Assembly: GCF_000420525.1 (NCBI RefSeq)
Contig: NZ_ATVC01000013.1
Span: 1-44,024 of the forward strand
Length of the DNA: 44,024 nt
Origin: Aquaspirillum serpens DSM 68
GTDB taxonomy: Bacteria > Pseudomonadota > Gammaproteobacteria > Burkholderiales > Aquaspirillaceae
Direction: 5' to 3'
Shown in pieces: positions 1-44,024 of the stretch; within the stretch, counting starts at the first letter, position 1; each line of letters starts with the position of its first letter. Both the position numbers and the translations under genes were made by a program. The notes under the pieces are model-generated. The model saw only the letters and a program-made list of their open reading frames with translations. It was not told the DNA's origin and searched no databases.

Positions 1-288
1 ACGTTTGGCAAAAAAGTTTTGATACGCTCGCTCTAAATCCTTCAAGGCGTGTTGCAAAGCTTGGCTTGGTGATTCTCTCAGCCAAGCAAATTCTTGCTTC
101 CAACTGGGCAAAAGATTGGCCAATTTGACGTAAGAAAACTTGCTTGTCGGGTCAGTCTGATACCATTGCTTTTGCAACGCCAACGCCTTATTAAAGACGA
201 ACCGACACGAACCCGCAAAGCGCGACATGTGTCGTTTTTGCTGGCCGTTAGGTGTCAGTTGGAATTTGAAGGCTTGAAGTCGTTTCAT
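1..288 (-). CDS. tnpB: TnpB (IS605 OrfB) RNA-guided nuclease, N-terminal part
   Basis: Ninety-six codons are visible before the window edge cuts the gene. The start MKRLQAFKFQLTPNGQQ, followed by a CRFVFNKALA segment, is the typical N-terminus of the OrfB/TnpB helix-turn-helix domain. The RuvC catalytic residues and zinc finger would lie beyond the edge. TnpB proteins are RNA-guided DNA endonucleases that help retain IS200/IS605 elements. The protein matches the right-hand copy apart from three residue changes over the shared 78. No Shine-Dalgarno is present; a TATAAT box lies only a few bases upstream of the ATG, as in the other copy. Whether the gene is intact cannot be told here. Confidence 0.85.
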   Translation of the reverse strand, partial: MKRLQAFKFQLTPNGQQKRHMSRFAGSCRFVFNKALALQKQWYQTDPTSKFSYVKLANLLPSWKQEFAWLRESPSQALQHALKDLERAYQNFFAKR

Positions 289-422
289 GCGTTTATTATA
301 CAAACAGCAAAGCAAACATCGATTTGTTTTTACTTTACAACCACAACACCAAACCCAAAAACGGCTTTGCCGTTTGCGCCTGATATCCCCGCCATGAATA
401 GCGAGGTTTTACGGCGCAGGGG
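1..422 (-). mobile_element. IS200/IS605-type element, left copy (partial)
   Basis: This is the left-end part of an IS605-family element read on the minus strand; the rest lies outside the window. It holds the start of tnpB and about 134 bases of element end. That end is shared with the copy at the right edge of the window, including a short hairpin (a CGCTAT/ATGGCG-type stem) and the terminal CCCCTGCG. In the minus direction the element is preceded by TTTTAT (423-428). The right copy is preceded by the same bases, so TTTTAT or its last few bases is the probable insertion target. No target duplication is expected for this family. No tnpA lies between the end and tnpB, so a tnpB-only (IS1341-like) element is possible. 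Confidence 0.8.
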
Positions 423-450
423 ATAAAAAATAAATGAGGAGACTTCACCG

Positions 451-1800
451 ATGGTTGCCTATGAAGCGAATTTTGATGGTTTGGTGGGCCCAACGCATCA
501 TTATGCTGGGTTGTCGTATGGTAATGTGGCTTCGACTGAGAACGGTGCTGCAATTTCGTCACCTAGAGAAGCTGCTTTGCAAGGCTTAACTAAAATGAAA
601 GCATTAGCCGATCAGGGTTTTCCGCAAGCAGTGTTACCGCCGCAGGAACGGCCAGCACTGGCGGTGTTGCGTGCGGCTGGTTTTGCCGGTTCGGATGCTG
701 AAGTCTTGATACAAGCACAACAACACGCCCCATTTTTATTAGCTGCTTGTTCTTCTGCCTCGGCGATGTGGACGGCGAATGCGGCAACAGTCAGCCCTTC
801 TGCGGATACGGCGGATGGTCGCGTACATTTCACCGCCGCCAATTTGCACAATAAATTGCACCGCGCCATTGAACATCGGCAAACCTCGCGCACCTTGCAG
901 GCGATTTTTGCTGATGAGCGTTATTTTGCTCACCATGCTGCCCTACCTAGCCATGCTTGGTTTGGCGATGAAGGTGCTGCCAACCACACCCGTTTTTGCG
1001 CCGAATATGGTCAAGCTGGCGTGGCCTTTTTTGTCTATGGTCAAGCCATGACCGACCCCAACGCCCCCATCCCTTGCCGCTTTCCAGCACGACAAACCCG
1101 CGAAGCGTCGCAAGCGATTGCCCGTCAACATGGTTTAGCGCCTGAGCGCGTTGTCTATGCCCAACAACTGCCACAGACGATTGATGCAGGGGTGTTTCAC
1201 AATGATGTCATCGCCGTCGGCAATCGTAATGTATTGTTTTTCCATCAAAATGCTTTTTATCAACCGCAGCAGGTGTTAGCAGAGTTACGGCAAAAACTAC
1301 AGGCAATAGGGAGTGATTTGATAGCGATTGAAGTGCCGGCGGTGGCGGTCAGTGTGAGCGAGGCGGTGCAAAGTTATTTATTTAATAGTCAATTATTGAG
1401 TCGGCCAGATGGCAGCATGTGTTTGGTGGTGCCAGAGGAGTGTCAGCAGCAGCCAAAAGTGTGGCGCTATTTACAGAATATCTTGAATGCTGGCCGCTAT
1501 CCGATTACCGAACTCAAAGTATTTGACCTGCAACAGTCCATGCAAAATGGAGGTGGGCCGGCGTGTTTGCGTTTGCGCGTGGTACTCACTGAAGCCGAAC
1601 GGGCAGCGGTGAATCCTCAAGTGTGGATCAACGACCAGTGTTATCAACAGCTAACCGATTGGGTCAATCGACATTATCGTGATCGTCTGTGCATAGAAGA
1701 TTTAGCTGATCCAACATTGTTGCAAGAATCACGGACAGCTTTGGACGAACTGACGCAACTGTTAGCGCTGGGCTCAATTTATCCCTTCCAACAAGACTAA
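451..1800 (+). CDS. astB: N-succinylarginine dihydrolase
   Basis: Second enzyme of the arginine succinyltransferase (AST) pathway. It hydrolyses N2-succinylarginine to succinylornithine, CO2 and ammonia in the cytoplasm. The 449-residue length is normal for the family. The catalytic triad of the E. coli enzyme (Glu174, His248, Cys365) is visible as Glu174 ([10 protein letters not shown]), His250 (GVFHND) and Cys372 ([11 protein letters not shown]). A GAGGAG ribosome site sits about 10 bases before the ATG. The rest of the ast operon is not in the window: upstream is an IS end only 28 bases away, and downstream is a convergent usp gene, not astE. The insertion has probably separated astB from its original promoter or upstream ast genes. 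Confidence 0.95.
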
Positions 1801-1896
1801 ATCATCTGATTGGGTTAAGCCCCTCGGTGAAACAGGCACCGGCATCCATGATTTTTCCCAACCCGCGAGCGCGGGCTGGGTTGGGGTGCCGCTGTC

Positions 1897-2346
1897 TTAG
1901 CTATCTTGGCTGCGTAGCAGCAACACCGGTAAGTTCGCTTTGCGCAGCACGCCTTCCGCCACGCTGCCCAGCAGCAATTGCATTAACTCGCCCCAACCAT
2001 GTGTGCCCATCACGATTAAATCAGCCTGCCAATTTTCGGCATCTTGCAGCAACACTTCCGAGATTTTCTCGCCCCAGCTTTCTAATAATTGCTGGTCATG
2101 CTGTACGCCGGCTGCTTGCAAACGGTCGGCAGCTTCTTGCAAGACTTTATGACCTGCCTCGCGGATATTGTTTTGCAACTCATTGGCATCCAAAAACTCA
2201 CTGCCGCCCCAGCCAAACTGTGCCAAATCCACCACATGCACTAAGCGCACCATTCCTCCCGATTCTTTGGCTAATTTGGCGGCTTCATCAAGCGCGCGGT
2301 GTGAGGTGTGGCTGTCATCGACTGGAACATAGAGGCGTTGATACAT
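1897..2346 (-). CDS. Universal stress protein (UspA family)
   Basis: Cytoplasmic Usp domain protein of 149 residues, about the standard single-domain length. The start MYQRLYVPVDDS gives the usual first beta strand with its nucleotide-contacting Asp. The C-terminal signature GTHG-x9-GS (MGTHGWGELMQLLLGSVAE) is the ATP-binding G-2x-G-9x-G(S/T) motif, so this is probably an ATP-binding Usp. I chose the ATG at 2346, not a start 15 codons upstream, because AAAGGAAAAACC immediately precedes it and the fold begins there. The gene stands alone, convergent with astB and divergent from the thioesterase operon. The exact stress role cannot be read from sequence. Confidence 0.88.
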   Translation of the reverse strand: MYQRLYVPVDDSHTSHRALDEAAKLAKESGGMVRLVHVVDLAQFGWGGSEFLDANELQNNIREAGHKVLQEAADRLQAAGVQHDQQLLESWGEKISEVLLQDAENWQADLIVMGTHGWGELMQLLLGSVAEGVLRKANLPVLLLRSQDS

Positions 2347-2447
2347 GGTTTTTCCTTTGCAAAGTGGGTATGAGGGGCGGGGCTTGTGCAAACTATAAAC
2401 ACCGTCTTACACTCATTTTTCGATGAGTCTCTATAAGAAAGCATCCT

Positions 2448-2888
2448 GTGGCACGTTTAACACTTGAACTTCCTGAACATTTTGCGTTTTACACCGAAAT
2501 CACCGTCTCGATTCGTGATATTAACTATGGCGGCCATCTGGGCAATGATGCGGTATTGGGTCTTGCTCACGAAGCACGGTTGCGTTATCTGAAATCGTTA
2601 GGATTTTCTGAACTCGACATCGGTGGCTTAGGGTTAATCATGAGCGATGCGGCGGTGATTTACAAAGCCGAGGCGTTTCATGGTGATGTTTTACAGGTCG
2701 GTGTCAGCTGTGCAGATTTCAATAAGTACGGTTGTGATTTACTGTATCGTTTGTGTCGTATCAGCGACGGGCAAGAAATTGCTCGCGTCAAAACCGGAAT
2801 TGTGTTCTTTGATTATCAGGCACGCAAAGTGGCGCGAGTGCCTGAATGCTTCCTACAAGCCTGCGCTGGCGAAGAGAGACAACCATGA
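2448..2888 (+). CDS. Hotdog-fold acyl-CoA thioesterase (4HBT family)
   Basis: A 146-residue single hotdog domain protein. The segment RDINYGGHLGNDAVLGLAHEA fits the 4HBT pattern, in which the Asn/Asp-Tyr-Gly-Gly-His region opens the long central helix. Such proteins hydrolyse acyl-CoA thioesters in the cytoplasm; the substrate cannot be deduced. The only good start is GTG at 2448, with a weak ribosome site. The stop overlaps the next start (ATGA at 2885-2888), so it heads a translationally coupled three-gene operon with the TerB-like and MoxR genes. Confidence 0.8.
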   Translation: MARLTLELPEHFAFYTEITVSIRDINYGGHLGNDAVLGLAHEARLRYLKSLGFSELDIGGLGLIMSDAAVIYKAEAFHGDVLQVGVSCADFNKYGCDLLYRLCRISDGQEIARVKTGIVFFDYQARKVARVPECFLQACAGEERQP

Positions 2889-3301
2889 GAGACTACCCCG
2901 TGAATAGCCCAGAAGCGATGGCTCGCATTCTGGCCATGTTTATCATCAGCGATGGCGTGATGGATGAGCGTGAGTTGGATACGATTGAAGAACTGAATTT
3001 GTTCGAGCTGATTGGGATTGAGCGCAAACGCTTCTTAGAGGTGTTGATGCGTTATTGCGATGACATCAGTGCCGAGGCTGACGACAATGGTTTGATTCAT
3101 CTGATTGATCCAGAACGGGTTGACTATCTGTTTGATCAAATCACCGATTATCAAAAGCGGCTGCTGATTTGCGCTTTGGCTCTCGATTTGTGCAAGGCCG
3201 ATGACACCATCAGCGAACCAGAAATGGCCCTATTGCGCCATATGATGAAACGCTGGCATCTCACCTTAGAGATTTTGGAACGCGAATTTTCAAGAGCATG
3301 A
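2885..3301 (+). CDS. TerB-like acidic helical protein
   Basis: A 138-residue acidic, largely helical protein without signal peptide or membrane segment. The pattern FIISDGVMDERELDTIEEL near the N-terminus, and ADDTISEPEMALLRHMM near the C-terminus, resembles the paired acidic helices of TerB/DjlA-type domains, which may bind metal. I infer the family by pattern only. It overlaps the upstream thioesterase stop by ATGA, and its own stop overlaps the next ATG in the same way (3298-3301), so the three proteins are probably made together. No specific function can be given. Confidence 0.65.
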   Translation: MRDYPVNSPEAMARILAMFIISDGVMDERELDTIEELNLFELIGIERKRFLEVLMRYCDDISAEADDNGLIHLIDPERVDYLFDQITDYQKRLLICALALDLCKADDTISEPEMALLRHMMKRWHLTLEILEREFSRA

Positions 3302-4161
3302 GAGGGGACATGACCGTTTCTACGACGGCAGCGGCGGTGGGTTTTTCTGGAACCGACCGCTATGTTGCAACACCTGACTTAATGATGGCGGTCAACGCTG
3401 CCATTACCTTACAACGCCCTTTATTGATTAAAGGTGAACCCGGTACCGGTAAAACCTTGCTGGCAGAGGAAGTGGCCCGTGCCTTGGCACGGGAACTGAT
3501 TGTGTGGCCGATTAAATCGACCACCAAAGCGCAGCAGGGGTTGTATGAATATGATGCGGTGTCGCGGTTGCGTGATTCACAGCTTGGTGATGCGCGGGTA
3601 CACGACATTGGCAACTATATTGTGCGTGGCAAACTTTGGGAGTCGTTTGTTGCGGAACAAGCACCGGTTTTGTTGATTGATGAAATCGACAAAGCTGATA
3701 TTGAGTTTCCTAATGATTTATTGCGTGAACTCGACCAGATGGAGTTTTATGTCTATGAGACACGCGAATTGGTCAAGGCAAAACAACGGCCAATTATCAT
3801 TATTACCTCAAACAATGAGAAAGAACTGCCGGATGCTTTCTTACGGCGGTGTTTTTTCCATTACATCCGCTTTCCCGACCGCGAGACCTTGCAGCAGATT
3901 ATCGATGTCCACTACCCGAATTTACAGCGTGAATTGGTAGAAGAGGCGTTATCGTGTTTCTTGGCGTTGCGTGAAGTGCCTGGGCTACGGAAGAAACCTT
4001 CAACCTCGGAGTTGTTGGATTGGCTGCGGTTGTTGACGGCGCATGACGTGGATGCACAACAGCTCCAGCAACAGCCGCCGTTGACTGGGGCATTGTTGAA
4101 AAATGAACAAGACATGCACTTGTTAGAACGGCTGTTAAGTGCAGGGCGTTGGCGGCGGTAA
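3298..4161 (+). CDS. MoxR-family AAA+ ATPase
   Basis: A 287-residue cytoplasmic AAA+ ATPase of the MoxR group. Walker A is GEPGTGKT (about residues 46-53). Walker B is VLLIDEIDKAD, followed by sensor 1 in IITSNNEKELPDAFLRRC, where the terminal Arg pair fits the arginine finger. MoxR proteins act as chaperone-like ATPases, usually with a von Willebrand A partner encoded next door. Here no VWA gene follows; the operon ends in a hairpin and faces hemH. The start at 3298 is coupled to the upstream stop (ATGA). An ATG at 3310 is an alternative, but its GAGGGG is too close to work well. Confidence 0.85.
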   Translation: MRGDMTVSTTAAAVGFSGTDRYVATPDLMMAVNAAITLQRPLLIKGEPGTGKTLLAEEVARALARELIVWPIKSTTKAQQGLYEYDAVSRLRDSQLGDARVHDIGNYIVRGKLWESFVAEQAPVLLIDEIDKADIEFPNDLLRELDQMEFYVYETRELVKAKQRPIIIITSNNEKELPDAFLRRCFFHYIRFPDRETLQQIIDVHYPNLQRELVEEALSCFLALREVPGLRKKPSTSELLDWLRLLTAHDVDAQQLQQQPPLTGALLKNEQDMHLLERLLSAGRWRR

Positions 4162-4169
4162 AGCAGCAA

Positions 4170-4211
4170 AAATGAGCATGCCACACTGTATTCGGTGTGG
4201 CATGTCGTTTT
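4170..4211. terminator. Bidirectional terminator between moxR and hemH
   Basis: A perfect 10-base-pair stem, CATGCCACAC (4177-4186) with GTGTGGCATG (4195-4204), encloses an 8-base loop. It is flanked by an A-run on the left and GTTTT on the right, so it can end transcription from both convergent genes. The right flank touches the hemH stop codon. Confidence 0.85.
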
Positions 4212-5307
4212 AAGCAGTGGCGCCGAGGGCTTTGGCGCGGGCGAGGGTTTGTTGGCGGCTGGCGAGGTCGGGGACGATCGGCGGTAGCCAAGGCGCAGCG
4301 TGCTGGCTGACCAAACGATCTAGCGCCTCAATCCATCCCTCACTGTCATTCAAACAAGGGATATAGTGATATTCCCCACCCCCTGCTTCGAGGAAGGTTT
4401 CTTTGCCTTCCATCGCAATTTCTTCTAGTGTTTCCAAACAATCCGCCACAAACCCAGGGCATACCACATCCAAGCGGCGGGTTTTGGCAAGGCCAAAGTG
4501 CTCGAGGCGTTCTGCGGTATACGGTTTAATCCACTCCGCTTTACCAAAACGGCTTTGGAACGCTACCGTGTATGCTGATTTGTTGAGCCCTAACCGTTCT
4601 GCCAATAAGCGACCCGTTTTGTGACATTCACAATGATAGGGATCGCCTTTATCGAGGGTATAGCGCGGCACACCGTGAAAGCTCATCAATAGATGATCCC
4701 CCCGTCCATGTTCGGCCCAATATTGTTCAATGCGCTGCGCGAGTGCATCGATATACCCTGCATCATCGTGAAAATGGCGAATGGTGTGCACTTCCGGCAT
4801 ATTGCGGCTTTTTAGTAATGCCCGACACACGGCATCCAAAGCACTGCCACTGCTAGAGGCGGCATATTGTGGATATAACGGCAATACCACAAAACGGGTT
4901 ACGCCTTGTGCTCTCATCTCAGCCATCACATCGGCCACTGCTGGCGCGCCATAGCGCATGGCATAGCGCACTACCACCCCATCACCATAACGCTGTTGCC
5001 AACGTGCGGCTAATTGATTGGTTTGTGCTTGGGTATAGATTGCCAACGGCGAACCGTCTTTTTGCCAGACGGAAGCATATTTATGTGCCGACTTCGCTGG
5101 CCGTACGCGCAAAATCACGCCGTGCAGAATCAACTTCCAAACCAGCGGAAGAATTTCCACCACCCGCCGATCTGACAAAAATTCGGCCAAATAAGGCCGC
5201 AACGCCGCTGCAGTCGGTGCGGCGGGGGGACCGAGGTTGATAAGAAGCACGCCAAGTTTAGCTACTTGGTCGTGTCGATAAGCAGGTTCGGTGCAGAAAT
5301 GGCTCAT
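4210..5307 (-). CDS. hemH: Ferrochelatase
   Basis: Inserts Fe2+ into protoporphyrin IX, the last step of protoheme synthesis. It is probably associated with the inner face of the cytoplasmic membrane. The 365-residue length is typical for proteobacterial HemH. Family landmarks are visible: GVLLINLG near residue 19, LPLYPQYAASSSGS around 142-155, the active-site His at 211 in SFHGVPRYTL, the QSRFG segment at 251-255, and CLETLEEI near 290 carrying the conserved acidic residues. An ECHKT segment at 227-231 is usual in this family. It follows the ftsK-like gene by 49 bases on the same strand and may share its transcript. Confidence 0.96.
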   Translation of the reverse strand: MSHFCTEPAYRHDQVAKLGVLLINLGPPAAPTAAALRPYLAEFLSDRRVVEILPLVWKLILHGVILRVRPAKSAHKYASVWQKDGSPLAIYTQAQTNQLAARWQQRYGDGVVVRYAMRYGAPAVADVMAEMRAQGVTRFVVLPLYPQYAASSSGSALDAVCRALLKSRNMPEVHTIRHFHDDAGYIDALAQRIEQYWAEHGRGDHLLMSFHGVPRYTLDKGDPYHCECHKTGRLLAERLGLNKSAYTVAFQSRFGKAEWIKPYTAERLEHFGLAKTRRLDVVCPGFVADCLETLEEIAMEGKETFLEAGGGEYHYIPCLNDSEGWIEALDRLVSQHAAPWLPPIVPDLASRQQTLARAKALGATA

Positions 5308-5356
5308 GGTTTTGTATTAGACAAAAATCAGACAATGACTCGAATATGGCCATCGG

Positions 5357-6571
5357 TCAAGTCTGTTTAAGTGGGTTGTTCTTTTTATGGGTTGTGGAGT
5401 TGTCTGATTCGATACTGTCCACCGGCGGCAGTTCTAAGAAAATTGGGGTGTCTTCCCACGGTTCATGCGCTGGGGCATCAGGCAAAATGCAGGTGTTTTC
5501 TACCTCCACTTTTTTACGCGTGTGGCGAGTTACCGCTGGCGTGGTCGGTGCAACATTGTCTAATGTTGGCATCTCTAAAACCGGTGGTGGCAAGGTGGTT
5601 TCTAAGACTGGCGGATTGATTGTATCGGTTGCCAATGGCGGTAGCGCTTCTTCAACCACCGCTGGGATGGGGTCGGGAATCGGCTCAACCTTCGGTGGGG
5701 TGGGTGCGGCTGGTTCGACCACCGTGGTTTTTAGCGTTGGCGGAGGGCTATCGGCGGTGCGGGTGAAAATGGCATGGGGATCAAAAGCCGGTGTTTCAAC
5801 CTCGGGTAGACGGTCTAATGTCGGTTCGGCGGCGGTTTTGGTGAAAGTCGGTGGCAGTGGCGCACTGTCCCAATGCGGTTCTTGCAGCTGAACCGGCGGT
5901 ACCGTACTCGGCACGGTGTCGAGTGCAGCACGACGTGATGAGATAGGGACAAGGCTCAACACCACATTTTCAATCCATTCGCCGGTTTTCTCCGCCGCAT
6001 CTAACCAAGACAGACCGGTTGATAATGAAAACGCGACGCCCATCCCGATAAAGACCAATAGCGAGGTCAGTGTAAAGCCCAACACCGGCATCAAACCCTC
6101 ACCAATTAAATTCCCCAAAATCCCCCCCGGGGCTAAGGGCAAGGTGGCGGTCAGACTATGAAAACGAATCGCTTCAAAGCTGCTGCTGGCAATGCAAAAC
6201 AACACAAATCCGGCCCAACGAGCAGGCCGACTCGAGCGTAATAAACGCCGGAGTTGCCAGCGTGGGTGGCTATTGATGGCTTGCCATGCGAAAAAAATCA
6301 CGCTCCACCACGCTGACATACCAAGGCCATACAGCAATAAATCAGCCAGCCATGCGCCAAAGCTACCACCCCAATTTCCAAGCGTAATCGGGGTTTCGCT
6401 ACTGCTGCTGTGTGACCAAGCGGGGTCGGTGGGGGTGTAACTGGCTAACACCATAATCAGATAGACACTGATTAGGCTATACAGCACCCAACGGCTTTGC
6501 TTGAGCCAAGTGCTCAAGTAAGGGGGTAAAGCCTGATTTTTCACCACTGCTTTACGTTTGAAGAGCGCCAT
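5357..6571 (-). CDS. Stand-alone FtsK N-terminal membrane domain protein (no motor)
   Basis: The first about 200 residues match the FtsK 4TM domain: basic N-terminus, a membrane helix, ASYTPTDPAWSHSSSS, then GAWLADLLLYGLGMSAWW, LPLAPGGILG, and the final helix ending in TGLSWLDAAEKTG. After this come about 190 residues rich in Pro, Thr, Val and acidic residues, like an FtsK linker, and then a stop. The RecA-like translocase and gamma domains (several hundred residues) are absent. The next gene is an intact hemH, so no motor remnant or frameshift is visible. FtsK's membrane domain works in the divisome, so a septal role is plausible. The ATG at 6571 is preceded by GAGGA at good spacing. Confidence 0.85.
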   Translation of the reverse strand: MALFKRKAVVKNQALPPYLSTWLKQSRWVLYSLISVYLIMVLASYTPTDPAWSHSSSSETPITLGNWGGSFGAWLADLLLYGLGMSAWWSVIFFAWQAINSHPRWQLRRLLRSSRPARWAGFVLFCIASSSFEAIRFHSLTATLPLAPGGILGNLIGEGLMPVLGFTLTSLLVFIGMGVAFSLSTGLSWLDAAEKTGEWIENVVLSLVPISSRRAALDTVPSTVPPVQLQEPHWDSAPLPPTFTKTAAEPTLDRLPEVETPAFDPHAIFTRTADSPPPTLKTTVVEPAAPTPPKVEPIPDPIPAVVEEALPPLATDTINPPVLETTLPPPVLEMPTLDNVAPTTPAVTRHTRKKVEVENTCILPDAPAHEPWEDTPIFLELPPVDSIESDNSTTHKKNNPLKQT

Positions 6572-6615
6572 GGTTTCCATCCTCAATGACGGGCAATGGG
6601 ACGGATTATAACGGC

Positions 6616-7728
6616 TTAAGCCGGATAGTATGCGCCTAATCGGCGAGGGCCGCGTGCCCCAGTGACAGCGGGTAGATTACCGGCATGACCAGCAAAAAAC
6701 GCTTGTCCTAACCAAGCAAAGGCCACTGCCTCGACATCCATTTCGGGTATGCCCAAGGTGGCGGTGGTGCTAATGAAACGCGGTGCCAGTCGTTGTTGCA
6801 GTGCCGCCATCAAAGCGTGGTTATACGCGCCACCGCCACAAACAAATACCGCTTCACTCTCGGTGGCATGACGTTCAATGGCCTGACTGAGGCTCTCCAC
6901 CGTGAACGCAAGCAAGGTGGCTTGCACATCAACCGCGCTTTCTGTGCCCGATAACATGCTTTGCAGCCATGCCAGTGAAAATAAATCACGGCCTGTGCTT
7001 TTCGGCGGTGGCAGGCTGAAATAAGGTTCGGCTAATAGACGGTGCAAAACATCGGGTAACACTTGGCCTTGGCTGGCCCATTGCCCCCTTTCATCCCATG
7101 CCAACCCCCGTTGTTGTTGAATCCAAGCATCGAGCAACATATTGCCCGGCCCAGTGTCAAAACCAAGCACGGTGTCGTTGGGCGATAAAATGCTGATATT
7201 GGCGATGCCACCGATATTAGCCACCACCCGCTGTTGTTGCGGATGAGCAAAAACGGCGGCATGGAATGCCGGCACTAATGGTGCGCCTTGACCGCCAGCC
7301 GCAATATCACGACTGCGGAAATCTGCCACTACATCAATTCCACTGAGTTCGGCTAGGCGTGCTGGGTTACCAATTTGCAGGGTGTAACCGTGTTCAGGGG
7401 CATGGCGGATGGTTTGGCCGTGACAGGCGATGGCTTTGATGGCGCTGGGGGAAAGTTGGCAAGTGCCGAGTAATTGCTCCACCACTTCAGCATATAAGGT
7501 TGCCAGTTGCTTACCAACACATGCCGCTTGGTGTAACTCGCCGGCGTGATTTTCTTGTAATCGCAACAATGCCTGCCGTAAGGGCACAGGATAGGGCAGA
7601 CTGGCGCGGCCTAATACTCGCACCTGCTGTGGCGCAGGAAACTGCACTAAAACAGCATCCACCCCATCCAGACTGGTGCCGGACATTAAACCAATAAACC
7701 GATCTTCGGCCTTGCAGTCAAAAATCAT
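6616..7728 (-). CDS. anmK: Anhydro-N-acetylmuramic acid kinase
   Basis: Phosphorylates and opens 1,6-anhydro-MurNAc to MurNAc-6-phosphate in cell-wall recycling, in the cytoplasm. The protein has 370 residues, as usual. The N-terminal phosphate loop signature GLMSGTSLDGVDAVL, the middle GAPLVPAFHA and GGIANIS segments, GFDTGPGNMLLD, and VFVCGGGAYN near the C-terminus are all as in AnmK and related ASKHA kinases. The ATG at 7728 overlaps the upstream peptidase stop (TGATG), so translation is coupled; a GTG at 7731 is the alternative. Pairing with an M23 endopeptidase makes sense as joint murein turnover. Confidence 0.95.
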   Translation of the reverse strand: MIFDCKAEDRFIGLMSGTSLDGVDAVLVQFPAPQQVRVLGRASLPYPVPLRQALLRLQENHAGELHQAACVGKQLATLYAEVVEQLLGTCQLSPSAIKAIACHGQTIRHAPEHGYTLQIGNPARLAELSGIDVVADFRSRDIAAGGQGAPLVPAFHAAVFAHPQQQRVVANIGGIANISILSPNDTVLGFDTGPGNMLLDAWIQQQRGLAWDERGQWASQGQVLPDVLHRLLAEPYFSLPPPKSTGRDLFSLAWLQSMLSGTESAVDVQATLLAFTVESLSQAIERHATESEAVFVCGGGAYNHALMAALQQRLAPRFISTTATLGIPEMDVEAVAFAWLGQAFFAGHAGNLPAVTGARGPRRLGAYYPA

Positions 7729-9080
7729 CACTCTGCCTGAGCCAGTTGCACTGGCAGCTGTCGCAACATGGCGAGCTGCTGTTGATAGCGTTGTCCAACT
7801 TGTTTGAATTGGGCTAAGGCTGGGCCGCTTAAAGGTGGTGTCTTGAGCACGGTACTGCTTGGATCAACCGGTTGTTGATTGACTCGGACTTCAAAATGCA
7901 AATGTGGGCCGGTTGAACGACCCGTATTGCCAACATACCCAATAATGTCGCCTTCTTTTACCGTTTTGCCGGGTTTGGCCTGTTCACCAAAACGGGATAA
8001 GTGGGCATACAGCGTTTGATAACGGGTTTGGTGGCGCAAGGTAACAACATTGCCATAGCCATCTTGATATTCGGCACTGACCACTTGACCGGCGGCGGGA
8101 GCTCGCACTGGGGTACCGATGGCGGCGGCGTAGTCAACCCCTTGGTGCATCCGTAAGCTGCCTAATACCGGATGTACGCGAATACCAAAACCGGAGGTAA
8201 TCCGTGCGCCTTCAACTGGTTCGACGGTAAAACCTTGTTTTAAGGGTTGGCCGTTGCTGTCGTAATAGCTACCGGATTCACTGTCATGTTGATGATAAAA
8301 GGCAGTGAAGGTTTGTTTGTCTTGTTGCACATGTGCAGCCAGCACTTGGCCATAGCCGATTAAATCCCCTTCGTAATACAGCCGTTCAAATACCACTTGC
8401 ACGCTATCGCCACTGCGTAAGCTCTGCAGTGCCATGCGGTCGGAGAAAATTTCTTGCAGCTGTTGTAAGACTTCTCGCGGCAGATCGGCGCGTTGGGCGG
8501 CTTGTTGGAAAGATTGTTTCCCCTGTAAGCGAATGTGTGCCACGCCCTCTAAGCGGCGCGGTTCAATCGCATCAGCATGGGTTTGCCAATTGCCATCACG
8601 ACGCTGTAGCCACACCAATTGCGTTTCGCCTTGGGCGTCATCTTTCAGAAAGCGCACCGCGAATAATTGGCCTTGGTCGTTGGTTTGCACATGTAAAGTG
8701 GCACCGGCTGGCAATTTGAGCAAATCTTTCGACATCTCATCTTGTTGCAACAAGCTTGCGCTGTCTGCCCGTTGAATGCCAAGCCGACTCAAGACTGTCA
8801 ATAAGCGGTCACCGCGTTGAATAATCTCGGCTCGCCAATAGCGATTGCCACTCATCGGCAAGGTATTAACAGTAGGTAAAGCAAGGCTTTCGGTGATCCA
8901 TGCTCGATTGGGCGTCGCTTCGGTGGCGCTATTCGGCGCGATGGCAAAAGCCGTGGCCATTGCTAAAGCCGGTACAATTGCGGTTGCACTGAGCCAAGCA
9001 AGATGACTGCGCCAAGGGCTATCTTGATCGAAGAGAAAAGTCGCTTTTTGCGCTTGCGTGAGGGGTTTGCGATAATCCAT
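7728..9080 (-). CDS. M23 family murein DD-endopeptidase (MepM-like)
   Basis: Membrane-anchored periplasmic zinc peptidase that should cut murein cross-links. With the start at 9080 (450 residues) there is a short cytoplasmic tail, one membrane helix near residues 27-48, an OapA/LysM-like region (GDRLLTVLSRLGI), and the C-terminal LytM/M23 domain. The zinc ligands are visible in MHQGVDYAA (His-x3-Asp) and HLHFEV (His-x-His). GYVGNTGRSTGPH is the usual lead to the last motif. A start 14 codons upstream (9122) is possible; neither has a clear ribosome site. The stop overlaps anmK. The gene is divergent from tyrS. Confidence 0.9.
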   Translation of the reverse strand: MDYRKPLTQAQKATFLFDQDSPWRSHLAWLSATAIVPALAMATAFAIAPNSATEATPNRAWITESLALPTVNTLPMSGNRYWRAEIIQRGDRLLTVLSRLGIQRADSASLLQQDEMSKDLLKLPAGATLHVQTNDQGQLFAVRFLKDDAQGETQLVWLQRRDGNWQTHADAIEPRRLEGVAHIRLQGKQSFQQAAQRADLPREVLQQLQEIFSDRMALQSLRSGDSVQVVFERLYYEGDLIGYGQVLAAHVQQDKQTFTAFYHQHDSESGSYYDSNGQPLKQGFTVEPVEGARITSGFGIRVHPVLGSLRMHQGVDYAAAIGTPVRAPAAGQVVSAEYQDGYGNVVTLRHQTRYQTLYAHLSRFGEQAKPGKTVKEGDIIGYVGNTGRSTGPHLHFEVRVNQQPVDPSSTVLKTPPLSGPALAQFKQVGQRYQQQLAMLRQLPVQLAQAE

Positions 9081-9221
9081 GCCTGTTTCGCTGCATTGCA
9101 GGATAGCTAATAAACGATGCATCCTAGCAGAAAGCTGCCAGCGGTGAAACTAGCGCGACTGGCAGATATTCAAAAGAAAACAAATGCTTGGCTATGGTTA
9201 AGTCATTTAGGACAACACATT

Positions 9222-10424
9222 ATGAATGAAGCATTACAAGCACAACTCGACATCATTCGTCGTGGTGCAGATGAAGTATTGATTGAAGCCGAATTGGTGG
9301 CCAAGTTACAGGAAAATCGCCCATTACGAGTCAAAGCCGGCTTTGACCCGACGGCACCCGATTTACATTTAGGCCATACCGTGCTGTTAACCAAAATGCG
9401 CCAACTCCAAGACATCGGGCATCACATCATGTTCTTGATTGGTGACTTTACCGGCATGATTGGCGATCCCTCTGGCAAAAATACCACCCGTCCACCGCTA
9501 ACGCCGGAACAAGTGCAAGCCAATGCTAAAACTTATACTGAACAAGTGTTCAAAATTCTCGATCCAGAAAAAACCGAAATTTTTTTTAACTCCCACTGGT
9601 TAGGTCAGTTGGGCGCGGATGGGATGTTGAAGTTGGCCGCCAGCACCACAGTGGCGCGGATGTTAGAACGCGATGATTTCCATAAGCGTTTTCACAGCAA
9701 CCAGCCAATTTCCATCCATGAATTTATGTATCCACTGATGCAAGGTTATGACTCGGTGGCAATGAAGGCCGACATTGAGTTAGGCGGAACGGATCAGAAA
9801 TTCAATTTGCTGATGGGTCGCACTTTGCAACAACAGCACGGGCAAAAGCCGCAGTGTGTGATTATGATGCCGTTGTTAGAGGGTTTGGATGGCGTCAACA
9901 AGATGTCTAAATCGTTGGGCAACTACATCGGGGTGTCTGAACCGGCGAACGAAATTTTTGGTAAAACCATGTCGGTGTCTGACACCTTGATGTGGCGCTG
10001 GTTTGATTTGCTGTCGTTGCGTTCGACCCAAGAGATTGCCACGTTGAAAGCGGAAGTCGAAGCCGGTCGCAATCCACGCGATGCGAAAGTGATGCTGGCG
10101 CAAGAACTGGTGGCGCGTTTCCACGATCAAGCCGCTGCCGAAGCGGCATTGGCCGATTTTGAAGCCCGTTTCCAGAAAAACGCCATTCCAGATGACCTGC
10201 CCGAGATCACGGTCATCTCTGAAGGTGGGCAGATTGCGATTGCACGCTTATTAAAAGAAGCTGGTTTGGTTGCCAGTACGTCGGAAGCCTTGCGAATGAT
10301 TGACCAAGGTGCGGTCAAAGCCGATGGTGAACGGGTGAGTGATAAAGCTTTGCAATTGGCGACGGGGGCTTGCATCGTGTTCCAAGTCGGTAAACGTAAA
10401 TTTGCTAAGGTGACTGTCGCTTAA
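9222..10424 (+). CDS. tyrS: Tyrosyl-tRNA synthetase
   Basis: Class I aminoacyl-tRNA synthetase that charges tRNA-Tyr. The 400-residue protein has HLGH (49-52) as the HIGH signature after [15 protein letters not shown] at 227-231, and a C-terminal S4-like RNA-binding domain ([20 protein letters not shown]). This layout fits the TyrZ/TyrS2 branch. The ATG at 9222 has an AGGA-type ribosome site and matches the family N-terminus ([15 protein letters not shown]); the frame extends upstream without family likeness. The stop TAA overlaps the next ATG by one base (TAATG at 10422-10426). Confidence 0.97.
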
Positions 10425-11449
10425 TGCGTGCTTTAACGCTATTGATCCCTGGCTTGGCGTGGCCGCATGATGATGCGGCTGCCGTCTATCGCCATCTGGA
10501 AGCGCCGTGGCTGGCCCGTTGTTTGGGTCGCAGTCGCCTACAAGCTATCTCCCATTCACGAGCAGCGTATTATCAGACGTGGTTTGGGGTGTCTGAAGCA
10601 GCCGAGGTTGCCTTATCTGCCCATTACGATGGGCTGTCGATTGATGACGGCTATTATCTGCGTGCCGATCCAGTGCATGTCCAAATTACCCAAGAGGGGA
10701 TGCGGCTGGTAGGGCCGGATGTGTTGACCTTCTCTTTGGCCGAGGCGGAAGCGCTGGCCGCGACATTAAATGCCAGCTTTGCCGACGAAGGGATCCAGTT
10801 TTTCACCCCGACGCCCGATCGCTGGTATGCCCGCCTTCTCGCACCGCCACAGGCCACGTTTACACCATTGCAACGGGCTATTTTGCGAGAGATGCGACAG
10901 GCGATGCCGAGCGGTGCCGAGGGTAAGCGGTGGTCGCGTTATCTCAATGAAGTGCAGATGTTGTGGTTTGAACATCCGGTCAATCAACAACGCGAACAAC
11001 AGGGCGAACCGGCATTAAACAGTATCTGGTTTTGGGGTGAAACCACGCCATTGCCAGCGCAAGTCGCTACACCGCCCTTTTCTCATGTCGCCACCGACCA
11101 ACCGGTTTTGGCTGCCTTGGCACAACTCAGCCACACCCCACTCGACAATGCGCCATATAACTATGCAGCGGCGGCAGCGGCTTGGCCGGAACGGGCTGAG
11201 GTGGTGATTGAATTAGACAGCCTCGATTGTCCGGCGCGTTATGAAGACGTCTATCAATGGTTGCAGCGTATGGCTACCTTAGAAGAAAACTGGTTTGCAC
11301 CGGCATGGCAGGCGTGGTCGAGTGGTAAATTGCAACAATTCACCATCATTGCGCCAGATCATAACGGTTTTGTGGCACAGCTCACCGCTGGTATGCGTTG
11401 GCAAATTTGGCGGCGGCCCCGCCCTCTCACGGTATTTTCAGCAGAATAG
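10424..11449 (+). CDS. RpfE-type / phosphoglycerate-mutase-like conserved protein
   Basis: A 341-residue cytoplasmic protein without membrane segments. It resembles the proteobacterial group annotated as RpfE-type regulatory proteins or cofactor-independent phosphoglycerate mutase-like proteins. Supporting features are the N-terminal LLIPGLAWP, the conserved YYLRADPVHVQ, and RWSRYLNEVQMLWFEHPVN followed by NSIWFWGETTP. The following recJ gene matches the rpfE-recJ order known from other proteobacteria. Biochemical function is unproven; I see no complete metal-binding set of a real iPGM. It is coupled to tyrS by a one-base overlap. Confidence 0.75.
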   Translation: MRALTLLIPGLAWPHDDAAAVYRHLEAPWLARCLGRSRLQAISHSRAAYYQTWFGVSEAAEVALSAHYDGLSIDDGYYLRADPVHVQITQEGMRLVGPDVLTFSLAEAEALAATLNASFADEGIQFFTPTPDRWYARLLAPPQATFTPLQRAILREMRQAMPSGAEGKRWSRYLNEVQMLWFEHPVNQQREQQGEPALNSIWFWGETTPLPAQVATPPFSHVATDQPVLAALAQLSHTPLDNAPYNYAAAAAAWPERAEVVIELDSLDCPARYEDVYQWLQRMATLEENWFAPAWQAWSSGKLQQFTIIAPDHNGFVAQLTAGMRWQIWRRPRPLTVFSAE

Positions 11450-11459
11450 GAAGCAAGCG

Positions 11460-13154
11460 ATGGCAGAGATTGAGGTACGTCCAGTGCCAGAGAGCGTAAC
11501 GCGCTTACAACAACAGGGGATATCGCCGTTGCTGGCGCGGATTTTTGCTGCCCGAGGGGTACAAGATGGCGCTGAGCTGGAAACTCGCCTCAATCGTTTA
11601 GTGCCATTTCAACAACTGCGCAATATCGAAGCAATGGCGCGGCGGTTGGCGGATGCAATTGCTGCCCAACAAACCCTAACCGTGATTGCTGACTATGATG
11701 CCGATGGTGCAACGGCGTGTGCTTGTGCGGTGCGTGGCTTGCGTGCAATGGGCGCACAGGTGAATTATCTGGTGCCCAATCGCTTTGAATATGGTTATGG
11801 CCTGACTCCCGAGATTGTTGATCTTGCCTTACAGGTCTGCCAACCCACGCCACAGCTATTGTTGACGGTCGATAACGGCATTGCCAGTGTCGAAGGCGTT
11901 GAACATGCCCATCGTTTGGGTCTAGAAGTCCTGATTACCGATCATCACCTACCTGGTGAGCAAGTGCCTGACACCTTGATTGTCAACCCGAACCAAACCG
12001 GCTGTTCCTTTCCCAGCAAGCATCTGGCTGGGGTCGGGGTGATGTTTTATGTGTTGATGGCCCTACGCGCTGAATTGCGGCAGCGTGGTGCATTCACCAC
12101 ACAGGCAGAGCCTAATTTGGCGCAATGGTTGGATTTGGTTGCCCTCGGTACGGTGGCGGATGTGGTGCGCTTGGATGCCAACAATCGTATTTTGGTGCAA
12201 CAAGGTTTATTGCGGATGCGGCAAGGGCAATGTGCCGAGGGGATTCGTGCCTTGTTTGAAGTCAGTGGCCGCCAGCTTGGCCGTGCCAGTGCCTTCGATT
12301 TGGGTTTTACCCTCGGCCCGCGCTTAAATGCCGCTGGCCGATTAGATGATATGAGCGTGGGCATTGAATGTCTGTTGACTGATGATCGACAACGGGCACA
12401 ACAGTTGGCGCAACAACTCGATGAACTCAACCGCGAACGGCGACAAATTGAAGGCGGTATGCAGCAAGAGGCATTAGCCGCTTTGCCTGATAGCTTAGAC
12501 GACAGCCGCTATAGCGTGGCGATGTTTCGTGATGATTGGCATCAAGGGGTGGTGGGTATTGTCGCTGCACGCCTACGTGAACGTTTCCACCGGCCTTGCT
12601 TTGTATTTGCTCCGGCTGACGTCGATCAAATCAAAGGCTCGGGCCGTTCGATTCCGGGGTTTCATTTGCGCGATGCGGTGGATTGGATTGCCAAACGCCA
12701 TCCCGATTTAATTCAACGCTTTGGCGGCCATGCGATGGCGGCGGGGGTGGCCTTACGCGAGCAAGATTTTCCACGCTTTGCGGCGGCATTCGAAGAAGTT
12801 GCACAATTATGGTTGGATGAACACCATCTCACCCGCCGTATTGAAACCGATGGCGCTTTGTTGGCGCAGGAGATGACCTTACAACAGGCGGAGGAATTGG
12901 ATAGCTTGATTTGGGGGCAGGGTTTTCCGCCACCCTTATTCAGTGGCGAATTTACTGTGCTTGAACAGCGCGTGGTGGCAGAAAAACATCGTAAGTTAAG
13001 CTTGGGTTATGCCGGCCAAACATGGGATGCGATTTTCTTTAACCATCCCGATCCCTTACCCAATGCCATCCAAGCCGTGTATCAACTACAAGTCAACGAG
13101 TTCCGTGGGCAACGGCGGGTACAACTATTGTTGCAACACGCCACACCCGTTTAG
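11460..13154 (+). CDS. recJ: Single-stranded-DNA exonuclease RecJ
   Basis: 5'-3' ssDNA exonuclease used in recombination, mismatch and base excision repair. The 564-residue protein carries the DHH phosphoesterase motifs in order: DYDADG (78-83), DNG (138-140), DHH (161-163), GTVADVV, then GPRLNAAGR. The DHHA1 domain follows with GGHAMAAG (422-429), and then a C-terminal OB-like segment. The ATG at 11460 follows TAGGAAGCAAGCG, which gives a usable ribosome site 10 bases after the rpfE-type stop. The last four bases overlap the convergent double-receiver gene. Confidence 0.96.
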   Translation: MAEIEVRPVPESVTRLQQQGISPLLARIFAARGVQDGAELETRLNRLVPFQQLRNIEAMARRLADAIAAQQTLTVIADYDADGATACACAVRGLRAMGAQVNYLVPNRFEYGYGLTPEIVDLALQVCQPTPQLLLTVDNGIASVEGVEHAHRLGLEVLITDHHLPGEQVPDTLIVNPNQTGCSFPSKHLAGVGVMFYVLMALRAELRQRGAFTTQAEPNLAQWLDLVALGTVADVVRLDANNRILVQQGLLRMRQGQCAEGIRALFEVSGRQLGRASAFDLGFTLGPRLNAAGRLDDMSVGIECLLTDDRQRAQQLAQQLDELNRERRQIEGGMQQEALAALPDSLDDSRYSVAMFRDDWHQGVVGIVAARLRERFHRPCFVFAPADVDQIKGSGRSIPGFHLRDAVDWIAKRHPDLIQRFGGHAMAAGVALREQDFPRFAAAFEEVAQLWLDEHHLTRRIETDGALLAQEMTLQQAEELDSLIWGQGFPPPLFSGEFTVLEQRVVAEKHRKLSLGYAGQTWDAIFFNHPDPLPNAIQAVYQLQVNEFRGQRRVQLLLQHATPV

Positions 13155-13960
13155 CCGCCCGAGGTTAAGACTTGTAACACTAATTCGCGAACACGCGAAG
13201 GATCGAACGGTTTATCAAAAATCGCCGATACGCCGGCTTGTTCGACTGCTGCTAGCCGGCTCTCGTCTTGTTCACTTGAGACCATCAACACCGGCACTGA
13301 GGCTTGCCAGCTTTGTTGGCGGATATATTCGACCAAGGCTCGGCCGTCCATTTCCGGCATGTTGTAGTCGGTGACAACAAGATCGACATAATTTTCTGAC
13401 AATACCGCAACGGCTTCTTTGCCGTTGCCGGCTTCAAAAAAGTTTTGAATTTTTAGCTGTTCAAAGACATGACGGATAAAATGCCGCGCCGAACGGCTGT
13501 CATCCACAATCAACACCCTCAGTGCATCAAAATCAAGCTCGATGGGTAGGGCATTGTTGGTGGGGGCGATATATTCGAGGGTGGCACGCAGCGCGGTGGC
13601 CAGTTGAAAGTCAGTGAACGGCTTAGGCAAGATGGCAGAGGCGCCGGATTGACGGACAGGTTCTAACACCTGTGGGCGGGTTTCACTAGAAATCAGAATA
13701 AAAGCGAGATCGGCAAGAAACGGTGCTTCACGGATTTGTGTAATTAAATCAGAGCCCGACATATCAGGTAGATACATGGCACTGATCAGTAGATCGACAG
13801 GGGCGCGTTCTAGTTCGACTAAGGCTTCTTGTCCCTGACAAACATGCCTCACCATGACGACGCCTTGTTTTGCTAAATGCTCCTGAATTAAGCGTGCTTG
13901 AATCAGAGAGGGTTCAACCAGCACAACAGAAATATCTTGCAAAGTGTTGACGAAGCTCAC
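13151..13960 (-). CDS. Tandem receiver (REC-REC) response regulator, first REC degenerate
   Basis: A 269-residue protein made of two CheY-like receivers and no output domain. The second (from about 147) is complete: DD153-154, phospho-acceptor Asp198 in VVTDYNMPEMDG, Ser228/229 and Lys250 in FDKPF. The first (from about 10) has VEPS where the acidic pair should be, and Ala61 at the phospho-acceptor position (LLISAMYLPDMSG), while keeping the Lys of PKPF. It is therefore expected to bind or regulate without being phosphorylated. No kinase is adjacent. Its last codons overlap the recJ stop on the other strand. Confidence 0.9.
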   Translation of the reverse strand: MSFVNTLQDISVVLVEPSLIQARLIQEHLAKQGVVMVRHVCQGQEALVELERAPVDLLISAMYLPDMSGSDLITQIREAPFLADLAFILISSETRPQVLEPVRQSGASAILPKPFTDFQLATALRATLEYIAPTNNALPIELDFDALRVLIVDDSRSARHFIRHVFEQLKIQNFFEAGNGKEAVAVLSENYVDLVVTDYNMPEMDGRALVEYIRQQSWQASVPVLMVSSEQDESRLAAVEQAGVSAIFDKPFDPSRVRELVLQVLTSGG

Positions 13961-14111
13961 GGCGGTTCCTTAGCGAAAGAATCTGGCTGCAACGATTATA
14001 ACGACCATCTACAAAAATGACATGATGCGAAAAGAAAAGAAAATGAGGTATTACACGAGTATTTTTCAAATAAGACAAAAAATAATATAAATTCGTGTTT
14101 TGTAGTATGAC

Positions 14112-14158
14112 AAAAAACAAAAAAGCGACAGTTTATCCATTCGACTGTCGCTTTTTTC
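14112..14158. terminator. Terminator downstream of the second PpiC gene
   Basis: A 12-13 base-pair stem, AAAAAGCGACAG (14120-14131) with CTGTCGCTTTTT (14145-14156), encloses a 13-base loop. On the minus strand it is followed by a long T-run (GTTTTTTG), which suits termination of the leftward foldase gene. It is symmetric enough to act in both directions. Confidence 0.85.
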
Positions 14159-14190
14159 AATCAGGTTGGCAGCGCAGTTGCTGCAACACA

Positions 14191-14985
14191 TCAATTCACT
14201 TTAGCTGTTTGTTTCAGCTGGTTGAGATGTCCTTGCAGACGCTCATTCTGAATTTGTTGTGTCAACTGGGCGCGGATGCCTTCCAATGGTGGGAATTCGG
14301 TATCACGAACATCACCCAACTGAATAATATGCCAACCAAACTGGCTCTTGACTGGGGTGGCTGTGATTTGTCCGCGTTCGAGCTTCATCATGGCGGCAGC
14401 AAAAGCTTGGTCGAGCACATTTGGCATCATCCAGCCTAAATCACCGCCTTTTTCTTTGCTACCTGCATCCAACGACTTGGCTTTTGCCAATTCATCAAAG
14501 CGTTTGCCTTTTTTCAGGTCTTCCAACAACGCCACGGCTTCGGCTTCAGTTGCCACTAAAATATGGCGTGGGTGGTACTCTTTTTGTGCCATTTGTGCTT
14601 TTAAGCGTTCATAGCGGGTACGCAATTCGGCTTCGCCGATTGGATTGGTACGGACCCAGTTACGCACATACATATTAGCTAACAAACGGGCAGATAAGCC
14701 TTCTAATTCGGCTTTGTACTCGGCTGTTTTATCCAAACCTTTTTTCGTGGCTTGCTGGCGCAACAATTCGGTCATGATCAGTTCATCACGCACCATCGCC
14801 CGCACTTCGGCGGTATCTGGCTGACCTTGACTGGTCAATTGACGCATCATCGCTTCGGCACGGGCTTGTGGGATGGCCATGCCGTTTACGGTGGCAACGG
14901 TGTTATTCGATGCTGCCAATACAGAAGCACTACAGCCAACAGCAAGGACGGCAGCAAGAACAGTTTTTGAAAACAGATTACGCAT
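14191..14985 (-). CDS. Periplasmic PpiC/parvulin-type peptidyl-prolyl isomerase (copy 2)
   Basis: A 264-residue exported foldase. Signal peptide MRNLFSKTVLAAVLAVGC with likely cleavage after SVLA. It is followed by a SurA-like N-terminal helical region (VNGMAIPQARAEAMMRQL) and one parvulin domain from about 145: PRHILVATEAEA, FDELAKAKSLD, GGDLGWM, FGWHIIQL. These help periplasmic and outer-membrane proteins fold. It is a clear paralogue of the next gene. A start 19 codons upstream would run through a terminator-like hairpin, so I chose 14985, although no Shine-Dalgarno is visible there. Confidence 0.9.
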   Translation of the reverse strand: MRNLFSKTVLAAVLAVGCSASVLAASNNTVATVNGMAIPQARAEAMMRQLTSQGQPDTAEVRAMVRDELIMTELLRQQATKKGLDKTAEYKAELEGLSARLLANMYVRNWVRTNPIGEAELRTRYERLKAQMAQKEYHPRHILVATEAEAVALLEDLKKGKRFDELAKAKSLDAGSKEKGGDLGWMMPNVLDQAFAAAMMKLERGQITATPVKSQFGWHIIQLGDVRDTEFPPLEGIRAQLTQQIQNERLQGHLNQLKQTAKVN

Positions 14986-15000
14986 AGGGAGATTTTTCTT

Positions 15001-15028
15001 ATCAGAAAACGGCCCGTTGAGACGGGCC
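15001..15028 (-). terminator. Terminator/attenuator between the two PpiC genes
   Basis: On the minus strand a perfect 7-base-pair stem GGCCCGT/ACGGGCC with a CTCA loop is followed by GTTTTCT. It lies after the stop of the first foldase gene and just before the second one's start. It could end the first transcript or set the ratio of the two proteins. Confidence 0.65.
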
Positions 15029-15054
15029 ATTGAGATCAACAAAACGAGATCAGC

Positions 15055-15849
15055 TTACTGGATTTTTGCTTTGTTGCGCAGTTCGATTAACACTTTTTCG
15101 ATTTGGGCGCTTTGCATTTGACGCTGTAGCTGTGGGCGCACTTCTTCGAAAGTTGGCACTTTAGCATCGCGAATGTCTTCAACTTTAAAGACATGGAAGC
15201 CAACATCAGAGCGCAGGGCTTGGCTGCTGACTTGGTTTTTACCCAAGGCTTTGAGCGCATCGGCTAACTGTGGTGGTACTGCGCCGAGGTTGACCCAGCC
15301 CATTTCACCGCCAGTCCGTTTTGCTGCAGGGTCTTTCGATTTTTGCTTGGCCAATTCGTCAAACTTGCCGCCTTTTTTCAGTTGGCTAATGATTTCTTGT
15401 GCTTCGGCTTCGCTGTTCAACACGATTTGGCGTGCACGCATTTCTTTTTGGCCAGCCAAACGAGCTTTGATGCGGTCATATTCGGTTTTGACCTGTGCTT
15501 CGCTCACCGGATTTTGTTTTGCAATATCTTCAAACAAGGCCTGTTGTAACAAGTCCTTGCGGAAAATTTCCATGCGAGTTTTGAATTCAGACGTTTTTTC
15601 TAAACCACGGCGATTGGCTTCTTGCAAGATGACGGTGCGGTTAATCATCTGTTGTTTCAGCTCGGCACGCAATTCTGGCGAATCTTTTACCCGTCCACCG
15701 CTGCTATTGACCACTTGTTGGGCAAACGCATCTAATTCCGCTTGTGGAATCTCTGTGCCATTGACGACTGCGGCCACTTTATCGTTAGCGAAGGCGGCGG
15801 TACTTAAGCTGGCAGCCAAACATAAAGCAGCGATTTGAGTCAGACGCAT
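15055..15849 (-). CDS. Periplasmic PpiC/parvulin-type peptidyl-prolyl isomerase (copy 1)
   Basis: A 264-residue exported parvulin. Signal peptide MRLTQIAALCLAASLSTAAFA with cleavage after AFA. It is followed by the SurA-like segment (VVNGTEIPQAELDAFAQQV) and the isomerase domain: ARQIVLNSEAEA, FDELAKQKSKD, GGEMGWVNLG, VGFHVFKVED. It shares this plan along its whole length with the downstream copy, so they are tandem duplicates that have since diverged. AAAGGACC precedes the ATG. The bolA-yciI-yciB neighbours fit a known betaproteobacterial arrangement. Confidence 0.92.
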   Translation of the reverse strand: MRLTQIAALCLAASLSTAAFANDKVAAVVNGTEIPQAELDAFAQQVVNSSGGRVKDSPELRAELKQQMINRTVILQEANRRGLEKTSEFKTRMEIFRKDLLQQALFEDIAKQNPVSEAQVKTEYDRIKARLAGQKEMRARQIVLNSEAEAQEIISQLKKGGKFDELAKQKSKDPAAKRTGGEMGWVNLGAVPPQLADALKALGKNQVSSQALRSDVGFHVFKVEDIRDAKVPTFEEVRPQLQRQMQSAQIEKVLIELRNKAKIQ

Positions 15850-15872
15850 ATCAGGTCCTTTAAGACAAATTC

Positions 15873-15898
15873 AGAAAAAAGCAACCACTGGTGGTTGT
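15873..15898 (-). terminator. Terminator after bolA
   Basis: On the minus strand AACCA-CCAG-TGGTT forms a short hairpin, extended by C and G on the outside, followed by GCTTTTTTC. It sits right after the bolA stop, so the foldase genes probably have their own promoter. Confidence 0.65.
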
Positions 15899-15899
15899 A

Positions 15900-16163
15900 T
15901 TAAATTTCACCAGGAGCATAAGTTTTAAGTGCTAGGGCATGGATAGTATGCGGCATTAAGTCCTGCAACAAGTCATACACTTGGCGATGGCGAGCTATGC
16001 GGTTTTTCCCGACAAAAGCGGCGCTGACAATCGTCAACGTATAGTGTCCACCCCCGCCTGCAGCACCGGCATGGCCTTGATGGGCGGCGCTGTCATCATC
16101 AAGATCACACAACTCTGGTTGCAATACGGTTAAACGCTGATGGATTTCTTGTGCGACATCCAT
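15900..16163 (-). CDS. BolA family protein
   Basis: An 87-residue BolA-like protein. The C-terminal part RHRQVYDLLQDLMPHTIHALALKTYAP is the family signature, with the helix-turn-helix-like segment and conserved Arg/His residues. GGGGHYTLTIVSAAFVGKNRIARH supplies the beta strand and the region where cluster ligands lie in BolA-monothiol glutaredoxin complexes. Members of this family help in iron-sulfur cluster trafficking and stress morphology. It directly abuts yciI, with no intergenic bases. Confidence 0.9.
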   Translation of the reverse strand: MDVAQEIHQRLTVLQPELCDLDDDSAAHQGHAGAAGGGGHYTLTIVSAAFVGKNRIARHRQVYDLLQDLMPHTIHALALKTYAPGEI

Positions 16164-16463
16164 TTATGGCAAAACCTTTTTAAATGGTTTGACCTCAACC
16201 GATGCATATACCCCTGCTGCTAAGTAGGGATCGGCATCTGCCCACGCTTGCGCTTCGGCCAAAGAAGGAAACTCCGCCACAATCAAGCTGCCTGTAAAAC
16301 CTGCTGCACCCGGATCGGGGCTGTCGATAGCAGGCAAGGGGCCGGCCATGATTAAGTGACCTTCGGTTTGTAGCGCTTGCAACCGTGCCAGATGTGCTGG
16401 CCGGCTTGCTAAACGTTGCGCGAGTGAGTCGGGGACATCGTTCCCCAAAATCATATACAACAT
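16164..16463 (-). CDS. yciI: YciI family protein
   Basis: A small cytoplasmic protein of 99 residues with a dimeric alpha-beta (ferredoxin-like) fold of unknown enzymatic function. Visible features are [31 protein letters not shown] (positions 1-31), [33 protein letters not shown] and [14 protein letters not shown]. These follow the YciI/YCII pattern, including the Asp/His region. The ATG at 16463 overlaps the yciB stop (TGATG), so it is translationally coupled; a GTG three bases upstream is the alternative. Confidence 0.9.
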
Positions 16464-17002
16464 CACGTTTTATCGTCTTCCATATAACGTGCCAGCACAA
16501 CACCCTGTGCTAACACAAAAGCAAACATCAATCCCATGCCACCAAATAGCTTGAAATTGACCCAGACTTCTTCACTGAACTGATACGCCACGAACAGATT
16601 TAAGCCACCCATCGCCAAGAAAAAGCCCACCCACGCCAGTGTCAAACGCGACCACAGTGGCTCGGGCAGATTGAGGTGTTGACCTAACATGGCGCGTAAA
16701 GGTTGCCGCCGCAAGACCCAATGCGCAAAAGCAAGGCCAAGCCCCATCAACCAATACAGCACAGTGGGTTTCCACATAATAAAAGCTTTATTGTGCAATA
16801 ACAGTGTGGCACCACCGAGGACTAACATCAGGGCAAGTGATACCCATTGCATGGTTTCAACCCGTCGGGTCCGTAACCAACTGATGCCGACTTGTAAACA
16901 GGTAGCGACAATGGCAACACCCGTCGCAATAAACATGTCGCGGGTGAGGTAAAACGCAGCAAAAAACAGGATGACCGGAAAGAGGTCGGAGAGAAATTTC
17001 AT
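16463..17002 (-). CDS. yciB: Inner-membrane-spanning protein YciB (septation protein A)
   Basis: A 179-residue polytopic inner membrane protein with about five hydrophobic segments. [17 protein letters not shown] at the N-terminus, the middle segment [40 protein letters not shown] and [16 protein letters not shown] are typical of YciB/IspZ. The family is linked to cell envelope integrity and septum formation. It heads the compact yciB-yciI-bolA unit with overlapping stops and starts. Confidence 0.94.
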
Positions 17003-17025
17003 AGTGAACGATTATCCTCGCAAGC

Positions 17026-17985
17026 TCACAGCCTTGGCAAGTGAGGGTCAGTGCTTGCTTTAATAGTGTTGAGTGCTGTGGCGACAATCCCCGCCACATC
17101 TGCCGTATTAGCAGGAATAATGAGTGTGTTACTTTCTTTGGCCAATTGTGAGAAAGCCTGAACATATTGTTCAGCCACTTTCCAATTGACTGCTTCAATG
17201 CCGCCGTTTTGCTGTAACGCTTGTGCGACTTTGGCGATGGCCTCGGCGTTGGCTGCTGCGACTAAGCGAATGGCTTCAGCATCCCCCGTGGCTTTGTTAA
17301 TCCGTGCTTGTTTTTCACCCTCCGATTGATTGATTAACGATTGTTGTTCGCCTTCCGATTTACGAATCGCGGCTTCTCGCTCACCAGTGGCTAAGTTAAT
17401 TTGCTCTTGTTTGCGACCTTCGCTAGAAGCAATCAGGGCGCGCTTTTCGCGCTCGGCAGTGATTTGTTGTTGCATCGAGTGCAAAATTTCTTTGGGTGGC
17501 ACAAGGTCTTTAATTTCATAACGCAATACTTTCACGCCCCAAGTGATGGCCGCTTCATCCAGCGCCGCTACCACTGCACGGTTGATCTCGTCGCGTTCTT
17601 CAAACGTTTTGTCTAACTCCATCCGTCCGATCACTGACCGCAGTGTGGTTTGTGCCAATTGGGTGATGGCAAGAATATAGTCGCTGCTGCCATAGCTGGC
17701 GCGTTGTGGATCGGTCACTTGAAAATACAAAATCCCATCCACTGTCAGTTGGGTATTGTCGCGGGTAATACAAATTTGGCTCGGCACATCTAACGGAATT
17801 TCTTTCAGAGAATGGCGATAGGCCAAGCGATCAACAAAAGGAATAATGATATTTAAGCCCGGCGATAACACCGCGTGGAAACGGCCAAGACGCTCGACCA
17901 CAAACGCGGTTTGTTGGGGAACAACTTTGATCGCTTTGGCTAACACGATGACCACAGCAAGAGCCAGCAAAACCATCACTTCCAT
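17026..17985 (-). CDS. SPFH/slipin family membrane protein (QmcA-like)
   Basis: A 319-residue membrane-anchored stomatin/prohibitin protein. One N-terminal hydrophobic helix (MEVMVLLALAVVIVLA) is followed by the SPFH domain: VVPQQTAFVVERLGRFH, LSPGLNIIIPFVD, ITRDNTQLTVDGILYFQV, RSVIGRMELDKTFEERD. A long charged coiled-coil rich in Glu/Ala repeats then spans about 170-245. Such proteins form large membrane-associated cages or rafts and control proteases or lipid domains. The NfeD partner often encoded beside it is not here. AAAGGAAAAG precedes the ATG. Confidence 0.9.
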   Translation of the reverse strand: MEVMVLLALAVVIVLAKAIKVVPQQTAFVVERLGRFHAVLSPGLNIIIPFVDRLAYRHSLKEIPLDVPSQICITRDNTQLTVDGILYFQVTDPQRASYGSSDYILAITQLAQTTLRSVIGRMELDKTFEERDEINRAVVAALDEAAITWGVKVLRYEIKDLVPPKEILHSMQQQITAEREKRALIASSEGRKQEQINLATGEREAAIRKSEGEQQSLINQSEGEKQARINKATGDAEAIRLVAAANAEAIAKVAQALQQNGGIEAVNWKVAEQYVQAFSQLAKESNTLIIPANTADVAGIVATALNTIKASTDPHLPRL

Positions 17986-17997
17986 AGTGCTTTTCCT

Positions 17998-20097
17998 TTA
18001 GATTGAAACAGACGGTTGGGCACTGTTTTGTGCCAGTTGGCATTGGTTTTTACCATTGCGTTTGACCTGATACATCGCATCATCCGCTGCATGTAACAAG
18101 GCTTTGACTTCGGTGGCATGATCTGGATACAGCGCGATGCCGATACTGGCACTTAAATCAAACTCACGCTCTGCCACTGCATAGGGCTGTTTTAGAACAT
18201 CTAGCACATGTTGTGCCACGGTAAGGGCATCTTCTGCGTGGCGGATATCGTGCAAAATGACCGCAAACTCATCGCCGCCCAAGCGGGCCGGTTGGTCGCT
18301 GGCGCGCAAACTCTGTTTGATACGCTGGGCCGCTTCTTTTAATAGTTCATCACCGATGGCATGGCCGGCTTCGTCATTCACTGCTTTGAAACCATCTAAG
18401 TCGATAAATAATACCGCAAAGTGCATGGCTTGATGCCGTTTTGCATGATGAATTGCCTGTTCTACCTGTTCGCGCAACAAGGTACGGTTGGCTAAGCCGG
18501 TGAGCTCGTCGTGTAAAGCCATATATTGCAGGCGCGACTCCAACCGTTTTTGCTCGGTTAAATCGACAAAGGCAAGCAATTGCCAATCGTCAAATTGCAC
18601 CATATGGCATTGCAAAATATGTTGCTGTCCGGTTTGGTGTTGGGCATGAAATTCAAACGGTGGAATTTCGCCACCATGCCGAATGACATTGCTGATTTGT
18701 CGTTGCCAATATTCCTGTAAATAGGCGCTACGTTCGGGAGCACATTGCGCCCAGAAGGTTGCCATGTCTTGTAATTGTTCACGTTGATAGCCAAAGGTCG
18801 CGACAAATTTTGGATTCAACAAAATAAATTGTTGGGTATCGGCATTGACCAATGCTAAGGCAATCGGTAAATGCGTCATCATCCCTTGCAAGCGTTCATT
18901 GGCAGCGTGGATGCGGCCTTGATCGCGTAGGCGGGCGGCTTCAATTTGCTGGCTGGTGGCAATTTGCCCAGCCAATTCTCGGTTTAAACGCAAAATATAC
19001 GCGACAGTAAAAATACCCAAGACAATCAATAACACACCACCAGCAATGGCGTAGCGTAACCAAGTGGGTAAGGTTTCTTTCACCGGTGGGTGGTATAAAA
19101 ACCCTTCCAAAGAAAACTTGGCAGGCAGCATATTCAGTTCGGCATAGGTGCGGACAATGTGTTGCCAGCGACCACGATGCATATGGCCGATTTCAATCAG
19201 ATCGGCTTGAATCAGCTCTTGCATTTTTTGATGTTCAAAGCGCAAGTGTGCTGCCGATTTTTGCGTTTGATAGCGTTGTTGTAACCACTGAATCACCTCT
19301 TCTGGATGATTAAGAGCATATTCCCACCCTTTTAAGCTAGCCTTACGGAAGGCCTCCACCTGTTTTGGGTAGCTAGCAATGGTGTCTTCGGTGGTAAACA
19401 GAATATCTCCATAAAAATCAATCCCAACTTGGCGTGGGTTGAAAATTTGAAAGGGTTCACCTTGTTGTTGTAACAAAAATGGCTCGTCGGTGAGATAGCC
19501 AGACATCGCCGCAATACGGTCTTCTGTTAACGCACGGATACCAAAATTATGGGCCACCGGTGTCATGGCGCCGATGTCGATCTTTTCTCTCTGCAGATAG
19601 GCATACAGCTCATCTGCATGCGATTCAATCATCACTTTTTTACCGTGCAAATTGGGAAACACCGGCGGGCGGTCGTCGTTGCTGATAACAGGGCGTGTGA
19701 TAAAAATTTGCGCCGAGTGCTGAAAGATAGCCGCCATTGCCACCACCGGATGCCCCTGTGTGCGCAGTGGCAATAGGCTGGTGCTACTGATACCAAAATC
19801 AGCATGACCCGCTAACACTTCTTTGATCACATCGGTATCGGGGGTGGCTTCCACCAACTGCACTTCTAAGCCTGCTTCGCGATAAAAGCCCTTTTGTACG
19901 GCGGCGTAATAGCCTGCAAACTGAAATTGGTGTTGCCATTTGAGTTGGAGAACGAAGCGATGTTGGGCTGTGGTGGGGGGGGATGTTGGTGTGGACGAGT
20001 TAGCTTGACTAACACTGATACAAAATAACAGTCCCACACCTAACATCAACAGGGTATGCCAACAGGGGGCAAACAACGACAGACGAAAAGTAGGCAT
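17998..20097 (-). CDS. Periplasmic NMT1/Thi5-like sensor, PAS and GGDEF diguanylate cyclase
   Basis: A 699-residue inner-membrane signalling enzyme that should make cyclic di-GMP. Order: signal/anchor helix (10-31, cleavable after SQA), a periplasmic solute-binding domain of the NMT1/Thi5-SsuA type (45-330; LQLKWQHQFQFAGYYAA, GHADFGISST), a membrane helix (347-369), a PAS domain (about 400-515), then GGDEF. The active loop is GGDEF at 607-611, with inhibitory-site RxxD (RASD, 598-601) five residues before it. The input domain suggests it senses a small nitrogenous or pyrimidine-like ligand, but this is inference. The start at 20097 gives a proper signal peptide. Confidence 0.92.
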   Translation of the reverse strand: MPTFRLSLFAPCWHTLLMLGVGLLFCISVSQANSSTPTSPPTTAQHRFVLQLKWQHQFQFAGYYAAVQKGFYREAGLEVQLVEATPDTDVIKEVLAGHADFGISSTSLLPLRTQGHPVVAMAAIFQHSAQIFITRPVISNDDRPPVFPNLHGKKVMIESHADELYAYLQREKIDIGAMTPVAHNFGIRALTEDRIAAMSGYLTDEPFLLQQQGEPFQIFNPRQVGIDFYGDILFTTEDTIASYPKQVEAFRKASLKGWEYALNHPEEVIQWLQQRYQTQKSAAHLRFEHQKMQELIQADLIEIGHMHRGRWQHIVRTYAELNMLPAKFSLEGFLYHPPVKETLPTWLRYAIAGGVLLIVLGIFTVAYILRLNRELAGQIATSQQIEAARLRDQGRIHAANERLQGMMTHLPIALALVNADTQQFILLNPKFVATFGYQREQLQDMATFWAQCAPERSAYLQEYWQRQISNVIRHGGEIPPFEFHAQHQTGQQHILQCHMVQFDDWQLLAFVDLTEQKRLESRLQYMALHDELTGLANRTLLREQVEQAIHHAKRHQAMHFAVLFIDLDGFKAVNDEAGHAIGDELLKEAAQRIKQSLRASDQPARLGGDEFAVILHDIRHAEDALTVAQHVLDVLKQPYAVAEREFDLSASIGIALYPDHATEVKALLHAADDAMYQVKRNGKNQCQLAQNSAQPSVSI

Positions 20098-20166
20098 GGT
20101 CTTGGTCACAGTTTGGCAGTGATGTAACAGCATTATATTGTTGTTTCCGCTGCTTTACGCTGATTT

Positions 20167-20188
20167 TGAAATTTTTTCTCAAATTTCA
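20167..20188. promoter_or_regulatory. Inverted repeat in the divergent c-di-GMP gene promoter region
   Basis: TGAAATTT (20167-20174) and AAATTTCA (20181-20188) form a perfect 8-base inverted repeat around six bases. It lies between the two divergent c-di-GMP enzyme genes, so it could be an operator shared by both. No regulator can be named. Confidence 0.4.
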
Positions 20189-20276
20189 GGTACTCAATGA
20201 CCAGTCAAAAAAAATTCATCATCACTCGCTACACTGTGTCCCTTAGCTCACTGCCTTGCGATAAGGGTTGTCAAAG

Positions 20277-22094
20277 ATGGTCATCCGTGAACTGCCTCAA
20301 TCTTCTCTCTCCGAAAAACTTGAACCTGCGCTGATTGGCGAATTGATTGCCATCATCGAGGGCGAGCGTCTGACACCTGTGTTTCAACCGATTGTCGATT
20401 TCTCGACCTCATCCATCATTGGCTATGAAGGTCTAATTCGTGGCCCCGCCTCAAGCCGCTTGTATTCACCGCAGGACTTATTTGAGGTCGCAGGCCGCTG
20501 CAATATGACGCAAGCACTCGAACGAACTTGCTTTGCAGCCGTACTCGAACGCTTTGTTGAGCTCGATTTGAAGGGCTCCTTGTCGATCAATTTGGGGCCG
20601 GATACAGTGCAAACCGAGTCTTTCCACCCCGATCGGTTGGTACCTCAGTTGCTGAAACAAGGTTTGTCGCCACAGCGTTTGATTATTGAATTAACCGAAA
20701 GTCGGCCTTTTGGTCAATTTGAAACCTTACGCAATCGTTTACATGCCTATCGCCAACAGGGTTTACGGGTGGCATTAGATGATTTGGGCGAAGGTTTTTC
20801 CAATCTGCGTAGTTGGGCAGAAATTTCCCCTGATTTTGTGAAGCTGGATAAATTTTTTATCCAAAACATCAACGAAAACCCAATTCATCGACACTTTTTA
20901 ACCAGCATTATTCAACTTGCTGAGCATAATGGTTGCCATGTGGTGGCCGAGGGGGTGGAAACCCAGGCTGAATATCAAACCCTACGCGAACTCGGAGTCA
21001 ATTTTGGTCAGGGTTATTTTTTCGGCAAGCCATCGGCTTTACCGGCTCGTCAGTTTCAAATCCGTCATCACCAACAACAATCCCCTTTCAGCCAGCAAGA
21101 AAGCAATTTAATCATTGTGACGGCAGATCGAGCGGGGGACTTATTAGTCGCGGTGGATACTCTCGCTTCACATGCTCCCGCTGACACTGCCTATCGTGCT
21201 TTTGCTGATGATGCCGATTTATTCGCTATCCCAGTGGTGGACGATGGGCGGCCCGTGGGGTTGTTGCGGCGACATCATGTTCTCGAAACCTTTGCCCGTC
21301 CGTTTAGCCGTGAGTTATATGCAAAAAAACCCTGCGCCGGCATGATGGATCCTAAACCATTGATTGTTGATGCTTCGATGAGTATTCAAACCTTGTCGAG
21401 CATTGTGGTGGCGGCGGAGCGGCGGTATTTGATTGATGGTTTTATCATCACCGATCAAGGTCGTTATCTCGGTATGGGAACCGGTTTTGATCTGATGAAA
21501 AAAATCAACGAAATTCAAATCCGTGCTGCCCGCCATGCCAATCCACTGACCGGTTTGCCGGGGAATGTGCCGATTAACGAAGCGATTGACCAAGAGTTAC
21601 TGACAGGGCGGTTATTTACCGTGGCTTACTGTGATTTAGATCATTTTAAACCGTTTAATGATTTATACGGTTTTAGCCAAGGCGACGAACTAATTCAATT
21701 TACCGGCCATCTGTTATTAGAACATGCCGACCCTAACCAAGATTTTGTCGGTCATGTTGGCGGCGATGATTTTATTGTGTTATTCCGCAGTGATGATTGG
21801 GAAGCCCGTTGCCGTGGCATTTTGACAGCATTCGAACAACAGGTGAAACGTTTTTTCCGACCAGAGCATTTAGATCTTGGAGGGTTTTTAGCGGTGCAGC
21901 GTAATGGCGAGAGTGCTTTTTTACCCTTGACTGCATTATCAATTGGTGCAATTCGGATTGAACCGACACTCTATCATTCACACCGTGATATTTCTGCCGT
22001 TGCCGCCGAGGCGAAAAAAGTCGCGAAAAAAACCAGCGGGTGTAGCTTATTTATCGAACGGCGGCAACCCGAATTGGGTGGCAAGTTAAGCTAA
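20277..22094 (+). CDS. EAL-CBS-GGDEF cyclic-di-GMP enzyme
   Basis: A 605-residue soluble protein. The EAL domain comes first (about 20-255) with catalytic elements preserved: YEGL (Glu51), SINLGP, ELTES, DDLGEGFSNL (Asp168/169), VKLDKF, VVAEGVET and GQGYFFGKP. A probable CBS pair follows (about 285-400: FAIPVVDDGRPVGLLRRH, DGFIITDQGRYLG). The GGDEF domain ends the protein with loop GGDDF at 495-499 and no RxxD inhibitory site. It may thus degrade c-di-GMP, make it, or both, with CBS sensing a nucleotide. AAGGG sits nine bases before the ATG at 20277; a TTG at 20268 is the alternative. Confidence 0.92.
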   Translation: MVIRELPQSSLSEKLEPALIGELIAIIEGERLTPVFQPIVDFSTSSIIGYEGLIRGPASSRLYSPQDLFEVAGRCNMTQALERTCFAAVLERFVELDLKGSLSINLGPDTVQTESFHPDRLVPQLLKQGLSPQRLIIELTESRPFGQFETLRNRLHAYRQQGLRVALDDLGEGFSNLRSWAEISPDFVKLDKFFIQNINENPIHRHFLTSIIQLAEHNGCHVVAEGVETQAEYQTLRELGVNFGQGYFFGKPSALPARQFQIRHHQQQSPFSQQESNLIIVTADRAGDLLVAVDTLASHAPADTAYRAFADDADLFAIPVVDDGRPVGLLRRHHVLETFARPFSRELYAKKPCAGMMDPKPLIVDASMSIQTLSSIVVAAERRYLIDGFIITDQGRYLGMGTGFDLMKKINEIQIRAARHANPLTGLPGNVPINEAIDQELLTGRLFTVAYCDLDHFKPFNDLYGFSQGDELIQFTGHLLLEHADPNQDFVGHVGGDDFIVLFRSDDWEARCRGILTAFEQQVKRFFRPEHLDLGGFLAVQRNGESAFLPLTALSIGAIRIEPTLYHSHRDISAVAAEAKKVAKKTSGCSLFIERRQPELGGKLS

Positions 22095-22114
22095 GAGCAT
22101 ATGTGGCAATATGA

Positions 22115-22143
22115 TTGACAGTCTGGCAAAGCACTCATAATAA
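22115..22143 (+). promoter_or_regulatory. Sigma70-type promoter for the LivK-like gene
   Basis: TTGACA (22115-22120), a 17-base spacer and TAATAA (22138-22143) form a near-consensus housekeeping promoter. It lies 40 bases before the substrate-binding protein start at 22183. Confidence 0.75.
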
Positions 22144-22182
22144 TCATCCCCGTTCCCTTAAGCTCACGTGAAGGATGTCCCC

Positions 22183-23379
22183 ATGAAGTATGCCCGTTTA
22201 AGCCTGATTGCTTCCGCCGTTTTAGCCCTGTCTGCCTGCGGTAAATCCGAGGCACCTAAGCCTGCTGCCGATGCTGCCGCGCCTGCTCCTGTTGCTGCAG
22301 CACCTGCAGAAGAAACCACCGTACTGATTGGTAGCGTGGCGCCATTGACTGGCCCCATTGCCCACTTAGGTAAAGACAACGAATCCGGTGCTCGTTTGGC
22401 CGTGGATGAGATCAATGCCGAAGGTTTGACCATCGGCGGCAAAAAAGTGCGTTTGGAGTTGGTGTCTGAAGACGACCAAGCCGACCCGAAAATTGCAACC
22501 CAAGTGGCACAACGCTTGGTGGACAAAAAAGTGGTGGGTGTGATCGGTCACTTAAACTCGGGTACGACTATCCCAGCATCGAAAATTTATGCTGACGCGG
22601 GCATTCCACAAATTTCGCCTTCCTCTACCAACCCTGCTTACACCCAGCAAGGTTTCAAGACCGCTTACCGTGTGGTGGCAAACGATGTGCAACAAGGCGC
22701 ATCGTTGGGTAACTTTGCGGTGGAAAGCCTCAAAGTGAAAAATGTGGCGGTGATTGATGACCGCACTGCCTATGGTCAAGGGATTGCTGACGAATTCGTG
22801 AAGGCTGCCGAGGCTAAAGGTGCGAAAGTGGTGAAGCGTGAGTTTACCTCTAACACCGCTACCGACTTTATGGCGATTTTGACGTCTATCAAAGCCGCGA
22901 AGCCTGATCTGGTGTTCTTTGGTGGGATGGACGCTCAGGGCGGCCCATTGGCAAAACAGATGAAGAAATTGGGCATCGAAGTCAAATTGTTGGGTGCTGA
23001 CGGGATCTACTCGCCAGAATTCCTGAAATTGGCGGGTGAAGCTGCCGAAGGTCACTACGCCTCCTTCATCGGTATGCCACGCGATCAAATGCCGGGGTTT
23101 GCTTCGTTTAACGAGAAATTCAAAGCCAAGTATGGCGAAGTGCAAATGTACTCGCCTTATGCCTATGACGCAGTGCGCGTGATGGTCGATGCGATGAAAA
23201 AAGCCGACTCGGTTGATCCGGCTGCGTTTGCTCCAAAACTGGCTGAAACCGAATATGCTGGTGTGACCAGCAAGGTCAAGTTTGACGACAAGGGCGACTT
23301 GGTGAACGGTGCTGTGACGGTGTACCAAGTGAAAGACGGCAAGTGGGAAACCCTGCAAACCGTGGGTGGCATGAAATAA
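22183..23379 (+). CDS. Branched-chain amino acid ABC transporter substrate-binding lipoprotein (LivK-like)
   Basis: A 398-residue periplasmic binding protein. The signal peptide ends in the lipobox LSAC, with Cys19 as lipidated residue, followed by an Ala/Pro linker. The type I periplasmic binding fold is visible from VLIGSVAPLTGPIAHLGKD through GVIGHLNSGTTIPAS, ISPSSTNP and VFFGGMDAQGGPL. This is the Leu/Ile/Val-binding (LIVBP/LivJ/LivK) family; the ligand could be another amino acid. No permease or ATPase genes are adjacent. AAGGAT sits before the ATG, behind a strong promoter and before a strong terminator, so this is a well-expressed single gene. Confidence 0.92.
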   Translation: MKYARLSLIASAVLALSACGKSEAPKPAADAAAPAPVAAAPAEETTVLIGSVAPLTGPIAHLGKDNESGARLAVDEINAEGLTIGGKKVRLELVSEDDQADPKIATQVAQRLVDKKVVGVIGHLNSGTTIPASKIYADAGIPQISPSSTNPAYTQQGFKTAYRVVANDVQQGASLGNFAVESLKVKNVAVIDDRTAYGQGIADEFVKAAEAKGAKVVKREFTSNTATDFMAILTSIKAAKPDLVFFGGMDAQGGPLAKQMKKLGIEVKLLGADGIYSPEFLKLAGEAAEGHYASFIGMPRDQMPGFASFNEKFKAKYGEVQMYSPYAYDAVRVMVDAMKKADSVDPAAFAPKLAETEYAGVTSKVKFDDKGDLVNGAVTVYQVKDGKWETLQTVGGMK

Positions 23380-23400
23380 GCCAAGCTTGATGACCCGAAA

Positions 23401-23431
23401 AACCCCGATGTCACCACATCGGGGTTTTTTT
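23401..23431 (+). terminator. Terminator of the LivK-like gene
   Basis: CCCCGATG (23403-23410) pairs with CATCGGGG (23417-23424) around a six-base loop and is followed by seven T residues. A classic intrinsic terminator. Confidence 0.93.
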
Positions 23432-23485
23432 CGCTCTCAGCTGTGGCATGATTGTCGTATCGTAAGCGTTTGCCTTGCGATGACC

Positions 23486-23639
23486 TCATCAGTTTTGATG
23501 AACGGCTGGCAACCGTAACTGCTCTACCCGTGGCGAATCCAGCCGGTAACGGCGGTGCTATTTCTGGAGGGGTTCTAGAGATAGTCGGGAAGGTGATGCC
23601 TGTTTGAGTGCATCTGTGAACACAAACAGGAAGAGAATC
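23486..23639 (+). ncRNA. Candidate structured 5' leader RNA (riboswitch- or thermometer-like)
   Basis: Between the livK terminator and the acidic repeat gene lies about 250 bases that hold four consecutive hairpins. They are TCATCA/TGATGA (23486-23501); CGGCTGG/CCAGCCG (23503-23509 with 23539-23545); an 11-pair stem CTATTTCTGGA/TCTAGAGATAG with loop GGGGT (23558-23584); and CCTGTTTG/CAAACAGG (23599-23606 with 23623-23630). The last stem contains the AGG of the AGGAAGAG ribosome site for the small upstream frame at 23640, so folding would hide it. I could not match it to a known riboswitch consensus. Function as a regulatory leader is inference. Confidence 0.45.
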
Positions 23640-23684
23640 ATGCGCCCATGCGTGTACTTTCTTGAGAGCGGTGAATCCCTATGA
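23640..23684 (+). CDS. 14-residue upstream leader peptide
   Basis: A 15-codon frame (MRPCVYFLESGESL) preceded by AGGAAGAG at good spacing. Its stop overlaps the start of the acidic repeat protein in ATGA (23681-23684). The downstream gene has only a weak ribosome site of its own, so the small frame probably delivers ribosomes to it by coupling. No codon run typical of amino acid attenuators is seen. Real translation is unproven. Confidence 0.45.
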   Translation: MRPCVYFLESGESL

Positions 23685-24694
23685 AGCCCAATACCGAGGC
23701 CTTTTATCAAAAAGCGGCAATTGCCCTGACTGAAAAACTGAATGCACTTTTACTTGAACTAGACCCAAACACCTCTCCACGCCAACCCAACGACTATGAT
23801 GCGGATGCTGACTTGCTTGATGTCAGTTCTGCTGATTTGGGGAAACAACCGGCGGCACCAAGCCATGCTTGGAAGCTGTGTTTTGTGTTGGTGCAGAAAA
23901 TCAAAGACGTGCGCGCAGAGATCGATCAGGCGAAATTGGCCGAAAACGATGCTGTGTTATTGTTAGAGGAACATCTGAGCGCGGTGTTAGATTCGCAAGA
24001 AGTGGCCGCTTTGGCTTCGCTGTTGTCCGGTGCGGCAGTCAAACCCTCTGCAACACCGGTAGAAGAGATGGCCAGTTTGGTATCAGAAACCCCTGACGTA
24101 GTGGAAGCGCCTGCTGTAGAAGACAACGCCATGGTTGAGACTGAGGCAGTGGCAGCGGCGGAAGTAGAGACTGAAACCGAGTCGGTGGCAAGTGATGATT
24201 TGCCAGTAGAAGCGGCGGCAGACGAGGTGATTGCCCCAGAATTTCCGGTAGCGTTTGACAATGAAGATGCCGTTGTTGCCACCGACAGCGCCTTGTTAGA
24301 TTCGCAAGAAGTGGCCGCGATGTTGCAAGCGGCTGGCGAAATGCCAACGCCTGCCCCTGAAACCTCGGCAGTAGAAGCCTTTTTAGCGGCAGCGGATGAA
24401 ATTACCGCTACTGCACAAGCATCGGCGGCACCAGTCGCTGATACGGCTGACGAAGCGTTCCCTGATTTAGGTTTGGCTCAGCAAGAGCCGGTTGCCGTTG
24501 AAGCGACCCCAGAAGAAATTGCTGCTTTAGTACAGGCAGAAGGTTTGGTGAATGCGAAACCAGTCAGTGAATTTGAAGCCGATTTACAAGAAGACATGAC
24601 CGCTATGGCGGCTGTTGCGACTACAGAAAGTGATCCAACTGTAGCAGGGGAATCGGTAGATTTAGAATTCACCGCTGCTGCACCACGCGTGTAA
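23681..24694 (+). CDS. Acidic Ala/Glu-rich protein with repeated SQEVAAL-type motifs
   Basis: Not a family I recognise. A 337-residue very acidic soluble protein with no signal peptide or membrane helix. Residues 1-120 look helical and ordered; the rest is low-complexity Ala/Glu/Val/Pro. The motif LDSQEVAAL/M occurs at 103-111 and 206-214, and looser forms occur at 125-134 (TPVEEMASLV) and 276-284 (TPEEIAALV). At DNA level 23 bases are identical between 23987-24009 and 24296-24318. The motif resembles the SQxEIxALL peptide at the N-terminus of flagellar FliM, which binds CheY-P; a docking role is speculation. It is coupled to the upstream peptide. Confidence 0.7.
   Translation: MKPNTEAFYQKAAIALTEKLNALLLELDPNTSPRQPNDYDADADLLDVSSADLGKQPAAPSHAWKLCFVLVQKIKDVRAEIDQAKLAENDAVLLLEEHLSAVLDSQEVAALASLLSGAAVKPSATPVEEMASLVSETPDVVEAPAVEDNAMVETEAVAAAEVETETESVASDDLPVEAAADEVIAPEFPVAFDNEDAVVATDSALLDSQEVAAMLQAAGEMPTPAPETSAVEAFLAAADEITATAQASAAPVADTADEAFPDLGLAQQEPVAVEATPEEIAALVQAEGLVNAKPVSEFEADLQEDMTAMAAVATTESDPTVAGESVDLEFTAAAPRV
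23987..24009 (+). repeat. Exact 23-base internal repeat, copy 1
   Basis: Identical to 24296-24318, in frame inside the acidic protein gene, encoding LDSQEVAA. Exact identity at third codon positions suggests recent duplication or gene conversion, not only selection on the peptide. Confidence 0.85.
24296..24318 (+). repeat. Exact 23-base internal repeat, copy 2
   Basis: Second copy of the repeat at 23987-24009, 309 bases (103 codons) downstream and in the same reading frame. Confidence 0.85.
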
Positions 24695-24701
24695 TTGCGC
24701 G

Positions 24702-24743
24702 AAAACCCGTTGCCAGCGGTGTTTCGCCGCTGGCGTGGGTTTT
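24702..24743. terminator. Bidirectional terminator between the acidic protein gene and metG
   Basis: Inner stem GCCAGCGG (24712-24719) with CCGCTGGC (24727-24734), and outer AAAACCC with GGGTTTT (24737-24743). It has T-runs in both directions between two convergent genes. Confidence 0.9.
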
Positions 24744-24765
24744 CAAAAATTTTCAGAAAAAATTG

Positions 24766-26823
24766 TTAACCGATGCGCATCCCTGGTTGTGCACCTTGAT
24801 CGACATCTAACAAGAACAAACCGCTGCTATCATCGGTACCAGAAGCACACACAATCATCCCTTGTGAGACACCGAAGCGCATTTTGCGTGGCGCTAAGTT
24901 GGCTACCACAATCACCTTACGACCGACTAATTTTTCTGGTTCGGCATAGGCTTTACGGATGCCCGAGAAAATATTGCGGGTTTCAAAGCCGAGGTTGACG
25001 GTAAATTGCAGCAATTTATCCGAGCCTTCAACATATTGACACGCTAACACTTCGCCAACGCGCAAATCGACTTTGGCGAAGTCGTCAATAGCAATGGTGT
25101 CTGCGATGGGTTCGTAGTTATCGGCCGCCGCTTCGCTGACGGTTGGGGTGCTTTGCTTATTGGCTTCAATCAGTTGTTCAATCAATTTCGGTTCAATCCG
25201 TTGCATTAAATGTTGATAAGGTTGGATGGTATGGTCGAGCAACAGCTGTTGGCTATCCGCCCAAGTCAATGGTGCGATATTTAAAAAGTGTTCGACTTGT
25301 TCTGCCAATTTTGGCAACACCGGCTTGAGATAAATTGTCAGCAGGCGGAATGCGTTAATTAACACCGTACACACTTGTTGCAGTTGCTGTTCCATGCCTT
25401 CTTGACGGGCTAATTCCCACGGTTTGTTGGCATCAACATACAAATTCACCTGATCGGCCAACGCCATCACATCCCGCAAAGCGCGAGCGTATTCACGCTG
25501 TTCAAAACTCTGAGCTAGGTTTTCTGCTGGGGCGGTGAGGGCTTCTAATAAGCTGGTATCGCTGAGCTGGGCGGCCAACTTGCCATCAAAGCGCTTGCTG
25601 ATAAAACCGGCGGCACGGCTGGCGATGTTAATAAATTTCCCAACCAAATCTGAATTCACCCGCGCCACAAAGTCGCTCAACGATAAATCGATATCTTCAA
25701 TTTTGCTGTTGAGTTTGGCTCCGATGTAATAACGCATCCATTCTGGATTCAAACCACAATCGAGATAGCTACGGGCGGTGATAAATGTGCCACGCGATTT
25801 GGACATTTTTTGACCGTCAACGGTCAAGAAACCATGGGCGAATACACCGGTTGGGGTGCGATAGCCGCTGTATTGCAAGGTCGCTGGCCAGAATAGGGCA
25901 TGGAAATAAAGAATGTCTTTACCGATGAAATGATAGAGTTCTGTGCTCGAGTCAGCCTTGAAATACTCGTCGAAATTCAGCCCTTCGCGATCACACAGGG
26001 CTTTAAAGCTGGCCATATAACCAATCGGCGCGTCCAACCAGACATAGAAATACTTACCAGGGGCGTTGGGAATTTCAAAACCAAAGTAAGGCGCGTCGCG
26101 TGAAATATCCCAATCTTGCAAACCGCCCTCAATCCACTCGTTCATTTTATTGAGTGATTCTGGCTGTAGGTGGGGCTGTTCACGGCCATCTGATAACGTG
26201 CTGTGGCCGGCGGTCCAATCACGCAGAAACTCGGCACATTCCCCTAACCGGAAGAAGAAATGCTCCGACTCGCGCAACACCGGCGTAGCGCCACTGACTG
26301 CGGAATAGGGGTGAATCAATTCGGTCGGGCTGTAAGTGGCGCCGCACACTTCACATGAGTCGCCGTATTGGTCTTTGGCATGACACTTTGGACATTCGCC
26401 TTTGACAAAGCGATCGGGTAAAAACATACCCTTTTCTGGGTCGTAGAGCTGTTCAATGGTGCGGCTGACGATTTTGCCGGCATCGCGCAGTTTTTGATAA
26501 ATGTCGTAGCTGTAATGGCGGTTTTCTGGGCTGTTGGTGCTGTAATAGTTGTCGTAACCGATGTGAAAACCTTGGAAATCGGCGAAATGCTCGGCATGAA
26601 CGCGCTCAATCAGTTGTTCGGGGGTGATGCCTTGTTTTTCTGCTGCCAACATAATGGGCGTGCCATGAGTATCATCCGCACAAACATAGTGACAAGTATG
26701 GCCGCGCATTTTCTGAAAGCGTACCCAAATATCGGTTTGGATGTGTTCAACCATGTGGCCAAGGTGAATCGAACCATTGGCGTAGGGAAGGGCGCTGGTG
26801 ACCAGAATTTTGCGTTGTGTCAT
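24766..26823 (-). CDS. metG: Methionyl-tRNA synthetase
   Basis: Charges initiator and elongator tRNA-Met. The 685-residue protein begins [23 protein letters not shown], with the HIGH signature at 20-23. The zinc knuckle cysteines are at 144, 147 (CPKC), 157 and 160 (CEVC), and KMSKS is at 339-343. The C-terminal tRNA-binding OB domain is fused on ([24 protein letters not shown] onwards), giving the long, dimeric E. coli-type enzyme. I chose the ATG at 26823 from the family N-terminus, although the ribosome site is weak. It is divergent from apbC, a common pairing. Confidence 0.97.
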
Positions 26824-26953
26824 GGCGTAACGGTCTCGAATACAGTTAGAAGTCAAAACGTAATTATACCGCAGCCACGGGTGAGACCGGTGATGCTGGT
26901 CAGAATCAATAAAAGTTGATTAAAATAGTCGGATATTACTCTGGAGCCCAGCC

Positions 26954-28084
26954 ATGTTTGCCAAAATTAAACAACTTTTACAAGGTCAGCCTGCGGCGAC
27001 CTATACCGAACAACAGTTGCGCGACCATTTGCAAACCTGTATCGATCCAAATACCGGCCATGATTTTGTGACAGGTAAGACAATTCGCCGTATTCAATTA
27101 CAAGGCAGCGTTGTTGAAGTGGAAGTGGTGTTGCCTTATCCGGCAAAAACCCAGTGGGCTGCTTTGGAGCAACACATCGCCGATCATCTTTTACAGTTAC
27201 CCGACATCAGTGAAGCACGGGTTACGGTGCGCAGCGAGATTGTGAGCCATGCGGTACAGCGTGGAGTCGCTTTGCTGGCGGGGGTGAAAAACATTATTGC
27301 CGTGTCCAGTGGTAAAGGTGGCGTTGGAAAATCCACCACCGCAGTCAATTTGGCGTTGGCGTTGGCCGCCGAAGGGGCACGAGTGGGGATTTTAGATGCT
27401 GATATTTATGGCCCTTCGCAACCGTTGATGATGGGGTTGGCCGGCCGTCGGCCTGAATCACCGGATGGTAAATCCATCTATCCCGTTGAAAACTACGGTG
27501 TGCAAACCATGTCGATTGGCTATTTAGTGGATGAAGATCAGGCGATGGTGTGGCGTGGGCCGATGGTGACGCAAGCGTTAATGCAGCTACTGAACGACAC
27601 CCGTTGGGATGAGGTGGATTATTTAGTCATCGACTTGCCGCCCGGCACAGGAGATGTGCAATTGACTTTGTCACAAAAAATTCCTGTTACCGGTGCGATT
27701 GTGGTGACCACGCCGCAAGATATTGCCCTGCTTGATGCCAAAAAAGGCCTCAAGATGTTTGAAAAGGTCAATATTCCGGTACTGGGCATTGTGGAGAACA
27801 TGGCGATGCACATTTGTTCGCAATGTGGCCACACGGAAGCAATTTTTGGCCACGGTGGCGGTGAAAAAATGGCAGCGCAATATGGCGTGGAGTTGATTGG
27901 TCAATTGCCGCTAGATTTGTCGATTCGATTGCATACTGATCAGGGCAAACCTTCGGTGGTGGCTGATCCAGATGGCAAAATTGCAGAAATCTACCGTCAA
28001 ATTGCGCGCAAAGTGGCAATTAAAGTCGGAGAAAAAGCACGAGACTATTCGAGCCGGATGCCAAAAATTGTGATTCAAAACTAA
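26954..28084 (+). CDS. apbC: Iron-sulfur cluster carrier protein ApbC (Mrp/NBP35 family)
   Basis: Cytoplasmic P-loop ATPase that binds and transfers Fe-S clusters. The 376-residue protein has an N-terminal MIP18/DUF59-like domain (about 17-95) and the deviant Walker A SSGKGGVGKST (118-128). Switch motifs DADIYGPSQP and IDLPPGTGD follow, and the cluster-binding Cys pair is C288-x2-C291 in HICSQCGH. These are all the residues expected for an active carrier. It stands alone with a strong terminator and diverges from metG. Confidence 0.96.
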   Translation: MFAKIKQLLQGQPAATYTEQQLRDHLQTCIDPNTGHDFVTGKTIRRIQLQGSVVEVEVVLPYPAKTQWAALEQHIADHLLQLPDISEARVTVRSEIVSHAVQRGVALLAGVKNIIAVSSGKGGVGKSTTAVNLALALAAEGARVGILDADIYGPSQPLMMGLAGRRPESPDGKSIYPVENYGVQTMSIGYLVDEDQAMVWRGPMVTQALMQLLNDTRWDEVDYLVIDLPPGTGDVQLTLSQKIPVTGAIVVTTPQDIALLDAKKGLKMFEKVNIPVLGIVENMAMHICSQCGHTEAIFGHGGGEKMAAQYGVELIGQLPLDLSIRLHTDQGKPSVVADPDGKIAEIYRQIARKVAIKVGEKARDYSSRMPKIVIQN

Positions 28085-28106
28085 ATGGCTTGCTGATCGG
28101 TTGGCA

Positions 28107-28142
28107 AGGCCCTGTTGTGGGTGCCACAACAGGGCTTTTTTA
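28107..28142 (+). terminator. Terminator of apbC
   Basis: GCCCTGTTGTGG (28109-28120) pairs perfectly with CCACAACAGGGC (28124-28135) around a three-base loop, followed by a run of T. Confidence 0.95.
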
Positions 28143-28213
28143 TTGATATTTCGCAAAAAATATAAATATGATAGATTGTATAATAATGTCAGTTATCGCA
28201 GTGCTGATCTTCT

Positions 28214-28250
28214 AAAGTGAAAAAACTTTTTTCTATTGTTTTTTCACTTT
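28214..28250 (+). promoter_or_regulatory. Long hairpin in the leader of the sensor kinase operon
   Basis: AAAGTGAAAAAAC (28214-28226) pairs over 13 bases with GTTTTTTCACTTT (28238-28250). It lies in an AT-rich stretch 35 bases before the first kinase start and has a T-rich second arm. It could be an attenuator or an operator, or a second, rightward terminator for apbC; sequence alone cannot decide. Confidence 0.45.
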
Positions 28251-28284
28251 TACATCAATCTATTGCAGCGTTAGGGTTACCGTT

Positions 28285-30411
28285 ATGGCACCACTTTCTG
28301 CTTCATCCTCCTTGCCTATGCAGACCATGCGGACACCGGTGTTGGCGTTCAGCCTGTGTTTGCTATGTCTTCTCACCACAATGGTCTATTTCCTGTGGGC
28401 GAGTCATCAACAGGCCGTGAACAGTGCCAAGATCAATACTGATAACTTGGTGCAGGTTTTAGAAACACGGGTGGCGGCTGACTTTTCTCGTGTGGATGGC
28501 ATTCTTTCTTTTGTGGCAGACGAAGTGCGTACCCAAGGCTTATGGAGCCGCACTCCTTCAGAATCGCTATTGCCGATGCAAAAACGGCTGGCGAACTTAA
28601 TTGTTGATTTTCCTGCCGTAGCCGGGTTGTTTATTTTTGATGCCGATGGTCAATTGCTGTTGTCATCTGATCCTGAATGGCGCCCGTTTTCCATTGCTGA
28701 TCGTCCCCATTTCCAACGCTTACGCGCCAACCCTTCGTTAAAGCATGTGTTTTCCGATCCCTTAGTTGCTCGCGCCACGGGGAAGTGGGCATTGGTGCAA
28801 TCGCTGGCGATTCGTAACGCTGATGGCGAATTGATCGGTGTGGTGAATGCCCTGTTTCACCTTGACGATTTGGCTGATGATTTCGCTAAATTGGATGTCG
28901 GCGATCAAGGACGTGCATTGCTACGGCGCTCGGATAATTTCCGATTGATTTTCCGCACCCCTTATAGCAGCGTACAAGAGCAAGACATCAATCAACCGAT
29001 TCCACCGAGTAATGCGGTGCGCCGACAAATTGAAGCGGGGGTGAGCGCAGGTTCATTACGGTTTATCGCCTCCACCGATGCTAGACCACGCCTTGCGAGT
29101 TTTCGTGTGTTGAAAAAATATCCGTTTTATGTGCAGGTGGCTTTGGCGGATGAGGATTATTTGGCCGATTGGTACCGACAAGTGGCATGGGTATCGGTGT
29201 TTGCTGTGGTGTTAATGGTGCTGTTTGTGCTGTTTATCATGCGGATGAAGCGTGATGAGCTCAGAATCGAACAAGCTAACCATGCGTTGGCCTATCGCCA
29301 AGGCTTATTCAGCGCCTTGTTTGAACAATCGAGTTTGATGGCGGCGATTGTGGATAGCGAGGGGCGATTGTTGGAAGTCAATTCACAGGCGCTGACGGTA
29401 TTAAATGGGCAACGGGAGCGAGTGCTGGGTGCAACCTTAGTTGACTTACCTTGTTGGCCGCAGGTTGAACAACAAGCAGCATTGCAGCGGTTGTTGATTC
29501 AGGCCATGCAGGGGCAGTTGGCGACAATTGACCATCTCAATATTACGCTACCGGACCGTCAGATCGAAGTGATGTTACATGCCATTCCGGTGCAATTAGC
29601 CGAACAGTGTTTGGTGGCGGTGACCGCAATTGATATCAGTGCGCTCAAAGCCAGCGAAGCCGAATTGCAAGAAAAAACCCATGCGTTGGAACATTCCAAT
29701 GCTGAGCTAGAGCAATTTAGCTACAGTATTTCTCACGATATGCGGCAACCACTGCGGATGATTTCGAGTTATTTGCAATTGCTCCGGCAAAGTTTGGGTA
29801 ATCAATTAGATGAAGACCAACAACAATTTTGTCATTTTGCGATTGATGGTGCAAAACGCTTAGATGCAATGTTAATTGGGTTGTTGGAATATTCGCGTGT
29901 TGGCCGCAAGGGGGAACCCCCTGTTTGGATAGAAAGCCAAGAGGTGTTGCAACAAGTGCTGTTATTCTTACAGCCAATGGTGCGTGAGTCGGGCGCACAG
30001 ATCACAGTGCAGGGTGAATGGCCACGCCTGTTTGCCAGTCCGGATGAGCTATTGCGTTTGTTACAAAACCTGATCGGTAATGCCTTGAAATTTCGTGTGG
30101 CGGAGCGTGTGCCACATATTGAAATCCGTGCAGTGGTCGGCGATGGTATGTGGTCGGTGTCGATTCAAGATAATGGAATTGGCATCATGCCGGAGCAAGC
30201 CGGACGTTTGTTCCAAATGTTCCAGCGTTTGCAATCTCGCTCGGCCTATGAAGGCACTGGCTTAGGGTTGGCGATTTGTCGCAAAATTGTTGAACATCAT
30301 GGTGGGCGATTGTGGGTGGAATCAGCTGGCGAAGGCTTGGGTTCGTGTTTCACCTTTGAAATTCCCTATTTGACGGAAATGACGCTTGAAAGCGTGAAAG
30401 AAAACCAATGA
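28285..30411 (+). CDS. Membrane sensor histidine kinase (Cache/PDC-like, PAS, HisKA, HATPase)
   Basis: A 708-residue inner-membrane kinase. TM helices at about 19-38 and 301-319 flank a periplasmic Cache/PDC-like sensor of about 260 residues (VAGLFIFDADGQLLLSSDP, ADRPHFQRLRANP). A cytoplasmic PAS follows (about 340-450), then a HisKA dimerisation domain with His484 in SISHDMRQPLR. The ATPase has N-box LIGNALKF, G1 DNGIGI and G2 GTGLGLAI. The ligand is unknown. Its stop overlaps the start of a second kinase (ATGA, 30408-30411), so the two are made together. No response regulator gene is adjacent. Confidence 0.93.
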   Translation: MAPLSASSSLPMQTMRTPVLAFSLCLLCLLTTMVYFLWASHQQAVNSAKINTDNLVQVLETRVAADFSRVDGILSFVADEVRTQGLWSRTPSESLLPMQKRLANLIVDFPAVAGLFIFDADGQLLLSSDPEWRPFSIADRPHFQRLRANPSLKHVFSDPLVARATGKWALVQSLAIRNADGELIGVVNALFHLDDLADDFAKLDVGDQGRALLRRSDNFRLIFRTPYSSVQEQDINQPIPPSNAVRRQIEAGVSAGSLRFIASTDARPRLASFRVLKKYPFYVQVALADEDYLADWYRQVAWVSVFAVVLMVLFVLFIMRMKRDELRIEQANHALAYRQGLFSALFEQSSLMAAIVDSEGRLLEVNSQALTVLNGQRERVLGATLVDLPCWPQVEQQAALQRLLIQAMQGQLATIDHLNITLPDRQIEVMLHAIPVQLAEQCLVAVTAIDISALKASEAELQEKTHALEHSNAELEQFSYSISHDMRQPLRMISSYLQLLRQSLGNQLDEDQQQFCHFAIDGAKRLDAMLIGLLEYSRVGRKGEPPVWIESQEVLQQVLLFLQPMVRESGAQITVQGEWPRLFASPDELLRLLQNLIGNALKFRVAERVPHIEIRAVVGDGMWSVSIQDNGIGIMPEQAGRLFQMFQRLQSRSAYEGTGLGLAICRKIVEHHGGRLWVESAGEGLGSCFTFEIPYLTEMTLESVKENQ

Positions 30412-32291
30412 ATGGGTATGGTTCAGAAATTATACAATCGCTCAAGTCCATGCTAATTGGACGGCGAGCGATTGTGCCCCTGCTGGCGGTGATGTTGTTA
30501 ATCCCGTTAAGTTTTTTCAGCTTTTTATTGTTCCATACCGTGGCAGAACTGGTGTCTATCGTAGTGGCAACCAGTGCTTTTATCGTGGCATGGAATACCT
30601 ATGGTTTTTCACGCAATCCGTTTTTACTCTTTCTCGGCACTGGCTTGTTATGGTTGGGCGCCTTAGATTTATTTCATACCTTAGTTTACAAAGGGATGAA
30701 TATTTATCCCGGTGTGACGGATGCCAATTTGCCCACACAAGTCTGGGTTGCAACCCGTTATTTACAGGCGCTGTTGTTATTGGCCGTGCCGTGGTTTGGG
30801 GTGCGTACGCTACACCGTGGTTGGCTGATTATCACGATGGGAGGGATTGCGCTGGCGGTATGGGCATGGATTATGTCGGGTTATTTTCCCGATGCCTTTA
30901 TTGAAGGAAAAGGACTCACACCTTTTAAAATCGTGAGTGAATATCTCATCGTGTTATTGCTGATATTGGCTGGTTTACACCTCTATTGGCGGCGAAAACG
31001 CTTTGATCCTCACATGGTGGCGCTGATTTCAGTGTCGATTGTGGCCACGATTATTGCCGAGTTGGCGTTTACTTTTTATATTGATGTCTATGGCTTATCC
31101 AACCTGATTGGCCACTTGTTTAAAATTCTCGGTTATTGGTATATCTATGTGGCGCTGGTGGAATATGCCCTAGCGGGGCCGTTCCGGTTAATGGCCCATG
31201 CCGCCACAACCTACGATGCCATTCCCGACCCGACGGTGGTGATTGATGTGAATGGTGAAATCCGCCAAACCAATGCTGCGGCTCGTAAGTTGTTCAATCT
31301 ATCCGAGGTCGAGTGTGTTGGCCGACATTGCCATGATGTATTACATGCCTCACATCTGTCGATTCAAGACTGTCCGGTGTGCCAACAGATTTATCAAGGT
31401 GGAACAGGACATCGTATCGAGGTCGAGGATCGCTTAGGACAACGCTGGTTTGAAGTCATATTATCCCCTGTGACATGGGGCGAACAGGCGATGGGGATGG
31501 TGCATGTCAGCCGTGATATTACCCAGCAAAAACAGATGATGACGCAGCTGGCGCGCAGTAATGCCGAGTTGCAACGTTTCGCTGAAGTGACCGCCCACCA
31601 TCTGCAAGAACCTGCCCGCCGTCTTGCCTCGTATGCCGATCATTTAACTTCTCTACTAGGTAATCGCGTCGAGGATGATCCCGAAGTGGCGTTTTCCTTA
31701 AACTTTATTCGCCAACAGGCGCGGCGCCAACAGAATTTATTGCGTGATGTCGAACGTTATTTGGCCGCCGATCAACCGCGTGGTCAGATGGTGGAGGTGG
31801 ATGTCAATCGATTATTGACTGTATTGTTACAACGTCTGACCCCTGCTTTACAGCAATATCATGCCGAGGTAGAGGTGCATCCAGCGTTGCCGGCGGTTTG
31901 GATTGATATGCCACGCCTCAATCAAATTTTCGAAACGATTTTAGAAAACGCCCTGCGGCATGCTCAGCCGTCCCATCAAGAGAAAACACCACCGATATTG
32001 CCATTGCATATTGTCATTCACGGTGAACGTCATGTGAACAGCGTCCGCTATACCGTGTGTGATAACGGCGTGGGTATCGAGGCGACTTATCGTGAAAGGG
32101 TGTTTCGTGTGTTTGAGCGTTTACAATCGAATGCCCTTGGTGAACGCGATGGTGGCGGCACGGGGATTGGTTTGGCGATTGTGCGGCGTATTGTAGAAAG
32201 TTGTGGCGGCAAGGTGTGGATTGAAGATAGCTATTATGGCGGCTGTTGTGTGGTGTTTGAGATCCCTAACCCTGTGGGCGGCACCGGATAG
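30408..32291 (+). CDS. MASE3-type sensor histidine kinase with altered H-box
   Basis: A 627-residue kinase with an N-terminal membrane module of about seven helices (20-260) resembling MASE3 (GLLWLGALDLFHTLVYKGMNI). A PAS domain (about 266-375) carries a Cys/His cluster (GRHCHD, DCPVC). The DHp domain has TAHHLQEP with His397 as phospho-acceptor. The ATPase has N-box ILENALRHA, G1 DNGVGI and G2 GTGIGLAI. The residue after the phospho-His is His398 instead of the usual Asp/Glu, which may change kinase or phosphatase activity. It is coupled to the previous kinase; it may form a heteromeric or sequential sensor pair. Confidence 0.9.
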   Translation: MNGYGSEIIQSLKSMLIGRRAIVPLLAVMLLIPLSFFSFLLFHTVAELVSIVVATSAFIVAWNTYGFSRNPFLLFLGTGLLWLGALDLFHTLVYKGMNIYPGVTDANLPTQVWVATRYLQALLLLAVPWFGVRTLHRGWLIITMGGIALAVWAWIMSGYFPDAFIEGKGLTPFKIVSEYLIVLLLILAGLHLYWRRKRFDPHMVALISVSIVATIIAELAFTFYIDVYGLSNLIGHLFKILGYWYIYVALVEYALAGPFRLMAHAATTYDAIPDPTVVIDVNGEIRQTNAAARKLFNLSEVECVGRHCHDVLHASHLSIQDCPVCQQIYQGGTGHRIEVEDRLGQRWFEVILSPVTWGEQAMGMVHVSRDITQQKQMMTQLARSNAELQRFAEVTAHHLQEPARRLASYADHLTSLLGNRVEDDPEVAFSLNFIRQQARRQQNLLRDVERYLAADQPRGQMVEVDVNRLLTVLLQRLTPALQQYHAEVEVHPALPAVWIDMPRLNQIFETILENALRHAQPSHQEKTPPILPLHIVIHGERHVNSVRYTVCDNGVGIEATYRERVFRVFERLQSNALGERDGGGTGIGLAIVRRIVESCGGKVWIEDSYYGGCCVVFEIPNPVGGTG

Positions 32292-32388
32292 ATAGATTGT
32301 TTTGTAATAAAAGAAGTGTTATTTATTATTTTTTATTTGGTTTTTTATCCAGTAAGCTAGGCGAGTCAATTCAATTAAGGACTACATC

Positions 32389-33384
32389 ATGACTCGTTTG
32401 ACTTGGTTACTGGCTGCTGTCGGCTTATCTTCATCGGTGTGGGCTGCTCCGGTGACGCTTTTAAATGTCTCCTATGACCCGACTCGTGAACTATATAAAG
32501 AGATCAACGCGGCCTTTATCAAAGATTGGCAAGCGCGCAATACTAAAGACACCTTAACGATTCAACAATCTCACGGCGGCTCTGGCAAGCAAGCCCGTTC
32601 TGTCATCGATGGGTTAAGTGCCGACGTGGTGACATTGGCGTTGGCTTACGATATCGATGAAATCAGCCAAAAAGCGAAGTTGTTGCCGGCAAATTGGCAA
32701 AGCCGCCTGCCCCATAACAGCTCGCCTTATACCTCAACCATTGTTTTTCTGGTCCGCAAAGGCAATCCTAAACAAATTAAAGACTGGGGCGATTTGGTTA
32801 AACCCGGGGTGCAGGTCATTACCCCGAATCCAAAAACGTCTGGGGGAGCACGTTGGAACCATCTGGCGGCGTGGGGGTGGGCGTTGAAACAGCCAGGGGC
32901 TACCGAACAAAAAGCCAAAGACTATCTGCGCGCACTCTATAAAAACGTGCCGGTTCTTGACACTGGCGCCCGTGGTTCAACCATGACTTTTACCGAGCGT
33001 GGAATCGGTGATGTGTTACTGGCATGGGAAAACGAAGCCATTTTGGCGAAGAAAGAATTAGGACCTGAGAAGTTTGATATCGTGGTGCCGTCGCTATCGA
33101 TTCTGGCCGAGCCACCGGTGGCGATTATTGACAAAAACGTCGATAAAAAAGGCACGCGACAGTTGGCGACTGATTATTTGAAATTCTTATATACGCCACA
33201 AGCACAAGCGTTAATCGCCCAAAATTACTACCGCCCTATCGACCCACAGGTTGCCACGCAATATCGCAACACCTTCCCACAGGTCAAATTATTCTCGATT
33301 GCTGATTTAGGCGGTTGGGCCAAGAACCAGACGGCACATTTTTCCGACGGTGGCGTGTTTGACCAAGTTTATGGTGTCAAATAA
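32389..33384 (+). CDS. sbp: Periplasmic sulfate/thiosulfate-binding protein
   Basis: A 331-residue binding protein for sulfate ABC uptake. Signal peptide [19 protein letters not shown] with cleavage before [17 protein letters not shown]. Family motifs seen are [48 protein letters not shown] and [27 protein letters not shown]. The protein is the right length for Sbp/CysP. No cysT/cysW/cysA genes follow; a terminator closes the unit, so the permease must be elsewhere. The leader (32292-32388) is very AT-rich, but I cannot identify a clear operator. Confidence 0.95.
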
Positions 33385-33401
33385 TTCCTAGCCTTTAACA
33401 C

Positions 33402-33447
33402 GGTATTGCGTGATGGACTTTTCCATCTGCAATACCATTTTATATTT
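33402..33447 (+). terminator. Terminator of sbp
   Basis: A long two-part hairpin: GGTATTGC (33402-33409) with GCAATACC (33429-33436) outside, and GATGGA with TCCATC inside. It is followed by ATTTTATATTTC. Confidence 0.75.
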
Positions 33448-33544
33448 CTTTGCTGCTTGCTACCTGCTTAAGTTAGGTTTGAATCTGTCCCTGTCTAATA
33501 GCACCTGCCGAACTTGTGGTAATGACCTCGATAGGGAGAATGTA

Positions 33545-33814
33545 ATGAAGAAACTGTTATCTGCTGTTGCCGTGGCTTTGTTGTCTGGTGTTGCTGTCGC
33601 TGGCCCAACCTGTACCCAAGCAGAGCCAAGCACTTGGCAAAATCAGGACAAATTCCAAGCGCAGTTGGTTGAGCAAGGTTATCAGATTAAGAAATTCAAA
33701 GTGACCGATGGCAACTGCTATGAAATCTATGGCAAAAACAAACAAGGTCAGAAAGTTGAAGTGTATTTCAACCCTGTTGATGGCAAAGTTGTTAAGACAA
33801 AAACAGAGTCCTAA
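33545..33814 (+). CDS. Small exported PepSY-domain protein
   Basis: An 89-residue periplasmic protein. Signal peptide MKKLLSAVAVALLSGVAVA is cleaved before GPTCTQAEP. The rest is one PepSY-like domain: LVEQGYQIKKFKVTDGNCYEIYGKNKQGQKVEVYFNPVDGKVV (33-75 region). Two Cys, one near the mature N-terminus and one in DGNCYE, could form a disulfide. PepSY domains are inhibitory or binding modules; small ones next to cytochrome b561 and two-component genes are common. AGGGAGAA precedes the ATG. A terminator follows before cytochrome b561. Confidence 0.85.
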   Translation: MKKLLSAVAVALLSGVAVAGPTCTQAEPSTWQNQDKFQAQLVEQGYQIKKFKVTDGNCYEIYGKNKQGQKVEVYFNPVDGKVVKTKTES

Positions 33815-33826
33815 TTTTTGTCAGTG

Positions 33827-33852
33827 AAAAAGCCAGCTAGTGCTGGCTTTTT
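33827..33852 (+). terminator. Terminator/attenuator between PepSY gene and the pmr-like operon
   Basis: Perfect 11-base stem AAAAAGCCAGC (33827-33837) with GCTGGCTTTTT (33842-33852) and TAGT loop; its second arm supplies the T-run. It leaves only 15 bases to the cytochrome start, so downstream expression must come from read-through or a promoter inside or before it. Confidence 0.9.
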
Positions 33853-33867
33853 CTATAGGAAAATATT

Positions 33868-34416
33868 ATGCAAAATAAAATATTGGTGTGGGATAAGTTG
33901 GTGCGAGCCTCGCATTGGTTAGTTGCAGGGCTGTTTTTCATTAATGCGTTTTTAACTGAAGAAGGAGATGAGATTCACCGTTACTTAGGTTATGCCATTC
34001 TTGCCATTATGTTTGTTCGATGGATATGGGGATTTATTGGCACACCGTATGCGAGATTTTCTTCTTTTGTCCCCACACCTCATCGGGTTGTGTCACACAT
34101 TAAACATATTCATGATGGTGAAAAACATGGTCTAGGACATAATCCCTTGGCTGCTATGATGATGTTAGCCCTATGGGGTGTGATGTCTGCACTTATTATT
34201 AGCGGCTGGATGATGACTTTAGATCAATTTTGGGGTGAAGAATGGGTTGAGGAACTGCATGAATGGTTAGTCAATATGATTTATGTCATGGTTTTTGTTC
34301 ATGTTGCTGCTGCTATTTTAGAAAGTTTCTTGCAAAAAGATAATCTGATTGCTGCCATGATTCACGGCAAAAAGAAGGTCAAAAACAATGAACAATCCAT
34401 CCACGGAAAAATATAA
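33868..34416 (+). CDS. Cytochrome b561 family di-heme membrane protein
   Basis: A 182-residue four-helix inner membrane protein of the bacterial cytochrome b561/YceJ type. Probable heme ligands are His16 (RASHWLVA), His37 (EIHRYLGY), His131 (ELHEWL) and His145 (FVHVAAA), each in or next to a predicted helix. It would pass electrons between quinone and a periplasmic partner. It starts the AT-rich stretch and overlaps the response regulator gene by 29 bases, which ties its expression to the pmrAB-like system. GGAAAATATT precedes the ATG. Confidence 0.9.
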   Translation: MQNKILVWDKLVRASHWLVAGLFFINAFLTEEGDEIHRYLGYAILAIMFVRWIWGFIGTPYARFSSFVPTPHRVVSHIKHIHDGEKHGLGHNPLAAMMMLALWGVMSALIISGWMMTLDQFWGEEWVEELHEWLVNMIYVMVFVHVAAAILESFLQKDNLIAAMIHGKKKVKNNEQSIHGKI

Positions 34417-35068
34417 GCTATTTTTACTAGAAGATGATCCTGTTTTAGGGGAAAGCCTGTTAGATGGCCTATGGGATGCCAACTTTGAGGTCACTTGGTG
34501 TCAAGATGGCTTGCAAGGGCTAGCGCAATTACAAGATAACCAAGATTATCATGTGTTGATTTTAGATTTAGGTTTGCCGAGTTTGGATGGCGAGGTTTTA
34601 TTAAAAAAACTGCGACATGGTAGAAATGCCATTCCTACATTAGTATTAACTGCCCGAGGGCAGTTAGACAGCAAAATTCAATTGTTGAATACTGGTGCAG
34701 ATGATTATTTAGCCAAGCCATTTAACTTGGCCGAGCTAATTGCTCGGCTACAGGCATTGATTAGACGAACACATAAAAAAACGGTCAGCTATATTGTGTG
34801 GCGTGATTTACGTATGACTCATGATGGTTCGATGGCATGGAAAGCAGATCAGCCTTTACTGTCTAGTGCCATCCTGTTGCGGTTATTACACGCATTTATG
34901 ACGCATCCACAACAAGTATTATCGTATCAACAACTCAATGATTATCTTTATGGTAACACCGTTGAGCATGACAGTAATCCACTGGCTTCACATTTATCAC
35001 GGCTTAGAAAAATGTTGGGTGATACCTACATAGAAAATATTCGAGGTGAAGGGTGGCGACTCAATTAA
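34388..35068 (+). CDS. OmpR-family response regulator (PmrA/QseB-like)
   Basis: A 226-residue DNA-binding response regulator. The receiver has acidic pair Glu-Asp-Asp at 15-17, phospho-acceptor Asp60 in LILDLGLPSLDG, Thr88 and Lys110 (YLAKPF). The C-terminal winged helix follows from about 133 and ends LSRLRKMLGDTYIENIRGEGWRLN, with the usual recognition helix and wing. Its position before a PmrB-like kinase and eptA suggests that it controls lipid A modification; the signal is unknown. It overlaps both neighbours. Confidence 0.9.
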   Translation: MNNPSTEKYKLFLLEDDPVLGESLLDGLWDANFEVTWCQDGLQGLAQLQDNQDYHVLILDLGLPSLDGEVLLKKLRHGRNAIPTLVLTARGQLDSKIQLLNTGADDYLAKPFNLAELIARLQALIRRTHKKTVSYIVWRDLRMTHDGSMAWKADQPLLSSAILLRLLHAFMTHPQQVLSYQQLNDYLYGNTVEHDSNPLASHLSRLRKMLGDTYIENIRGEGWRLN

Positions 35069-36342
35069 AAAAACACTCTATTTTATTAAATCTTAGCATG
35101 AACATTTTGCTAGGTATCATCATTGCTACTTTTGTCATGTTGGCACTGGTAGCAAGACAAGTAAGCCACGAAGTCGATGAAATCATAGAAACTCGATTAG
35201 TCGAAGCGGCTCGCTTTTATCAACTACTACCGCAAAAAGTATTAAAGCAACTTCCTGCTGATTTGGTTTTAGATAAAGACTATTCCTTATTTGCTAAATA
35301 CAGTTTATATAATATTAAAACTCAACAGCTGGTAGCGAGTAATCAATACCCTGCTTTTCCCTTTGATGCTGCAGCAAAAATAGTGCTTGATGATACAACT
35401 TGGCAAACTCATAGCGAGATAAAAAATGATCAAAAAATTATCGTCGCTATTTCATTAGATGTGCGTAATTATCTTGCTGCGGATGTGGCAAAAGATGTTT
35501 CACCGGTTGTCATTATTTGCCTATTGTTGTTGGGTATTGCCATGGTTTTTGGCGTATGGCGCGGACTTGCGCCATTAAGACTATTTTCGCAAGAAGTCGC
35601 TTGCCGTCCGGGTGATGATTTATCGGCTTTTATGATGCAGGTGCCGAAAGAAATTGAGGTATTACCACAAGCGCTGAATCAGTTATTAAACCGAATCTCT
35701 CAGTTTAGGCAGCGTGAACAACGTTTTGTTGCAGATGCTGCCCATGAACTCCGTACCCCTTTGGCAGGTATTTTATTGAGTTTGGATGTGATTGAAACTA
35801 CACAACGCCAAGAGGCAAAACAACGTGGTTTACGCAATATTCGGCTATCAACAGAACGTGCTCATCGTTTGGTTGAGCAATTACTATTGTTAGCGCGTGT
35901 TGATAGCAAAGTGATAACACTTAAAGAAAATGACTTGGCTGAAGTAGTAAAAAATAAATTACAAGACATCAAGCGTGATGGCGGAATAAAAATTGATTTT
36001 TCTACCATAGACAAAAGCGATTATCCAGTACAGCTCGATGAAGATTTAATTGCTGTCATGTTAAGGAATGCGATTGATAACAGTGAGAAATATGGTGCGA
36101 CCACAGTACAGGTTTCTGTCAATAATCATTGTCTCACCATAGAAGATAACGGGCCTGGGGTATCCGAAGAGGTATTGTCAAATCTTGGTAATCGTTTTTA
36201 TCGCCCTGCAGGTCAAAAGGTGAGTGGTTCTGGAATTGGTTTATCACTGATAAAAGAAATTGCTGCTCTTCATCAGGCTGAAGTGAATTTCTCTTCTCCT
36301 GCTGGCTTTTCTATCACCATTCAATTTCCCTGTGCTCAATGA
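35053..36342 (+). CDS. Sensor histidine kinase (PmrB/QseC-like)
   Basis: A 429-residue two-helix kinase. TM helices at about 15-35 and 150-168 flank a short periplasmic loop of about 115 residues with many charged residues. A HAMP-like linker follows, then His231 in ADAAHELRTPLAG, N-box RNAIDNSEKYG, G1 EDNGPGV and G2 GSGIGLSLI. GTG is the start and lies inside the regulator gene. The short periplasmic sensor resembles PmrB/QseC, which respond to metals or cationic peptides, but the signal here is unknown. The stop overlaps the eptA start (ATGA). Confidence 0.9.
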   Translation: MATQLKKHSILLNLSMNILLGIIIATFVMLALVARQVSHEVDEIIETRLVEAARFYQLLPQKVLKQLPADLVLDKDYSLFAKYSLYNIKTQQLVASNQYPAFPFDAAAKIVLDDTTWQTHSEIKNDQKIIVAISLDVRNYLAADVAKDVSPVVIICLLLLGIAMVFGVWRGLAPLRLFSQEVACRPGDDLSAFMMQVPKEIEVLPQALNQLLNRISQFRQREQRFVADAAHELRTPLAGILLSLDVIETTQRQEAKQRGLRNIRLSTERAHRLVEQLLLLARVDSKVITLKENDLAEVVKNKLQDIKRDGGIKIDFSTIDKSDYPVQLDEDLIAVMLRNAIDNSEKYGATTVQVSVNNHCLTIEDNGPGVSEEVLSNLGNRFYRPAGQKVSGSGIGLSLIKEIAALHQAEVNFSSPAGFSITIQFPCAQ

Positions 36343-37985
36343 TGTTAAAAATTAATCGCCAATCACTGCTATGCCACAAGCCAGAACACATGGCTTTATT
36401 CTGTACCTTATTTTTTATCACTGTTTTTAATATCTCTTTTTGGCAACGTCTTTCTGTTTGGTTGAGTCCGTTAGGATTCTATGAAATAACTGTTTTTTTT
36501 ATGGTGTTTTTGCTGATTAGTGCTGTTTTATATTTGGTTTTTTGTTTGTTGCTCATTCCATTTTTGTTTAAGCCGGTTGTAATCAGTCTAATTCTTGCAA
36601 CATCGGCTATCAGTTATTTTATGATGCAGTATGGCGTGATGATTGAAAAAAACATGGTGAGGAATGCAGCCCAGACCGATTTCCTAGAGTCTCTCGACCT
36701 TATTTCTTGGGGGATGATCGTTTGGCTTTTTTTGACGGCTTTATTGCCAATCGCGATTATTATAAAAACTAAAATTCAATATCGCAGTTTGTACCGTGAG
36801 ATATTAGTAAGAAGTGCTTTTGTTTTTGCTGCATGTTGTACCATTGCTCTTGTTGGTTTTTGTTATTATCAAGATTTTGCCTCGCTTTTTCGTAATCACC
36901 GTGAAATTCGTTTTGTTGTTACGCCCTTTAACTATCTGCAAGCGACCTCTTCTTATTTGAAAGAGCATTTTGCCACGCCGAAAGCATTAGTGCTAATTGG
37001 TCAAGACGCGAAACACTTTACTCGCTCAAATCAGCCACAGGTATTGGTGTTAGTGGTTGGCGAAACAGCGCGTGCTGATCATTTTTCTTTAAATGGCTAT
37101 TCACGAGAAACCAATCCAAAGCTTAGTCAGGCTCAAGATATCATCAATTTTTCCAACATGTGGTCATGTGGAACAGAAACAGCTGTTTCTATCCCTTGCA
37201 TGTTTTCGGGTATTCCACGAGAGAAATTTGAGCTAGATATTGCTGCTGGTCAAGAAAACGTGCTCGATGTATTACGACATACAAAAAAAATTGATGTGTT
37301 GTGGCTGGATAATAATTCAGGCTGCAAAGGGGTTTGTGAGCGTGTGGCGGGAGAAAAACTATTTGAAACGAAGCCATCAGCTACCTATTGCGAGGGGCAA
37401 GAGTGTTTTGATGAAGTGTTGGTAGAAAATTTAGAGCAAAAACTGAAGAAAATTAGTCGTGATACGGTGATTGTCTTACATCAAAAAGGCAGTCATGGCC
37501 CTGCCTACTACAAGCGTTATCCAAAAAAATTTGCTGTCTTTCAACCAGAATGTCAAACCTCTGAGTTACAAAAATGCACTCAAGCAGAAATTACTAACTC
37601 TTTCGATAATACGATTTTATATACCGATTATGTGTTGGATAAAATAATTGGTTTATTAAATACACAACAGCATATTACCACTGCCATGTGGTATCTCTCT
37701 GACCATGGCGAATCATTGGGAGAAAATAATCTTTATTTACATGCCACGCCTTATGTTTTTGCACCTGATGCACAAAAGCATATTCCAATGCTAATGTGGT
37801 TTTCCGCAAATTGGCAGCAACAAAACCGTGTTTCTCTAACCTGCTTGGGTAAACAAACAGCACGTCTTTACAGCCATGATAATGTCTTTTCTACTTTGCT
37901 GGGTTTGATGCAAGTTCAAACACAAGTCTATCAACGGGAACATGATATCTTAGCGCACTGTCAAAAAGATCCGTTCAATGTTTGA
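36339..37985 (+). CDS. eptA: Lipid A phosphoethanolamine transferase (EptA/MCR-like)
   Basis: Adds phosphoethanolamine to lipid A, lowering negative charge and binding of polymyxins. The 548-residue protein has five N-terminal membrane helices (to about 175) and a periplasmic sulfatase-fold domain. By alignment to MCR-1 the zinc and catalytic residues are all present: Glu242 (GETARADHF), Thr281 nucleophile (SCGTETAVSIPC), His386 (GSHGPAYYKRYP), Asp455-His456 (SDHGES) and His468. Cysteine pairs 277/287, 329/333, 351/356 and 405/413 are likely disulfides. It is coupled to the kinase gene and clearly AT-rich. Whether it gives resistance in this host is not shown. Confidence 0.94.
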   Translation: MMLKINRQSLLCHKPEHMALFCTLFFITVFNISFWQRLSVWLSPLGFYEITVFFMVFLLISAVLYLVFCLLLIPFLFKPVVISLILATSAISYFMMQYGVMIEKNMVRNAAQTDFLESLDLISWGMIVWLFLTALLPIAIIIKTKIQYRSLYREILVRSAFVFAACCTIALVGFCYYQDFASLFRNHREIRFVVTPFNYLQATSSYLKEHFATPKALVLIGQDAKHFTRSNQPQVLVLVVGETARADHFSLNGYSRETNPKLSQAQDIINFSNMWSCGTETAVSIPCMFSGIPREKFELDIAAGQENVLDVLRHTKKIDVLWLDNNSGCKGVCERVAGEKLFETKPSATYCEGQECFDEVLVENLEQKLKKISRDTVIVLHQKGSHGPAYYKRYPKKFAVFQPECQTSELQKCTQAEITNSFDNTILYTDYVLDKIIGLLNTQQHITTAMWYLSDHGESLGENNLYLHATPYVFAPDAQKHIPMLMWFSANWQQQNRVSLTCLGKQTARLYSHDNVFSTLLGLMQVQTQVYQREHDILAHCQKDPFNV

Positions 37986-38003
37986 TGAGAGAAAGGTATT
38001 ACG

Positions 38004-38456
38004 ATGGCGACTCAGTGGAAACCATGGTTGTTGGCGGGGTGTTATGCCCTGTTGAGCTTGTCGGCATTTGCTCAAACACCGCCGCTGCAAGCAGAGATGT
38101 ATATGGACCCCAGTTGCCCATGCTGTAAAAAATGGGCGGCGCATCTTGAGCAACACGGCTTTGCAGTCAAAATTCATCATGTTGCTAATATCAACCAGAC
38201 ACGACAACAATTAGGGATGCCAAGTCAATATGGTTCTTGTCATACAGCAAAAGTGGGTGGTTATTTGATTGAAGGTCATGTTCCAGCGCAGGACATTAAA
38301 CAGCTGTTATTACAAAAGCCGAAAGCCATTGGGTTGGCTGTGCCGGGGATGGTGACCGGCTCGCCAGGGATGGAAACGCCTGGTGTTCCCAACCAACCGT
38401 ATCAAACGCTGTTGATTGAAAACCATCGTTCGGCGAAGGTATTTGCAAACCACTAA
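38004..38456 (+). CDS. DUF411 exported metal-binding protein
   Basis: A 150-residue periplasmic protein with a signal peptide cleaved after SAFA. The mature part starts with a thioredoxin-like strand and the Cys-rich motif DPSCPCCKKW (Cys38, 40, 41). Further on are YGSCHTAKVGGYLIEGHVPAQDI and a short Met-containing segment (PGMVTGSPGMETPG), which could bind Cu+. DUF411 proteins are often found with copper or silver resistance genes. It follows eptA by 18 bases with AAAGG in place, so it is probably cotranscribed, but base composition is back to that of the host. Confidence 0.88.
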   Translation: MATQWKPWLLAGCYALLSLSAFAQTPPLQAEMYMDPSCPCCKKWAAHLEQHGFAVKIHHVANINQTRQQLGMPSQYGSCHTAKVGGYLIEGHVPAQDIKQLLLQKPKAIGLAVPGMVTGSPGMETPGVPNQPYQTLLIENHRSAKVFANH

Positions 38457-38551
38457 AAAGAATAAATAAATCGTTTTTTATTCGTTTAGGTTGTAATGGT
38501 TTCACGCTATCCTGTTTCCTGTTCAGTGAAATCAGGGAAGGGCGCGCCATC

Positions 38552-39136
38552 GTGTGGAAATCGACAGTGTTAGATACCTTTGATTATGTGATTCAACCGG
38601 GTTGGAAAGGCTCCGAGCCAGAACATTGGCAGAGCCATTGGGCGCAGCAACTGGGCGCTTTGCGAGTGGAAAACCATGACTGGCTCGACCCTACACCCAC
38701 GGCATGGCTACAGCAGCTCCACCAAACCTTGAGCCAAGCACAAAAACCGGTGATTATCATCGCCCACAGCTTAGGGTGTGTCACGGTTGCGCATTATTTA
38801 AAAAATCATCTAGCCAAGAACATTGCCGGCGTGTTTTTGGTGGCACCGGCTGATGTCGAGCGGCAACATGCCCCCGAATGTTTGGCTCGCTTTGCTCCCC
38901 TTCCTGCGCTTAATTTTCCTTGTCCGGTGTCTGTTATCGCCAGTGATAACGACCCGTTTTGTGTGCCACAGCGGGCACAGATCATGGCTCAGCAATGGGG
39001 GGCGGCATTAACGTGGCTCCCTCAAGCTGGGCATATCAATGTCGCTTCCGGCCATACCGAATGGACCGAGGGTTTGCTGTTATTAGAACAATTTGCATTG
39101 CGGTGCCGACAATTGGCGCTCGCCCTCGCTGCTTAA
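38552..39136 (+). CDS. RBBP9/YdeN family serine hydrolase
   Basis: A 194-residue alpha/beta hydrolase. The N-terminal GWKGSEPEHWQSHWAQQL is typical for the family. The triad is visible: Ser73 in IIAHSLGCVTVAHYL, Asp134 (or 132) in ASDNDPFC, and His161 in AGHINVASGHTEW. It has no signal peptide, so it should be cytosolic; natural substrates of this group are not known. The start is GTG at 38552 with an upstream GGAAGGG. It lies alone between DUF411 and mcrB. Confidence 0.88.
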   Translation: MWKSTVLDTFDYVIQPGWKGSEPEHWQSHWAQQLGALRVENHDWLDPTPTAWLQQLHQTLSQAQKPVIIIAHSLGCVTVAHYLKNHLAKNIAGVFLVAPADVERQHAPECLARFAPLPALNFPCPVSVIASDNDPFCVPQRAQIMAQQWGAALTWLPQAGHINVASGHTEWTEGLLLLEQFALRCRQLALALAA

Positions 39137-39175
39137 TCTAGTCAGACGACGCTTTTCGCTGCCGGTGGTTGGCGT

Positions 39176-40654
39176 ATGATGCTGGCCCATCGTTTGATAT
39201 GGCCTGCGGTTATCATGAGTCAACCTCCTTCTCTCCCTACGCTTTCTCAGCGACCTGCTCGTCATTGGTTTGTCGGTGCATCGTATGGTCATCAAGATGA
39301 CCAACTGGCCCGCTTTTTGGCAGAAGGTATCTGGGAAAACGGCTATCACGATCGCTATCAAGAGGCGGTCCGGCAAATGCAGGTTGGGGAATATATTGCA
39401 GTAAAAGCAGCATACACCCGCAAATATGGCCTGCCTCCATTGTTACAGCAGCGCGGTAAAGTGGTGTCGGTGATGAATATCAAGGCCATTGGTGTCATTA
39501 CCGCCAATCCGCTAAATGGTAAATCGGTTGCGGTGAATTGGTTGTATCAATTTCCAACGATCAAGGAATGGTACCGCTATACCTTTCGCAATACGATTCA
39601 AGCGGTGACTTATGGACTCGATCCACGCGGTGATGCGCTGATTGCCTTTGCCTTCGATCAACAACCACAAAATATTGCTGACTTTCTGCCAGCATCCCCT
39701 GCTATTTCTCCTGCCGATGTGTTGTCCGAACCCGAAGAACCACTCGCAGAGAGTGAACTAGATCGCTATAGCGTAGAAGATATTGTCAGCGAGGGCTGTT
39801 TTTTAGCACAGGAGACGCTAGCGCGTTTTCTTACCATCTGGCGGCAAAAGAAAAACCTGATTCTGCAAGGGCCCCCCGGCACTGGTAAAACTTGGTTAGC
39901 AAAACGGTTGGCATTTGCCTTGATCGGTTACCAACGACAACAACAACTGCGTGCGGTGCAATTTCATGCCAATGTAAGTTACGAAGATTTTGTCCGAGGT
40001 TGGCGACCAACGGCAGAAGGTAAATTATTGATTCGTGATGGGGTGTTATTGCAATTAGCGCAACAGGCACAGCGTTGTCCCGATGTACCCTTTGTCTTGT
40101 TGATTGAAGAAATCAACCGTGGTCAACCGGCACAAATTTTTGGCGAGTGCTTGACCCTACTCGAGGCTAGCAAGCGCACGCCAAGTGAAGCATTATTATT
40201 GAGCTATCCCGATGCCGAGGGTCAACTGCGGCCTTTTTATTTGCCAGATAATTTGTATCTGATTGGCACCATGAATACTGCTGATCGCAGCTTGGCGGTA
40301 GTGGATTTTGCCCTGCGCCGCCGCTTTGCATTTATCACCCTCACTCCTGCATTCAATTCATCATGGCTCCAATGGTTAGAACAAACCTGCGCTGTGCCTC
40401 TCCCGTTGGCTGACACGATACGGCAGCGCATGTTGGCCCTAAATGAACACATTGCTGCTGACATGCGGTTAGGTCCAGCGTTTTGTCTCGGTCATAGCTA
40501 TGCCACACCGCACACCACACTATCGGCTGATACGGCATGGGATTGGTGGTCTCAATGTGTGACCAGCGAAATTCAACCCTTATTGCAAGAATATTGGTTT
40601 GATGCCCCCGATCAGGTGGAAACTTTCTGCCAACAATTGCTTGCTACCCCCTAA
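39176..40654 (+). CDS. mcrB: McrB-type GTP-dependent restriction ATPase
   Basis: Motor subunit of a type IV, modification-dependent restriction system. The 492-residue protein starts with a DNA-reading region (about 29-165; HWFVGASYG, GIWENGYHDRYQEAV, GEYIAVKAAYTRK) that looks EVE/PUA-like, not like E. coli McrB's DUF3578. The AAA+ motor follows: Walker A GPPGTGKT (232-239), Walker B VLLIEE (307-312), McrB signature MNTADRS (366-372) and Arg finger RRRF (381-384). GTP use is inferred from family. An ATG at 39215 is an equally good start. The stop overlaps mcrC by one base. Confidence 0.9.
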   Translation: MMLAHRLIWPAVIMSQPPSLPTLSQRPARHWFVGASYGHQDDQLARFLAEGIWENGYHDRYQEAVRQMQVGEYIAVKAAYTRKYGLPPLLQQRGKVVSVMNIKAIGVITANPLNGKSVAVNWLYQFPTIKEWYRYTFRNTIQAVTYGLDPRGDALIAFAFDQQPQNIADFLPASPAISPADVLSEPEEPLAESELDRYSVEDIVSEGCFLAQETLARFLTIWRQKKNLILQGPPGTGKTWLAKRLAFALIGYQRQQQLRAVQFHANVSYEDFVRGWRPTAEGKLLIRDGVLLQLAQQAQRCPDVPFVLLIEEINRGQPAQIFGECLTLLEASKRTPSEALLLSYPDAEGQLRPFYLPDNLYLIGTMNTADRSLAVVDFALRRRFAFITLTPAFNSSWLQWLEQTCAVPLPLADTIRQRMLALNEHIAADMRLGPAFCLGHSYATPHTTLSADTAWDWWSQCVTSEIQPLLQEYWFDAPDQVETFCQQLLATP

Positions 40655-41748
40655 TGTCATCAAACAATCTTGCCATTCCCATTCGTAACCTGTGGTGGTT
40701 GCTGTGGTATGCCTCGGAATTGGCGGTTGAACCTGATTATGCTCCGCATGGTATTGAAAGCGCGATTGATCGTTTGCCGCAGGTTCTGATTGAACTGTTC
40801 TTGCCCGAGCTAGAACGTAAATTACACCGCCCCTTAGCCGTTGAACATCTACCTCAGCAGGCAGTTGTGGCACAGGTGCGTGGGCGTATTCAAGTTTTGC
40901 CGACGTTGGTGCAACAGCGTCTGTTGCGCGGTCAAGTTGTCTGTCAGTTTTCTGCCTTAGATTACGACACTGCATTTCATCGTCTGCTATTAGCCGCAGT
41001 GCAACAGGCGGGGGCCTGGGCCAGCGATCGTACCCAGCAAGGGCAATGCCGGCGGCTGACACAGCAGTTACAGCGTTTTGGTGTTACCACATTGACACCG
41101 AAGCAAGCTTTAGCTCACCTACCCCGTTTAAGTGGGATACGAGAGCCAATCGATCGGCGTTTATTGCTGATTGCCGAATTATTATTGCGTTTGGGGTTAC
41201 CCCATCCAAACGATAGTTGTTCTGAGATTTCACAACCTATTCAAGATGCGACCAGCCTCCGCCGTTTATTTGAAAAGGCGATAGCGGGGTTTTATCGTGC
41301 GGTGCTTGATCCTCAACAATGGAAAGTCAAAACCGGCCAGCATTGGCATTGGCCCGTTGAAGCACAAAGCAGTGGTATGGCTAGCATCTTGCCGCGTATG
41401 AAAACCGACATTGTGTTAGAGCACACCTTTCCACCTCATCGCATTGTGATAGATACGAAATTAACCGCTTTGTTAAAGCCCGGTTGGTACCGTGAACGTA
41501 CATTGCACAGCCCTTATCTCTACCAGCTCTATGCCTATCTAAGAACGCAAGAGGGGCGTGGCGATCTGTTGGCGGAAACAGCCACTGGGGTGTTATTGCA
41601 TCCGGTGGTGGCAGAAAACGTGGATGAGTGGTTGGTATTACACGGCCACTGTCTCCGATTTAAGACAGTCGATCTAGGACAGTCATTAACCGAAATGCGT
41701 GCACAGTTGTTGTCAATTTGCCAGATTGCATGCCATTTTAATCCCTAA
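40654..41748 (+). CDS. mcrC: McrC-type nuclease subunit
   Basis: The 364-residue endonuclease partner of McrB. The N-terminal segment IPIRNLWWLLWYASEL is typical of McrC. The C-terminal PD-(D/E)xK nuclease has Asp252 (MKTDIVLE) and the Asp267-x-Lys269 motif (IVIDTKL), so the active site looks intact. McrBC cuts DNA between two modified sites after McrB translocation. A start on TAATG links it to mcrB. No methylase is present, as expected for a type IV system. Confidence 0.9.
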   Translation: MSSNNLAIPIRNLWWLLWYASELAVEPDYAPHGIESAIDRLPQVLIELFLPELERKLHRPLAVEHLPQQAVVAQVRGRIQVLPTLVQQRLLRGQVVCQFSALDYDTAFHRLLLAAVQQAGAWASDRTQQGQCRRLTQQLQRFGVTTLTPKQALAHLPRLSGIREPIDRRLLLIAELLLRLGLPHPNDSCSEISQPIQDATSLRRLFEKAIAGFYRAVLDPQQWKVKTGQHWHWPVEAQSSGMASILPRMKTDIVLEHTFPPHRIVIDTKLTALLKPGWYRERTLHSPYLYQLYAYLRTQEGRGDLLAETATGVLLHPVVAENVDEWLVLHGHCLRFKTVDLGQSLTEMRAQLLSICQIACHFNP

Positions 41749-41852
41749 GCAGTCTTTTCCTTTGCTGTAACAAAGGCTGTTACCTTTCTTTGCTTGTTTT
41801 TGGTTTTTATGTGGTTAATCCAATAAATAAAGTCAAAAAGACATTATTTGTT

Positions 41853-41871
41853 AAATTCATGTCATGAATTT
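41853..41871. promoter_or_regulatory. Perfect 19-base palindrome, probable operator
   Basis: AAATTCATG-T-CATGAATTT is an uninterrupted dyad with one central base. It lies in the AT-rich gap (41749-42039) between mcrC and two small genes. A dimeric regulator site is likely. No regulator gene is near. A possible TACAAT -10 box lies about 100 bases further at about 41977. Confidence 0.5.
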
Positions 41872-41882
41872 GCTTTTCATCC

Positions 41883-41912
41883 GTAAAAACTTCTCTCGAG
41901 TAAAAACTTCTC
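41883..41912 (+). repeat. Two 13-base direct repeats
   Basis: GTAAAAACTTCTC occurs at 41883-41895 and again at 41900-41912, one after the other with a 17-base period, close to the palindrome. This may be part of the same control region. The rest of the 290-base gap holds no gene I can support. Confidence 0.55.
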
Positions 41913-42039
41913 AAGTTTTCTCAACATCCAGCCGAAAATGCTAGGAAAAATAATGCAATAAGTGGTTTGGAACCATATACAATGCTTTTGTATTATGAGT
42001 TTTCAGGCATCAGACGTATTTAGTATGGGGATGATGACG

Positions 42040-42189
42040 ATGACACAAAGAATAATTGGGAGAATCCAGCAAACTTTTGCCGAAGCACTGAAGCGCTGTG
42101 GGTTTTGTTTGCATTTCGAAGGCTGGACAGTCACTGGTTTACCGGTGCACAGCATTCTGCCGATGACAGAAAGGGATAAAGTGATATGA
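42040..42189 (+). CDS. Small hypothetical protein (49 aa)
   Basis: Unknown protein of 49 residues, MTQRIIGRIQQTFAEALKRC at the start, with one amphipathic basic helix, a Cys pair (CGFC) and no membrane segment. GGGG sits nine bases before this ATG; starts at 42025, 42031 or 42034 are also possible. Its stop overlaps the next ATG (ATATGA, 42186-42189), which supports real translation of both. The frame continues upstream but with little likeness to protein. Confidence 0.5.
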   Translation: MTQRIIGRIQQTFAEALKRCGFCLHFEGWTVTGLPVHSILPMTERDKVI

Positions 42190-42350
42190 AAGGGAAAGCA
42201 AAATACTGGCTAGCAGTGCTGTTGCTGATTGGATTAGGCGTCGGTGGTCAGATTGGTTGGGATATTGCGATGACTATCAGCAGTGCTTTTCATCGTTCTG
42301 CACAGCAAAACCATCATTTGGTGAATACTGATTTGAATTTTGGCGAGTAA
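42186..42350 (+). CDS. Small single-pass membrane protein (54 aa)
   Basis: Fifty-four residues: basic MKGKAKYW, then a hydrophobic helix (about 9-30, AVLLLIGLGVGGQIGWDIAM), then a polar tail with His/Asn/Gln. A single membrane segment with inside-positive start. It is translationally coupled to the 49-residue gene. The size and pairing recall small membrane toxins or regulators, but nothing identifies a function. No good terminator follows; a weak GGCGA/TCGCC hairpin overlaps its end. Confidence 0.55.
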   Translation: MKGKAKYWLAVLLLIGLGVGGQIGWDIAMTISSAFHRSAQQNHHLVNTDLNFGE

Positions 42351-42462
42351 AAATCGCCTTGTTAGGCTTGGCTGACTGCGAGATCGTGCAATGAGCGAAA
42401 CAGAAAAACGTAGTAGGGAAACTGCTGGGAACTTACTGTGGGAAGCATGTCAAAAATCATGC

Positions 42463-42546
42463 TGGTGCGAGGAAAGAGACTCGAACTCTCACGCCAAAGG
42501 CGCTGGAACCTAAATCCAGTGCGTCTACCAATTCCGCCATCCTCGC
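42463..42546 (-). tRNA. tRNA-Leu (anticodon UAG)
   Basis: Reading on the minus strand, GCGAGGA pairs with TCCTCGC to form the acceptor stem, followed by A and an encoded CCA. GGCGGAATTGGTAGACGC gives the D arm, CTGGA-TTTAGGT-TCCAG is the anticodon arm with UAG, and GAGAGTTCGAGTCTC is the T arm. The long variable arm fits a class II tRNA-Leu. Confidence 0.95.
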
Positions 42547-42693
42547 ACTTGAGGGAGGCGAATAATAACGTAGATTTAAGCTTAAAACAAGGAAACTCAG
42601 TTAAAAAGTCGCTAGCACGTCTTGAAATTTGGCAGGTTTGATAAAAATTAGCTGTGCCGGAAGACGATTTTGCCATTCCTAAGGAGGCTTACC

Positions 42694-43377
42694 ATGTACC
42701 CGACATCATCTACATCTTATCCCCTTTCTGCCAGCCAAAACCGAGTGCTGCGGAATACTTATCTATTGCTTGCTATCTCGCTGATTCCAACAATGGCGGG
42801 GGCGATGTTTGGGGTGAACCTGAACTTCAGCTTCATGAAGTCCAGCCCGATTGTCTCAACCATTGCCATGCTAGCGGTGATTTATGGCTTGATGTTTGCG
42901 GTCGAGCGGAATCGTAATAGCAGCCTAGGCGTGGGTCTGTTGTTGGCCTTTACCTTTGTCATGGGCGTGTTGCTTGGCCCAATCTTGCAACTTGCTTTGG
43001 GGATGGCGAATGGCGGTCAGCTGATTGCAGTCGCCGCAGGGGGGACAGCAGCTGTGTTCTTTGTGATGGCTGCGATTGCCACTACAGTCAAAAAACAGCT
43101 TAATTTTCTAGGTAATTTCTTGAGTATCGGTGCTGTCGTGTTGATGGTGGCGGTAGTGGCGAATTTGTTCTTACAAATTCCTGCGCTGCACCTGACCTTG
43201 TGCGCGGCCTTTGTGTTGTTTAGCTCGATGCTGATTTTGTTCCAAGTGTCCGAAATCGTGCACGGCGGTGAAACAAACTATGTGTCTGCTACCCTGACCT
43301 TGTTTGTTGCGGTTTACAACTTGTTCACTAGCTTGTTACAGCTGTTGATGGCCTTCACAGGCATGAGCCGCGATTAA
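42694..43377 (+). CDS. Bax inhibitor-1/YccA family membrane protein
   Basis: A 227-residue inner membrane protein with seven hydrophobic helices. The N-terminus SASQNRVLRNTYLLLAISLIP, the middle GVGLLLAFTFVMGVLLGPIL, GGTAAVFFVMAAIAT and the end FSSMLILFQVSEIVHGGETNYVSATLTLFVAVYNLF are typical of bacterial YccA/YbhL (TMBIM) proteins. Members associate with the FtsH protease or conduct calcium. The ATG at 42694 has AAGGAGG at ideal distance, which excludes the ATG 24 bases upstream. It is a single gene with its own terminator. Confidence 0.95.
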   Translation: MYPTSSTSYPLSASQNRVLRNTYLLLAISLIPTMAGAMFGVNLNFSFMKSSPIVSTIAMLAVIYGLMFAVERNRNSSLGVGLLLAFTFVMGVLLGPILQLALGMANGGQLIAVAAGGTAAVFFVMAAIATTVKKQLNFLGNFLSIGAVVLMVAVVANLFLQIPALHLTLCAAFVLFSSMLILFQVSEIVHGGETNYVSATLTLFVAVYNLFTSLLQLLMAFTGMSRD

Positions 43378-43400
43378 GTTTGGCTTTGTTGTGTGAGTAT

Positions 43401-43431
43401 CCCCCCCCGCTGCGGCGGGGGGTATTTTTTT
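43401..43431 (+). terminator. Terminator between yccA-like gene and chemoreceptor
   Basis: CCCCCCGC (43403-43410) pairs with GCGGGGGG (43415-43422), followed by TA and seven T residues. Strong rightward terminator, just before the convergent chemoreceptor stop. Confidence 0.9.
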
Positions 43432-43656
43432 AGCGTTCTTGGCCGCGTTGAGATTGGCTGAGGCGTTGTAGCGAATCAGACAGCGCTGCGACACAGCTTT
43501 GTGCTTCTTGTGCCAATTGCCCAATATGTTTGGCTGAAGTCCCCGATTGGCTGGCCAACACGCGCACCTCATCAGCTACCACAGCAAACCCTCTCCCCGC
43601 TTCACCTGCCCGCGCAGCTTCAATCGAGGCATTCAGTGACAACAGATTGGTTTTAT
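43430..43656 (-). pseudogene. Chemoreceptor (MCP) gene, 3' part cut off by an IS element
   Basis: The visible part encodes the tip of the methyl-accepting signalling domain, [19 protein letters not shown], then [19 protein letters not shown], then about 45 more residues to the stop. The reading runs up to the DK codons, and then into the IS left end at 43657, so the upstream half (ligand domain, membrane helices, first half of the hairpin) must lie on the far side of the element. It also ends soon after the tip, so one arm of the coiled-coil is short compared with classic receptors. It is likely non-functional. Confidence 0.85.
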
Positions 43657-43778
43657 CCCCTGCGCCGTAAAACCTCGCCATTCATGGCGGGGATATCAGG
43701 CGCAAACGGCAAAGCTGTTTTAGGGTTTGGTGTTGTGGTTGTAAAGTAAAAACAAATCAATGTTTGCTTTGCTGTTTG

Positions 43779-43784
43779 TATAAT
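43779..43784 (+). promoter_or_regulatory. TATAAT box directly before tnpB
   Basis: A perfect -10 hexamer ends six bases before the tnpB ATG, and there is no Shine-Dalgarno. Transcription would start at or next to the ATG, so a leaderless message is likely. The other copy has the same arrangement. Confidence 0.5.
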
Positions 43785-43790
43785 GAGCGT

Positions 43791-44024
43791 ATGAAACGAC
43801 TCCAAGCCTTCAAATTCCAACTGACACCCAACGGCCAGCAAACACGGCAAATGTCGCGCTTTGCGGGTTCGTGTCGGTTCGTCTTTAATAAGGCGTTGGC
43901 GTTGCAAAAGGAATGGTATCAGACTGACCCGACAAGCAAGTTTTCTTACGTCAAATTGGCTAATCTTTTGCCCAGCTGGAAGCAAGAATTTGCTTGGCTG
44001 AGAGAATCACCAAGCCAAGCCTTG
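43791..44024 (+). CDS. tnpB: TnpB (IS605 OrfB) RNA-guided nuclease, N-terminal part
   Basis: Seventy-eight codons before the window edge: MKRLQAFKFQLTPNGQQ, then MSRFAGSCRFVFNKALALQK, as in the left copy. It belongs to the IS605 OrfB family. Catalytic RuvC residues, the zinc ribbon and the guide-RNA region at the right end of the element are outside the window. Substitutions relative to the left copy are few; both could be intact or decaying. Confidence 0.85.
   Translation, partial: MKRLQAFKFQLTPNGQQTRQMSRFAGSCRFVFNKALALQKEWYQTDPTSKFSYVKLANLLPSWKQEFAWLRESPSQAL

Follow-up and report, generated by a model that had tools for sequence, protein, structure and literature searches.

A gene of Aquaspirillum serpens DSM 68 for an acidic 337-aa protein is preceded by a hairpin-rich stretch in which a ribosome site seems to be buried. 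What kind of RNA is this, and why should it stand before such a gene? The preliminary description of the locus had taken it for a lone leader motif built from four successive stems, with no match to the riboswitch consensus sequences considered there. We addressed the question in the whole 44,024-nucleotide stretch under analysis (the window) and by comparison with other genomes.

A conserved fold in five copies

With the leader as query, a search of the genome that holds the window (G000; 2.61 Mb in 119 contigs, rated 99.97% complete) returned four further copies with 77-83% identity over about 100 nt. The covariance model R1 found five copies at 164-186 bits, the next match scoring 14.8; 16-nt matches in L006-L008 were rejected as further copies of the element (E 0.58). 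The element is about 175 nt long, and all five copies are sense-oriented, 5-9 nt before an ATG. The genes behind them are the window gene, rpe, a PepSY_2 gene (which precedes what looks like a response regulator gene), a DUF465 gene and hpf. The copies are 64-74% identical to one another, and their upstream flanks are mutually unlike. The element is rare: R1 matched in 4 of 369 genomes sampled from the class and R2 in 7 of 399 sampled from the order, A. serpens included each time, and a pattern search found no viral contigs or phage records carrying it.

The features of the window locus are these:

23396-23433, + strand: terminator-like hairpin with T-run at the end of the upstream gene (from the sequence; Rfam matches here are at chance level)
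23498-23671, + strand: solitary omegaRNA/reRNA-like element, resembling the right end of an IS607-type TnpB element without tnpA and tnpB (R1 164.1 bits, R2 150.4 bits)
23505-23669, + strand: closing stem, GCT 23505-23507 with AGC 23667-23669 (97.8% of cells paired in 30 copies, little variation)
23508-23523, + strand: conserved hairpin GGCA/TGCT (double changes G-C to C-G and A-U to C-G)
23527-23589, + strand: conserved helix CCCG 23527-23530 with CGGG 23586-23589, enclosing two central hairpins
23537-23556, + strand: GNRA-capped hairpin CCG-GNAA-CGG (helix 5; 2 of 7 pairs doubly changed)
23557-23585, + strand: long hairpin with arms 23557-23569 and 23573-23585, the third stem of the preliminary description (helix 6; 8 of 13 pairs doubly changed)
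23599-23630, + strand: stem CCTGTT/AACAGG, the fourth stem of that description, pairing the AGG of the ribosome site (helix 7)
23628-23635, + strand: embedded Shine-Dalgarno AGGAAGAG (from the sequence)
23633-23663, + strand: terminal hairpin, terminator-like, with AGAAT/CTTTC-side pairing and T-run, containing ATG 23640 (helix 8)
23640-23684, + strand: 14-codon frame MRPCVYFLESGESL, its TGA overlapping the gene start (ATGA)
23672-23680, + strand: spacer between element and gene
23681-24694, + strand: downstream gene for the 337-aa acidic protein, no family above cut-off

The 337-aa product is Ala/Glu-rich and repeats the motif LDSQEVAA; it matches no Pfam or NCBIfam family above cut-off.

We aligned 30 copies to R1 (alignment A3, from which L038 and L039, both weak, and L049, with no R1 match, were left out). 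In this alignment, which leans to the model, 48 pairs in eight helices are paired in 97.1% of cells. Doubly changed cells number 96, against 27.4 in shuffles (0/500 as high), and doubly changed pairs 19, against 10.5 (0/500); RNAalifold run on A3 gave the same pairs. Ten solo copies (those without tnpB, described below), taken alone, have 95.8% of cells paired and 36 doubly changed cells, against 13.2 (0/500). Helix 7 is 99.4% paired, with 2 of its 6 pairs doubly changed. The CCCG/CGGG helix is paired in 100% of cells and nearly invariant, and thus lends little covariation support of its own.

All four stems of the preliminary description are in the sequence, including CATCAGTTTTGATG at 23488-23501, CGGCTGG/CCAGCCG, and CCTGTTTG at 23599-23606 with CAAACAGG at 23623-23630. 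The covariation search that it had proposed places the third and fourth in the conserved fold, where they covary across the 30 copies; the first (23488-23501) lies upstream of the conserved element, and the second occurs only in the window copy and competes with the conserved fold. That set, half of it conserved, was also incomplete: four conserved helices (the closing stem, GGCA/TGCT, CCCG/CGGG and the CCG-GNAA-CGG hairpin) and the terminal hairpin, where the small frame's start codon is buried, had been overlooked. The 14-codon frame itself, from ATG 23640 to TGA 23684 with its stop overlapping the gene ATG at 23681, was correctly described. The hidden ribosome site is borne out as well, with its AGG in the covarying stem, the next AAGAG partly in the following stem and the ATG within that following stem. 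Because the stem 23599-23630 contains the AGG and the last hairpin contains ATG 23640, concealment of the ribosome site is a trait conserved throughout the family. Within AGGAAGAG, AGG has a predicted unpaired probability of 0-0.03, and the remaining positions 0.46-0.53.

By folding energy alone, the region does not stand out: 23478-23690 has a z of -1.16 (24/200 shuffles fold as well) and 23436-23640 a z of -1.83 (8/200 as good). In the window copy, the minimum-energy fold contains just 25 of 46 consensus pairs, and the predicted energies favour a partly different fold. As the terminator-like hairpin at 23396-23433 ends the upstream gene, the promoter of the leader should lie between it and about 23500. 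This hairpin is absent from the output of the consensus scan, which also gave no sigma-70-like promoter; over six regions in all, such scans found none on the sense strand. A -10-like hexamer (at least 4/6) stands 3-8 nt before the 5' border in 5 of 15 solos, against a background of 15%, which is weak and suggestive only.

The RNA at the 3' end of tnpB

On plasmid record NZ_AP018720 of Sulfuricystis multivorans (G025), a tnpB gene has this RNA as its 3' end, and the RNA also lies at a tnpB 3' end in G265 and G788. A single pattern scan of named genomes placed it there in 19 of 23 loci. In the other four, L049 has no R1 match, L050 carries the RNA without recognisable tnpB, the contig of L064 starts at the RNA, and L065 is a solo. 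A tnpB, whole or broken, lies upstream of the RNA in 16 genomes besides A. serpens, among them Tepidiphilus, Thiorhodospira, Giesbergeria, Competibacteraceae and Accumulibacter and also Chloroflexus, Anaerolineae, Myxococcota and Phycisphaerae. At 13 loci a full-length tnpB match ends in the RNA (L010, L037, L051, L052, L054, L055, L058, L059, L060, L062, L066, L069 and L141).

Upstream of tnpB we observed an IS607-type TnpA, a serine recombinase that is complete at some loci and truncated at others: that of L054 matches NF033518 at 200.7 bits (cut-off 110), L051, L055 and L066 have the N-terminal part only, and L010 and L037 have too little upstream sequence or no TnpA seen. The G025 TnpB matches guided_TnpB at 290.7 bits and also shows similarity, short of the cut-offs, to the TnpB models of IS200 and IS607. 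A conserved frame of about 60-70 residues lies between tnpA and tnpB (L010 130-333, L058 322-525, L069 1323-1535, L060 4263-4442); the L010 example, ..GVDNPDDQEVRAICVETGEVVWRSTDEEYE, has no Pfam or NCBIfam match, and the frame is possibly an accessory protein of the elements.

The omegaRNAs (reRNAs) of IS200/IS605 and IS607 elements are structured, overlap the coding end of tnpB and run into the right end, followed by a guide from the flank; this guide role is established for other TnpBs. The RNA described here is like them in position and covariation, and differs in that the five A. serpens copies are without tnpB and tnpA and are fused to host start codons. From its sequence relationships, including its likeness to tnpB 3' ends and its being one of five copies in the genome, the window RNA is very probably a solitary omegaRNA of an IS607-type TnpB. 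The name is taken from place and structure, its binding to TnpB being putative. Instead of a lone motif, the leader thus belongs to a family that has five copies in this genome and forms the tnpB 3' end elsewhere. If a TnpB used the window RNA, the spacer at 23672-23680 and the start of the gene would be the guide part.

In agreement with the preliminary description, no riboswitch model of Rfam 15 matches, and at gathering level the Rfam scan of the window gave nothing but a tRNA. At E<=10, the matches in 23380-23700 fall on the upstream terminator region, with no RAGATH-18 among them; at E<=1, L010, L037, L002, L005 and L066 gave solely an SRP RNA, again without RAGATH-18. An undescribed class of riboswitch or thermosensor, resembling transposon ends by chance, would account for a dispersed, structured leader before unrelated genes, with a buried ribosome site and a terminator-like last hairpin (the latter recognized on the sense strand in 3/5 A. 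serpens copies, and at 23639-23654 inside the terminal hairpin of the window copy by the consensus scan). It is largely refuted by the same RNA being the tnpB 3' end in more than 20 loci. Moreover, solos retain likeness to the tnpB reading frame, and the genes behind the RNA (rpe, hpf, PepSY, DUF465, mreC, bchF) have no common pathway, so that we regard this explanation as highly improbable.

What remains of tnpB at the A. serpens copies is recognisable only over the last ~50 codons, from about 'RLAT' (at the closing stem) on; L003 and L004 have a few weakly similar codons ahead of this border. A search of about 1.5 kb upstream of each of the five copies revealed neither tnpA nor the small accessory frame nor a left end. 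The window copy, with no tnpA or left end in the 1562 nt upstream, is not a complete IS607 element. The genome has no cognate TnpB, the closest match showing 35% identity, and no further strong R1 match. As candidates for a dedicated TnpB, 37 zinc-ribbon domain matches were rejected, none being near the relevant TnpB clade. Many of these 37 lie at contig ends; other TnpB element families have expanded in this genome and probably broke up its assembly.

Could the solos still act in trans, or move? They might be non-autonomous passengers or free guides served by the TnpA or TnpB of another element, their place before genes being a by-product of insertion at AGGAG (see below). The right spacer would then be the guide; three solos of genome G633 have common sequence upstream of their border, like a small mobile unit, and the extra segment at rpe matches the omegaRNA almost exactly. 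Against this stand the near-complete genome without a cognate TnpB or any other strong R1 match, and the upstream flanks, mutually unlike and without a left end. On balance, we find this explanation unlikely. In Ktedonobacter there are standalone IscB omegaRNAs with no nuclease gene beside them, which presumably serve a nuclease encoded elsewhere. The A. serpens RNAs resemble these in lacking an adjoining nuclease gene, but no cognate nuclease was found in the genome.

Solitary copies and the retention of their fold

Solos with a border like that in A. serpens occur in Thiorhodospira sibirica (L065, L132), Tepidiphilus succinatimandens (L133, L134) and G633 (L100, L104), as well as in G773 (L138, contig-broken) and, with a few more codons, in G053 (L011). 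Likeness between solo copies becomes clear at about the closing stem (23505 in the window). No tnpA, small frame or left end was detected within 2 kb of L065, L132, L133 or L134; in the positive controls L054 and L066, the same test detected tnpA and the left end, and missed the small frame there too. In a tree, the A. serpens copies join the two T. sibirica solos in a single long-branched clade (0.929), which includes none of the sampled tnpB-bearing copies. Those of Tepidiphilus fall beside the tnpB copies of their own genome; thus, solos arose more than once. The common upstream sequence of the G633 solos L100, L104 and L106 contains ..CAGGTAAG.. (two also have ..CCTGG..), as if these were small mobile units of their own. 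In the same genome, L095 is a tnpB with an internal deletion.

Relative to the tnpB-linked consensus, the A. serpens copies carry 17-23 changes in paired columns and only 2-3 broken pairs, against 9-13 expected when the same changes are placed randomly (0/500 and 0/1000 runs as low). The decaying solo L011 has 9 broken pairs, with 9.8 expected; it breaks pairs at the random rate, so the test is able to detect decay. Truncated or broken copies also fall below random (broken/expected: L050 4/9.3, L096 4/12.9, L103 4/7.1, L137 8/11.8). As these keep their pairs too, low breakage alone is no proof of selection after tnpB loss, nor does the test tell when the constraint acted. In solos, divergence is greatest at third codon positions of the former tnpB reading frame (0.28 vs 0.16-0.17), which means that part of the divergence may predate the loss of tnpB. 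The intact consensus omitted L011 and L050 in the breakage test, L069 as well in the codon-position test, and L050, L095, L103 and L137 in the later breakage test. Two loci cut by contig edges were still classified: L064, with the RNA at the start of its contig, as intact, and L136, whose contig stops at the RNA, as a solo; L138, probably the other half of L136, looks like a solo.

No orthologous solo leader was found in five other family members. Among 47 genomes of the order of T. sibirica, matches occur in T. sibirica and G788 alone, the G788 copy being tnpB-linked. In a sister species, what looked like the uninserted counterpart of the L066 site proved to be a spurious match.

These results bear on the main competing explanation, in which the five copies are decaying IS607-type right ends; only their last ~60 nt, with the ribosome site, would matter, and the rest would not yet have decayed. 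The third-codon excess in solos, the pairs kept by truncated copies, the lack of proof of retention from orthologous copies, the decaying or partial copies in other genomes (L011, L098, L101, L108) and the several genomes with many copies, as expected of mobile elements, all favour it. However, all five A. serpens copies have far fewer broken pairs than expected, and the RNA is kept from about the closing stem on while tnpA, tnpB and the left end are lost. Their low mutual identity, just 64-74%, further argues that they are not recent. We therefore give decay a substantial but lesser share of belief, and lean, on comparative sequence evidence, towards a solitary omegaRNA that has turned into the 5' leader of a host gene and whose fold may be kept for that gene's sake. 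Whether selection for leader function is what keeps the fold appears to us evenly balanced.

Apparent insertion behind ribosome sites and a proposed route of translation

How would such an RNA come to lie before a start codon? In 27 of 48 copies, an ATG with at least 60 open codons lies 0-12 nt past the RNA 3' end. At random positions in the same loci, such an ATG was found in 2476 of 38400 cases (6.45%); the copies are not independent, so a binomial figure is a guide only. The 48-copy set omits seven duplicate or 3'-incomplete loci, L141 (which has no such ATG) and some partial matches.

AGGAG is the bacterial Shine-Dalgarno sequence. Among seven readable left junctions, five have GGAG (L054, L055, L060, L062, L066) and two GGAA (L051, L069). 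The elements appear to insert directly behind AGGAG, that is, behind a Shine-Dalgarno, which puts their right end a few bases before the start codon. At hpf, all five family relatives have AGGAG, 6-7 nt and ATG; in A. serpens, the RNA replaces everything up to AGGAG, and a similar spacer is kept (AAGGAC or AAAGGAC). At rpe, the four readable of five relatives have a TAAAAT box, a short leader (ending in TTTTGCC in 3/4) and ATG, with no AGGAG at the site. The A. serpens rpe has TAGAAT, 21 nt, the RNA, TTTGC and ATG, and the segment that is extra there corresponds almost exactly to the omegaRNA. The native 5' leader of rpe thus seems to have the RNA within it, at a site that the AGGAG rule leaves unexplained.

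Homology, repeats, covariation, the position of start codons, the AGGAG before hpf in relatives and the absence of a close TnpB are direct observations. From them we infer that the ~175-nt fold may now be kept for the sake of the host gene.

In the available part of PMC11061315, AGGAG is the target-adjacent motif of IS607 TnpBs with RAGATH-18 reRNAs in 18/22 strains, and 64% (10,258/16,029) of RAGATH-18 RNAs adjoin an IS607 TnpB, while about a third do not. Our RNA is like the RAGATH-18 reRNA described there in its IS607-type TnpA and TnpB and in AGGAG (here, at left junctions and the hpf site). It differs in overlapping the tnpB end, whereas that reRNA lies outside coding sequence, and in matching no Rfam RAGATH-18 model; the same part of that paper describes no host-gene leaders.

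We next consider translation. With few exceptions, the last hairpin of a copy contains a stretch resembling a ribosome site, AGGAA..A, and behind it GTG (ATG in the window); at the position of ATG 23640, most other copies have GTG. The frame from this embedded start ends in a TGA that overlaps the gene ATG both in the window and at hpf. The frame overlaps the start of the PepSY gene by a few bases, and before rpe and DUF465 it does not end at the gene start. A Shine-Dalgarno before the gene ATG is no stronger in solos than in tnpB-linked copies.

In T. sibirica (L065 2610-3509), a solo lies between mreB and mreC. The mreC frame matches TIGR00219 at 175.5 bits, aligned from residue 19, and its upstream in-frame starts (GTG, TTG, GTG) are all inside the RNA. 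Thus, mreC seems to begin inside the RNA, which favours the idea that the embedded ribosome site and start can work. The second T. sibirica solo (L132 2027-2189) stands 10 nt before bchF, and a TATACT ends 6 nt before its 5' border. In T. succinatimandens (L133 2056-2240), a 135-codon frame has as in-frame starts the GTGs in the RNA or a TTG just past it.

Our model suggests that the omegaRNA of an IS607-type element, stripped of tnpA and tnpB, would form the 5' leader of a host gene, the folded RNA being the 5' part of the mRNA. The first start codon, ATG 23640, and the ribosome site AGGAAGAG would both lie within the last two stems. Ribosomes entering at AGGAAGAG would translate the short frame and then start again on the gene, at the overlapping ATGA; alternatively, they would read straight into the gene, as in T. 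sibirica mreC. Folding would set the level of translation and perhaps the lifetime of the mRNA too. Coupling through the RNA's own ribosome site is most likely the mechanism, and it is possible that, as the preliminary description had proposed, opening the last stem would turn on both the small frame and the gene.

More tentatively, freed TnpB guide scaffolds may have been taken over repeatedly as leaders of housekeeping genes (rpe, hpf, mreC, bchF and others). Because the target motif is a Shine-Dalgarno, insertions would become leaders, and the fold would replace the lost ribosome site with its own, structurally controlled one. A search of open-licence PMC papers (title and start of abstract) found no description of TnpB-less omegaRNAs as host-gene leaders, which is not proof of absence.

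TnpB guide RNAs are partners of nucleases or, in TldR systems, of DNA-binding repressors. TldRs are nuclease-dead TnpB relatives that control promoters with guide RNAs; as with the RNA here, parts of a TnpB system have been taken over for gene control, but in TldR systems protein and guide RNA act jointly on DNA, whereas here the RNA alone remains, within the mRNA. The five A. serpens copies before genes suggest that ordinary mRNAs can acquire such RNAs as constituent parts. If this is true, an omegaRNA without TnpB as part of a host mRNA would be a third fate for TnpB guide RNAs. It would likewise account for the ability of an RNA-guided transposon to persist behind ribosome sites while the gene stays alive, as the transposon brings its own ribosome site. 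The covariance model of the element permits a wider search for such leaders.
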